DNA of 64,000 nt from Argopecten irradians. Its lineage: Eukaryota > Mollusca > Bivalvia > Pectinida > Pectinidae. Positions 1-64,000 of this stretch are shown one piece after another. Position numbers and translations under genes: made by a program. Position 1 is the stretch's first letter, and each line of letters starts with the position of its first letter. Below the pieces are notes generated by a model. It was not told the origin of the DNA. It saw nothing but the letters and a program-made list of their open reading frames with translations, and did not search any database. The stretch lies in NCBI RefSeq assembly GCF_041381155.1, contig NC_091137.1, forward strand, positions 16,301,765 through 16,365,764, read 5' to 3'.

Positions 1-361
1 CATGTATATGGTATATCATGAAGTATGTTTATTGAAAAGAAATTGATTCTTATATGACAAAAGAAGTAGATACATTGATACAAATTATATATTTATGACC
101 ATTTTATTTCAATTTAATCAGGATTGATATTGTCCAAACGAATCATTTGTAGCAAACAATCACAGAAGAATGTCACAATCGTTACAATGAGACCAACAAG
201 TGTCGTATCTTGCATGGCTTATTTGTGTGTAATTCTCTGATTAATGGATTATAAATTTACTCTAATTTTCTATGATTGTATTCTGCGGTTACGACATATG
301 AACAACACAACTTGGTTGTATAAATTACTGAAATGTCATTAAAACATCAGTTTACTAGAGT
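1..361. other. Sequence downstream of gene A
   Basis: AT-rich and presumably gene A's 3' untranslated region plus flank. No coding exon, repeat or RNA gene recognised. Confidence 0.5.
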
Positions 362-3300
362 TTACACAGTAAATGGACACGTATCTAGTATCTGTATGTC
401 TGCGCAGCCGTAGAACTGCTCCTGTTGACCACATCCAATACAACAGTCATCCTTCCCATCACACCCCCAGCTGTTACCTGTAAGAGGATTGGTGTATCAT
501 ACACAAAGATAACAAATACTGTTAGTCTGATGTAATGGTATGTTAAAATTATTCCATTTCAACTAAATTTATCATTGACATAATTGGTCACAATAAGTTT
601 AAATCCACATGTTAGTGTAGCCAAGGACGTATATGAGATCACTTATAAATCCTTGGTGTAGCGATCAGATTTGGAAAACATCATGGTTTCTTGCTACCTT
701 AGGCCATGGCACTAAAATAATGTAACCTTGGGTTAACTACCAGACAATGTTGGAAAATACAGAAATTATTGCTATTATACATTATGCGAATACTATGTTT
801 TCTATATCACTGGATATAATGTTCCTGGTAAATTGTTGTGCTGGATTCACTTTCATTGTTGAAGATAATAAAACATGATAATATGATAACAATTCTGGGT
901 AAATAGTTGACCTTGGTAGATACTTTGCAATCGGTTTTCAATGTGATATGATATCATGAGTTTTGCAATGTAAAATTCAATTTACATATCTAAAACATCT
1001 AAAATATCCGTTCAAAAGTATGATACATGTACATATTTTGACTGTATTACTCAACTTGTTTTCAATTAAGCAGATTTAAGAGTATATTCCCGTTTCAATA
1101 TACTACTATTAAACTAACGGAAGTATATTTTTTTACCTGGGATACAATAAAAATATTTGATCATCAAGTAAACCTGGGTGCTCATCAGTATATGACCGAC
1201 CGTCGCGGCTGGTCATAGCACTTGCATAATCATACATAATGATTATGCTTAGTTTACACTTAAAATATAATGTCCAATCCATACTGCCAGTTCCTCATAT
1301 TTATTACTTAGGGTTCCACAATTTTACATCAGCATCTCACATTCACCAATTACACTCCATGTATAAATATATATTCCAATGGGCTTACTATAACCTTTTG
1401 TCACTTCTAGAACTTCTCTAACTACTAGTCTAGATTTTGGGCTCTAAGACCCTACTATACAAGTCCCTGCCACACCTGGTAGAAGACACCCTAATCAGAC
1501 TCCCTAAGGATCTCTAGGTTTTGCCTGACAGGCCTAGTCTGTGTTTCTTATACATCTTTATCCTAATATATTAATGAAACCATATAGTACACAACCGATA
1601 TAAAGGTTGCAAATTAAAGATAACTTTATCTTCTTTCTAATGATATAGAAAATATATAGAACTATTATTAATTACAAATGTTACATTAGAAATACTGACT
1701 TTCACATACTAAACATTACTGTAAAAGCTATACAGCTTCCAAACTATACTGCCTATTGAATTGTAACTCAGTATATCAATAATACACATCTTGCTGTATC
1801 CAATGCTTAGTAAATTACATTATTCACTATTATAATTCTTTACTTATTACTTGTTTTAAATATATAAAACAAACACATTTATTTTAGCTCTTCCTGAGAC
1901 CTGCTATCATGTGGTCACCACGGGGGTCAACCCTTCCCTTCAGCCAGGGGTACTGACTCAGCATGGTCCCTCTATCCTGACACTACACAGTGGACAGTCT
2001 AACTCTCTTATCTATATGTATAGATATAATTACTGTGTCTCATTTAACCAAATGCTATCTGTCATAAGTACAACATCATTGGAAAGCCATAAATGGCGTA
2101 TACGGATTTATAGTAATATTTACATAAATGGTAAAAAGTTAAACTTACCGGCGTTGTATTTCCATTGAAGAACGCACTGTTGGCAGGTCACACCTTTTGG
2201 CAGGTCGACATGGAAACTAAATTCCCGATTTTCATCTGAGGTGATGTATCCTCGCGTATCCGCAGTTCCAGTAAAGTTCAGCACGTGTTCGTCCAGACAT
2301 TCCTGGCTGATGGCCTGGCTGATATTGTTGTTCTCACACAGCCGGAACTCGAAGTAACCCTTGTGGTTTGAGGTAAGTTCAGCAACCACTTCTATAGAAG
2401 AGACGGAAGTGACGTAGCAGGCTGCAATTGTTCCAGTAGCGTATTCTCCACCTGCCTCGTGGGCCCTCTCTCCCTCGTAGGGGTCGCCACATAACCCACA
2501 TTCCCCGCCTTGGTTGTTCCACTGATTCTAAACATGTGATAACGAAACGAAAGTTAGCATCAGAAGTGATAACGAAATAAGTACACAAATCTAAATTCGA
2601 CTCAATCAAAAATTTCCCAATGACGCATGGAAATTTCCATGCGTTTCGAAAGAGTGAACAGTATCTATGTCGTCGACGAAACAAAACATTTAAATTAAGT
2701 ATAGTTGTTAAAAAAGTGGGAATAAAACAAATATAGATTATCAGGTTTGTTTTACAATACCATTTTTTCATTCGAATTTAAAATGGTGGTTCAATCCTGA
2801 TAACTGAAATTGTGCTGCGGTTCCTGAACAAATGAGTGAGTAGCAACACACTAGTTATCACATAACGTAGCGACATACTATAGGGTTCATAATGGTTATA
2901 AAATACTCAAAAATAAAGTTAGGTTTTGGCTCAACAATGTTCCCTCATTCTACGATACATGCACTATGGAGTCGTGTCCAAAGTAATTTATAGTTAAGAA
3001 TGGATAGTGCCGAGCTTTACTAATAGAATAAATAGGCTTCTTTGTGTAAAGAGTTTCTTTGAAATCGAAGTTAGTAAACGTTTACTAGTCAAAAGTAAAC
3101 TAATAAAATTGACCTGAACATTATATTAATAGGGTATTTGCTGATATTGATAAATATGTAAAATATGTTAATGATATAAGCATAAGGAAACGAAATTCAC
3201 CACCTCTGTCCATTACGAATCAGTTTGCAGTATAAGCAATACAGATTCTATCAGTTTATAGCTTTGCAGAGGTTTCGTAATTGGGAATAGAGGAAGATCA

Positions 3301-4306
3301 TTTTAATTGTTATCAATTTAGTTTAAAAGGGTAAATCAAAGTAAGTTACAGGATAGATAGATATATTATACATCATTATCTGTAATTATTTTTATCCTGC
3401 AACTGCCCCACATACTGACCGATAACTACTGCCGGATAAACTTGTGCTTTATCCGTCTATACGAAATGCTTTATCCGTCAATACGATCACGCGAATTTGT
3501 TCCATATCTGACGGAACTTTTTCTAACTTGACCCAAAACTTGAACCTTCCAGTGAATGAAACGTCATTCTGTCCCGCCGCTAAAACGTGACGTCACATTC
3601 AGCGGAATGACGTTATTTCTACGATATCGAAAATCTTGTATTGGGGTGTCGTCTTTTTCTTAATTCATGGCAAAGATATGTATTGCTTTTTAAGTATTTT
3701 CATTTTGTGTTAGTGATATATCACACTGAATATAATTACGGTTACTGTTTGTGAATGCGCTTATTTATTTCCCACGGCAGTAAAAAAAAAGAGTACACTC
3801 TCATTCGGTTAAGTGAATGAATCTTTACCTCCGCATCAAAGAAGCGTCTCGCTTCGAGCGAAACCAAGTAAAAACTGTCAATTTGCTTTCGTTTTGAAAG
3901 CCATAATGGTTGCAGGGTAAACAAAATACACCGTTAGTGTCTTACAATACAAGGTTTATTTTGGGCCTCGTCATCTCGGCTTTCCTTAGTCTCGCACCAA
4001 AATAAACCTTGTATCGTAAGATACTAACCATTTATTCTCTATTTAAATCAGACAGGATATTTGAGGTTCTCGTTTCTGTGGACATACTTTTATAGTTGCT
4101 TACATTTTTATGAATGATCGTTGGTATAGACTTACATGAAATCCGCCACAGTTGAGTTCGTTGTCGTTGTAATTGACGGGTGTGTCAAATCCATACCTCC
4201 ACATAGAGCCCCTACTGGGTGGTTTGACAAGGCGCCCGTGACTTGTCACCTCCACCACAACACAAAGGCCAATACAGAGCAGCACCACAATCTTCAAGGT
4301 TGACAT
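362..4306 (-). CDS. AA15 lytic polysaccharide monooxygenase, gene A (catalytic domain only)
   Basis: Three coding exons: 4306-4136, 2527-2149 and 477-362. The first intron is phase 0 (donor GTAAGT), the second phase 1. Predicted length is 221 aa. Residues 1-22 form a signal peptide, and cleavage would leave His as residue 1 (HGRLVKPPSRGSMWR), as copper His-brace enzymes need. The core exon has CGLCGDP and EAGGEYATG. It also has TSNHKGYFEFRLC, whose His is the second brace ligand by analogy with AA10/AA15 enzymes. TCQQCVLQWKY follows. The last exon gives GNSWGCDGKDDCCIGC and QEQFYGCADIQI, then ends nine residues later. Family role: copper-dependent oxidative cleavage of chitin or cellulose outside the cell. 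Unlike its three neighbours it has no Thr-rich tail or Cys module. The start is the only Met that gives a signal peptide. No clear TATA box or 5' intron was found. Confidence 0.9.
3933..4028. repeat. Small hairpin element in intron 1 of gene A
   Basis: Inverted arms of about 32 bp (3933-3964 and 3997-4028, the left starting gttagtgtcttacaatacaa) flank a 32-bp loop. The shape is that of a short foldback or MITE-like element. No target-site duplication was identified. Confidence 0.7.
4136..4306 (-). other. Exon 1 of gene A: signal peptide and N-terminal copper histidine
   Basis: 57 codons, ending NELNCGGFH at a phase-0 donor. The same 57-58 codon layout is found in exon 1 of B (13580-13407), C (24385-24215) and D (28940-29110), so the family's first intron is conserved in position and phase. 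Confidence 0.88.
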
Positions 4307-4638
4307 TATTAATGCCTTGGATTCCTGGGTTTCGTTACGGGTTCTTAATTTGTGTTTAGGAAAACAATCCTATTCCTAAGACTTGACGTAAGGTAGGATG
4401 CTATCAGAACCATGAGACGTGTTTCCTTTCATATACAGACAAATCTAAATGCTATTCTCCCATAAATTACAACTTTTATTGGCAGTTATGCTCCTGGTCA
4501 ATTATTTATGTGTATTTGCACAGCTATTGAGATATCTGTACCTCAGAACGTTATGACATGGATATGTGTATTAATTTATTGTGAGGTTAAGAGGAACATG
4601 GACCGTCATGTGGAAAGTGTGTATGCAAGCTTCACAAA

Positions 4639-4757
4639 CAAGCTTCATAATCTAATTAAAATTAGATTTGTAATTCCGTTCCACTGCGATACTCTATGTT
4701 ACGCTCCATCGTAGTGGAGCGGAATTACAAGTCTAATTTTAATTAGATTGGCAAGCT
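4639..4757. repeat. MITE-like hairpin upstream of gene A
   Basis: Arms of about 50 bp (4639-4690 and 4708-4757) are near-complementary around a loop of under 20 bp. The outer ends carry caagcttc. It could form a long hairpin. Typical of a small non-autonomous DNA element, with no coding content. Confidence 0.7.
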
Positions 4758-6830
4758 TCAGCAACAGTATTATTATCAGATTTATTTAACATCGATATCA
4801 CTATTTTTTTTATTTTATCGGGATATGGAAGACATTTTGTTTGCAAATTGTGTGATTCCACGTCGTGACATAAATACTTATAATTATTTCTACAAACTAC
4901 TTCATAAAATAAAATACATTTACACGTATGATTACAGTGATTTTCCAGGGGATTATTTTTTTTCAAATCAATACGCAACTTCAATTTGTCTATTATGACG
5001 TCATGATAACATCAGGTTTTCGTGCCATTCACGGATTGTTTTTAATAGTGGCATGACAATAAAGAATCGGCCAATTAGAAAGCCATATTTGGTATGAAAA
5101 CAAAGAAAAAATAATTATACATTTGTGTTTTCACTTTATTTATTTTGTTTCAGTGTCTGACAATTGTTGTATCTATATTTTAATGCAACTGTACACTATC
5201 GTAGTATTTTTAGGCTCTTTGTCACAGCCGAGTACGACGGTCAAAGTGTTTACTGCTCAATGCGCTTAACGCTTATCGTCTATTTGATAAATACACATGT
5301 TAAGGTTGATAAGTATAAGATTGCTCTACCGCCAATCAAGATCAATTATTAATTTATATATAACTCCACACTAAACACTCCACACTCCAATTAAGAAAAA
5401 GAAAACATTTGCACATTGGAAATACCTTTTGTCTTTGGATAATGATTCTGAATCTTGTCGTTGAATAGCTTCATTCTCACTGTTTTTATAGAAAGAAAAG
5501 GTTTGTAATTGAATACTATAAATTTGTGCTTATACAAATTGTAATTGATGCAACAGGACTCTAGTGGACAGTTGAAGGACCACCCCGTGAGCGAGGGTTA
5601 TCGTTCGTTAGGACACTAAAATCAGCCGATGCGTTGCCTACATGACTGCAAGACCGGGATTTTCCTAACACTAGCCGCTTAAAAATCTGAGGACTCACAC
5701 ACGTGTCGGAGGACTGCCTGATGACTCTCGCGAGTGTCAGAAATGGCTAAAAGAACAGGGTATGGTTTTTTTTCTGTCTGGCGTCCACATTTTTATCCTT
5801 CTAAGCATTTTATTTCCGTTCAATCTCGTAATACTACCGATGCTTTTGGACAGAATCATATGATATAGGACAACAAAACTGTTTCTGTCACGTGCTAAGA
5901 AGCTAACAATACGGTTAGATTTATATTTATATCAAGGAGATAGATGTCTGCTTATAAATGTCGTTGTAGAGTATAATTTATTGTCTATAGTTAACTCAGT
6001 GTAAACAGCCAAGGTTTACTGCACATTCGTAACAATATAATATATAGCATATATTTCAATAAATTTTCTAATAATGAAATAATCAAATTTAATTTAATTT
6101 TTTCAATTGTTATATGTGAGTTTTAGGACAATATCCAGGTGATTTCTTCAAACGCGCCGGTTTTAATTGCAGGTCATTCACGGGGCTTGTCCTGGACTTA
6201 GGCCGAATCTGGATTGGCTTGATTTTCCCGATCCGCTTGCATAAATCGATTTTCCATTCTTTTCAAATGAAACTTAGACCAACAGCCTATGTAAGTCAGG
6301 GGTTCTCGGTTTTGAAATCAGTTTCACTTTATGGCACTATATATGTGTCACGCGGTTTATGACAGGTTCATATTCGGACATTTGTGATAAATTATTCCTT
6401 TGTTTTAATCTACTCGAACATACTTAATATTCTAGGTTTAGAAGTAAAATACAAAGCTTCATTTTAAATATTATAACCGTTTCTTTACAGTGATTTATTG
6501 CTTTAACGTATTTACCTGTGTTTCTTTGAGCTCATTCTTCATAGCACTTCTCAATACCGGTAACGCTTGCGTCAGTTAATTAGCGACTATTGTATATCAC
6601 GTTTAGACTAAGTGCTGTTTACACGTTTGTTCCTGGATGTTATGTATATTATCATTTTGTGTTACTTGTATATTCACTTTAGGCCTAGGTTTGGAAGTGT
6701 AGAGTTGGATATTGCTCCGCTCCGCAACCTACTGTACTAAATCAGTATATAGAAAATTTCATCTCCTTTTTCACCGACTACATTCGAGCTATTTCCTCAA
6801 TACACTAGCTGCAGCGCTGTGAAATATGGA
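4758..6830. other. Intergenic region upstream of gene A
   Basis: No supported gene. AT-rich, with only short open stretches lacking domain or splice context. A TGACGTCA palindrome is at 4996-5003. Confidence 0.4.
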
Positions 6831-6845
6831 TGAGTTATGCCACTT

Positions 6846-7112
6846 CTTAATGAGGCTTAATCGGTCTGTTAGAAGCAGGCAAATCGCAGACCGCAGTAGC
6901 CACAATCTTCAATGTGTCTGAGTATCATCTCTCGCATTTGGGATAGGTATCACATATCCAGACGCGTCCGCCAAAGACATTCTGCACCGCAACAACTTTT
7001 AAATGCATTTCAGGCAGAGTGGGCAAACATTCTACAACATGTCATCCGTAATCTGACGTCATTGATGGAAAAACGCTGTCAAGCAGTTATTGATGCTAAT
7101 GCTACGCGATAA
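6846..7112 (+). pseudogene. Degenerate Tc1/mariner-type transposase remnant
   Basis: Two reading frames together resemble a Tc1-like transposase with its middle missing. The first (about 6858-6935) reads LIGLLEAGKSQTAVATIFNV, a helix-turn-helix start. After a frame change come SIISRIWDRY and RRVRQRHS. Then the sequence jumps to the C-terminal part, FQAEWANILQHVIRNL and MEKRCQAVIDANATR. The catalytic DDE centre is absent, so the copy is dead. Terminal inverted repeats were not located. Plain DNA transposon; the family assignment comes from recalled motifs. Confidence 0.65.
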
Positions 7113-10066
7113 TGACTTTAAGTGACAAAATGGACAATGAACTGTGAATAACTTGAAATTTGTCTTGACATTCAATTACCTTATCTATATAAAATATCTT
7201 AATTTCTAACATTTGTATTTATTTATTATCTGCCTCAAAAAAATCAATTATGCGTTTCTTTTTTTTAAGAGTACAGATTTAGATCCGACGTCTCTGGAAA
7301 TTCATATTTTGCCACTCAAAAATATATATCTAATTAAAATATCCATGTTGTTTTACACGTGGAAAAGTAACTTTACTTACTTACTTTGGTGTTAGATGTT
7401 AGACAAGGGATATTTATATATTGATAAAAATTATGTTGAAAAACTTTAAAGCACAGAAGGAGTGTCGATTTGGGCCCTCTGGTGGCCATCACCGATAAGC
7501 ATTATTTTATTTTTGTTTACAGTTACCCGTTTTTTAGGGTATCATGATATGACATATGATTAAGGTAAGGTCGGAGTCCCTTGTGAGTTATGGGGAGTTA
7601 AATTGGAAGATAAATTTACTGTAAGTCCACTTTTGCCGGAACCAAATGATATTTTCGATGATTTTTTTCTGGAATTATTATGCATTGATATGTCAAAAAA
7701 GAAACCAAATTGAAAAGTATATTTACAGTCAAAAATAGGTCACAGTGACTAATTCTAAAGAATGCCAATTACGCAAAAATAAATTTCATCTCGTGCCATA
7801 CCGAAGGGAAATGTCATATATCATATTACAGTCCATTGAGTAATATATTTTCATATTTTAAACCTAGGCAAAGAACATTATGGACGGAACATTATTGGAG
7901 AGGCGGATCAAGGGGTGATTTTCAATCCTTAAAACACCAATGAATGTTTTGCTTATATTCAGAAATAAGATAAACTAAATATTTTGCTATAAAATGTCAT
8001 AATTTTCCTACTTCTGTGGTAGGCATGTTACAGATAACGTAGGGTACCGATTAGTACGATACACTATTTCACAAGAACATTGATCTAAAGCACACTTTGT
8101 GTATAAATCTAAGTTGATGAATTTTATCGATCGAAAGAGCACAAACGGAGATACTTTTATCCTTCTAGCATGCTTATCATCCCCATTTTTATCACATAAT
8201 CCACCTGATATCCAGTGATTTAAAAGAAATGTTTGCATGTGTCACTAGTTATTCATTATGACCTGGTTGAGAGGGCAGTATTGTCGAGATCCGGCTCGGG
8301 CACTATCCCATCACGAGACAATAATATCAGGCAATAGTGCCCTCCCGACCAGGCCATAATGAGTTTAGTACATCACCCACACATGAGACTCGTTTTCGTG
8401 TCATTGTAACAGAAGCACGTCAGGCGACATCTCGCAATGCTATTTTCATTTCCACACCACGTTGGCACATTAAAAGTACAACATATGAATTGAAACTAGA
8501 TCAATATAGAACATAAATAACTGTCTGTAGAAAAGCAACATTTGCTTCTATTCCCTCACACAACAGCCTGTCCGCCATCCGCAAGTTGAAGTCTTGGTCG
8601 AAGCGCAACGCTATAATGACGCCATGTAACGGTGACGTCACAATACATTCACGTTCATTTTCCCGCGACTTCAAAAGTGCCCGCTTGCCCGGGCATTATT
8701 GCAAATAGTACCCATGTGTGTAGCCAATCAGAATCAAGTATTCTGTCACGTGATGTCCTCATATAATATAACCTGGATGGACATTCATTGTGACGTCATG
8801 ACCATAATAAGCATTGTTGCGACGTTACAATATGAGAACGCTGGACTTTTTTGCAACATATTTCGACATTGAAATTCTTAAAAATATAGGATGTTATTGA
8901 TATGTGACAAAATATCTAAAATTTGTATCAACTTCATATGAAATTTTATGAAACTCCGCGCAAAAATAAAACATTCTTAGACGTGTTTGATAAAATTCCA
9001 AATGAAATTAACACTAATTAAATGGTTAACTATATTGTAGTTTATGTAATGTTACCCTTCCTTTTGCATTTTTCGTATAGTCTTTGTACAAAACAGTATA
9101 GATAGCGAAACCTATCTTGTCACATTGCTGCATAACCTTGGTCGGCATCCTGATCAAGGTATGACATCCAATTGTTATGCCAGGTGTTCTGTGATTTAAT
9201 TCTGTGAATGCCAGTGATTCTACTTCATAACATATGGCACATATTTATAGAACATTACAAACGACTAAGTTCAAGATGCTTTCTCCTCCGGATCACAAGG
9301 TCATACTCACCTTTTAGGCTTCTATTATGATATCGTTGTTTCGGTTATTTTTCTAAAAAAAATGTGAGCAAACTATTTTATTTATAACTGGCTCTGTAAA
9401 TAAATACCAAAAAATTAATTATTACTACTAATAACGAGAAAGAATATTTATTTAAGATATTGTATGGCACTTTCATGTTTATTTCCAAAATCCTTCTAAA
9501 ATAATGGTACAATCGAGATAAATGTATCACAAATATTTCAGAAAATGTTCCATAACAACAAAATGGTTCAATCCCCACTTTGCCTTTAATAAACATTTAG
9601 TTGAGATCACACAACACTGATTTTGTCACGTAAGTTGACACATAGATGTTCAGATCTGTTCAAATAAGATTGTCACAATAACAATATTCCTGTAATTATT
9701 GACTACCCATCACAATGTTAACCATCTTTCAACAGAATGCAGTGCTAATGTAATGAAATCCCAAAAGAAAATAATTTGATATTACTTTTAACAGGCTTGT
9801 TCATTGGTTTAAACATACGTTTATCAGCACATAAAGGCAAAAATGACGTCGCTTTTACTTGGCTTAAAACGGCATGATAATTTCATAGAGAGAAAAAATG
9901 TCCCAAGTTGAATTTGAATTTTGAATAGATTATCTATAAATTATAGAATATTTAATCATAGTAATTATTATCCACAAGGTCAGTGATAAACACTGTTAGA
10001 ATACTTTTAACCGAGAAAATATATAGATATTACACTTACAAGTACAAGATCGAAAATGACGAAGTT
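7113..10066. other. Intergenic region between the Tc1 remnant and gene B
   Basis: No supported gene. Contains the hairpin element at 8254-8361 and a CG-richer stretch at about 8560-8830 with two TGACGTCA palindromes (8633-8640, 8791-8798), probably more repeat sequence. The part nearest 10066 should include gene B's 3' untranslated region. Confidence 0.4.
8254..8361. repeat. Palindromic element
   Basis: Imperfect inverted arms of about 30 bp: cattatgacctggttgag on the left matches the complement of ctcccgaccaggccataatg on the right. The centre is GC-richer than its surroundings. Probably a short foldback element, possibly part of a longer one reaching about 8800. Confidence 0.6.
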
Positions 10067-13000
10067 CTAATTAGACAATGATTCGTCTAACTGTGACTGG
10101 ACATCGGGTAGGACTTCCGCATCCGTTTCATTAACGGGAATGGCGAAAGGATATGAGGTAGTTGGGACAGTGGTGGTGACAGTGGTGGGAATTGGAGTGA
10201 TAGTAGTAGTGGGGATTGGAGTGATAGTAGTAGTGGGGATTGGAGTGGTAGTGGTGGTGCGGATTGGAGTGGTGGTAGTGGTGGGGTCAGGTGTCGTAGG
10301 GGATGGTTTCTTAGTACATTTACACATATAGGCTGGACAAAATATCGGGGAGTAATTACAGTTGATGTTACACCAATAGCTACTGACGCTCGGATATAGG
10401 GAAACACATGAACGTAAAAAGGAGATCAAAGAGTTGGAGGTGGTCTTTGGGACAGTAGGCAACGACGCGGTAGTTGTGGTAGTTTCAGCAGTGGTTAGAG
10501 TGGGTTTTTCCTTTGTGGTTGTCGGGGTAGTACATCTACATAGGAAGGTTGGGCAATGTGGCGGAGAGTGGTTACAGTTTATTGCACACCAGCGATCGTC
10601 GTCAGTACTTCGCGAAATTGAGTAACATCTGCCACTACTTCTTTGCTTACGACCAAATGTCTTATCGCCCACAAGTGGTGACAGAGCGGATCCTTGTTTC
10701 CCCGTCTCTATGGGTATCGTAGGAGAACCTCTGGCTTTGATGGCTATATCTGAACACGCATAGAATTCTTCTTGGTCAACACAAGTTTTACACTTCCCAT
10801 TCTTTCCTGCAAAATCAAACAAACACACACGTAAGTAAAGTAAATTAGGCCAAAAATCAATAATTTGTCTGCTTATGGTTACCCGACCGACCCTAAATTT
10901 CTACCCCCGACCCTAATTTTTGTTCCACTTTTCTACGGAAAAAAATAAATGTCGGAATTTCGATCTCAGAGTCCGGTTCCGGCCATTATTTTAGAGTGAA
11001 AGACACACAAAAATTCTTCCCAACCTACTGACCATATTTTTTGGCCAATGTAACCCTAAACAGATATATTTTTGGGGCTTATTATAAGTTAACTTCATCC
11101 GATTGTACGGGGTTGGTAAAGCAGTAAGATTTGTTAGTTCATAACGTGACTTTTTCTCGTGTTTTCATTGTCTTAGCCCCCGGGCACTATTTAGCCGTAG
11201 TCCCGGAACTATGGTTTCCCGCGCCTTTTTGTCACGAGCGGCATATTGACAAAAACGGCGTCCTTGTCGCTATCTGTGCTGTTCACTGGCAAACAAGATG
11301 TGTGCGGACGACGTTTTGCAAAACATAAATGTCAAAGTTTGGAAACTTGAATGCTGACGAATTTACAAAAGAACAAAATAGCAAATTGAACTGAGCAAGC
11401 ATCGAAATAGGCAGTGAGTATTTTCACAGATTTCTGCCAGGAAAAATATATATTATACGCCTCCGACCATGGCATTTCTAAACGTTAGACGTGTCTGCAC
11501 TCGTTTTGAAAAAAAATGCTATTGATGATCTTAGATAATTGTTTGTCCTATCTTTTTTTCCAATTCGTTATGTACTAAAAACACAATATTGCCTTCTTTT
11601 GAGGGCACTTCGGTCTCAAAAGAAGGCAATAATATATAAATAGTATATTTCCAGATCAGACAAATCTTCAAACATTCACGACCACATAACAATAGCCCAA
11701 GCAGCACTCCCACAAACATGGCTATACAGTATGTTTTTAACATGCAAGTTGGCGTATTCTTTCGTCCATATGGAATATCATTTTCTTTCATACCTATGGG
11801 TGTAATACTGGCTGGTCTAGGGCAATACACTCATGTCGCCTGAGGCTTTATTGCATGGCTACCCATGCAATAAAGCCTCGTGACGTCACGGTGTCAACAA
11901 AATTTCTATTTCCTCGGTAAAATTTTAACATTTTTTTTCAAAAAATTGACTGGTTTTACTATAAAAGATGCAAACAACTGGTTTTGAGTCACAAAATGTT
12001 GCAAAACCCTCTGCAAGCCTCGGGTTTTACTACATTTTGTGACCCTCGGGTAGAATATCCCTATCCTTCATATCCACATATGAAAGAGTCTTATAATATA
12101 CAAACATGCATGTTTTGGCTATTAGAAATAAAAGTTCTTGTCAATTAACGCGAAGGTCCTTTTGCCATATTAACTATTATACCTTTGAGATATTGGTGAG
12201 TATGACTCATAAATTAACTTAAATCTATAATTGTTTTAATTAAGTAAGATAACAATGACATGTATAACATGATATCATATTTTTTAATTGTGATAGAACA
12301 TATATTGATATTTATCGTTGGATATATATTTGACATGAGTGAGGATGTGATTTACCTGTGTGGTACCTCCACTGTAGGACACACTGTGAACAGGTGACGT
12401 TCTCTGGCAGCTTGACAGGTACAGCGATGTTATGTTTGAATTTCTTCACAGGGTACTGTGTCTCTCCCGTCACCGGATGAACCAAGACATGCTTCAAACA
12501 GCTCCTGGTGATTGGTTTGGACACGTCATTATTTTCACACAGTCGAAACTCGAAAAACCCACCATCATTCGTTGTGATATCGATTTGAATATCAATGACC
12601 TCGCCCATTTTGTAGTATTTTGAGATTATTCCAGTTGCATACTTCCCGCCAGCCTCGTTCTGTTTCGGCTCTTGGTCTGAAGGGTCCCCACAAACACCAC
12701 AATTTCCTCTGAAGAAGTCTAGAGGTTGCTGGTAACAGAATACATACATTTTACTTAAAAACTACTTCACTTAAATATAAATTTACTATTCAAACGAAAT
12801 ATGAGTAACTTGACATAATCAAATGGTAACAATGGGTTTATTATTATTATTTTACGATATCAATTGCTTCACACACTGTATAATAGCATATTTCAGTGTA
12901 TACTTCAGTGGATCTGTGTTATAAGATACTACAAAAGTACGCCAAAATAAAGAATCATTTTGACAGAAATCTCAGGATATCCTTGTGGTGAGTAGATGGT

Positions 13001-13605
13001 TTGGGGACAGTGGTATTTCTGTGTTTTGTTTCAGTTTAATTAATTTTCTTTCATTCATATTGAATCTCGCAAAAAATGCTATCAGTTAAAGACAGAGATG
13101 CCAACCAGCTTTACTTACAGAACTGTGAATAATCGTAGGACATTAAACTCAAAACAAATAAGTTACCAAAGCCACCCCACTACACCACTGTATTAAGGAC
13201 ATAGAACTATCAACTAAGTACAATCTCGAAAAAGTGCATTTTACGGTTCAACTACAGTTAGACAACATTCAGTACGTTCCAAATATTGTACGGATTTTAG
13301 AGTAGTATAGTAATACTTCTGGTTACGACATTAAAATGACTAATTCATGCAAATAAACGGCCTCCCATGCTTTCATAAATTTGTGTCCTATTAGAATAGT
13401 AATCACCTCTTTGTATCCACAATTGAGGCCGTTATCATCGAAGTTGACTGGAGTATTGAATCCAACTCTCCACATGCTGCTCCTACCTGGAGGGTCTAAC
13501 ATTCTGCCGTGCCCATGCACGACCGACGCCAGGGCGAAAACGAAAACAACGTACAACGGCGACATTCGGAGGGACACCATATTCACCGGTTTTACAGCTT
13601 ACAAT
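10067..13605 (-). CDS. AA15 LPMO-like protein, gene B, second copper histidine replaced by Asp; two C-terminal Cys modules
   Basis: Coding exons are 13580-13407, 12728-12356 and 10806-10067. The first exon itself starts at a splice acceptor, 13605. Predicted length is about 428 aa. The signal peptide ends before HGRMLDPPGRSSMWR, so the N-terminal His is kept. The core motif that carries the second copper ligand reads TTNDGGFFEFRLC: Asp (codon GAT, 12566-12564) stands where genes A, C and D have His. The rest of the fold looks intact: CGVCGDP, NEAGGKYATG, TCSQCVLQWRY and QEEFYACSDIAI. The large last exon adds a basic linker, a six-Cys module (10627-10532), a Thr-rich linker, a second module (10408-10316), a Thr/Pro/Ile repeat and an acidic end. 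The exon 1 donor is GTGATT, weaker than in the paralogues but at the same position. Family knowledge predicts no normal copper site. The open frame suggests a retained non-catalytic role, for example polysaccharide binding; that is inference. Confidence 0.88.
11588..11630. repeat. Perfect 16-bp hairpin in intron 2 of gene B
   Basis: attgccttcttttgag (11588-11603) pairs perfectly with 11615-11630 around an 11-bp loop. Function unknown. Confidence 0.7.
11782..12100 (+). mobile_element. Palindromic MITE-like element, copy 1 (intron 2 of gene B)
   Basis: About 320 bp, homologous in inverted orientation to 45139-45622. It starts near tttctttcatac and ends near gaaagagtc. Inside are a 16-bp hairpin around aggctttattgcatgg, a TGACGTCA palindrome (11881-11888) and one arm of a large palindrome (ctcgggtagaatatccctat). 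The other arm, present in copy 2, is missing here. No coding capacity. Confidence 0.75.
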
Positions 13606-14682
13606 CTGAAAACAAAATTAGATTAAATATTCGCAATGCCAATAGAATAAGGCAGGTGTGAGCTTAGATTTGTAAAGAAATACATTTCCCAAAAATCATT
13701 GTAAAATATTGTATTCGAATTTATTCTTAATACTGTACACCAGCTTTCTTTCGCGGTTACTAACTTTCGCTATCTCAGTTTCAAAACGATTTCAGAATAC
13801 AAATTTATTAGAATTTCTTTCAAGAAGTTATCTATTTCTGGAAATACACTTTCGAGAATTCACTTAATTCGGTCGTGTAAATCGCAAGGGGAAGAAAGTT
13901 GTTTTACAGTAAATTGGAGCTTATTTTGTGATGGGGTGACATTTTTTAAATGCAGCCCGATTAGTTATAATTTGCTTTTAATGAAACATGCTCACTTAAA
14001 TATTTTCTGTTGGACAAGATATATTTTTAGAAATGAGATTTATTTCGATAAAGGAAATAAACCATTTAAATTATATATGCACACGCTTAGAAAATACTTT
14101 TCTTGCTTGTATGCATAATGGAATAGTGTACTGTTCACTATATGCGAGAGATGTTTGAAGTATGTTAATAAAATATGGATTTTATGTATTAAAGAGTTGC
14201 CTTTCTAAACGTCGTTTTTTATATATAACGTAACAATCATGGGATGATTTTCCTCAACGTATCTGTTCATTTGTTCACTTTATTCTCAGCATTTTTCATT
14301 AATCAAACTTGTATTTTTTGTGTTAAAATGAAATAACCTTATAAACATGTTTTTGTATCAGTTATTAAATATAATGAAATAACCTCATTAATATTGAGAT
14401 GCTTTTTCTGGATGTTGTACCATCCTCAATGTTACAAAACTGTTCGTTACCAACATATTTATCAGACCGAAAAATAGTTGAAGATATTAATGACAAATAA
14501 GCTGCTTAATAAGTACTTGAAACCTTGGAATATGTTTCAATCAGATATATAGAAAGATTTTTATATCAACATGTGACTTTTGAATCACTTTTAAATAAAA
14601 ATGATAAGATTGATAATCTAATTTAATAAAAATTCTATAATATGTATTGGACTATGGATTTAGCATAATAGCATGTACTCAC

Positions 14683-14740
14683 CTTACCGCTACAATTCAC
14701 GTTTGACTTTGTCCCGAGCCGGTGCCTTATTTACAGTATC
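14683..14740 (-). other. Probable 5' non-coding exon and promoter of gene B
   Basis: Gene B's ATG exon begins right after a good acceptor (TTTTGTTTTCAG, ending at 13606), so an upstream non-coding exon is expected. On the minus strand a strong donor AAG|GTGAGT lies at 14683/14682, with an alternative GCG|GTAAGG five bases upstream. A TATA-like TAAATAAGG is at 14733-14725. The exact 5' end is not visible. This is inference from splice signals only. Confidence 0.4.
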
Positions 14741-15244
14741 AACATTACCCAAGGCATTATCTTTTAATTAGTATACGTAAGTTGTGGTTAGTTACTTTAA
14801 AGCAATTAACTGCAACTACGTCATCCACTCCTACTCTGTGATAAATCCAATTAAATGACCCAGATGTGAACTGCCACACTAAATATGCAATAATTGCATT
14901 CAATTTAGTATGTATTTGGCATCAGAATGATAAAAAGAAATACATTACCATAAAGCCCACACAGGACGATGCATGGCTATAATTATTAATTGCAAAGATT
15001 AAGGACTATTGATCGATAATATTATGAAACATTAAGGTATCAACATATATGGAGGACAAGGAAAATGATGCTGTTTGGTTACATTCAGTCAGTTACTGGC
15101 TTATCGCCTACATGACACACATTTCTAGTTTTTGTCTCACCGAATAAGGTTCGTTTTCTGTTTGGCAACGTAAAGTGAATAATATTGATATTTAATAAGT
15201 TGCACAACGCTTGGCTTCTGTTTTCAACGGTGAAAGTATTAGTC

Positions 15245-16987
15245 GCTTTAATATTGTTACATAATTATAATAATATTAGACACACTTTTTGTATGAATCA
15301 ATGCTCGTGTTATCTGTATTGGATTTCCAATCTTCTTTATGTAATGTTATGAGATTGATAGTATTACACTGAAAAGTGTCAATGTTTTTTTTTATTAACG
15401 TCCTGTATGACATAACAGAAACATTTCATATGCTTAACCTAATGCCACAGGAGGGCTAAAGTTGGTTGCGAGTTGTTCCTATTTCTTTTTAACTTCAACG
15501 GAACTAGGAACTCGCAACCAACTTTTTTCAGCCTCCAAATGTGTTATGCATAATATCATTACTGACTGAATTCGACATTTCGCGATACATTGTTTTCCTT
15601 GAAAACATAAAAAGTATTTCATTAATTAGAATAAAACGGTCGATTATTTCATAGGATGGAAAACTTCCTTATTCACCCAAAAGAAGAAGAAAGTAAGATT
15701 TACTTTTCAAATATAAACGTTTCCCGATCCTGATCAAAAGTATGCGGAGGCGACCCCGAATTATGTAACCATATAACCTTTTATGTTAATAGGTTGTAGG
15801 ACAACAGATTGGAAAATCGACTGAAATTGACGATGTTTTCTCGTATGACTCCGTGTAGATCAACGTGTTAGGAATGACTGATACAGGGGGTGAAAAATAA
15901 ATATTTCCCGAATTAGTCGTGTATAGATGAAAAATATTATTTGGAATAAATGTGGTTCACATATACATTTTCTTCGAATTTTTGTTAACGTTCATTTTTG
16001 TATTTTTGCCATCATGTCTATGTCCCTAAATTGCTTATGTATCAAACCCGCGGAAACAATCGACTACATGGTATATATTCCAGCTAGTGTTCATGTTTAT
16101 AACATATGTTTGTTTGTTTGTTTGTTTTTGTTTTTTCGCTTTAAAAAGATTCTAAGTAAAACTAACAAAGAAGCAGAAGTGCCATTTGTTTTATTCGGTT
16201 TATTACAACGCCTTTTTATTATGTGAAATGCATCTTATGTTAATGCTTTCCCCAACCATTTGACATTTCATTGTCCTAAATATTGTTTTCATAGAGCGAG
16301 CTACTTTTAAGTCTCTTTCATGAACATCAAACTCATCCTGTGTACTTTCTCTCTCTCCTCTCCTGTCTACCCGGCAAGTGGTTTTATCATTTGTCACTGC
16401 CTTTTCATAAATGTTTCTATAATTTCGATTCGTAGAAAAATATATTTTAAAAAGTCCTAAAATGTTTCTTGTCACAGTCAGAACTAAATTTATATTAAAT
16501 TGTTTCTGAGTGCTTTAAAGATAAGAGTTATAGAAGGGTGATAACATTCGATAATGGCACTGTATTTTGCGCTGTCATCACTACAATTACAAATCATTTA
16601 CAGGATTAACAACGGTATGTTGCATATATATTGATTTCAAATAGTTGGCTAATATCCTATTATAATGGCATGGGTGTTATAAGAGTTATAAGATAAAAAT
16701 AGGCAGAAAAAAATATAAGAAATAAACAAAAGAGAAATAGCTCAGTTTCCATACGTTTGAATGGATGCATTCTATAATCGCTGACTTCTTAATGATACGG
16801 AATACATGAATTTCTCTCAATGTACCATCATGGAGGAAGATAGTAATTTAATGTAGTAATTTAATGTCACTGAATTGCCTTATACAACAAAAATAGGCAT
16901 ACTACAAACAGGATTGTTGTTTTTGAATGATGACGACTACAATACATGGTATAAAAAGTTTGATTTGGGATCGGTGAATGAAGAAAA
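15245..16987. repeat. Tandem segmental duplication, unit 1
   Basis: Starts at gctttaatattgttacat and matches 16988-about 19178 almost base for base over long stretches. It holds one copy of the 48-bp sequence that is amplified in unit 2, and the hairpin arms around ttggttgcgagtt at 15459-15525. A 90-codon open stretch on the minus strand (16475-16203) recurs in unit 2, but only because the DNA is duplicated. No gene recognised. Confidence 0.85.
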
Positions 16988-19178
16988 GCTTTAATATTGT
17001 TACATAAATTATAATATTATAGACACACCTTTTGTATGAATCAATGCTCGTGTTATCTGTATTGGATTTTCAATCTTCTTTATGTAATGTTATGCGATTG
17101 ATAGTATGGCATTGAAGAAGTGTTAATGGTTTTTTATTAACGTCCTGTATGACATAACATAAACATTTCATAAGCTTAACCTAATGCCACAGTAGGCCTA
17201 AAGTGGGTGGCGAGTTCCTATTTCTATTTAACTGCCAAAGGAGGGCTAAAGTGGGTGGCGAGTTCCTATTTCTATTTAACTGCCACAGGAGGGCAAAAGT
17301 GGGTGGCGAGTTCCTATTTCTATTTAACTGCAACAGGAGGGCTAAAGTGGGTGGCGAGTTCCTATTTCTATTTAACTGCCACAGGAGGCCAAAGTTGGTG
17401 GCGAGTTCCTATTTCTATTTAACTGCCACAAGAGGGCTAAAGTAGATGGCGAGTTCCTATTTCTATTTAACTGCGAAAGGAGGGATAAAGTTGGTGGCGA
17501 GTTCCTATTTCTATTTAACTGCCACAGGAGGGCTAAAGTGGGTGGCGAGTTTCTATTTCTATTCAACTGCCACAGGAGGGCTAAAGTGGATGGCGAGTTC
17601 CTATTTCTATTTAACTGCCACAGGAGGACTAAAGTGGGTGGCGAGTTCCTATTTCTATTTAACTGCCACAGGAGGGCTAAAGTTGGTTGCGAGTTCCTAT
17701 TTCTTTTTAACTTCAACGGAACTAGGAACTCGCAACCAACTTTTTTCAGCCTCCAAATGTGTTATGCATAATATCATTACTGACTGAATTCGACATTTCG
17801 CGATACATTGTTTTCCTTGAAAACATAAAAAGTATTTCATTAATTAGAATAAAACGGTCGATTATTTCATAGGATGGAAAACTTCCTTATTCACCCAAAA
17901 GAAGAAGAAAGTAAGATTTACTTTTCAAATATAAACGTTTCCCGATCCTGATCAAAAGTATGCGGAGGCGACCCCGAATTATGTAACCATATAACCTTTT
18001 ATGTTAATAGGTTGTAGGACAACAGATTGGAAAATCGACTGAAATTGACGATGTTTTCTCGTATGACTCCGTGTGGATTAAAGTGTTAGGAATGACTGAT
18101 ACAGGAGGTGAAAGATTTCCCGAATATAGTCGTGTATAGTTGAAAAATATTATTTGGAATAAATGTGGTATGCATTTTCTTCGAATTTCTGTTAACGGTC
18201 ATTTTTGTATTTTTGCCATCATATCTATGTCCCTAAATTGCTTATGTATCAAACCCGCGGAAACAATCGACTACATGATATATTCCAGCTAGTGTTCATG
18301 TTTATAACATATGTTTGTTTGTTTGTTTGTTGTTGGTTTTTTTCGCTTTAAAAAAGATTCTAAGTAAAAATAACAAAGGAGCAAAGGTACCATTTGTTAT
18401 TCGGTTTATTACATAGCCTTTTTATTATGTGAAATGCATCTTATGTTAATGCTTTCCCCAACCATTTGACATTTCATTGTCCTAAATATTGTTTTCATAG
18501 AGCGAGCTACTTTTAAGTCTCTTTCATGAACATCAAACTCATCCTGTGTACTTTCTCTCTCTCCTCTCCTGTCTACCCGGCAAGTGGTTTTATCATTTGT
18601 CACTGCCTTTTCATAAATGTTTCTATAATTTCGATTCGTAGAAAAATATATTTTAAAAAGTCCTAAAATGTTTCTTGTCACAGTCAGAACTAAATTTATA
18701 TTAAATTGTTTCTGAGTGCTTTAAAGATAAGAGTTATAGAAGGGTGATAACATTCGATAATGGCACTGTATTTTGCGCTGTCATCACTACAATTACAAAT
18801 CATTTACAGGATTAACAACGGTATGTTGCATATATATTGATTTCAAATAGTTGGCTAATATCCTATTATAATGGCATGGGTGTTATAAGAGTTATAAGAT
18901 AAAAATAGGCAGAAAAAAATATAAGAAATAAACAAAAGAGAAATAGCTCAGTTTCCATACGTTTGAATGGATGAATTCTATAATCGCTGATTTCTTAGTC
19001 GAATGATACGGAATACATGAATTTCTCTCAATGTACCTTCATGGAGTAAGATAGTAATTTAATGTCACTGAATTGCCTTATAAAACAAAAATAGGCATAC
19101 TACAAACAGGATTGTTGTTTTTGAATGAAGACGGCTACAATACATGGGATATCTATATCTTAATGTTGAAAAGTTTGA
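16988..19178. repeat. Tandem segmental duplication, unit 2
   Basis: Second copy of 15245-16987, about 450 bp longer. The gain comes mainly from ten extra copies of the 48-bp repeat at 17186-17712. Small indels separate the units, for example an inserted segment near 18993. The right edge of homology is near aaaagtttgat. Confidence 0.85.
17186..17712. repeat. 48-bp minisatellite, 11 copies
   Basis: Units begin near gccacaggagggctaaagtg and end near ctatttctatttaact. Starts lie at 17186, 17234, 17282, 17330, 17378, 17425, 17473, 17521, 17569, 17617 and 17665; one unit is 47 bp. The final unit runs into an inverted copy of its own core (aggaactcgcaaccaact, 17725-17742), forming a hairpin. Because 48 is divisible by 3, several frames stay open. 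Confidence 0.9.
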
Positions 19179-20158
19179 TAGTTTTAAAGAGATATTCTCG
19201 AAAGTTTTAAAGAGATATTCTCGGAAAGAAAGTTTTATTGGGTCTTTGACACTTTATATCATAATTTCAGAAAAAAAATTATGAGTAGACAGAAGATAGA
19301 GTGGTTCTAAAACTTTACACAGGGGACAAAGTTCCTTACATCCCTTATACATACGATATACATTTTATCTAGAATGCCGGAATAACAATCTATTCTACTT
19401 GGGAATTTTATGCAACAGAAATTACAACAACAAAAAATAAATAAGACAAAAACAGTCATTCAGTCTTACGTTTTGTTTAATAGAATTATGTAAAAAGGTG
19501 TAAGGTAAACAAAAACTATAGTACTAGAATTTGTTTATAGGCAGGAGCAGGACATTGTTCCTGTTGAAGGTAACAACAATAAGGCCAGATCATCTATATC
19601 GATGTCCTAAGTTGAAGGGAGCATTAGACGACCCGCGTTATAAAAAATAACATTTACTTTATCTGTGTGAAATCATTCAGAAAGTGGTGATCATATAGTG
19701 TTAACGTTATGCTAATAACTTTTGGAACTTAAAGGCCGAACCGGATTTTAATTTAAGGGGAATGGCATGCCGACACGGTAGACGGATTTAGGATAGAATC
19801 TATTCATCACACCCATGCTGAAATAATGAGCGTCACTTTGTGTTTGGAGTACCTATTAAATCTTTTCTTCATTCACGGATCCCAATTCAAACTTTTTATA
19901 CAATGATAACAGTAAATAATAGAGATTTTATGTTTATATAGCTGTTGAAATAAATAAGATGCTGCAAAATACAGTGCCATATCAAGATACCTAATACATA
20001 ATAAACATAATATTACTGATTTTAAACTACAAAATTGATCTTGATCCAGAATATTGTCAGGTGACCAGACAGCATGTAAACACCCTCGTGCTCGCAGATG
20101 TCGAAGCAAAAGTCGAAACCAACACAATTTAGCAAAGTCGACAGCCGTCAATCTACCA
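19179..20158. other. Intergenic region downstream of gene C
   Basis: No supported gene. Starts with a double copy of a ~25-bp sequence (agttttaaagagatattctcg) near 19181-19227. The part nearest 20158 should include gene C's 3' untranslated region. Confidence 0.4.
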
Positions 20159-23100
20159 TTAAAATGAAGAGCATTTACACAAGAAAAATGGACAAAAGGG
20201 AGGACTATGATTACAGTTGATGTCACACCAAATGTCAGCCACAAATACAGAAAGCGATACACATCTACCGCCAGATGGTTTACTTGTAGTAGGTTTTCTT
20301 GTGGTCGTGGATTTCTTAGTAATTGCAGGATTGGTGATGGTCATGGTGTCACTGTCGGTAGTGACGTCACTGTCAGTGGTTGAAGATGTGGTGGTGACGT
20401 CACTATCGGGATTGGTTGTTGTGTTAGTGACGTCACCTTCGGGAGTGGTAGTTGTAGTAGTGGCATCATTCTCGGTAGTTTTGGCCGATGATTCAGTGGT
20501 TGCCGATGGACTGTTAATTATTGAAATATCAGAGCAGGCATAAAACTCTTCCTGGCTACCACAAAGGTCACAATCATTTTCAGTGTAATGGAAAGTGTTC
20601 CCTACAATAAAAACGAATGCATTTAGGAAAGAACATATTTAGATATTTCAGAGACCAAATGTTTTAAATTAAGTCTTACATGCTCCATCTAAATCATCAA
20701 CCCTGATTATATATCAGATAAATGATGCTTCGAATTAAAACATTTTCGATTCACATTTCCATGCGTTAACATATGGGAGATCACCCCAGAAAAAAAATCA
20801 TCATGACTTTTACGAAGCCAATCAAATATTCGGCAAAGATGCATTTATTCCTGATATGTTATTACTAAATATTCGGCAAAGATGCATTTATTCCTGATAT
20901 GTTATTACTAAATAATCTATCATCATATATTTGATATTCCACGGGTTCCGATCACTTACGATCTCTACGCCCCTGGACTATCTCTTAGTAAAAGTGGAGG
21001 CAACGAAACAGAACAGGTAATTTAGTCCTTTATGTACATCAAAAGAGCCGTATAACGGAATATATATGGATTTTAAGTTGGGCGTCACCCTCTATATAGT
21101 CTTCAAAGACAGAGGAAGTTTTTGCAAGCCTGTGATTGGTTCAGATATTTTCTTCTGGTCTGCCTTCACTTTTAATATGAGATAGTCCAGAGGTGTAGGT
21201 GCTCGGAACTCCTGGAGTATCGAGGATGCTATCATCAGTACTCAAATTGATATTTCATACTTATTTTCCAGCTTATCCTTACCTGTACGATACCGCCACT
21301 GAAGTACACACTGGGAACACGTGACGTGATCAGGTAGCTTCGCAGACAGTTCAAAATGTTGTGTCGTGTAAGAAGATATGTTATACCTAGTGCTGCCCGT
21401 CACTGGGTTCACCAGCACGTGTTTCAGGCACTGTTTAGTGATTCTTTTAGTGACGTCATTGTTCTCACACAGACGAAACTCAAAGAATCCCAGATGATTA
21501 GAGGTGAGTAAGACTTTTATCGTGATAATGTCACCCATACTGTACGACTTGGAGATAATTCCGGAGGCGTATTTTCCGCCAGCCTCGTTGTCCCGTGGAA
21601 CCTGATCCAGTGGATCTCCACATAAGCCGCACTGAACATCCTTAAAGTCAGCTGGTTGCTGGAATAATAAACCCATATCTAAATGTTGTTTGCCTATATA
21701 TTCAGACATGGTACTTTGTATTCTCATCTATTTCCAACGCTAGTATTATATTATTGTAATAATGTATTGCCTTTAATACTAATAAAGATTGCGAACTATC
21801 AATAACCAGCTTCAGGTGTTTATTTACATTAAATAGGCCATGGGCTAAACATGTTAACATTGCATAAGTTGGGATGGGATGAACTTCCAGTTATGACGTC
21901 ATCAAGATGGCCGCCATCTCGAATTTCACTAAAATTTGAAAAATAGTCATAACATTAACATTTTTCAACCGAAGAAGACAAATGAGGTATAAAAATGATC
22001 ACAATAGAACAACGAATACATATCAGGACAAAAAATCCAATATATGTAGTGATTTCTACGCAGGAAATGAAAAAATCAGATTTTAAGCTCAAAAATGGTG
22101 ATTTTCAGCAAATTTTTCATATTCGGCTTGACGCAGCAAAAATGTTTCCAAACAGCAAATTATTATTTCTAATAAGTTTTTTGACCACTTATCAATCAGT
22201 TTAAACAACAACAACAACAACAAAAACTAATGCTAACATTGTATAGGTTCCGGTTATGACATCATCAAGATGGCCACCATCTCGATTTCACTAAAAAATG
22301 AAGAATAGTCATAACACTGATATTTTTCACCTAAAGTAGACAAATGAGGTATCAAAATGACCACAATAGAACGACAAATACATATCAGGACCAAATAATC
22401 CAATATATGTAGTGATTTGTACGGAAGAAATGAAAAAATAAGCTTTTAAGCTCAAAAATGGTGATTTTTAAGCAAATTTTTCATACTTGGCTTGACGCAG
22501 CAAAAATGTTTCCCAACAACAAATTATTACAGCACAACACCTACTGATAGCGTAATAAATGTAACCTAAGCTAAGCCTGTGTTTCCGTTAATATCATTAA
22601 CAGTTCCCAAAGCGTTTGTGTCTTTGAAAATGAGCAGATTCATTGTTTATTCCCTATGCATAGCATAAGCAATATGTCTGATGGTTACTACAATGTCACT
22701 AATTTGTCTTTCACTGGTAACCATTATCATTGTGCGTGCTTTTTCGCCTCACAGCACTATCCACTGAAGAGATTCGGCATATCTGGTAGCTGGTACATGC
22801 AGTCCGAATCAGAGTACTCGAGATACAGTATCCAATTCATCGAAAGCCAGAGCGTCGTCTTCGATGTCGATGAGCTGATGTGACACTGCATTACCAATGT
22901 TGTTCTAGCCTGTCATCTTTTATGACCCATCCATGGCCAGAGTTCATATCAGGAACAACAGGTTCAGGGATGTGGGATCTCTTTCAGATTCTAACATATC
23001 GTACGTACATGCTGTTTTAGACTTCTCCGGCATAATGGAAATCACACCAGATGCACATTCTTCCAATGGTGGAATTGGTTCTCCTTAGCACATAGCTCCA

Positions 23101-24400
23101 TAATTAGTATGAAGTACTATTCATCAATCTTGTGGACCCTCGTGCAACCATAAATGGCACAGGTGATATCATCGAGGTCATTAATGAGGGCATAAATGGT
23201 CTGACTTTTCCCAATCCCTTGAAGGTGCTGGTTGTGTCACATCTGGTGTATGCGCAAAAAGAGACCATTGAAGACTCTCCAGTAGGAGTTCTCTAAAGTG
23301 CTTTCCAGACATGACAAAGAGTGAAACTTCACTGCTGACCTCATTCATGACCTCAAAGAATCCACCTGTGCCACCTATGGTCACTGAGGTTCACAAGAAT
23401 GAGGAATTGTGCTTCATACGAATTAAGGAGAACCAAGGCAACCCTCCGCAGAATGTTGATCTGGTATCTTTTCCATCATGCCGGGGAAGTCTGGAACATC
23501 ATATACGATATGTGGATCTAGGTGAAGTCCCACTTTGATATTCATCCAACTTTAAATTCAAATTTGTTAAGATATAAATCGCCAATAGCCAATGTTATAT
23601 TCAGGAAATTCCAATACACCAGGAAACTGTAGTGTTAGCGGTTTGGAAAAAATAACATATATATATATATATCATATGCCACATCCGGTGATGTTTTGTA
23701 AACCAAATGATGGTATAATAATTCTCTTTTGCATTTCTATATATTTTTGTTGTTGTTGTTTAACCGATTGATAAGAGGTCAAATAACTGATTGTGAATAA
23801 TAATTTGTTGTTGGTAAACAATTTTGCTGCGTCAAGCCAAATATGAAAAAATGCTGAATTTTTTTTAGTGAAATTCGAGATGGCGGCCATCTTGATGACG
23901 TCATAACCGGAAGTTCATCCCAACTTATGCAATGTTAACATTTTCATTTGTGATCAGTGGGCCATAAGGGTTCAGAAAAATATTGGTTTGGAGGTTTGGG
24001 GGGAGGGGTCGCATGTGGGACCCTCCTAGCCCATGGCCTAAAACCAATCATAAAAATATTCGCATCTGCAATTGCGTTATCATCCATGGTATATCGACTC
24101 TCTGCCATGTAAATTAATAGGAAAATGAAAATTTATAACATATGGAACAGGACAGTGGCAGGCCAGGAACGAGAGTTATGATGGATATATTCAAGAATTG
24201 AAAATTCTACTCACATGTTGATTTCCACAATTTAAACCATTGTCGTCATAATTAGGTACAGTATCAAAGCCCACTCTCCACATACTGCTCCGGCCGGGAG
24301 GGTCCAACATATAGCCGTGTCCATCAACCACAAAGTACTGGAGCCATGAACACATTCCAATTAACAAAAGTCCTACTCGTGGCATGTTTAGGTAACCAGA
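20159..24400 (-). CDS. AA15 lytic polysaccharide monooxygenase, gene C, with Thr-rich linker and one Cys module
   Basis: Coding exons are 24385-24215, 21658-21283 and 20601-20159. The ATG exon starts at acceptor position 24400 (CATTTTCAG before it). Predicted length is 329 aa. The signal peptide (residues 1-22) precedes HGYMLDPPGRSSMWR. The core exon has CGLCGDP, NEAGGKYASG, TSNHLGFFEFRLC with the second copper His, and TCSQCVLQWRY. The last exon starts GNTFHYTENDCDLC and continues with QEEFYACSDISI. A Thr/Ser/Asp-rich linker of about 80 residues with repeated SDVTT follows. It ends in the module CVSLSVFVADIWC...CNHSPPFCP...CKC (20263-20171). Both His-brace residues are present, so a working secreted enzyme is expected. 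The module may bind polysaccharide, which is inference. Intron 1 is occupied by a 2.2-kb composite repeat element. Confidence 0.9.
20824..20909. repeat. 43-bp direct repeat, two copies, intron 2 of gene C
   Basis: aaatattcggcaaagatgca and the following sequence is repeated exactly with period 43. A recent small tandem duplication. Confidence 0.85.
21834..24040. mobile_element. 2.2-kb composite repeat element in intron 1 of gene C
   Basis: Bounded by a perfect 14-bp terminal inverted repeat, taggccatgggcta (21834-21847) and its complement (24027-24040). Inside the left end are two direct copies of a ~380-bp unit (from about 21853 and 22232, the second shortened). A third, internally deleted copy is inverted at the right end (about 23690-23943). 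All carry the ATGGC(C/G)(G/A)CCAT core beside ATGACGTCAT or a variant, and an A-rich CAA/TTG tract. The centre (about 22560-23690) is a different sequence. No transposase recognised, so a non-autonomous DNA element is the best guess. Confidence 0.65.
23040..23530. pseudogene. Degenerate coding fragments inside the composite element
   Basis: Two related fragments lie back to back. One, on the minus strand, covers about 23290-23110. The other, on the plus strand, covers about 23311-23530. Both carry the same DNA motif around ACCTGTGCCA(T/C)(T/C)TATGGT. The plus fragment reads VSFPSCRGSLEHHIR, which recalls the C-terminal PPCRxSLxxHIxR signature of a large unnamed protein family common in marine invertebrate genomes. 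The frames are short and shifted. Family recall is unverified and the function unknown. Confidence 0.3.
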
Positions 24401-26185
24401 CTGAAAATGAATGGCAAATTATCCACCATCGGTAATTCATCATTGTACAAAGTTATGTAATCATAATACACAGAACAGCATCGGCCAAGGAGACATAAGT
24501 AAGGTATAATTTATTGAACGAGGTTCTAGTACCATTCACTAAAGGTAAGAAGTAGGGATATGGTCAATGTTATTTCTTAAATTGACAATAATATATCTCC
24601 AAATTCAACATAAAATAAATGGTGTTGAGATATACACATCCTAGATCTATATCTTCTATTGACTGTAAATGAACATTATTTTAAATCAAAACTCGGTGTC
24701 GTTACATTCTAGGCTATATATGTGCAAATAAGAAAATGAATAATTTATAATACATGTACATCTACGAAATTTGCCATAGTCTATTTCCATGTGAAGACAA
24801 CTTCAAAAACTCATGTCTCTCGGAGGTACTCAAACTATTTTATTGCACTGCCACAATGTGATGTCAGGAAAAAAACGTAACGCCAGGTTTCGAGAACAGC
24901 GGAATAAAATGACGCCTCCGCTGATTTTTTGCAGCACATTTTCGTGTTAAAATTCTTTGAGATGTAGGTTGTTGTAGTTATGTGATCAAAAAGTGTAAGA
25001 CTAAATGTGAGCTCCAAAACAGACATATACACGAATAAAAGCGTTATTGTTGAGCTAGATAAAGATGAGTTTAAGGGTATAAAATTAACAATTCAATATA
25101 CAAATAGACGTGTGTATATTTCACATGTACGCTATATATTCGTGGCAAATCATATCTCATCTCAATCGATTTAACGAGCTTGTAATCCATCCCTATAAAT
25201 ATTTTACAACTTAGTTTTTGAAAATTCACATATTCAGTTTAAGATGAAGAATTGCAAGGTATGGCAGAATGTACCGTCATATAGGCGGGTGCTCCGAAAA
25301 ATAAACGGAGGAATTTACGTTCGTTGTTACATACATACAATGGCAAATATTAATTGGTGATCACGTTTGTTTGTCAATAACAACAGTACATGGAACACCA
25401 TGGAATAACTTAAAAGTGTTGTGTAATTCTTAAATACATACACGAGATATCTAGATCACCATGGGCATAGTTATAATTCCATTTGATTATAGATATGTCA
25501 ACCCGCTATCTTCGGTATATAAACGTACTGAGTGGAAACTAAACATTGGGAGTGTCGAGAAGGAGTACAATGAATATGCTAAACAAAAGTTAATACATAT
25601 CATCAAAGTAAAGAAGTTCAAATATTGTATACGATATTGGTGAGTGAAAAGTTGGGATATCGTTTCACTGCGAAAACACAGGCACCCAATTACGTGCAAT
25701 CCTGGAAAGAGCCAATTTCTTTCCATTCAGAAATCTAGACATCCCATTCTCTCGATATATTTTTGAGGCGAAGATTAAACACAATATGTCATATTGCTAA
25801 GTAAAGTAACAAGTAATACGTTGATTGATAAGTTAAGGTAATAAATTCATTTATATCTATGTCTAAAATACTTTTGAAACTGATTTGTTACTCTGCTCTT
25901 GACGATTTGAACTTACATTGTGTAAATTCGAGAATATTTGAGAACATAAGTTGCTTTAAATAAAAAAAAGACTCAATTAAGACAGTTAACTTTGTTAACA
26001 TATGCAACCAACATTGGCGTTATTGGTATACACCTACCCATATATTTTTGCTGTATCCAGCACTGATAGAAAACAGCTGTTTTTTAGAATTTCAGAATGT
26101 GCGCCTGACTTACTTAAGTGTCTGAACATGTCTGAAACATTGATATGTTGGCTTGTAGAATATTGCAAGACAAAAAATATACATA

Positions 26186-26305
26186 GTGTCTAAAACATAA
26201 GCTGTATGTTTGGCTCGGGACAGAAGGAAAAAAGTGGCCCGTCGAAAAGTCGCTACTTTTCTCTTCCTTAACCCTTGTCAAAATACAGCTTATACTTTAA
26301 GACAC
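26186..26305. repeat. Small inverted-repeat element upstream of gene C
   Basis: Ends gtgtctaaaacataagctgt and its near-complement acagcttatactttaagacac flank about 75 bp. Imperfect arms of about 25-30 bp. MITE-like, inserted inside the probable 5' untranslated intron of gene C. Confidence 0.6.
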
Positions 26306-26518
26306 TTTCCATGTATTCCCTATACACTAAAGTACCTAAAGTACCTCTTTTAAGTAACGGTCTCTCTAGGAACTTGCTGAAGACTTAGTTAAAAATGGGC
26401 ATTGAAAATAATCGTTCTAATTGTATTTTATTACATTTAATTGATTCTTATAATTTTCAGCTATTAATTTTTGTATAATCTGTTTACTACACTTACCTCC
26501 ATATAAGAGAGTACTCAC

Positions 26519-26651
26519 CTGTCCACTCAGTGCATTAGTACTTGTTCAGGTATTCTTCAATTTGTGTGTGTACTGGTTGAATGCTATTACCTTCACACAA
26601 TAGAGAACTCAACTGTCCAATTTTTGTGTACTCTCTTCAGCGACTTATATA
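26519..26651 (-). promoter_or_regulatory. Probable promoter and 5' non-coding exon of gene C
   Basis: On the minus strand TATATAA lies at 26651-26645. A good donor, ACAG|GTGAGT, ends a putative leader exon at 26519. The downstream acceptor at 24401/24402 opens the ATG exon. The spacing fits a leader exon of roughly 90-100 nt. A second usable donor (GGAG|GTAAGT) lies about 20 nt further downstream. Inference from signals only. Confidence 0.4.
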
Positions 26652-28820
26652 TGTAGTAATTGTGTCTATACACCGTATTTGGATTCCACATAATTATAAT
26701 ATAAAGTGGTATAAAATGGCCGCGCATATCAATTCGATGTTAATGTATTCCAATAACAACCCATAGCATTGCATAATATTGGGAAATAATTCCTCTATTG
26801 GTAAGTATATTATGTACCAGCATTAAAATAGGGAAATTTACCCTTTTGACTTTCTTCGTCGGTGGTTGTCTGTATGAAGACTTTTACTGCGTACAAACAT
26901 TGTTGTTCTGAAACTACAATAATTTTTCAGTGCGTGACAAAAACTACGATAAACACATCCTCTTCAAATGATGACGAATCACATCCCTTTATACTGAGGG
27001 GAAAAATCAGAAAGCATCCGAAATGCGGTTGTGACGACATCTTTATATTGGATATATTGAATGTTAGAGAAGAGTGACGAAAATTAAGTTAAAAATACAT
27101 TTTTCCTATAAAAGTTAGAGATGATCATTAATTATGAACGATATCATTTTAATATGATAATGAAGGCTTTCCATTGAGGAATTTTTAAATTATCCCTTAC
27201 ATTAAAGGGTCATTCTTTTACACTGGAGTAAAAGGACATAATGTACATACATTAAAGACTTGTAATTCACCACATAATTTACACGAGATATTTCTAAATG
27301 AGTATAGATGAAGATATAAATATTATATAGTTTTACTTACAGTCACAAAAGGATCATGTTTTAATGAATTTACTCAAGGACATTAAAGCTAAACAGTCAC
27401 ATAAGTATTGGGTTGATGTCTTAATGGCAATTCAATATTTCGTCATTAGCAATCATTCAAATCATGTCCATAAAATGGAAAATATAGCAACAATTACTAA
27501 TAGTAATGGATGACTATAACAGACCCCCCCCCCCAATAAAAAAAAACCTCTTGCAGTCGCAGGCACCATTGTATTAAAACCACTCTATACCAATTTTCAT
27601 CAAAATCGTTTAATGTCGATCAATCAGGAGTCTCTCACGACAACAGATTTTTTCCAAAGTGGTGTATTTGACTTTCCTCAAAACCTCCATATATATGATA
27701 TATATGGGTTTTTTTATCAACAAACAGAGAGAAAAATTCTTACGAATGTACGTACTCGGTTTCATCGACATCCTGTTACCTGTCCTCGAGGTTTTCGTTA
27801 TATAGACCTTTGGTCTATTACACATCGTGTCCAACAAAATCCAAGGAGGAAGAAAAAATAACAATTACACTACATTTGCTCCGCTTCATCATAAAGCCTT
27901 AGACTAGGAATGCCTCTTACATTATCGTGTTCATATTTCTTTCCTGATGGGCCTTCTTCGATACCCTGTATTGTAAATAGCAGGTATAAATGCAATAAAC
28001 ACAACATTTGATTATAAGTACTCATTCAATCACATGTTTTTATACACATATTCCGTTGATAATAGTAGGTTTAAAATGAATGTTTATTATTCACTTTCGG
28101 TATGTAAGGTCTGATCACATATTTTATATTTAATGTGATATTTTCTCATTTTATTTTTTTTTCCAAACTCTTACCTAATAAATTCTTATATGCTTATTTT
28201 ATATATATTATTAAAACACGACATTATTTATATTTAGGTATCATTAATAGTGTTTGTCAAAAGCTCTTTAAGTCTTACGCCTTTTAAATCCCGAAAGTAT
28301 AATGGACCGTAAGAAATTTAACACCGACAGCTCTTTTTTGTTGGGTATTGAACATAAAAAGTTATTATTTCTTTAGCTATATGGTGTGTCGTTAACAATG
28401 GAACAGTACGCGTAGTAACCTACGTACGCCTATCCGTTACGACGATACAATATACCTCTATTAGGTGTCAATGTATGTATACAGCTAAATTGCGTCGTTC
28501 GAAAACAAATGTTAATTTGATAGTCTTTTGTTACATTTCTTATGTAATTATTTGGTTCAGTGAGTGCAGCAATACGGAAGTCATGAACAGTCACCCGATA
28601 TACAAGCAATATGTGGGCTTATCATTGTAGTGCTGGTATGATCACATAAGCGTAACGTGACTGAAGACAGTTTACCCATCCTTACAAAAATACTTAAGTA
28701 CCCGTGTAACACTTTAATCGCACATCTAAAAGATATTACACATCACGCACAATTTTAAGATCAACAAAGGGTTATATAGCAGTTCAATATCGCGTCATTT
28801 ACAAATCATATCTATTACTT
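26652..28820. other. Head-to-head intergenic region between genes C and D
   Basis: No gene recognised. Contains a run of C (27524-27534) and a short hairpin near 27679-27713. The two LPMO promoters lie at its edges. Confidence 0.45.
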
Positions 28821-28876
28821 TGACGTCAAGAAAAATACCCTTTTACTTTCATGAAAATCTGTATCCAAGTATAAAA
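28821..28876 (+). promoter_or_regulatory. Core promoter of gene D: CRE-like site and TATA box
   Basis: TGACGTCA, the full CREB/ATF palindrome, is at 28821-28828. TATAAAA follows at 28870-28876, 64 bp before the gene D start codon, leaving room for a leader of about 35-40 nt. The arrangement is seen directly. Use as a promoter is inference. Confidence 0.5.
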
Positions 28877-28939
28877 ACCCCTTGTCGGGTAGAGCAAAGT
28901 ATATTTGTGGTAAGAAACTGTCTGAAGGGTAGAAGTAGA

Positions 28940-31900
28940 ATGAAGGCGTTTGAGATGACATTTTTCCTACATATTGCCTTGTCCATGTTTGTGGCGGTCA
29001 GTGGCCATGGTCGCCTGTTGAATCCACTCGGACGAAGTAGTGCCTGGAGAGCGGGGTACAATACACCGAAAAATTACAACGACAATGAGCTGTACTGTGG
29101 TGGATTCGCGGTAAGTAAAATATCCTCTAACTCAATTATACCATTAATATGACTGAAGGCAAGGCCTTAAAGGGCGTCGCCAGATGTTTCAATAAGTATA
29201 AATAATGCAATGTTAAACGAGTTCAATTTATTGAAATAACGGAGCCGAATGTTTGGTTTATTTTTATCCATATATTCACACTCTATCTTTGTCCCAAAAC
29301 TCCCATTTGAGAGGAAACCCACATAAGAGAAGAAAGAAACTTTTATTTCCATAACAGATATGCCGTTTTTGGTCAGGTGATTATATTGGACGGTAGTTTA
29401 TCACTTGAACGCTTGCAAATAATGAGCAACAGCACTGAGCTTCTGCCGGATGAAGATTACGTTCGTCGGATCTTAAAAGCGTTTGAATCGCTTGATTATA
29501 TAATAAGCAGACTTCACGTATCGTATTCACGCTGATGAGATTTTTTACCGTGGATGAAAAAATGGTGGCCTCAAACTGAAGCTGTCAGTGTGTAGGATTG
29601 AATGTTGAAGATTGTGTTTTTTCTTTATTCTCATTAATGCGTTACCTTAAAAGTGCTTCGCACTTATAAATACTACAATGACAATCGGTTAGTAAGTTAT
29701 AAATCTAATACATATATAAATATACCTGTAAAGTTCCCCGCATTGTTAGAGACACCTGCAAAAATATTTCCAGATTGAAAAAGATGGCACACACGGGTCC
29801 TAGACTTTTTGGAAATTTCTGTTTTTCCATGTGTGAGAACATTTACAAAATATCCACTGACATATACTATCTTTTTATTGCTGAAATACTAAAGGCTTTA
29901 TATATATATAACTAAAATATGGTTAAGCATGTTTTTTGTTATAAATAATACATTGATATATTTTAATGTAACGAAACGAGTAAGTGCTGACACGTATCCT
30001 CATAGGTGAAACTTAACTAGAGTGAAAAGGAATTCAATGAGATGTACCTATAAAATATAATGTTCTGTTTGCTGTTAATAAGTTTTGTTAAAAACATTGT
30101 ACCATACCGGATTTGCATGGAAATGGCTAAAATAGGCATGTTGTAATCAATTTACTTGTTTGCAATAAAATTAGCTGAAAATGAAAAGTGAATTCTTACG
30201 CTTATTGGAATAATAGTTGTCTTGAAATCAATTAGACTTAATTTTGATCATTTGTTTTTTGAAGAAAACTTTTTTTTTAATTTTATAATATAAATATTAT
30301 AATAACTATATTTATTATTTTTAATTTTACATTATTTTATATATGTCAGATTTAGTGTAATCATTCGAAGCATACTTCCATTAAATAATTATTAATTTGT
30401 ACGAAAATAATACATATACATAGGAAATTGATATATAGAACATACATTTTTATTGTCAAATTTGGTAAGACATGAAAAGAAAAATATATGAAAAAACTAA
30501 TAACAATGTGGAATTAAAATAAGAAACAATACATTTTGGTGAGACGGATCATGTCCAAGTATGGATTACATTATTATTGGAATGTGCTTCGAATAATTAT
30601 TGATACAATACCGTATGCATAGCATGTGTGTAGAGGTACTTAGAATATAATTTGGTCCTTTTGGTTTGTTGGTGTGCTTAATGTCCAATTTTTTGTATGT
30701 GTGTTTTTTGGGGTTTTTCGTTTTATTTTATTTATTTATTTTATTCAATGATTAGCTGGTTTGTGATGAGAGTTTAGTCAGATTTTTGTATTACATATTC
30801 CTAACATGAAAAATTATATTCAAGTTAAACATTATAATTCAATTTACTGAAGATAATCTCTTCAAATTCATTAAAGGACTCTTCAGTCTGTTATCTCAGC
30901 CAATCAGAAGCGACGTAATTTTATTCATTTATGAGCTGATAAAGTAAATTTTAAACCAATGACAATATCTTTACAAACAAAATTGAATTATACGCATTTA
31001 TTGTCATGTGTCTTCCCTGGTGCTTTATATTGGCCTAGTGGTACATAAGCTGTTATGTGATAGAGTCGATTCTAGCCGCAAAACATGAAATTTGAAAACA
31101 TTTTTGCTTGAACGAATAATCTTTCTACGTTTTCATGTAACCAAGAAGTAGGCTTTAGCTTTTTTAAACTATGTGTATTCAAGATGGATTTCATAATTGC
31201 TCGTGGACAGGTTCGATTTACCTGTTTCCAAATCTACACGTACATTTCCAGAAGGGTATCTGTATAGTGCATTAATAATGTACTGAAGCATAGTATAAAA
31301 ATATGTTATTGCTTTTGTGCAGCACCAGCAAAGTCTCGATGGCAAATGTGGACTCTGCGGAGACCCTTATGACCAGGCACATCCCAGGGAAAACGAGGCT
31401 GGAGGAAAATATGCAACAGGACTGATCGTAAGCCATTATAACATGGGGTCTGCCATCAATATCACCGTCCAACTCACTGCTAATCACCTTGGATACTTTG
31501 AATTCCGTCTCTGTGTAAATAATAACGTTTCCAAAGCAATCACAGAAGAATGTCTGTCGCAACATATGCTCACTAACTCTCAGACGAACGATACTAAACA
31601 TCACGTCGATGGAAGCAGAGGTGCTCATAATTTTACAGTCACTGTAACTCTTCCGATGGATGTGACGTGTTCCCAGTGCGTCATGCAGTGGAAATATCGC
31701 ACAGGTAAGTTATCAAAACAAATGACATCTTAAGCTGACCGTCTCCAAATAACCAGTAAATTATATTTGTACACTAAGCATACAAGATAATATAACAACT
31801 GCCATAGGTTTCATTCATAATAAACTGTCGAAATGGTTCAGATAGGACTTCTCAAAGATTATCAAAACTATACAGGCCCCTTCTAATTATGGCCTTGTCC

Positions 31901-33210
31901 ATGTTAACTCGGTTACTCTCTATCTAGATGCGGAGAGTTTACCCGTTTAAAGTTGTGCAGCGGTTTGCGTTACCATCTTGTACACATGTACCACGGATGT
32001 GTACCACGTAATTAACGATCATTTATAGATGAAGATACAATATGTTTCTAAAATATCAATGATGTCCATGATTTTACCACAGACTGAGGTTGATATTACT
32101 CTTTGTGCGATACAATCATTAACTAATAGATAATGCTAAGAAATAACCGCTCTATTTTGGTCTTTTTTATCTAAACCTTAACAGCATAAAACTAATAGCA
32201 TGAATATTTGAAAGTTGTATATGAATTGAACCGGCCTTCTTTAACAATATTTGAGCTATCATCAAGTGCAACATATACTCAGTGTTTTTCTATGCCCGTA
32301 AGTATGTATTGTATTATGACAATGTTTAGGAGACTGCGTATATACTATTTTCATAATATTCACTTATGCAGGAAACAGTTGGGGTGTAGATGAGACCGGA
32401 AGTGGTTTGGGACATGGACCTCAGGAGGAATTCTACGCATGTTCAGACATAGCAATTACAAATGGAGCCATGTCTAATACAACGTCCTCTGCATCACAGA
32501 TTCCTACGACGTCCTTTACGACAGCGTCTGAGAGATCTACAACATTGTTAGCCATTTTGAAATCATCCACAACGTCGAAAACCACCCTATCATCTACGAC
32601 AACAACTAAATCACCATCCACAACTCCGAGGCCCCCTACAACAACAACCCCGTCGTCTACGACAACAACTAAATCACCATCCACAACTCCGACGCCCCCT
32701 ACAACAACAACCACACCGTCTACGACAACTAAATCACCATCCACAACTCCGACGCCCCCTACAACAACAACCACACCGTCTACGACAACTAAATCACCAT
32801 CCACAACTCCGACGCCCTCTACGACAACAACCCCATCGTCTACGACAACAACTAAATCACCATCCACAACTCCGAGGCCCCATACAACAACAACCCCGTC
32901 GTCTACGACAACAACTAAATCACCATCCACAACTCCGACGCCTCCTACAACATCAACCCCACCGTCTACGACAACTAAATCACCATCCACAACTCCGACG
33001 CCCTTTACGACAACAATCCCATTGTCTACGACAACAACTAAATCCACAACTATGATGCTCTCTACGACAACAACTGCAACACCTACTTCTACAGCGTCCT
33101 CTAGTCAAACGTGTGTGTCCGTGTCTGCGGTTGCCACGGATTCCTGGTGTAGCAGTTCATGTAACCATGAACCTCCATATTGCCCATCAAACTTCTGCCA
33201 ATGCACGTGA
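28940..33210 (+). CDS. AA15 lytic polysaccharide monooxygenase, gene D, with long Thr/Pro-rich linker and terminal Cys module
   Basis: Exons are 28940-29110, 31323-31704 and 32372-33210, with the same intron positions and phases (0 and 1) as genes A-C. Predicted length is 463 aa. The signal peptide (1-22) precedes HGRLLNPLGRSSAWR. The core exon has CGLCGDP, NEAGGKYATG, TANHLGYFEFRLC with the second copper His, and TCSQCVMQWKY. The last exon opens GNSWGVDETGSGLGHGPQEEF and continues YACSDIAI. It lacks the Cys pair that A, B and C carry just before the QE motif. About 220 residues of Thr/Ser/Pro linker follow, with a repeated KSPSTTPTP unit, then CVSVSAVATDSWC...CNHEPPYCP...CQC and one last Thr. 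Its opposite strand to A-C suggests an inversion within the family cluster. Likely a secreted, heavily O-glycosylated polysaccharide oxidase. Confidence 0.9.
32593..33070 (+). repeat. Coding minisatellite in gene D (Thr/Pro linker)
   Basis: Units of 60 or 63 bp share aaatcaccatccacaactcc. About seven full copies plus a worn one lie in frame and give the repeated KSPSTTP(T/R)P(P/S/H)TTTT. The two unit lengths differ by one ACA codon. The composition makes the opposite strand open for about 200 codons, but that is a by-product of the repeat. Confidence 0.85.
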
Positions 33211-33465
33211 TATAAACACACAGTATCTGTTGCCACGTATGTCATAGATTGTCTGAAAACAAGATAAATGCATAGGCATTTGACATATATGACTGAAACG
33301 AAGATACAAAATGTAAATACCTCGACATTAGTTACTTATGTTTCGTTCTGCTGGAACTCACCAGTAAATAACCCTGAACACAAGTTCATATATGATGGCT
33401 ATATGCTATGATATCATTTTGTAAATCTTTGCGTTATATTTAAATATAGAGCTGTTGTAAAAAGA

Positions 33466-33471
33466 AATAAA
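33466..33471 (+). terminator. Candidate polyadenylation signal of gene D
   Basis: AATAAA about 255 bp after the stop codon, the first one downstream. Assignment is by position only. Confidence 0.4.
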
Positions 33472-36400
33472 TAAGCAACTTCCAAACACTTTCCTCGGTA
33501 ATAAGTAGATCTCCATTTCAGCTTTACCAACTTGATCATCGTCCTTGTTTTGATAGCATTGTCACTCTTAGTGTTGTACGTGTTGACATTGATGTGTACT
33601 GTGGATAAACACTTTGTGGATAGCAGATTTGAACATTGTTGCGTATATAAAATGCAGTTGATGTTAACATCGGAGTATATAATGTTCATGGTCATCTGTT
33701 GCTTATTACAGACATAACAACATTACGTATATATTAAATAGTGTTGTTCTATGGTTGAGTTGATTGCTGTTGCTTATAGTTTATGTAGCTATAGCTTTTT
33801 AAAGGCGATTTGGACTTACAGCTCTTTGTACCATGGTTTATTTAAATAGGAGTAAACATTTAGCATACTGTGAGTGTGAGAAGATGTGCAATACTCTTGT
33901 CATTATATCTTGTACATGACACTAGGTATATACTATTACTTTAATTCAGGTTAAATTAACTTACTAGAAATACCAAATTTCATATGAACTCTTGCGTCAA
34001 GAAATCTGCACCTAAAATTGCCCAGAATTTGACCGCAATAACGCTTAACCAGAATTTGACCTAGAATTAACATTGTAAGGTTAAGTTAGTCAATTTACTT
34101 TCAATTTTAAAAAAAAATAAGAAGAAGAATTACGCTAAATATTTAGCTAGAAATTGGTCTGAAATTAACATTGTATTTTTCACTTATTTAATTTACTTTC
34201 AATTCCATAAAAGAAGAAATTAAATAATTAAGTTACTATAAATATCTTATTGCTGCTAACATAAATACACCGCATTTTCTACCCACCATATTATGTACGA
34301 ACCATCCAATTGTTATTGCCATTCAATGCTGATTAGCCTAAAGGCTAACTTTAAATAAACTGTTAACCTATTGAACAGTTAAGTATGCCCTTGACATTCT
34401 CTAAAGACGTATATGTTGTAGGATACTTTAATATAATTCACATTGTAGATATTGGCGTAGTTCGATATCACATCAACCACTGATCAATGTCACTGACGTC
34501 AGGGAAAATGGCCTTCTCTTGTACTGATAGTATCAATCCCATGTCATGTGAGATTAGTAGTCCGAGTAAAATAGGCGTGCATGCACAAAGGGCACCTAGT
34601 GTAACCGTGCACTACATTATATACATTGTATTAGTGATGTTACATCAAAAGTCAATTTGAAAATATTTTTTAAAAACAGTTACGTTACTTTCATTTAGTA
34701 AATAGGCCTTTCAATTTGATAATACTATGATTTCTAATATAGTAATTGGTATATATATTTCTCTTAAACTTTTCACCATTTCATCACTTTATTTAAACAA
34801 AAAAAATGTTATCATTTCGAATATCAGTAAAACAAATATATATATAGAAAAAATACCGAAAAATGTGGAATAGTCAAGATAATGAATTGCTCAAGGCCCA
34901 TAAGGTTATGGCTTAAGCCGGTTTCTTCGAAGATATTTTTAACATTATGCATCCATTTGAATTTCATAATATCATTTCTTTTGAAGTTTAAGGATGTTTT
35001 CTTCTGAAGTTGCAGTCCCGTTGAAGTCTTGTTTCAAGACAGATCAAAGGAGTTATGAGATTTTGAAATAAAGTCATCAATATCAGTAGTAAATTGCCAG
35101 TTGCAAAATTTGTCAAAAATTACATTTCTATTCCTAGTAGATTTTTTATACAGGGGTTTTAAGAAATGACCCATTAGGCGGCTATTTTGAAAATGTGTAT
35201 TTTGTTTTGTTTTGAGTAGAGCCAAAGTTTTACCATCATTTAAATTGTTTTACTTAAATCGTCACTGTGCCAGCATTTTTATCTGTATTGAGGTAAGTTT
35301 TGCTGTAATTCTTTACTGATTTCGTATTGATTAAAATAATAAGCATTAATGCGTGAAATGATACACATTTGTCACTTTATTTTAGGATTCAATGGTCATT
35401 TTATCACTTTTATTTTTTATTTTTTATTTTTTGAAATGGGGCGAAAAAGTAAGCACACGGACCCTCCATTTTTCTGCCTGATTTAGAAAGAGCAACTCTT
35501 TCCCTATTTATATGCAAAATATTTCAAAAAGTTTAATGCCAGAAAGTTTTCTATAAAGAGTTAAATCTGGCAAAAAAGGCTGAAAATGGTGCATTCGGAA
35601 GCTCAAAAATAACGGGGGAGGGGTAGCGTATGTCGTTATTCTGAGAAAAAATATGAGTCTTATTGATCATAACTACTATATTTGTAAAGACGACAACTGT
35701 GGCAAATATTATGCAAACATCCATGCATATCAAACACCTCAGTAGTAAATTATGGTTTTAATATCTGTTGTATATGGCCAAAACGGCAACATTCCCATAA
35801 AATCCAATATTTTGTCATCTAGGTATCTTTGAGTGACTACAGCTCAAAAACCAGTACACGGACATATGTTTTTTATTCCGTTTTCTTCAACGGTATGCAC
35901 TCCAATTTCCAAAAATCTGTATGAGAAAAAAAGTTTAATACAAGAACATTTTGACTTCTCAGAGGTGTACATCTTTAACATTAACTTGTATATCTATTGC
36001 TGGAAAGTTTATCAGTAGTGATCTTTTTTTGCCAGAATATAATGATCCTGTTTAGCCTCTATATAGTGAGTGAATCACCCTAATTCACCATAAACCACGT
36101 GATTAGGTGTACGTACTTTCATGATATTTTCCTAACCCCATATTCTACATATTCTACTCATTACATTGGTAACACAAAAGTATCAGGTTTTATTGATACA
36201 TTTAATGTTTTGCCATAAACCAAGTCTCCAAACTGAAGTAAATTGCCTTTCTAAAAACGAACAGAATATTTTTACCAAGCGAGACATAAATAAAGAATAA
36301 ACTTATTGTTAGTTGTAGAATGACTTTATCTTAATCCCGCCTGGAAAGAAGTGCAATAGTAATTATTTGATCAGTCATTTCATCTATAGTAGTTATTTAT

Positions 36401-39384
36401 ATATGTAAAAGTAAACACTTTACCAAGACAAGAGACAAGACTTATTGTTCTTTAATTATCCAATTAATCCTGGTCTCCTTTACGCTTATACAGTACAAAT
36501 GTATATAGGATTTATAACCACTTTAGCTATTTTCAATGAAGCCCGTTTCAAATATGGTATTAAATATTAAAATATAATGGCTTAAGAAAGCTTGCGGTAT
36601 ATTTTAGAATTCGTTTAGAATATCATCATAGCCTTATTTTTACTTTTACAAGAAATACAACAAGACATTTCGTCCTCAGTAATTTCGCTAATAAATAGAT
36701 CATCAAACATTACATCAGAGATTCCGCCCTCATAGCTATTATCATAGATATCTTCCTTGTTTAATGGTACAATTCGCACATGGACCACTAGCTGCTTCAA
36801 TTTCTGTGATTGTGGGTAGGTATAAAGTGACGCCTTGTGTTTGCGAGCGTAACGTCATACTTTTCGTAGAAAACGACGTGAATTGCGATCACAAAATAAT
36901 GACGTCACTATCAATACTTGCAATGGAGCCAACTTTGTAATATCAAGCGACGGAATATATTTGATAAATGTATATCGTTTTCTCGGGTTTATTCTACTTC
37001 TATTCCAAAAACATTTAAATGACGTCTTGTACATATTACAGAATAGATGTTGTAAAATCATATTGGTGTGGGGTTATATATGTTTGAAAACGTGCGCCCT
37101 ATTCCACTGTATATATTAGATACAATAAAAATATATTCAAAATAAAAATATCAAACTGGAGTCAGCGCGAAGAGACATGGGCTTTAATGAGAGTATGACA
37201 GACATGATAAATAGCAGTCACTCTTTGGAGAACTTTCTCTATCTTTATATCGTGATGATCAGTCGTTGTTTACATTCAGGGCAAACCACCACTTATATAT
37301 TATTGTATCATGTGTCATACAAATATTTTTGTTAAAACATATAGCGCCTAAGCAACCAGTTACTTGCTGTACATGCGATTTAAACAAAAATGTTCTATGA
37401 AAAGTAGTCCGAAGTCGAAACCCATATGCAACCAATTGGAATCGAAGTTTTGAGATGACCAATGAGAAGTGATGTAGGTGTTCACATTGGAATGTGTAAA
37501 TAAAAGAGTTAAGTAACTGAGCGCTATGGAGTTTATCACATGAGTTTTTTCATTGAGAAACATATTTATAGGATAATGTATTTATAAAGTGTGTTATATT
37601 TTTATTTGAATTTTATTATTATTAACATATTTCTTTTATATTCCAACACATCATAACATATTTCACATTTCATTGCTACTGTTACGTTTCGTCTAATACC
37701 TAGAGGTTCATAAACAGTAGAACATGCATGCCTAGCAAATCAGACAAGGTAACTAGAATTAAGTAGTGACATCATCATAGTTTACTACCTAGCAATGACA
37801 AAACCTGATCGCACCATGCCAATAAGAACACGTAAACCATCCTACCTGGCTATACATGTTATAACGACGAACACGTTTGATTAGATTTTAATGTTGCAGA
37901 GTCGTAGCGCCTGCCAAACAGTTGATATCACTGATGTGTCCCCTCCCTTTTAATGGTAAGTCTGGCGTGTTTAGGCGTTATCAGCGGACCTTTATGTGAC
38001 TCTGGCCGACCTGATTCTACTCCCAACTCTATCTGATTATGTAGCAATATGGCGTCTTTGTTCATAAAACTTACATTATAAATCAGTTTCTAATTCTCAT
38101 ACATACATATTCATCTGTAAAATATTAGCAGCTTACTGGGATATTCCTTTCAACAATTTATTTCACTTGCCAATTCTTCGAATTCTTCCCTTGTGTACCA
38201 CAGTCTGCTATGTGATAAATGACCATTGGACGTCCATAAGTTACTTCCCCCTCGTGAAAACTGACCAGGCTTCCTGAACCGCGGATGTGATACTATGGGC
38301 CTTTTAAATGCAGTAAGATTTTATTTTCCCCTGGATGAATAACTTTGATGCCGTGAGATGTGGAGGAATTGTAATAGGACTTACGTTAAGTAGTTACTAA
38401 CAGCACATGATTTGATGTAAAGTACAAAAGCGGTATAGACTTGTCCAGGTAATAAAATACCTGTAAGGCAATCATTGTTTCCTGAAACTTCTTCAAACAC
38501 TCGCCGATTCACGCATTGTGCTACTTGATCAGCTTGTGTGAAGTAATAACAAATAGTTGCGGACGTATTTATTATATTATGACGTGAAAATGGATGTTAT
38601 CAACAAAGCTTTAAACTCCGCCACACCATCTACAATAGGGTTTCATGAATGATGTTGTGTTATCTTCATAACTTACAAAGCTCTCCTAAAGAGAAAGATT
38701 TCGTATGAAGAATACCAAAAACTCTCGTGACATATTACATACGTGGTATGCATGTGATTAGATATGCTTTAAGTTCGGATGTTGCACGTTAGTCGCGCCA
38801 GTGGTTGGCACGCGCTCAGACCTAACTACATCATACTTTATCGTCAATGAGGGAAATGGTGTTTGACGAGGATCTGTGATAGAGATTTGCTGACATTTAA
38901 TAGGAAAAGGCCAAACCACTTTGTTAACGTGTTTTTACCTGACGGGGGTGATTGTAAACCAACACTAAATGTGTTATCGTATTCCACATGAATCGGAAAT
39001 GGATGTTTACTCCTGTCAATCATGTGTGGTTTCTTCATTAATTTTGATTTCAGATTGGAAACCTATGTCGCTTTTTAAAGTTCATTCACCTATGATTGCA
39101 GAGAATTGTGTCTAGATACACGGCAGTCAAACTTGTTTTGTTTTAAGCAATTAAGTCATCACAAGTTCGCCTTATATAGTGTGTGAAACCTGGATAAATT
39201 TATTTTATGATTTGTACAACATTTTATCAACCCAGACAGAACATTTTCCTAAAACCGTGAAATACAAAATCTGATCATATAATGGTTCCTTTATAGATTA
39301 AGTGTACTGTAAAGACATTAATTTGAGAATAGGCTAACGCGCACTAATACAGTGGTTATATCCGTGAGTAGGTTAAGCATCAGA
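33472..39384. other. Intergenic region between gene D and the unknown basic-protein gene
   Basis: AT-rich with no supported gene. A degenerate ~110-bp tandem pair lies at about 34062-34230, sharing taacattgta and aatttactttcaatt. TGACGTCA palindromes are at 34494 and 36900. A possible orphan exon at 36615-36800 is described in the findings. TATATAG near 39175 might serve the downstream gene. Confidence 0.4.
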
Positions 39385-42300
39385 ATGCACGGGGTACCAG
39401 GACAACTAGACGCAAACAATATGCGGGACTTCGTTCAGAAGAACTCTTTAGAGCGCGTGGCGCACGAGAAGAGAACCAAAAATATTGAACACCAAAAGAA
39501 AGCATTCGTTAGACAATATTCAAAGGACGAGCAAGAGGTCAAGGACATTCTACAACGCCTGCACGTGGAACAGCTGATATATGACGTCGATTATCTACCA
39601 CCAGATAGAGGTACGTGTAAACATATTCTATTGATGCAAAAGGGTTGAGTACAGGTTATTTAAGTTACAAAAAGCCATTTCTAACACAAACTACAACGAA
39701 TTGCCAACAATAGGAACATGGCGGAGATATGATTATACATCGAAACACAATAATACTGCATTGTTTTGTTTCGTTAATGGTCAACTGATGGTAAGATACC
39801 TATATACCTTTTTGCTCGGATATTCATTCTTGATTCCGAATAACTACCTGCCTCCAGAGTTTGATGAAAGTTAGAATTGTCTCTATGATTGTACACACAT
39901 AGTTTTAACACATTTAAGAAATGTAAAATGTACCAGACCATCATATGCATTTCCATGTCTCATTGCCTTCGCAGACTTGGCTTCGTATCAGAAAACTCCG
40001 TGACTGCAAATATCGGTACCTGATGCATAATTATACAGTGAATATCTTGACCAATAAATGAAGTATGTCAGACAGCGACACATATCTGTCATGCAGACAA
40101 AAAATGAAAAATAAATACATTTGTATAGGCCCACATACAACAGTGTATCTCGAGAATGTGAAACAATATTGTATAACTTATTTAAGTCGATGTGAAATAT
40201 TCCAACAAACAACTCAGTGTACGCAGAATTACTTTTGGGATGTGATAATTTTGTGCAATCATGATTTTGTGGTTCAGTCAAACATGTAACATACAGAATT
40301 CGGATGGACAAAAATCTATTCATAAATACATGTACTAGTCTTCTTTCATGTATGGATTAATAAAAATTAAAGATTGTGTGAATGATGAAACATTTGACAT
40401 TTAAATAAATTTCGCTAACAATTACCAACAGTACAAAGGTAAAGTGTATTTGTGTTATAAAACAGATGTGCTCTTATAATAGTATAACATGTCGTCGATT
40501 TCGAATCCGTTTGATACAGATTGACTGCGGTACCATGTTCGTTAATCTATTAACCAACAGTAACGAATGGGCCATTTAAATGATTATATGTAACACAAAA
40601 CATGGAGACTGAAATAGGTGGTGGGAGAATGAGATGTATGTGTGTAATATGTATTTCAAAATGGTTATGACACAATTTGTTTTTCTGAAAATTCAAAAGA
40701 TACAATAATAGTTAATTTAGGATTGTAAGAAATGTTTATTTCCCATATTCACCTATTATAGCTGGGCCCTCTGTTTAAAGGCTCGTCACGGATGTATCAA
40801 AAGTATTAATACTTAAAAAGATATATATATATAAATGTCAGAACACATAATGTAAAGGACTAAAAAAAAACACACTCGGTATTAAATAAATAAACATTGA
40901 TGTTATGAGACGGATGAAGGCAAAAGTGGAAAAGATCAAGAGTAATTGAAAAGAAATAATCTATAAATCAGAGTTATATAGGTCAGTGATAGAAACCCAC
41001 CCAGCGTATTACTGGGGGTAAATTGTCACGAATATTTTATATATTATATGCTCGGTTTATTAAAGAAAGTTTTATAAACAACAATAACTCATTGTTTACA
41101 TATTTAAATTTGACTTGTGTGTATATGTCAATGTCACGAAGTGATTGGATAAGTAAAAGCTACACAACAGGTTCTAGCACAACAACACCAGTCTTTGTGT
41201 ACCTCGTATATAGATTACAATAATTAAAACACATTACGTACCTGGCTTTCAGGCCACTTGTAATTTAAAGGGTCACTGATGGTATGGATAACAAAAATGT
41301 GTTTCAGAGACTTCAAGTCTGAAATGGAAAAACGTTAGATAACTAAATGCACTGTAGAAAACTTATACTGACCTTTATCTAGCATCAATATTCATTTAGA
41401 TAATCATTCTACATCTCCAATTGCACATTAACCAGTCAATTGTTATCTAGTTTTTTTTCTGTATATATTATGTACACTACTTTAGAACTACAAGCGTAAC
41501 AGCCGTAAATGCTGACATTATTTCGTTTTACCATCTAAGTGTTGTGACACACCTTTCCAATCTCCTCGATTCGTACTAGTCTATATTGCTTACGTGAGAG
41601 AAATATTGAATCAAACACATTTCTACTGATTTCCAGCTACTCACAACATTGAAACGATTGAATAATACGACCAAGAGAAGCTTACAATGAGCGATAAACA
41701 TGAAAGATACAATAGTTATGGTCCATGTTACTAAGTTGCAATAGGACATTTGACATTTACACTTTCGTCGCAAGCAATGTCTAACGACAACAAAAACATT
41801 TTCCACTAATGGCTATGTAATTGACCAACAAGAACCTGCACGCCGGATTTCCTTTCACTTTCCTGAAGTCTGTAAGCATTATTCTTAATATCTTTTGGGA
41901 TAATGATGTCATAGACAAAAACGGACGTCATAGACAAAAAACGGACGGACAATCTGTTTTTATAGAAGCGATTTCATAATCCAAAAAGATATCGAGAAAA
42001 ATGCTTATAATCTAATCCGGAAAACTCACTCAGGTTATCATTAGGCAGAAATTTCCGTGATTTTCCTTACTTTTACAATAAAAATAAATTGAGTTTTGGT
42101 GCAGTGATATCTTATCCAATAATTCAGTTTGGCCAATGACTGTGTCGCTTTTAAAATTCCCCGCGAAACCGTTTTGTATATATGACGTCAAAATACTTGA
42201 AAAACATTTATTTCGGTCTATGGAAATATAACCTCAAAGATCTTACCAATAGAAATGAGTCTAACATATGAAATTAGATTATTACAAAATATATTGAATG

Positions 42301-45300
42301 ATGGTAACACTGCACTGTTAGTTTTCTTTGGTGATTGTTGTTATATAAGCCTCATATCTTATATTCAAATTTGTTTATGGACCATTCCAGTGAGTAACGA
42401 CCTTCTTGCTGAGGATCCCGACATAGAAGAAGAGGAAGAGGTATTCGTCAATCCTTACCCAATCACAATCCTACCTAAATTTGGTCAAACGACAGCAAAG
42501 CAAGGATCATCCACGTCAAAGAAAGGTAATGGAGGTATGCATTTCATGAGGGAAATTTGATCTTATATCAATTTAATTCTTTTTCACAAGGAACAGAAAG
42601 GGGGGGAGGGATAAAAACACGAAATATGTATTATATGTAAAACTAGGATACTGCTTTAATATGCTTGATAAATCACTTCACGCGTTGTCAGTAATAACAA
42701 CAAGAGGCCCATAGGCCTTAACGGTCACCTGAGTTCGGATATATAATGAAACAAAGACATATAAACACTACAAACTGGTCCTTAAAGTCAGTCAGTGATT
42801 TCATAGATTTGACTTTTTAATCTATGAAGAGTATTTGCTTCCATCAAACCTGAGAACTCAAAAGAAGATTTTTTGAAATTTTAGTTTTGACCCTATTTGG
42901 CACCGCCCCTTCGGTCCCGCAGGGGGTCAGCGAGGACCGATATGGATGTTAAAAGGCTATATCTCAGGCTAATAATTATCACCAACTTTGTCTCATTTCC
43001 TATGAAAATTCAGCACATAATGTTCATAAATGTGGTTTTAGCTAAAGTAAACTTGACTCTTTGTGAAGACCCCGTGGTCATTTAATTCACACTTTTTATA
43101 TAACACCTTAAGACCCTTCCATCTAAAAAAAGTATTTGATTCTACTATTTCCAGAATTTTAGAAGGTAAATTTTTGAAGTTTTAGCCTATTTGACCCCTT
43201 TTTGGCCCCATCCTCTGCCCCCAGGGGGTCGGCCAGGACGAATATGGAAATGATGTTAAAATACTATCTCAGGCTAATAATTTTAACCAAGTTGACACAT
43301 TCCTATGAAAATTAAGCAAAAAATGTTCATAAATGTTTTCTTTATATAAACTATAGTTAACTTGACCCTCTCCCTAGGCATGAACGTGAGGACAGGGTCA
43401 TATAATTCACAATTTTTGTAAAGGACCTTAAGACCTTTCCATCTATGAGAGTATTTGATTCTACCATTTCCAGAATTTCGGAAGAAAATTTTTGAAGTTT
43501 AAGCCTATTTGGCGCCTTTTGATCCCGCCCCTTAGGCCCCTGGGAGTCAGTTATGGAAAATTTGTTAATGGGATTCAATGGCCATTTCATTGGGATAATT
43601 CTGATAACATTTGACTAATTTCCTATTACAAATGATCAAATAATGCTCAAAAATGTGTAAACCTGAGACCCCAGGTCCATGAAATGCACAATTCTTGTAA
43701 AGAGCCTTAGAACTTTCAATTTATGAAGAGTATCTGGTTCCATCAATCTGTGAATTCAGAAGATTTTTGAAATTTAGTCATTTTGACCCCTTTTGGCCCC
43801 GCCCTCTGGCCCCTGGGCGTTGGCCAAGACCAATATGGATATGTCATTAAAATGCTATTTCAGGTTATTAATTCTACCACAGTTTGACTAATTTACCATG
43901 AAAACTAAGCAAATAATGATGATAAATGTGTTTTTCCTATATAAGCTACTAAACAACAGTAACCTTGACCCCCTCCCCAGGGAGAAACTTGACACCCGAG
44001 TCATATAATTCACAATTTTTGTAAAGGACCTTGTGAACTTTCCATCTATGAAGAGTATCTGATTGTATCATGTCCAGTATTTCAGAAGAAATTTTTTGAA
44101 GTTTTAGCTAATTTGAACCCTTTTTGCCCCTCCCCTAAGGCCCCCGGGGGTCAGTCATGGAACATTTGATTCAATGGCCATTTTATTGGGATAACTCTTA
44201 CAACGTTTGACTAATCTCCTTTTACAAGTGACCAAATGATGCTCAAAATTGTGTTTTCCCAATAAAAACTAAAGCAAACTTAACCCCCTCCTTAGGGAAA
44301 AACCCGAGACCCCAGGGTCATATCATTCACAATTTTTGTAGACGTGATAGCCATTTCATTGGGATAACTCTTACAACGTTTGACTAATCTCCTTTTACAA
44401 ATGACCAAATGATGCTCAAAAATGTGTTTTCCCAATATAAACTAAAGCAAACTTAACCCCCTCCCCAGGGAAAAACCAGAGACCCCAGGGTCATATCATT
44501 CAAAGTTTTTGTAGACGGCCTTGAGACCTTTCTATTCATGAAAAGTGTTCGATTCTACCACATCTGTGAATGGAGAAGAAATTTTTTGAAATTTTAGTCA
44601 ATTTTACTCCTTTTGGCCCCTCCCACAACCCCCTTCAGCGGTTTTGTAGAAGTCGAAAATATAAAATGTTTACCGTCGCACGACGGACGACAGACGACGG
44701 ACGACGACGGAAAAAAGGCGATTAGATTAGATCACTAGGAGACTTCGTCTCGGTTGACCTAAAAACTAGGTAACCAGAGGGATAATCGAACAAATTACTT
44801 TAGTAACATTACACAGCTATTTCTATTGTCAGATGTAACCTTCTTTTCTACACTAAGTAATATGGCAAAACGTAGTGACAAATGATATATCTCAGTTGAC
44901 CAATAGTCCAGGCCTTATAATGTTAACTGCATGGGAAAACTATAACTTCGGACGTTTCAGCGTGCTCTGCGAGTTGTGAAGTGGCCGCCATCAAACTCTC
45001 ATCCAAAAATAGCTGTTATTGTGATTGACCCAGATTTTACCTAGATTTTTAGAGCAGTTGTCGATTAAGCAGATACTGCTTACTCTCCTGTAACGTGTGG
45101 ATCCAGTCACATTGTACAGTGATCTTTGTATACTATAAGACTCTTTCATATGTGGATATGAAGGATAGGGATATTCTACCCGAGGGTCACAAAATGTAGT
45201 AAAACCCGAGGCTTGCCGAGGGTTTTGCAACATTTTGTGATCCCGAGGGTAGAATATCCCTATCCTTCATATCCACTTATGAAAGAGTATTTTTCTTTCA

Positions 45301-47702
45301 TACCACGACGTTTTACTGCAATTTTACAACTATAATATCCCGCCATTTTGAAATAAATTCGAAGAAATCCACGACTGGAAGTCAATTTCCATACATGAAA
45401 AATTACGTGATATTTTCAACACAAATTCCGTTGCTTGCATCTTTTATAGTAAAACCAGTCAATTTTGTGAAAAAAATGTTAAAATTTTACCGAGGAAATA
45501 GAGATTTTGTTGACGCCGTGACGTCACGAGGCTTTATTGCATGGGTAGCCATGCAATACAGCCTTAGGCGACATGAGTGTATTGCCCTAGACCAGCCAGT
45601 ATTACTCGTGTAGGTATGAAAGAAAAACAGCTTATTTGTACCGACATGGTTCGATTGATTTTTTCTTAATTATTTTTATATCGCAGACAAATTTTGATGT
45701 TTATAGCTAGTTTCCATTCGTTAATTTTTTTTCATACCATGACAGTTATTCAAACACATCCACGATAATTCTCTAGAGGAATAGGCCTATTTCATTTGGA
45801 CAGTTTTCCAACAATTTATCTTAAACCGTATAGTGAGTTATGGGCGGGACTCATAAAAAGTATTATTTATGTAACAATGAGATAAACGTTGTGTGGTTTT
45901 CCACTAAAGACTCGTAAAAACCAATTGTCCCATGAGTCATGTTAGCGCCATCTCTATAGACATTAAGATCAAATATTATTGCAAGTGATTCGTGTGAATA
46001 TATTAACCAAATAAATACACAAAGTACCAACCATTAAACCATGTATAAATATAACATCTATAATAGTATAGTGATGTTAGTACCCTCTGGTAACAAGTCT
46101 TAATTTCAGTATTTGTCACGAGTCTCACACGTTAATGGTCCAAAAAACAGTAAACATCACGATAACACTGTAGGTATCCTTATGTCTACATAAACTACAC
46201 TTATCGTTATAATCGGTACACAAAATACAATGTGTGTGTGTTTAACTATTCGCGCGTAAAGAATATTATCAGATAATGTCATTGGTACATTAGTAATCAT
46301 TACAGCAAACTATATACGTAACTCCAAAGGAGATACCAAATATCCAATATTAAAAGTATAATTTTGTCTTTCTCGTCATTATTTGTATCTCAAATGCAAG
46401 TCCATTCCAGTTTCGTTAACTACAAGCATATTTCATTTTTTAATCCTTTGTGTTATAAATGTACAGACATGATTTCACATCAAAGGGAAACAATTCAACT
46501 ATTAAACCTTCAATGCATTAGAACGTTTTTCCATGCAGCTAAAATTTAATGAGGAACTCATCTTATAAGATATTAAGAATTATATCTATTTAGTATTAAC
46601 GCAAAGTACATGGACAACTCAGGAATATTATAGTAATGAAATAGGTTTGCGAGAACGAAAATAAGTGGAAATGCGCGGGAGCCATTGTATATTTTTATAT
46701 CATAAATTCATTTCATTCATCTTTTTATGAACAGACTCGGACCTTGGGCAGCGACATCGGTCGGGCCGACGGAAGTCACTCGAATATGAAGATATACCCG
46801 TTTTAGGGACTACAGGAAGTGCTAAACATGGCCAACATGGTCGTGCTTCCATAATGGGAACATCTCCACCCACTGGACGTACCAGAAAGCTATCGAGCGC
46901 TTCCGATCAGCCAGAGGTCACAGATTTATGGGTAGGGGATCCCGAATTTATCTCTTCTGTCCGCAGACCAAGGAAAACCTCCTCGGATATCAACCACCGG
47001 AAGTTACTACAGAGGGCTATGAGTGACGTTTGGGTACAGTCTAATGCCGAGAGTTTATCAAGGTTGTCAACATTTGCACGGAAATGCAGTGCGGATGAGT
47101 TGCAAAAAGATATTTTACAGAACGTAACAAAGAAAGAAAAAGTTTCGAGATCTCCGAAATCTAGTACTGATGAAAGTTATGCTGGTACAAAAGGCACTAT
47201 CAATGTAACATCTGAACGAGACAGGAAATTCAGCGTCAACAAAGATGCGCACGCAAATCTAAAAGATGAATCTAGATCGTTAAATCCCGAGGATAAAAAT
47301 CCTTTAAGTAGGTCAAACAAGAAATCTTCCGTCAAAAAATCCAGTAAATCAGAAGACGAAGTCAGGGCTACAGTTCAGACTGATGATGGCGAAGCAGAAA
47401 GCAAAGAGAACACCATCGGGAAGACTTCATCGGAAAGCGCAACTTCCCGAGTGCGTAAAATAGGGAGAATCGAAAACGAGCATCCTGATGTTGACTCAAG
47501 TGAAGTATATAAAGAGCAAAACATACAGACCAGGAAGCGAGTACTGAAGAAAAAGCGGTCAATGCCAGACATGAAAATAGGTTCGCCATCAGCAATATCA
47601 CTGGACGAGCCAGACACAAGACCTAGGGCACGACATGGTTCATTGAAGGAGAAAAGCATGTCAGAGGTCAAAACAAGACCAAGGAACAGTTCTTTCCATT
47701 AA
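39385..47702 (+). CDS. Unrecognised 442-aa basic, serine-rich protein
   Basis: Exons are 39385-39610, 42391-42525 and 46735-47702, joined with consistent phase 1 at both introns (donors G|GTACGT and G|GTAATG). Exon 1 (75 codons) is highly charged and probably helical, with RTKNIEHQKKAFVRQYSKDE. Exon 2 has a run of five Glu, then VNPYPITILPKFGQ. Exon 3 (322 residues) is low-complexity and Ser/Lys/Arg-rich. It carries many basic-x-x-Ser sites (RRKS, TRKLS, RPRKTS, ARKCS, DRKFS, KKRS, ARHGS, KEKS) and a repeated S-D-x-W-V-like motif (TDLWV, SDVWV). There is no signal peptide, membrane segment or known domain, so it is probably an intracellular phosphoprotein. The first in-frame ATG was chosen; an earlier exon cannot be excluded. 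Candidate AATAAA at 49259-49264. Confidence 0.75.
42698..44765. mobile_element. 2-kb repeat element of ~300-bp units in intron 2 of the basic-protein gene
   Basis: Starts near acaagaggcccataggcctt and ends near gacttcgtctcggttgacct, with short inverted ends (ggtcacctgag against ctcggttgacc). The interior has about six diverged units of roughly 300 bp. Each has a (T/C)TTTTGGCCCC..CCCC..GGGGGTCAG block followed by an AT-rich part. The last units include a recent ~172-bp duplication (about 44175-44517). A GACGGACGACGG-type tract precedes the right end. Such elements are common in bivalve introns by recollection. No coding content. Confidence 0.65.
45139..45622 (-). mobile_element. Palindromic MITE-like element, copy 2
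   Basis: Inverted homologue of 11782-12100 and more complete. It has a large palindrome with ~60-bp arms (45139-45197 and 45230-45289) around a loop that itself folds (aaaaccc/gggtttt). Next come a ~200-bp middle, TGACGTCA (45519-45526), and the 16-bp hairpin around aggctttattgcatgg. It ends at ggtatgaaagaaaa. Lies in intron 2 of the basic-protein gene. Confidence 0.75.
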
Positions 47703-50700
47703 AAGAACCACAGGCTGGTGTACACGAATGACATTCAAATTCATCATTCATGGTGATGCCGATTCGTAAATCAATTAGCTGTACATAAGTTGCTGAAACA
47801 TTGCTTGCCGACAGTTTTAATGACCCGTAAAAATTGAGCTTACAGACAGTTTCTTGATACCGATGGTAAAGTCAAGAAAACAGTAGAAGTCCGTCCCAAA
47901 AATGGAAAATCCCAAACAGTTACTGAAGGTCTATTCCAATACTACTTGACCGCCTTGATGTTGAAAATTGTGTAAAGCTACGATTTATGCGTTTTCAACT
48001 TCATATCTAACGATTTGCCGCAATACGTTTTTATTCCCAATTGTGTTTTACACGTTAATCTTTAAATCAGAGTACGTTTTCATATCATAAGACATTCCAT
48101 ATTGGCCTCATTTTTTGAAATTCCAAAATACGATCAGCCCATTTACCGGTGTATTGATAAGTAGAATGTCGACAGTGGCATTACTCACAAATCCTAGAAG
48201 GATGAAACCAGTTAAACGGCATCGTCAGCATCATCCAGAAGTCGTATTATGGCGAAATAGCTCTACGGGGTTCCTAGAATTGCCTAGAAGGATTCAACAT
48301 CTGTACAGTGTTCTAGTATTCACTTACGAGTCCTTGAATAACGAAGCGGCTGGATTTCTAGGGTAAATGGCCTCCTAGCACCAGTGCCTATCAGAAGGAC
48401 GGTTGTACGAGACAGTCTATTTTATCAATGACATGTCCCAAGTACAAAATATAGTCTATAGTTTATCATATTTCAGTTTTCGTTTGAAAACTAATAATCA
48501 CCCTTCAAACATCAGATACAAGTCAAACTTTTCCGTAATCCAACAGATCCGGCTAGTCGCCATCCTCGATAAACTCCAGAGGTTACTATTACTGTCGTTA
48601 TATCCACGTTACAGTAGTGATATGCTGAAACATGAGAGGTCCGAGAATCTAACCACGTATTACCTGCAGCGTATGGATCCTAACATGAATAGAGGTAGGT
48701 ACAGTAAGTTTTCGCTGACCTTTTTGGAGGATGTTCAGATGCTATGCCTTGAGTAGACAGCATAGAGAAGACAATCATCAGCAACTTGTAAGACGGATGT
48801 TTCATAGGGAATTAATAACATGATACCTTTTTGAAAAGCTTCAAGATAAATGACGACGAGTGACTTTAAGGCTAATAAATACGTCGAGAATGACGTTTTA
48901 AAGAAGTATGGTATGTGCCCAAAACAGCCGAATAACAACAGACTTCAACCCGTTCATTGTCAACTTTGCTATTTTTACATCATTTTTCAAGAAACTTTGT
49001 TAAAAGATACATCATTCACTAATTAAGAGTATGCCTTTTCAGGGCACTACCTTCTAGGGACGTTTGCGGACACTCCGTTTATTGTGGAAGTTTTTTTAAA
49101 GTACTTATCAGTCTTTTTCATAACCACAAGAAGACTACAAAACAACTAAACTCGTACCTGTATATAGCAGAATGACTTTTATTATCTTTACATTCAAACT
49201 GTACCGTTTGCATTGCAAATTTGGAGTTTAATAAGGGCATGTAATATAAATGTTATGAAATAAATACAAGAATTTATGTCTCCGTTTGGCACGACCCCAA
49301 TCATTGTACTTTAAAAGACATAAGCATCGCGCTCTTATAGCAAGAATGTGGTAAGCCAAATTAGCCAATACACAGACGCTATAGCTGATAACACTGATGT
49401 TACCAGACTTTGTCGTGGCGTTACAGTTCCCAGGTTATTTAGAACATTGCTGATCAATGATATTTCAATGAACAAACTTCAGTAATGCTGACCACCACTA
49501 AAGTACCAATCGATGAATGAAAACCATCAATGAAGTGAACATTAGTGAACACAGATGAACGATGTTAAGAACAAGCTTTTCTTTGGCCATAAATCAAAGC
49601 GTGGGTAAGACTTACACTATTAGATTAGACTGAATTGGCTCAAACAATAGTAATATCCGGATATGATCCATTATAAACGAGATGACACCATCATCTTGAT
49701 TTTGTAAATATCCTAATGATTACTGTTATGAACATCTGGCTCAGTTCAGCAAACAAGTAAAGCAGCCCATATTTAACAGGACATGGTAATTATAACTGGA
49801 CTGTTGCCTACCTGTTCAAAAAGCAAATTATAACCATGTGTTCATGTTCACAAGTTAGATGTTAAACGACTGAGTGTTCATGATTCTACAAGGTGATCTG
49901 TACCAATGTTCACTCTCATTATCGGTTGTACACAATACAATCAGCATGCCCTTAGTCACTCATCTGATTTTCCTGGATTAACAGATTAATAAGTATACAC
50001 AGTACAGTAAATAGTATCTGTCTTCAGCTGGGTATTATAACGATTATCTCATTAACATATAATAGTTGAATCAGAGAGTTTTATCACAAGAGACACAATC
50101 ACATGGAAAGCGTTGACAATGACACTACACAGATAATAGGGTAGTAAAACGTAGGCTCTATAACTCAGGTCCCACCTCGCCATAATCACCAGTTAAAATA
50201 CACAGAGTATAAATAGGTCACATTCATACATTAAGTACGTGTTAATGAATATCAAAAATGCTGACAGGACAGCGAATATGTCGCTCACCACTCTCACACA
50301 GAAACAATAGGCATTTATCACGTGTTTTCACTCTCCATTCATACACATACATACTGATGTGAAATATTCACTCGCACTTGTATATCACACGGACTGTGAT
50401 TCTAACATTAGGATTGTGTGTCATTAAATCTGAGACAATGAACTCATGCCAATTAATTTCTTAAAATATGTACATTTTTGTATATCAGTTCTGCTTCTTG
50501 TTCGAATATAAAATTTTAAAATCACATCATTTCTTTATTAAGTGCCAACATGTTAGCTATCATTTGATAACTTTAAAATATCTTACATGGAGATTGAGTA
50601 ACTTTCAATTCAATCAGTATCACTGAATTATGGTAAGACATCAAAAACTTCAATGTTTATAAGTGAGATTTTGTATAAGAAACATAAAATTGCCAAATAC

Positions 50701-53700
50701 ATATTTCAGGAAATCTAAAAATCCATATAAATTACACATTTGTTTCTTATCTGTAAAGTGCTTGAATCAAAGCCTGAGTAATTGTCACTCATTCTAATCC
50801 ACCCAACAATCATAACCAGCTCAAACCTCCCATCAACTCAAATCAATAAAACAAGCATCAGATAAAATCACATGACTAAATTGTGTCGTCGACATCGACA
50901 GCTTTGTTGGTGAAGTAATGGGTTAACAATAAGGATTCACATCACATAAAGAGTACCAGCCATTGAAAATGAGCATAGTAGAATAATATATTGCATTCTA
51001 TAGGTCTGCTAACTCAACTGCAATTTATATAATTATATATATATATATACTAAGTATATACTACCATGCTTGCGATACAAAAAGCACTATACACTAATCT
51101 TATACGGCAGACTATCCCGTAATCTACATTTCTTGTAAAAAAATGTACACAAATTTACACCACGTATATAATCATATAATATCCATTAGAATGAACGAAG
51201 TAAAGTACATCAGGAAGATTTATAGAAAGGATTGGAGTTCTATATAGTATTACCAGGGTCCTCCATCAAACATCAAAGTCAGTCTGATTTGAGTGGATAT
51301 CATTAACCCCATTGTAGATTTCAGGGAAATAAGTTATACCGAAAGTGGATCTTTGATTAGTTGTTAATCCAATAATGACACACAGAAGTATAGGATGTTT
51401 ATACTTTTAGTGTTGTGGACCTGTATCACATCCTGATAGTACTGCATAAGTCCTATCCTTTCTGATAAATGACTCTATATATACTAAATGATTCTTTAGG
51501 GTATCTGTTAGGAGAACAATGCTAATTTAGTGTACTACAATAAAATGTAGAGACAAAGCCTTATCAATACTTAATCTTCTATATCTTACATAATCATCTG
51601 AAGTCCAGTACTGTCCATCTGGTAATTAACCGACATTAAATGAACCTATTTACATCAATCTTTGTTCTGTTACAATATAACCTTACATTTTCATTAGGTA
51701 AGACAGTTTAATTTGTTAGACTAAATGTAATAACTAATGTGAATATATGTACTTTTGATACTGGCATCAACTGACTAACAGATTGCTTAGAATCCTAAAA
51801 CAGTACTCTGAATTCTATACTATAGAGTTATCTGCCTTTGGAAATATGTTTTGATTGTAACTTCATGTACATGAATTTGAGAGAGTGTAACATCATACTT
51901 TTTACTCTCTTAAAGCAATTAATGATGTTCAATCTAAAATCTACTCACAAGGGCAGTTCACTCAATATTTATTTATGTAGGGGTATTACAATACCATGTA
52001 CTTTATACAAATATCCTGCAGGTACATTGTCAGTTTATGAAATTCCTTTTCTACTGGCTTTAAAACCTGTTTATATATAAGACACACACACTATAAATGA
52101 ACCAATAAGTTGTCAGTCAGTGTGAGAGTCCTAGACATGAGATGTTGACATAGCCAACAATTAGTACTGGATTATAAGCTACCATACTAACAAGGAGAGA
52201 TATCTACATATGTATATATAAACTACATCTAAAGAATATACTAATAAGGTGATAGTTATAAATGTATAAATTTATTGCACAACTGATGAGGGGCATTTCA
52301 TTTTCATATCTAATATGCCATGTAAGATAAGAGGAAGGAGCTAGATTGACAATGTAGTGGTGGAGAAAGTGGATGAACCATAATTCATGGTGGAAAAAAG
52401 TGAGGGTCGTACTTAAATAGGAATTCATTACAATATACGTAAGCCTGATGGAGAGAGCTGATGAAGAATATTTTGAGTGGATGAGAAGAACATGAAGAGG
52501 AAGGGCGATCACACCTACACACATCACTGTACTCTCTAAAGGCACTTGTCCCATTCTCATTACATTTAATTAGTACAGTGAAGATCTCTAAAACACAATA
52601 TCACATTTTACAATCTCCTTCTGCATGAGGATGGACTGCTTTGAGGATTTGTGCCAATGTTCCAGTTTCAATTTTTTTGAATAGATGATCTTTTGTCTTT
52701 GCGAGAGTTATTTCCCTTTAATTGAAGGATTAACAGAAGAAAAAAAACTTTTCTCATATATTAACGAAAAGTTAAAACTGAAATTTTAGTTGAAAAACTC
52801 TAGTCAATCATTGAAGATGGAATATGTCACTGTGAAATGAATTTTAAGCTTTTAATCATGCCAATTTATGCCGATTTGTGATTCAATAAACATGATAGTT
52901 TTTTCGTATCATGATATGCTTTTTATACATAAGGACATTTTTATCAAATTATCTAAAAGATAAAGCAAGCATATCTGGTATATGAAATATTTTTTTATAA
53001 ATTATACAAGGTTATCAGGATATTCTTGATTAGTGCTGATTGTAAAATTGAGGTTTAGTTACAGAAGTAAATACTTTGTGACATCTAACGAAAATAACAT
53101 CTCAAAATATGAATTAAAGGTGATGCTAGAGGTATGTTAAAGAAATCAATCATACTACCAGAGTCATGTGGGAAAAAAAATCAAAAACTTTCATGATGTT
53201 TAGATTCTATTTATACTAATTACTTATACAAAAGTTTGAATTCAAATATATTTTCATAAGGACAAAGCATTATTAATAAAAACTCTCACAAAGACTTTTG
53301 CATCTATTCATAAACAATCAAAACTTTTGATGAAAATTACACTCATAATTTCTACTAGTACCATCCAATAAATATGAGTGAATGTCAGATTCTGTGTACC
53401 AATGTATGACTTTACTATTCATTTACAACAGTGAAAACTAAATTGCTGACCAAAGCAGTGCAGATAAATAGGAAAATCTAAAACATTTTGAGTTTTGATT
53501 GTTATTCTGGGCGGTAATTGTCACTTTAAAAGATTGTAAACAATGATCTTTTTTTTCTGTAAATAAATTAACCCAATAAAACGTGGTAATATGGTTATAT
53601 AAACATACAGGGCTTTCTATAATAAATACCTTTTTTTTTTTTTTTTTAAATGTCAACTGTGTGTGGAATATTTAAGATATATGTATATAGTTTCAGGACA

Positions 53701-55993
53701 TTCTGGACATACTATCCATGCAATAAGATATTATAGAGAAATTGGAATGAGTAAGTGATTCTATTTATTCAATTAATAATATCAAACATTTCTGTACCAA
53801 GACATGTTTAGATATATATGTATTCTCCATGAATTGTCCCAGATCTAAAACGCTCCAACGTACATACCACTATGAAAACTGTATATTATCTTTATAAGTG
53901 ATTTTTACTAAATAATCCTGTAATTCATTGAGGCTATAGGTAATAAATATGCTCAACAAATGAAATTTACAATTGTGATTTCGTATATGATTGTAATACT
54001 GCATGATTCACATAGAAACATTTTATAATTAATGGTGAAAATTATCCTCAAGTACTGGTGAAGTTTACATTTCAACATTTCGATATTCTCAAATGCATTG
54101 TGCTAATAATTGATCTTACATTCCGCGTGATAGGATTACACTGTTTTAAGTAATATAGAATCAATATAAAGTCTCGTGACAATTATATTTCTAATTATAG
54201 GTGATTACCTGCCAGTAAATATCAGCACCATTATAACCCTATCTGAAGTTTTAATGAAATATTCTTTAACTTGTATTATTTAAAGTGAAAAACTTGATAA
54301 GATTTTAAGCTTAATAAGCTTAGAAATCACATTAAAAGCGGTTCTGGTCATTTTACAATGATATAAAAAGACAGAATATACTCCTCCAAAGTAGAATTGT
54401 TAAAAGGGAAGACTTGATGAAGGTTTTGAAAATTCTGTTTAAAAGTTTTGTTGCATAAAACTAAAACATATAATAATAATACATCTCAACAAAACCAAAA
54501 TCTGATTCAGACATTCAAGATGTTCTGTGTTATTATCCCATTCATTGAGTTTGATAAAACAAATTCTGATAAAAAGATATTATCTTTATGAAACATAGAA
54601 ATGAAGCATAGAACATCCTAAAGCGGAACAGGAATTTATCTCTGGCTTAGCTTGTTTTAATACTTTATATACCTCTCATTGATAACTCAGGTACTCCAAT
54701 GTTAGATTTTTAAGTAGAGAATTGTTTAGGTATATCCAGTTATTATGCACAGAGAAAAAAAAATCTCGAAAATATTGTAAAGGAAAAGTGATTCTATGAA
54801 CTTTTACTGTAAAAAGTATAGCGACCAATTTATGGACAGATATTATTAATCCGGTTAAACTTATACTAGATGAATAAAATCTGTTGTACATACATTCAAA
54901 TAGCAGTACACCACAAGGACTAAAGTATACATGTGATAATCAATCTTGTCTTGAGTTTAACTCGAAACATACACTAAAACCTTAACCTAAATGAATACGA
55001 AAGATCATTTAATTCTTATCTAATCTATAGCCATACAAAACGTATGAGAACAAAATCTCTATATAAAATAGTCAACACTTTTTCTTTGATCAAGTAAAAG
55101 TACAATAACTATTATACTGGTGATATAATCATCTTCCATTCATGCTGACAGTTTTAAAATCCTCCATCCACTCTGCGAACATTGAAATCTTCCATCCATT
55201 TTGAGAATTCTGCTATCTTGCATACACTCTACCGATTTTGAACATCCATCCATTTTTATGATTTTGCAATGTTTCATCCATTGTGGAGACTCGATAATGA
55301 TTGAACAATTAAATCATTACACATTAAATGCAAAGGACCAGTAAATGTAGATTATATTGAGTAATCATTTTTTTCTGATGAAAATCTGCTCATTCCACTG
55401 TAAACACATGAACACACATCAAAAGCTGGCAGCTTTATAAACCACAATTATAGTACAAATTTATACTATAAGGTTTGGCAAAAAAAAAGTTTCTGTGTGT
55501 TAGTATTACCAACAGTTATGTCCCTTTGGTGTAGAATATTACCAGTTACGAAATATAACCGTCCCTCTCTATACTCCTAGCTGAACTTATCACTTCCACA
55601 GCATCGATAGCTCGGTCGAATCATCATAACCGTCCTTCTGGTCTCTAAGGCTGTGAACCATCAATATTAATATAATACTGGGTTAAAATATAACAGGTCA
55701 TATCTAGTCTTATTGTCTCACAAAGAAACAATTACACATAATACACACGTCTTCTAGCTCAGAATCCACATCATAGAAATGGTGGATTAATACCATGGTA
55801 ATGTCACTTTAAGGCCAAAGCGTACAAAGACAATGTCTTTTGAAATCATGACAGTTTCAGGTTGCCTGACCAAGGATCTATTCCTTGCACATGACCATAT
55901 ATGACTTTTCCTCTTGTTGTGTTGACCATTACATGAGTTCCAATGTTATTATGTCGTGTTGTCCCACGCACGACTTCCACTACCAGAATGACC
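47703..55993. other. Convergent intergenic region
   Basis: The first ~1.5 kb is likely 3' untranslated sequence of the upstream gene, up to AATAAA at 49259-49264. It includes short open stretches (for example near 47836-47975 and 48403-48756) with no recognisable domain. From about 49.3 to 55.5 kb the DNA is AT-rich with only short simple repeats, such as TA-rich sequence near 51029 and a T run near 53632. The end nearest 55993 should hold the TOCA 3' untranslated region. No RNA gene seen. Confidence 0.45.
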
Positions 55994-56600
55994 TCAAACT
56001 TCGTCTTGGTCATAGAAATGACACTGTATATATGAAGTAGGTACAAATCCTTCGGTATCGTCTTTCCTTCGAACCCTAGTCCAGCCGTCGCCTTGATCTT
56101 GCTCAATCACTGCCATTTCTTCACCTTCCTCCATAGACACAGAGCTTCCATTATCAGCTGTAAGATCATGAGTTAAACATTAATACATAATGTGCTTTAT
56201 ACTGTTGACATACTGTAAAGGCGGTCAGTTTATTTTTGTTATCTTTGCATCACAAAACAGGATACCAAAATTTATTTCAATTTTCTGAAGGATGTAGAAT
56301 TACAATATTTTGTTCTTTGAAAATCTTTCCAATTTGAGGAATTGGTAATATATCTTTTGTTTATAATCTGTCCAATTTTTCAGACAGTTAGACAGACAGA
56401 CAGACAGACAGACAAGCTAATTTTGTTGTGGGGGTAAAATAAACCACTTACCACTTACACCCGACTTACCATCAAACTTGTAGACGGCCCGACAGGTGCC
56501 TATCACCTGGAATGCCTCCTCCTCAAACTCCTCCTGTTCTATGGGTTCCACTGGCTCCTGTTCTATAGGCTCAGGCATCATGTCCTCGTCAGGAATGGAG
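55994..56600 (-). CDS. Cip4: C-terminal SH3 exons of a TOCA/CIP4/FBP17-family F-BAR protein (partial)
   Basis: Two exons: 56600-56470 (acceptor TTTGATTTCAG) and 56157-55994 with the stop, joined in phase 1 through an Ala codon. The first encodes an acidic linker ([29 protein letters not shown]) and the first SH3 strand, CRAVYKFD. The second gives [37 protein letters not shown] and a short tail. The pattern GDGWTR(V/I)RR...G(F/Y)VPTSY is diagnostic of the FNBP1/FNBP1L/TRIP10 SH3 domain. In the family this domain recruits N-WASP and dynamin so that the F-BAR module can couple membrane curvature to actin assembly. The F-BAR and HR1 exons must lie upstream, beyond 64000 or unrecognised. The gene is therefore incomplete in the window, and its next intron is at least 7.4 kb. 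Confidence 0.88.
56391..56414. repeat. GACA microsatellite in the last TOCA intron
   Basis: Six tandem GACA units between the two SH3 exons. Confidence 0.9.
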
Positions 56601-56689
56601 CTGAAATCAATTGGCCTCTGTTACCTCATAATAGTCATAGAAGAAATATGTTCTTAAGCTTCCTATTGCTTAACTTCTAATATCACTTT

Positions 56690-57023
56690 TAAGGGGGAAA
56701 ACATCTACAACAAATGGTGATTTTATCCCAGTCCATGCCTCTAAAATACCAGCTTGATAGAGTATAATCCCAGTCCTACCATCTTTGACTCCAATCTTTA
56801 TAATCTCAGCCTGTGTATATCATGCCAGTCCATTAATCCACCCCAGCCTCTACAAGTCCAGTCTAATACCCTTCGGTCAGTTCCATCCCTAACAATCTCA
56901 ATCTTTAATTTCAGCTTTAGCCTCTGCAATCCCAGTCGCCGCCCTTTTAGTTAGTGCCCAGCATATTTAATCTCAGTTCAAGAATCTATAATCCACAGCC
57001 ACACTCCAATCCCCTACAATCCC
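56690..57023. repeat. Cryptic, decayed repeat tract left of the minisatellite
   Basis: A loose series of motifs like ctctataatcccagtcc, aatcccagt and aatctcagc, recurring every 15-25 bp with much divergence. Resembles worn copies of the aaccccagt core of the neighbouring 43-bp array. Confidence 0.55.
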
Positions 57024-60000
57024 AGCTTAGTTCTAACCACTAACTGTTCCAGATGCAGTCTCTTTAACCCCAGTTCTAACCACTAACTGTTCCAGATGCA
57101 GTCTCTTTAACCCAAGTTCTAACCACTACCTGTTCCAGATGCAGTCTCTTTAACCCCAGTTCTAACCACTAACTGTTCCAGATGCAGTCTCTTTAACCCC
57201 AGTTCTAACCACTAACTGTTCCAGATGCAGTCTCTTTAACCCCAGTTCTAACCACTAACTGTTCCAGATGCAGTCTCTTTAACCCCAGTTCTAACCACTA
57301 ACTGTTCCAGATGCAGTCTCTTTAACCCCAGTTCTAACCACTAACTGTTCCAGATGCAGTCTCTTTAACCCCAGTTCTAACCACTAACTGTTCCAGATGC
57401 AGTCTCTTTAACCCCAGTTCTAACCACTAACTGTTCCAGATGCAGTCTCTTTAACCCCAGTTTCTAACCACTAACTGTTCCAGATGCAGTCTCCTTAACC
57501 CCAGTTCTAACCACTAACTGTTCCAGATGGAGTCTCCTTAACCCCAGTTCTAATCACAAACTGTTCCAGATGCAGTCTCTTTAACCCCAGTTCTAACCAC
57601 TAACTGTTCCAGATGCAGTCTCTTTAACCCCAGTTCTAACCACTAACTGTTCCAGATGGAGTCTCTTTAACCCCAGTTCTAACCACTAACTGTTCCAGAT
57701 GCAGTCTCTTTAACCCCAGTTCTAACCACTAACTGTTCCAGATGCAGTCTCTTTAACCCCAGTTCTAACTCTTCAACCCGAGTTCTAACCACTAACTGTT
57801 CCAGATGCAGTCTCTTTAACCCCAGTTCTAACCACTAACTGTTCCAGATGCAGTCTCTTTAACCCAAGTTCTAACCACTACCTGTTCCAGATGCAGTCTC
57901 TTTAACCCCAGTTCTAACCACTAACTGTTCCAGATGCAGTCTCTTTAACCCCAGTTCTAACCACTAACTGTTCCAGATGCAGTCTCTTTAACCCCAGTTC
58001 TAACCACTAACTGTTCCAGATGGAGACTCTTTAACCCCAGTTCTAACCACTAACTGTTCCAGATGCAGTCTCTTTAACCCCAGTTCTAACCACTAACTGT
58101 TCCAGATGGAGACTCTTTAACCCCAGTTCTAACCACTAACTGTTCCAGATGGAGTCTCTTAACCCCAGTTCTAACCACTAACTGTTCCAGATGGAGACTC
58201 TTTAACCCCAGTTCTAACCACTAACTGTTCCAGATGAGTCTCTTTAACCCAGTTCTAACCACTAACTGTTCCAGATGCAGTCTCTTTAACCCCAGTTCTA
58301 ACCACTAACTGTTCCAGATGCAGTCTCTTTAACCCCAGTTCTAACCACTAACTGTTCCAGATGCAGTCTCTTTAACCCCAGTTCTAACCACTAACTGTTC
58401 CAGATGGTCTTAACCAGTTACCAATGTTCCAGATGAGTCTCTTTAACCCCAGTTCTAACCACTAACTGTTCCAGATGCAGTCTCTTTAACCCCAGTTCTA
58501 ACCACTAACTGTTCCAGATGCAGTCTCTTTAACCCCAGTTCTAACCACTAACTGTTCCAGATGAGTCTCTTTAACCCCAGTTCTAACCACTAACTGTTCC
58601 AGATGGAGACTCTTTAACCCCAGTTCTAACCACTAACTGTTCCAGATGCAGTCTCTTTAACCCGAGTTCTAGCCACTAACTGTTCCAGATGCAGTCTCTT
58701 TAACCCCAGTTCTAACCACTAACTGTTCCAGATGGAGTCTCTTTAACCCCAGTTCTAACCACTAACTGTTCCAGATGCAGTCTCTTTAACCCCAGTTCTA
58801 ACCACTAACTGTTCCAGATGCAGTCTCTTTAACCCCAGTTCTAACCACTAACTGTTCCAGATGCAGTCTCTTTAACCCCAGTTCTAACCACTAACTGTTC
58901 CAGATGGAGTCTCTTTAACCCCAGTTCTAACCACTAACTGTTCCAGATGCAGTCTCTTTAACCCCAGTTCTAACCACTAACTGTTCCAGATGCAGTCTCT
59001 TTAACCCCAGTTCTAACCACTAACTGTTCCAGATGCAGTCTCTTTAACCCCAGTTCTAACCACTAACTGTTCCAGATGCAGTCTCTTTAACCCCAGTTCT
59101 AACCACTAACTGTTCCAGATGGAGACTCTTTAACCCCAGTTCTAACCACTAACTGTTCCAGATGCAGTCTCTTTAACCCCAGTTCTAACCACTAACTGTT
59201 CCAGATGCAGTCTCTTTAACCCCAGTTCTAACCACTAACTGTTCCAGATGAGTCTCTTTAACCCCAGTTCTAACCACTAACTGTTCCAGATGCAGTCTCT
59301 TTAACCCCAGTTCTAACCACTAACTGTTCCAGATGCAGTCTCTTTAACCCCAGTTCTAACCACTAACTGTTCCAGATGCAGTCTCTTTAACCCCAGTTCT
59401 AACCACTAACTGTTCCAGATGGAGACTCTTTAACCCCAGTTCTAACCACTAACTGTTCCAGATGGAGACTCTTTAACCCCAGTTCTAACCACTAACTGTT
59501 CCAGATGCAGTCTCTTTAACCCCAGTTCTAACCACTAACTGTTCCAGATGCAGTCTCTTTAACCCCAGTTCTAACCACTAACTGTTCCAGATGGAGACTC
59601 TTTAACCCCAGTTCTAACCACTAACTGTTCCAGATGCAGTCTCTTTAACCCCAGTTCTAACCACTAACTGTTCCAGATGCAGTCTCTTTAACCCCAGTTC
59701 TAACCACTAACTGTTCCAGATGGAGACTCTTTAACCCCAGTTCTAACCACTAACTGTTCCAGATGCAGTCTCTTTAACCCCAGTTCTAACCACTAACTGT
59801 TCCAGATGCAGTCTCTTTAACCCCAGTTCTAACCACTAACTGTTCCAGATGCAGTCTCTTTAACCCCAGTTCTAACCACTAACTGTTCCAGATGGAGATC
59901 TCTTTAACCCCAGTTCTAACCACTAACTGTTCCAGATGCAGTCTCTTTAACCCCAGTTCTAACCACTAACTGTTCCAGATGCAGTCTCTTTAACCCCAGT

Positions 60001-61240
60001 TCTAACCACTAACTGTCCAGATGAGTCTCTTTAACCCCAGTTCTAACCACTAACTGTTCCAGATGAGACTCTTTAACCCCAGTTCTAACCACTAACTGTT
60101 CCAGATGAGTCTCTTTAACCCCAGTTCTAACCACTAACTGTTCCAGATGCAGTCTCTTTAACCCCAGTTCTAACCACTAACTGTTCCAGATGGGTCTCTT
60201 TAACCCCAGTTCTAACCACTAACTGTTCCAGATGCAGTCTCTTTAACCCCAGTTCTAACCACTAACTGTTCCAGATGCAGTCTCTTTAACCCCAGTTCTA
60301 ACCACTAACTGTTCCAGATGAGTCTCTTTAACCCCAGTTCTAACCCTAACTGTTCCAGATGCAGTCTCTTTAACCCCAGTTCTAACCACTAACTGTTCCA
60401 GATGCAGTCTCTTTAACCCCAGTTCTAACCACTAACTGTTCCAGATGCAGTCTCTTTAACCCCAGTTCTAACCACTAACTGTTCCAGATGCAGTCTCTTT
60501 AACCCCAGTTCTAACCACTAACTGTTCCAGATGCAGTCTCTTTAACCCCAGTTCTAACCACTAACTGTTCCAGATGGAGACTCTTTAACCCCAGTTCTAA
60601 CCACTAACTGTTCCAGATGCAGTCTCTTTAACCCCAGTTCTAACCACTAACTGTTCCAGATGCAGTCTCTTTAACCCCAGTTCTAACCACTAACTGTTCC
60701 AGATGGAGATTCTTTAACCCCAGTTCTAACCTCTAACTGTTCCAGATGCAGTCTCTTTAACCCCAGTTCTAACCACTTACTGTTCCAGATGCAGTCTCTT
60801 TAACCCCAGTTCTAACCACTAACTGTTCCAGATGCAGTCTCTTTAACCCCAGTTCTAACCACTAACTGTTCCAGATGCAGTCTCTTTAACCCCAGTTCTA
60901 ACCACTAACTGTTCCAGATGGAGTCTCTTTAACCCCAGTTCTAACCTCTAACTGTTCCAGATGGAGACTCTTTAACCCCAGTTCTAACCACTAACTGTTC
61001 CAGATGCAGTCTCTTTAACCCCAGTTCTAACCACTAACTGTTCCAGATGCAGTCTCTTTAACCCCAGTTCTAACCACTAACTGTTCCAGATGGAGACTCT
61101 TTAACCCCAGTTCTAACCTCTAACTGTTCCAGATGGAGACTCTTTAACCCCAGTTCTAACCATTAGCTGTTCCAGATGAGGTCTCTTTAACCCGAGTTCT
61201 AACCACTAACTGTTCCAGATGCAGTCTCTTTAATAACCCC
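57024..61240. repeat. 43-bp minisatellite, about 98 copies, in a TOCA intron
   Basis: Unit ttctaaccactaactgttcc followed by agatgcagtctctttaacccc and ag. Span divided by period gives about 98 copies. Sub-types differ mainly after 'agatg': cagtctcttt (commonest), gagactcttt, gagtctcttt and a shorter agtctcttt. They are interspersed rather than in blocks. A few units are damaged, for example near 57765 and 58405. No reading frame of interest. Confidence 0.95.
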
Positions 61241-61400
61241 AGCTCCAGTCTCTTAACCCCCTGTCTCCACCACTTTTACCTGAGCCAAACTTCTTTGATT
61301 CTAGTCCAAGTCCTTTATCCCTAACACTTTAACCCCAGCCTTTTTAATCCCAATTTTAGCAATCCAACTATAAGCCTCTACTATACAGGTCAAAGAATCT
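61241..61400. repeat. Cryptic repeat tract right of the minisatellite
   Basis: Continues the decayed pattern (taaccccagc, cagtctcttaacccc, tttaaccccagcc, ttaatcccaat) seen on the left flank, then fades into unique AT-rich DNA. Confidence 0.5.
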
Positions 61401-63090
61401 ACTAAAATGTCATCCTTCTCATCCAGTATCCAATTATATGTGTTTCTCTATAATAGATTAATCAATACTGATAGCAATTTATTTACAAATATATATAATA
61501 ATGAGGTTGTCATTTTCCCCAATTACTCTTTGGTATCATGGAAACCTTATACTTCATGCATTATTATCATAACAGTGATGATATCCAAAATTAATATCGA
61601 ACAAAATCAATAACCCACTAAAACCTTTAATACCATGTACTAGGCTAAATGTATACTGGCTTTAACTATGTACATGCAAATGAAATGATATGATGTATAT
61701 AAAAATTCTCATGAGTAAGATAAAATTGAACTCTCTATAAGATATATATATATATATATATACATGTAGTCTATTTAGTGAAGCCTTTACACTTAGGGCA
61801 GGAAATACCTCATTTCCTCACTTCTCAGATCTACACTATTGTATACAATGTTTTATATCACGTGTGTAGTCTCTAGAATGAGATTGATCAAGAAGGGTCA
61901 AGTACTCGGAAACAGGATATAATTTAATTTGATTCAACAATTTAACCATTAACTTTTCATCAACATACTATTGATAATGTTCAGTCCTTACATAAATACT
62001 TGAACTTATAACATTCTTACAGCATTATATTTATTATTCACTTATGAAGATATGATGGTTCCATGAAAGAAGTAATTCAAATAACATTATCATTCATTTT
62101 ACTTTCAGAATTAAATAAAGATTTAAAATCTTTGGTTTGTTAAAATGGGTTTAAATATCAAGTATGACCAAAGCTAAAGGAAAAGATGACAAATTTACCC
62201 AGGGAGACAAATAATACTAGACTGAATTATCAATACAGATATAACAGATATATGGGCAAGGGTACAGGGTTTGGTGTGGCAGGACACAAGGGCCCACAAT
62301 ACAAGTCAGGCAATATTGTAAATAACTCAAATGTAAAACTCATGCTGCGTATCCAATGCAGTGTTGACAATACAGTGTCTCTAGCTATAAAGATGAAGCT
62401 GTGAAAATGATAATGATAGTTTGATAACTAATTTATATAGCTGTAAAAATATTGGTATAGCCAGTATATATATGAAGCTGTGAATGGTTATGTTCTAAGT
62501 TAACATCAAACATAAAACATATTGACTAGTCATATAAAAACTGGAAATAAAAGTGATATGATCATAGTTATATTATCAAGGTAAATTTCAATTCTCAGTA
62601 TAACATACAGGTATATATTAACTGTTAACATACATATTCTGGTTTATTTTTTAAGACTAGATTTTGACGAGTTAGTCATACAAAAATAATTCTATCATAG
62701 AATTAAGTGAACACTACGTTTAAAGTAGCCCAAACATGTATATTAACAGTAATATTTCCTGATTATTGTTGTGACTCAACAATGATAACTATACATTGTG
62801 AAATAAAACATTTTCTTTAAAAACTATTCTGAATTTAGTAGTGACATTATGGTATGTGAGTAAGGTCATCTCCAACAAACAAATCATCAGTTAGTTAAAA
62901 CATAGTGTGAGTGAAAACAGAAATCAAAGGCTACACAGACGGATGCTTTTCACCTGGTTATTTCTCACATTAGTAGGAACCTACCATTGAAGCAGGATCC
63001 TTATTAGAATTATAGGAAATCTTGATTGCAAAACAAATCTTTCTTAGAATAAAGTAATTTACAAATCATAAAAGAAAGAAGGAAACCATT
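61401..63090. other. TOCA intron, unique part
   Basis: AT-rich sequence. No exon with an F-BAR or HR1 signature seen on the minus strand, and no other gene recognised. Confidence 0.45.
61742..61761. repeat. TA microsatellite
   Basis: Ten AT/TA dinucleotides in a row. Confidence 0.9.
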
Positions 63091-63659
63091 GTCAGAGACC
63101 CAAGATTTATTTTACTACACTGCACGTATCACCTGTGGGTCAGCTCAGCCAAAAGATTTTGTTTTGACAGATTCCAACTGATTGGTTCCGTCATATTTTC
63201 CAGTCTGCTTTTTTAGCCAATGAGATTTAAGCTTGCATACACTTTATGGAAGGCACCAAATTTATTTCTTATAGATTTCGTCCGGAACGATTTTTCTTCA
63301 AATTTATTATATATATATATAATGGTGTTGATTACTGCTGTAAACTCTATTGAGTTTATTGACACACACATTACACGTTATTCCAATTAGGGTTATTTTT
63401 AACATCGGAGACACAATCACAGTGCTATAAAGTTTCTGACTATTGACATATAATTTGTTGTCAGTAATTTGTTTGTCTCAGCAACAGGTCATCACCGATG
63501 CAACCATTCAACTAATCACTACCCTCCTCCAACTTCTTATTTTGAAAGGTTTTGTTGATTGGCTTCTATTTATAGAGTTACATCATCGAAACTAGATTTT
63601 TTTGCTGAGCTAACCCATAGGCTAGCGTAGCATGGCGTAATCTTCCATGGGTCTCTGAC
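63091..63659. mobile_element. MITE-like element with ~65-bp terminal inverted repeats
   Basis: Left end gtcagagaccca and right end tgggtctctgac are exact complements. Similarity continues imperfectly inward to agctcagccaaaa (63091-63155) and its counterpart at 63596-63659. The 440-bp interior has no open frame. No convincing target-site duplication was found. Probably a non-autonomous DNA element. Confidence 0.7.
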
Positions 63660-64000
63660 GACAGTAGCAGACAGACAGATCATATGCCATGGAAGGTGAG
63701 CTTAACAAAACACTGGATTCAAACTACTCAACCAATAGTTATTTTGTTAAATGCAAAATAATCATAACATTCCTAGCTCAAACAAAAAATTTAAATAACC
63801 TGTAGTCCTTGTCCATATCCCTATACCTAAAGATGCTTCAGAGATTGAGAAGAGACCAAGACAATTGATTCTATTCTAGAGCATAGACTGAGAAAACTGC
63901 AGAACCATCGAACCGATAAATGGTAGTTTATATTCATTTTTATTAATCACTTTGAAGTTTCTACAGAACGGATGGATTGTACTACATTAAATATAACTTT

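Follow-up and report, generated by a model that had tools for sequence, protein, structure and literature searches.

RESULTS

Genes at the Locus

The window, a stretch of 64,000 nucleotides of Argopecten irradians DNA, contains the AA15 genes A, B, C, and D, whose features are collected in Table 1. Gene B is assembled from three exons. Both introns have GT-AG boundaries, and exon 3 is open until the stop codon. Its His1 follows a leader that was judged by eye to be hydrophobic, and ten Cys were counted by eye in the LPMO domain. The axial residue is Phe in all four genes (in gene B within the motif QEEF), compared with Tyr184 in TdAA15A, and thus gene B retains an aromatic residue at this position. 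The original prediction that gene B is whole apart from one brace residue is borne out by the open frame, His1, the ten Cys, the splice sites, and the hydrophobic appearance of the leader. A pseudogene broken by a stop or frameshift was considered and rejected, since no stop, frameshift, or splice loss is found in the three exons.

Table 1. Features of the AA15 genes in the window
Feature	Position	Strand	Description
Gene B exon 1	13407..13580	-	presumed signal peptide and N-terminus up to CGYKE; donor GTGATT
Gene B His1 codon	13509..13511	-	mature N-terminus after presumed signal peptide, VVHG|HGRM; cleavage placed by eye
Gene B exon 2	12356..12728	-	LPMO core with Asp91; acceptor TTACCAG, donor GTAAAT
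Gene B exon 3	10067..10806	-	shortened loop GKNGKCKTC, axial Phe, two Cys-rich modules, Thr/Pro linkers, stop
Gene B six-Cys module 1	10532..10627	-	CYSISRSTDDDRWCAINCNHSPPHCPTFLCRC
Gene B six-Cys module 2	10316..10408	-	CVSLYPSVSSYWCNINCNYSPIFCPAYMCKC
Gene C	20159..24385	-	His-intact sister of gene B; exons 24215-24385, about 21283-21658, 20159 to about 20601
Gene C His91 codon	21494-21496	-	CAT
Gene C six-Cys module	20171-20263	-	one module
Gene A	362..4306	-	AA15 with His1 and His91; exons 4136-4306, about 2149-2527, 362 to about 477
Gene D	28940..33210	+	AA15 with His1 and His91; exons 28940 or 28955 to 29110, about 31323-31704, about 32372 to 33210
Gene D six-Cys module	33112-33204	+	one module

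Several repeats accompany these genes. The Thr/Pro-rich linker of gene D (32580-33074) is built from tandem repeats of ~60 bases, and that of gene B from a shorter 24-base unit (10181-10286). Between genes B and C there are eleven copies of a 48-base unit (17185-17712), flanked by two blocks that are similar by eye (about 15300-16980 and 17640-19140) and have the look of a local duplication. A satellite of about 4.2 kb, with 43-base units and a higher period of 129 bases, occupies 57029-61233.

Replacement of the Second Brace Histidine

The gene B codon at 12564-12566, on the minus strand, is GAT (Asp) and lies in the context AAT GAT GGT GGG TTT (TTNDGGFFEFRLC). The same site carries His in the other three genes: AAT CAT CTG GGA TTC in gene C, AAT CAC CTT GGA TAC in gene D, and AAC CAC AAG GGT TAC in gene A. 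A phmmer comparison with solved structures placed the gene B Asp under the His of APHIGFFEFRLC in 5MSZ (TdAA15A; E 1.8e-38), which is residue 91 of that chain; the copper ligands of TdAA15A are reported to be His1 and His91 (PMC5823890). The original proposal that an Asp replaces the second brace His of gene B is therefore correct, and the alignment identifies the site as that of His91. The chain 5msz_A is the best PDB relative of gene B (runner-up E 0.14). PF03067 (LPMO_10) matches gene B with 67.1 bits against a cutoff of 23 and is the sole Pfam family at E up to 1; DUF1775, the family of YcnI, does not match. By its sequence, gene B is an AA15 by descent that departs from the catalytic definition of AA15 at His91.

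We consider it most improbable that GAT reflects an error in the consensus sequence or an allele private to the animal sequenced. A single base separates GAT from CAT, but the neighboring codon also differs from that in gene C, and other copies lack the same His. Codon 92 differs between genes B and C at all three bases, and codons 91 and 92 together (GAT GGT and CAT CTG, respectively) at 4 bases; the difference at this site is thus not confined to a single base.

Brace Residues in Copies across the Genome

The searched assembly comprises 846 Mb in 1508 contigs. At least 26 matches to the PF03067 profile were obtained, and at least 33 rows with gene B exon 2 as the query; both counts are lower bounds because the search scores the best candidates only. 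Removing the second pieces of L029 and L038 from the 33 rows leaves 31 exon-2 copies (L009-L038 and C13:7295851, designated L069), and two further C2 fragments fall outside this census. Residue 91 is His in 24 of the 31 copies read. The seven exceptions are gene B (Asp), L020 (Ile), L025 (Met), L031 (Leu), L032 (Leu), L034 (Ala), and L036 (Thr); the letters for L034 and L036 depend on the alignment, and neither copy has a His in that stretch. Exon 1 could be read in 29 of the 31 copies, none being found for L037 and that of L014 being disrupted there. Exons 1 and 2 were paired by place and strand, and the pairing is less sure for L031, whose exons are 43 kb apart. His1 is missing from 8 of these 29 copies: L018 (Tyr), L020, L025, and L031 (Arg), L032 (Gly), L034 (Gln), L036 (Glu), and L069 (Phe).

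Among the 29 copies with both residues read, 20 keep both, six have lost both, two have lost only residue 1, and one, gene B, has lost only residue 91. The joint loss of His1 and His91 gives p 4e-4 in a Fisher test, a value that overstates the association since the copies are related. Gene B is not an isolated case: a brace His is missing from 9 of the 31 copies read (residue 1 being unreadable in two of the remaining 22). Gene B is the only one read with His1 at the expected place and no His91, the His of L032 being one residue off.

All six double-loss copies have an exon 2 without stops. Judged from these readings, brace-less AA15 genes persist in the genome as two double-loss groups, one of four and one of two divergent copies. 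The four-member group has Arg at position 1 in three members and a hydrophobic residue at 91. AA9 proteins with an N-terminal Arg are known. The three Arg-bearing pairs (L020/L064, L025/L058, and L031/L060, with Ile, Met, and Leu for His91) fall in the same tree group and may constitute a line of brace-less LPMO-fold proteins. In the fourth member, L032 (with L063), a dibasic RR stands directly ahead of HGARLVDP and well past the leader. Its His sits after RR, one residue upstream of the aligned position 1, and this offset His might be exposed through later processing.

The brace-less copy L036 (L036:2424-3347) continues in frame into a long Pro/Ser/Gly-rich tail and a transmembrane-like stretch, GLALILLAFFMYISSAY. 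In the AA15 cluster on C9, L018 with L047 (C9:20383585-20384182) has Tyr for His1, keeps His91, and is very near L017 and L021; this is probably a recent loss of the residue-1 brace His. Decaying members of the family are also present, namely L013, L014, L035, and L038, with a frameshift, a disrupted exon 1, or stops.

A DNA search of the genome with gene B exon 2 returned one copy of gene B, plus gene C at 66%, and revealed no second haplotype or copy of gene B. Two scans of viral_contigs found no relative. The scan of genome_contigs gave one match, L077, in a bacterial MAG (44% over 41 residues), which on reading appears to be fortuitous.

Origins of Brace Loss

A protein tree was built from 28 copies and TdAA15A, leaving out the damaged L013, L035, and L038. 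Some inputs are partial (L029 and L030 contribute part of exon 2, and L037 has no exon 1). Genes B and C are sisters (100/99), with gene D next (89/89). The double-loss copies form the groups L034/L036 (100/99) and L020/L025/L031/L032 (97/95), for which a single origin is compatible with the tree; the position of L069, on a long branch, is unsure. Because gene B is sister to gene C and apart from the double-loss groups, its loss is separate from theirs and followed the split of B from C. On the tree as drawn, a brace His was lost at five places; a common origin of the double losses would reduce this number to four. It seems that AA15 here gives rise more than once to proteins that may bind without cutting.

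Conservation and Rate of Gene B

Conserved columns were taken from 15 intact references (14 copies and TdAA15A) with the brace columns removed. Gene B keeps all 26 invariant columns and 36 of the 37 near-invariant columns (those conserved at 90% or more), the lone change being Tyr24 to Phe. When intact copies are left out one at a time, they show 0-3 invariant and 0-5 near-invariant changes, gene C being at 5/41. The double-loss copies have changed at 1-4 of 26 invariant and 5-9 of 37 near-invariant columns, the latter range becoming 4-9 after correction for a trimmed end in both L020 and L036. At the near-invariant level the gap between gene B and the double-loss copies is less clean, as intact copies reach 5. 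Core conservation does not date the brace loss, which may lie anywhere on the gene B branch.

With gene D as the outgroup, 9 unambiguous changes are assigned to gene B and 11 to gene C (p 0.82), a comparison of low power in which 31 columns differ in all three genes. The protein-tree branch is 0.36 for gene B and 0.22 for gene C, which speaks against equal rates; the column count does not show this difference. In a branch codon model (7 genes, 165 codons) the synonymous sites are saturated, with branch lengths of 1.0 to 4.6 in the one-ratio fit and 20 for gene C in the three-ratio fit. In this saturated model, a free omega on the gene B branch (0.04) is not distinguished from omega fixed at 1 (p 0.71) or from the background (p 0.93). 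Because of the saturation, dN/dS is evidence for neither side.

These data bear on the idea that gene B was inactivated so lately that the rest of it has not decayed, and that it is a pseudogene in the making. His to Asp takes one base change, omega = 1 is not rejected on its branch under the saturated model, and there are damaged AA15 copies elsewhere in the genome. Against this, codon 92 differs fully from that of gene C and the loop before the axial Phe is shorter, which implies several steps; gene B is free of stops, frameshifts, and splice losses, and the conservation of its core is complete. We judge a recent loss of this kind to be decidedly unlikely.

Binding Face and Six-Cys Modules

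Gene B exon 3 reads GKNGKCKTC where most copies have GNSWG or GNSYG and a longer loop. An aromatic residue at the place of TdAA15A Tyr166 was found by eye in 17 of the 21 copies with a readable exon 3; it is missing from gene B, L019, L031, and L036, and the brace of L019 is intact. Gene B thus has Phe where TdAA15A has Tyr24, and its shortened loop offers no aromatic to match Tyr166. Its surface aromatics are weakened, which counts against its being a polysaccharide binder.

A search of the genome for the six-Cys module returned 5 rows, of which 4 are strong (two in gene B, one in gene C, and one in gene D) and the fifth has E 5. Both gene B modules keep all of their Cys, and L032 has a look-alike by eye. 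The module matched no family in a Pfam search of exon 3 from genes B and D, and a PDB search gave nothing convincing (the best hit, at E 0.052, is a designed protein). Assignment to a known chitin-binding family was dropped on these grounds, and for the same reasons polysaccharide binding by the module is a guess. Some AA15s of oomycetes are described as ending in a short domain rich in Cys (X473, six Cys), for which chitin binding has been suggested and which was found solely in Saprolegniales (PMC8393829). These tails offer a parallel to the gene B modules by analogy only.

DISCUSSION

In LPMO chemistry, copper is held by His1 and a second His. Gene B has no bis-histidine site, and therefore the known LPMO copper site cannot be built. 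The explanation that we tentatively prefer, and to which we give a little less than an even chance, is that gene B encodes a secreted, non-oxidizing pseudo-LPMO, which carries two six-Cys modules and probably binds polysaccharide. After the split from gene C, gene B would have lost the second brace histidine through the change of His91 to Asp, and without the bis-histidine brace its protein would carry out no LPMO oxidation. The LPMO domain and the paired Cys-rich modules on Thr/Pro linkers may hold the protein on chitin or another matrix polysaccharide. The other brace-broken AA15 copies could work in a similarly non-oxidative way, with His1 also lost. The kept core, the leader, and the paired modules fit a non-oxidative polysaccharide binder. 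The retention of His1 is odd for a pure binder, given that the six double-loss copies have no His at the aligned position. The original prediction called gene B a retained pseudo-enzyme or an altered metal site; the broken brace and the kept core agree with that description. Selection may account for its retention, and the repurposing for binding raised in the same prediction is an inference.

It might be argued that the gene B protein still works as an LPMO through His1 and Asp91, its kinetics or its substrate having changed. The core and the axial Phe are kept, an N-terminal His has been reported to suffice for holding a transition metal, and copper-loaded Ang proteins had weak oxidase activity (PMC12537917). 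In the same report, neither the oxidase nor the peroxidase activity of these proteins was substantial when compared with that of LPMOs, and the AA15 active site has been described as absolutely conserved among 214 aligned members (PMC5823890). We regard continued LPMO activity as very unlikely.

The remaining alternative is an altered metal site in which His1 (amino group and imidazole) and the Asp91 carboxylate form a mono-histidine brace that binds Cu(II) for its capture, storage, or transfer and not for LPMO chemistry. Gene B is the only copy read with His1 in place and a possible ligand at residue 91, where the others lacking His91 have Ile, Met, Leu, Leu, Ala, and Thr. Precedents are available: BsYcnI binds Cu(II) through its N-terminal His and Glu50 (PMC8424229), RbAng-1a binds it through His1 and an Asn oxygen, and MmAng-2a, with a modeled His1/Asp33 site, shows copper binding by EPR (PMC12537917). 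Replacement of the second His is a known brace change, shown in YcnI (review, PMC10952591). In addition, the modeled site of Bim1 includes an Asp from a Gly-rich loop as a ligand (PMC7529816), and gene B has NDGG at this site. On the other hand, HGG occurs in the intact copy L026, so GG is not diagnostic, and, Asp having a shorter side chain than His, the loop would have to move for it to reach the copper. We consider a mono-histidine site possible but doubtful. No natural AA15 lacking the second His was found in the titles and abstract openings of the open-access literature searched, and within these limited searches gene B would be the first LPMO domain with a carboxylate-substituted brace if His1 and Asp91 do form a copper site, a claim that we rate as unlikely. 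Were it true, copper oxidases of the animal AA15 family would repeatedly become copper carriers or proteins that only bind matrix.

The more general point is the absence of the full brace from 9 of 31 copies in one genome, in contrast to the published absolute conservation. Counts of AA15 in animals, and forecasts of activity made from family membership alone, may overstate oxidative capacity. Gene B and its sister gene C also provide a matched natural pair, with Asp and His at residue 91, in which the contribution of the second brace histidine could be studied.

With TdAA15A (5MSZ), gene B shares the PF03067 match, His1, the ten Cys, the core motifs, and an aromatic axial residue. It differs in having Asp for His91, Phe for both Tyr184 and Tyr24, a shortened Tyr166 loop, and two added Cys-rich modules. 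The double-loss paralogues (L020/L025/L031/L032 and L034/L036) belong to the same family and have likewise lost His91, but their residue 1 is Arg, Arg, Arg, Gly, Gln, and Glu, and their near-invariant changes number 5-9/37 (4-9/37 after the correction for trimmed ends) compared with 1/37 in gene B. X325/Bim1 proteins are LPMO-like, with an N-terminal His and an Asp near the site, and in CopC and Bim1 the Asp adjoins a brace that keeps the second His (PMC7529816). In X325/Bim1 the Asp is an extra ligand, whereas gene B has no second His and so does not combine His1, a second His, and Asp in the X325/Bim1 manner. YcnI (DUF1775) and Ang-1/Ang-2 have an N-terminal His and, instead of the second His, a residue that donates oxygen; gene B has in its sequence His1 and, in Asp91, a possible donor of this kind. 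They are bacterial proteins of other families linked to copper or metal uptake, with measured metal binding, whereas gene B is known from sequence. The resemblance of gene B to the mono-histidine brace proteins would thus lie only in its possible ligand set.
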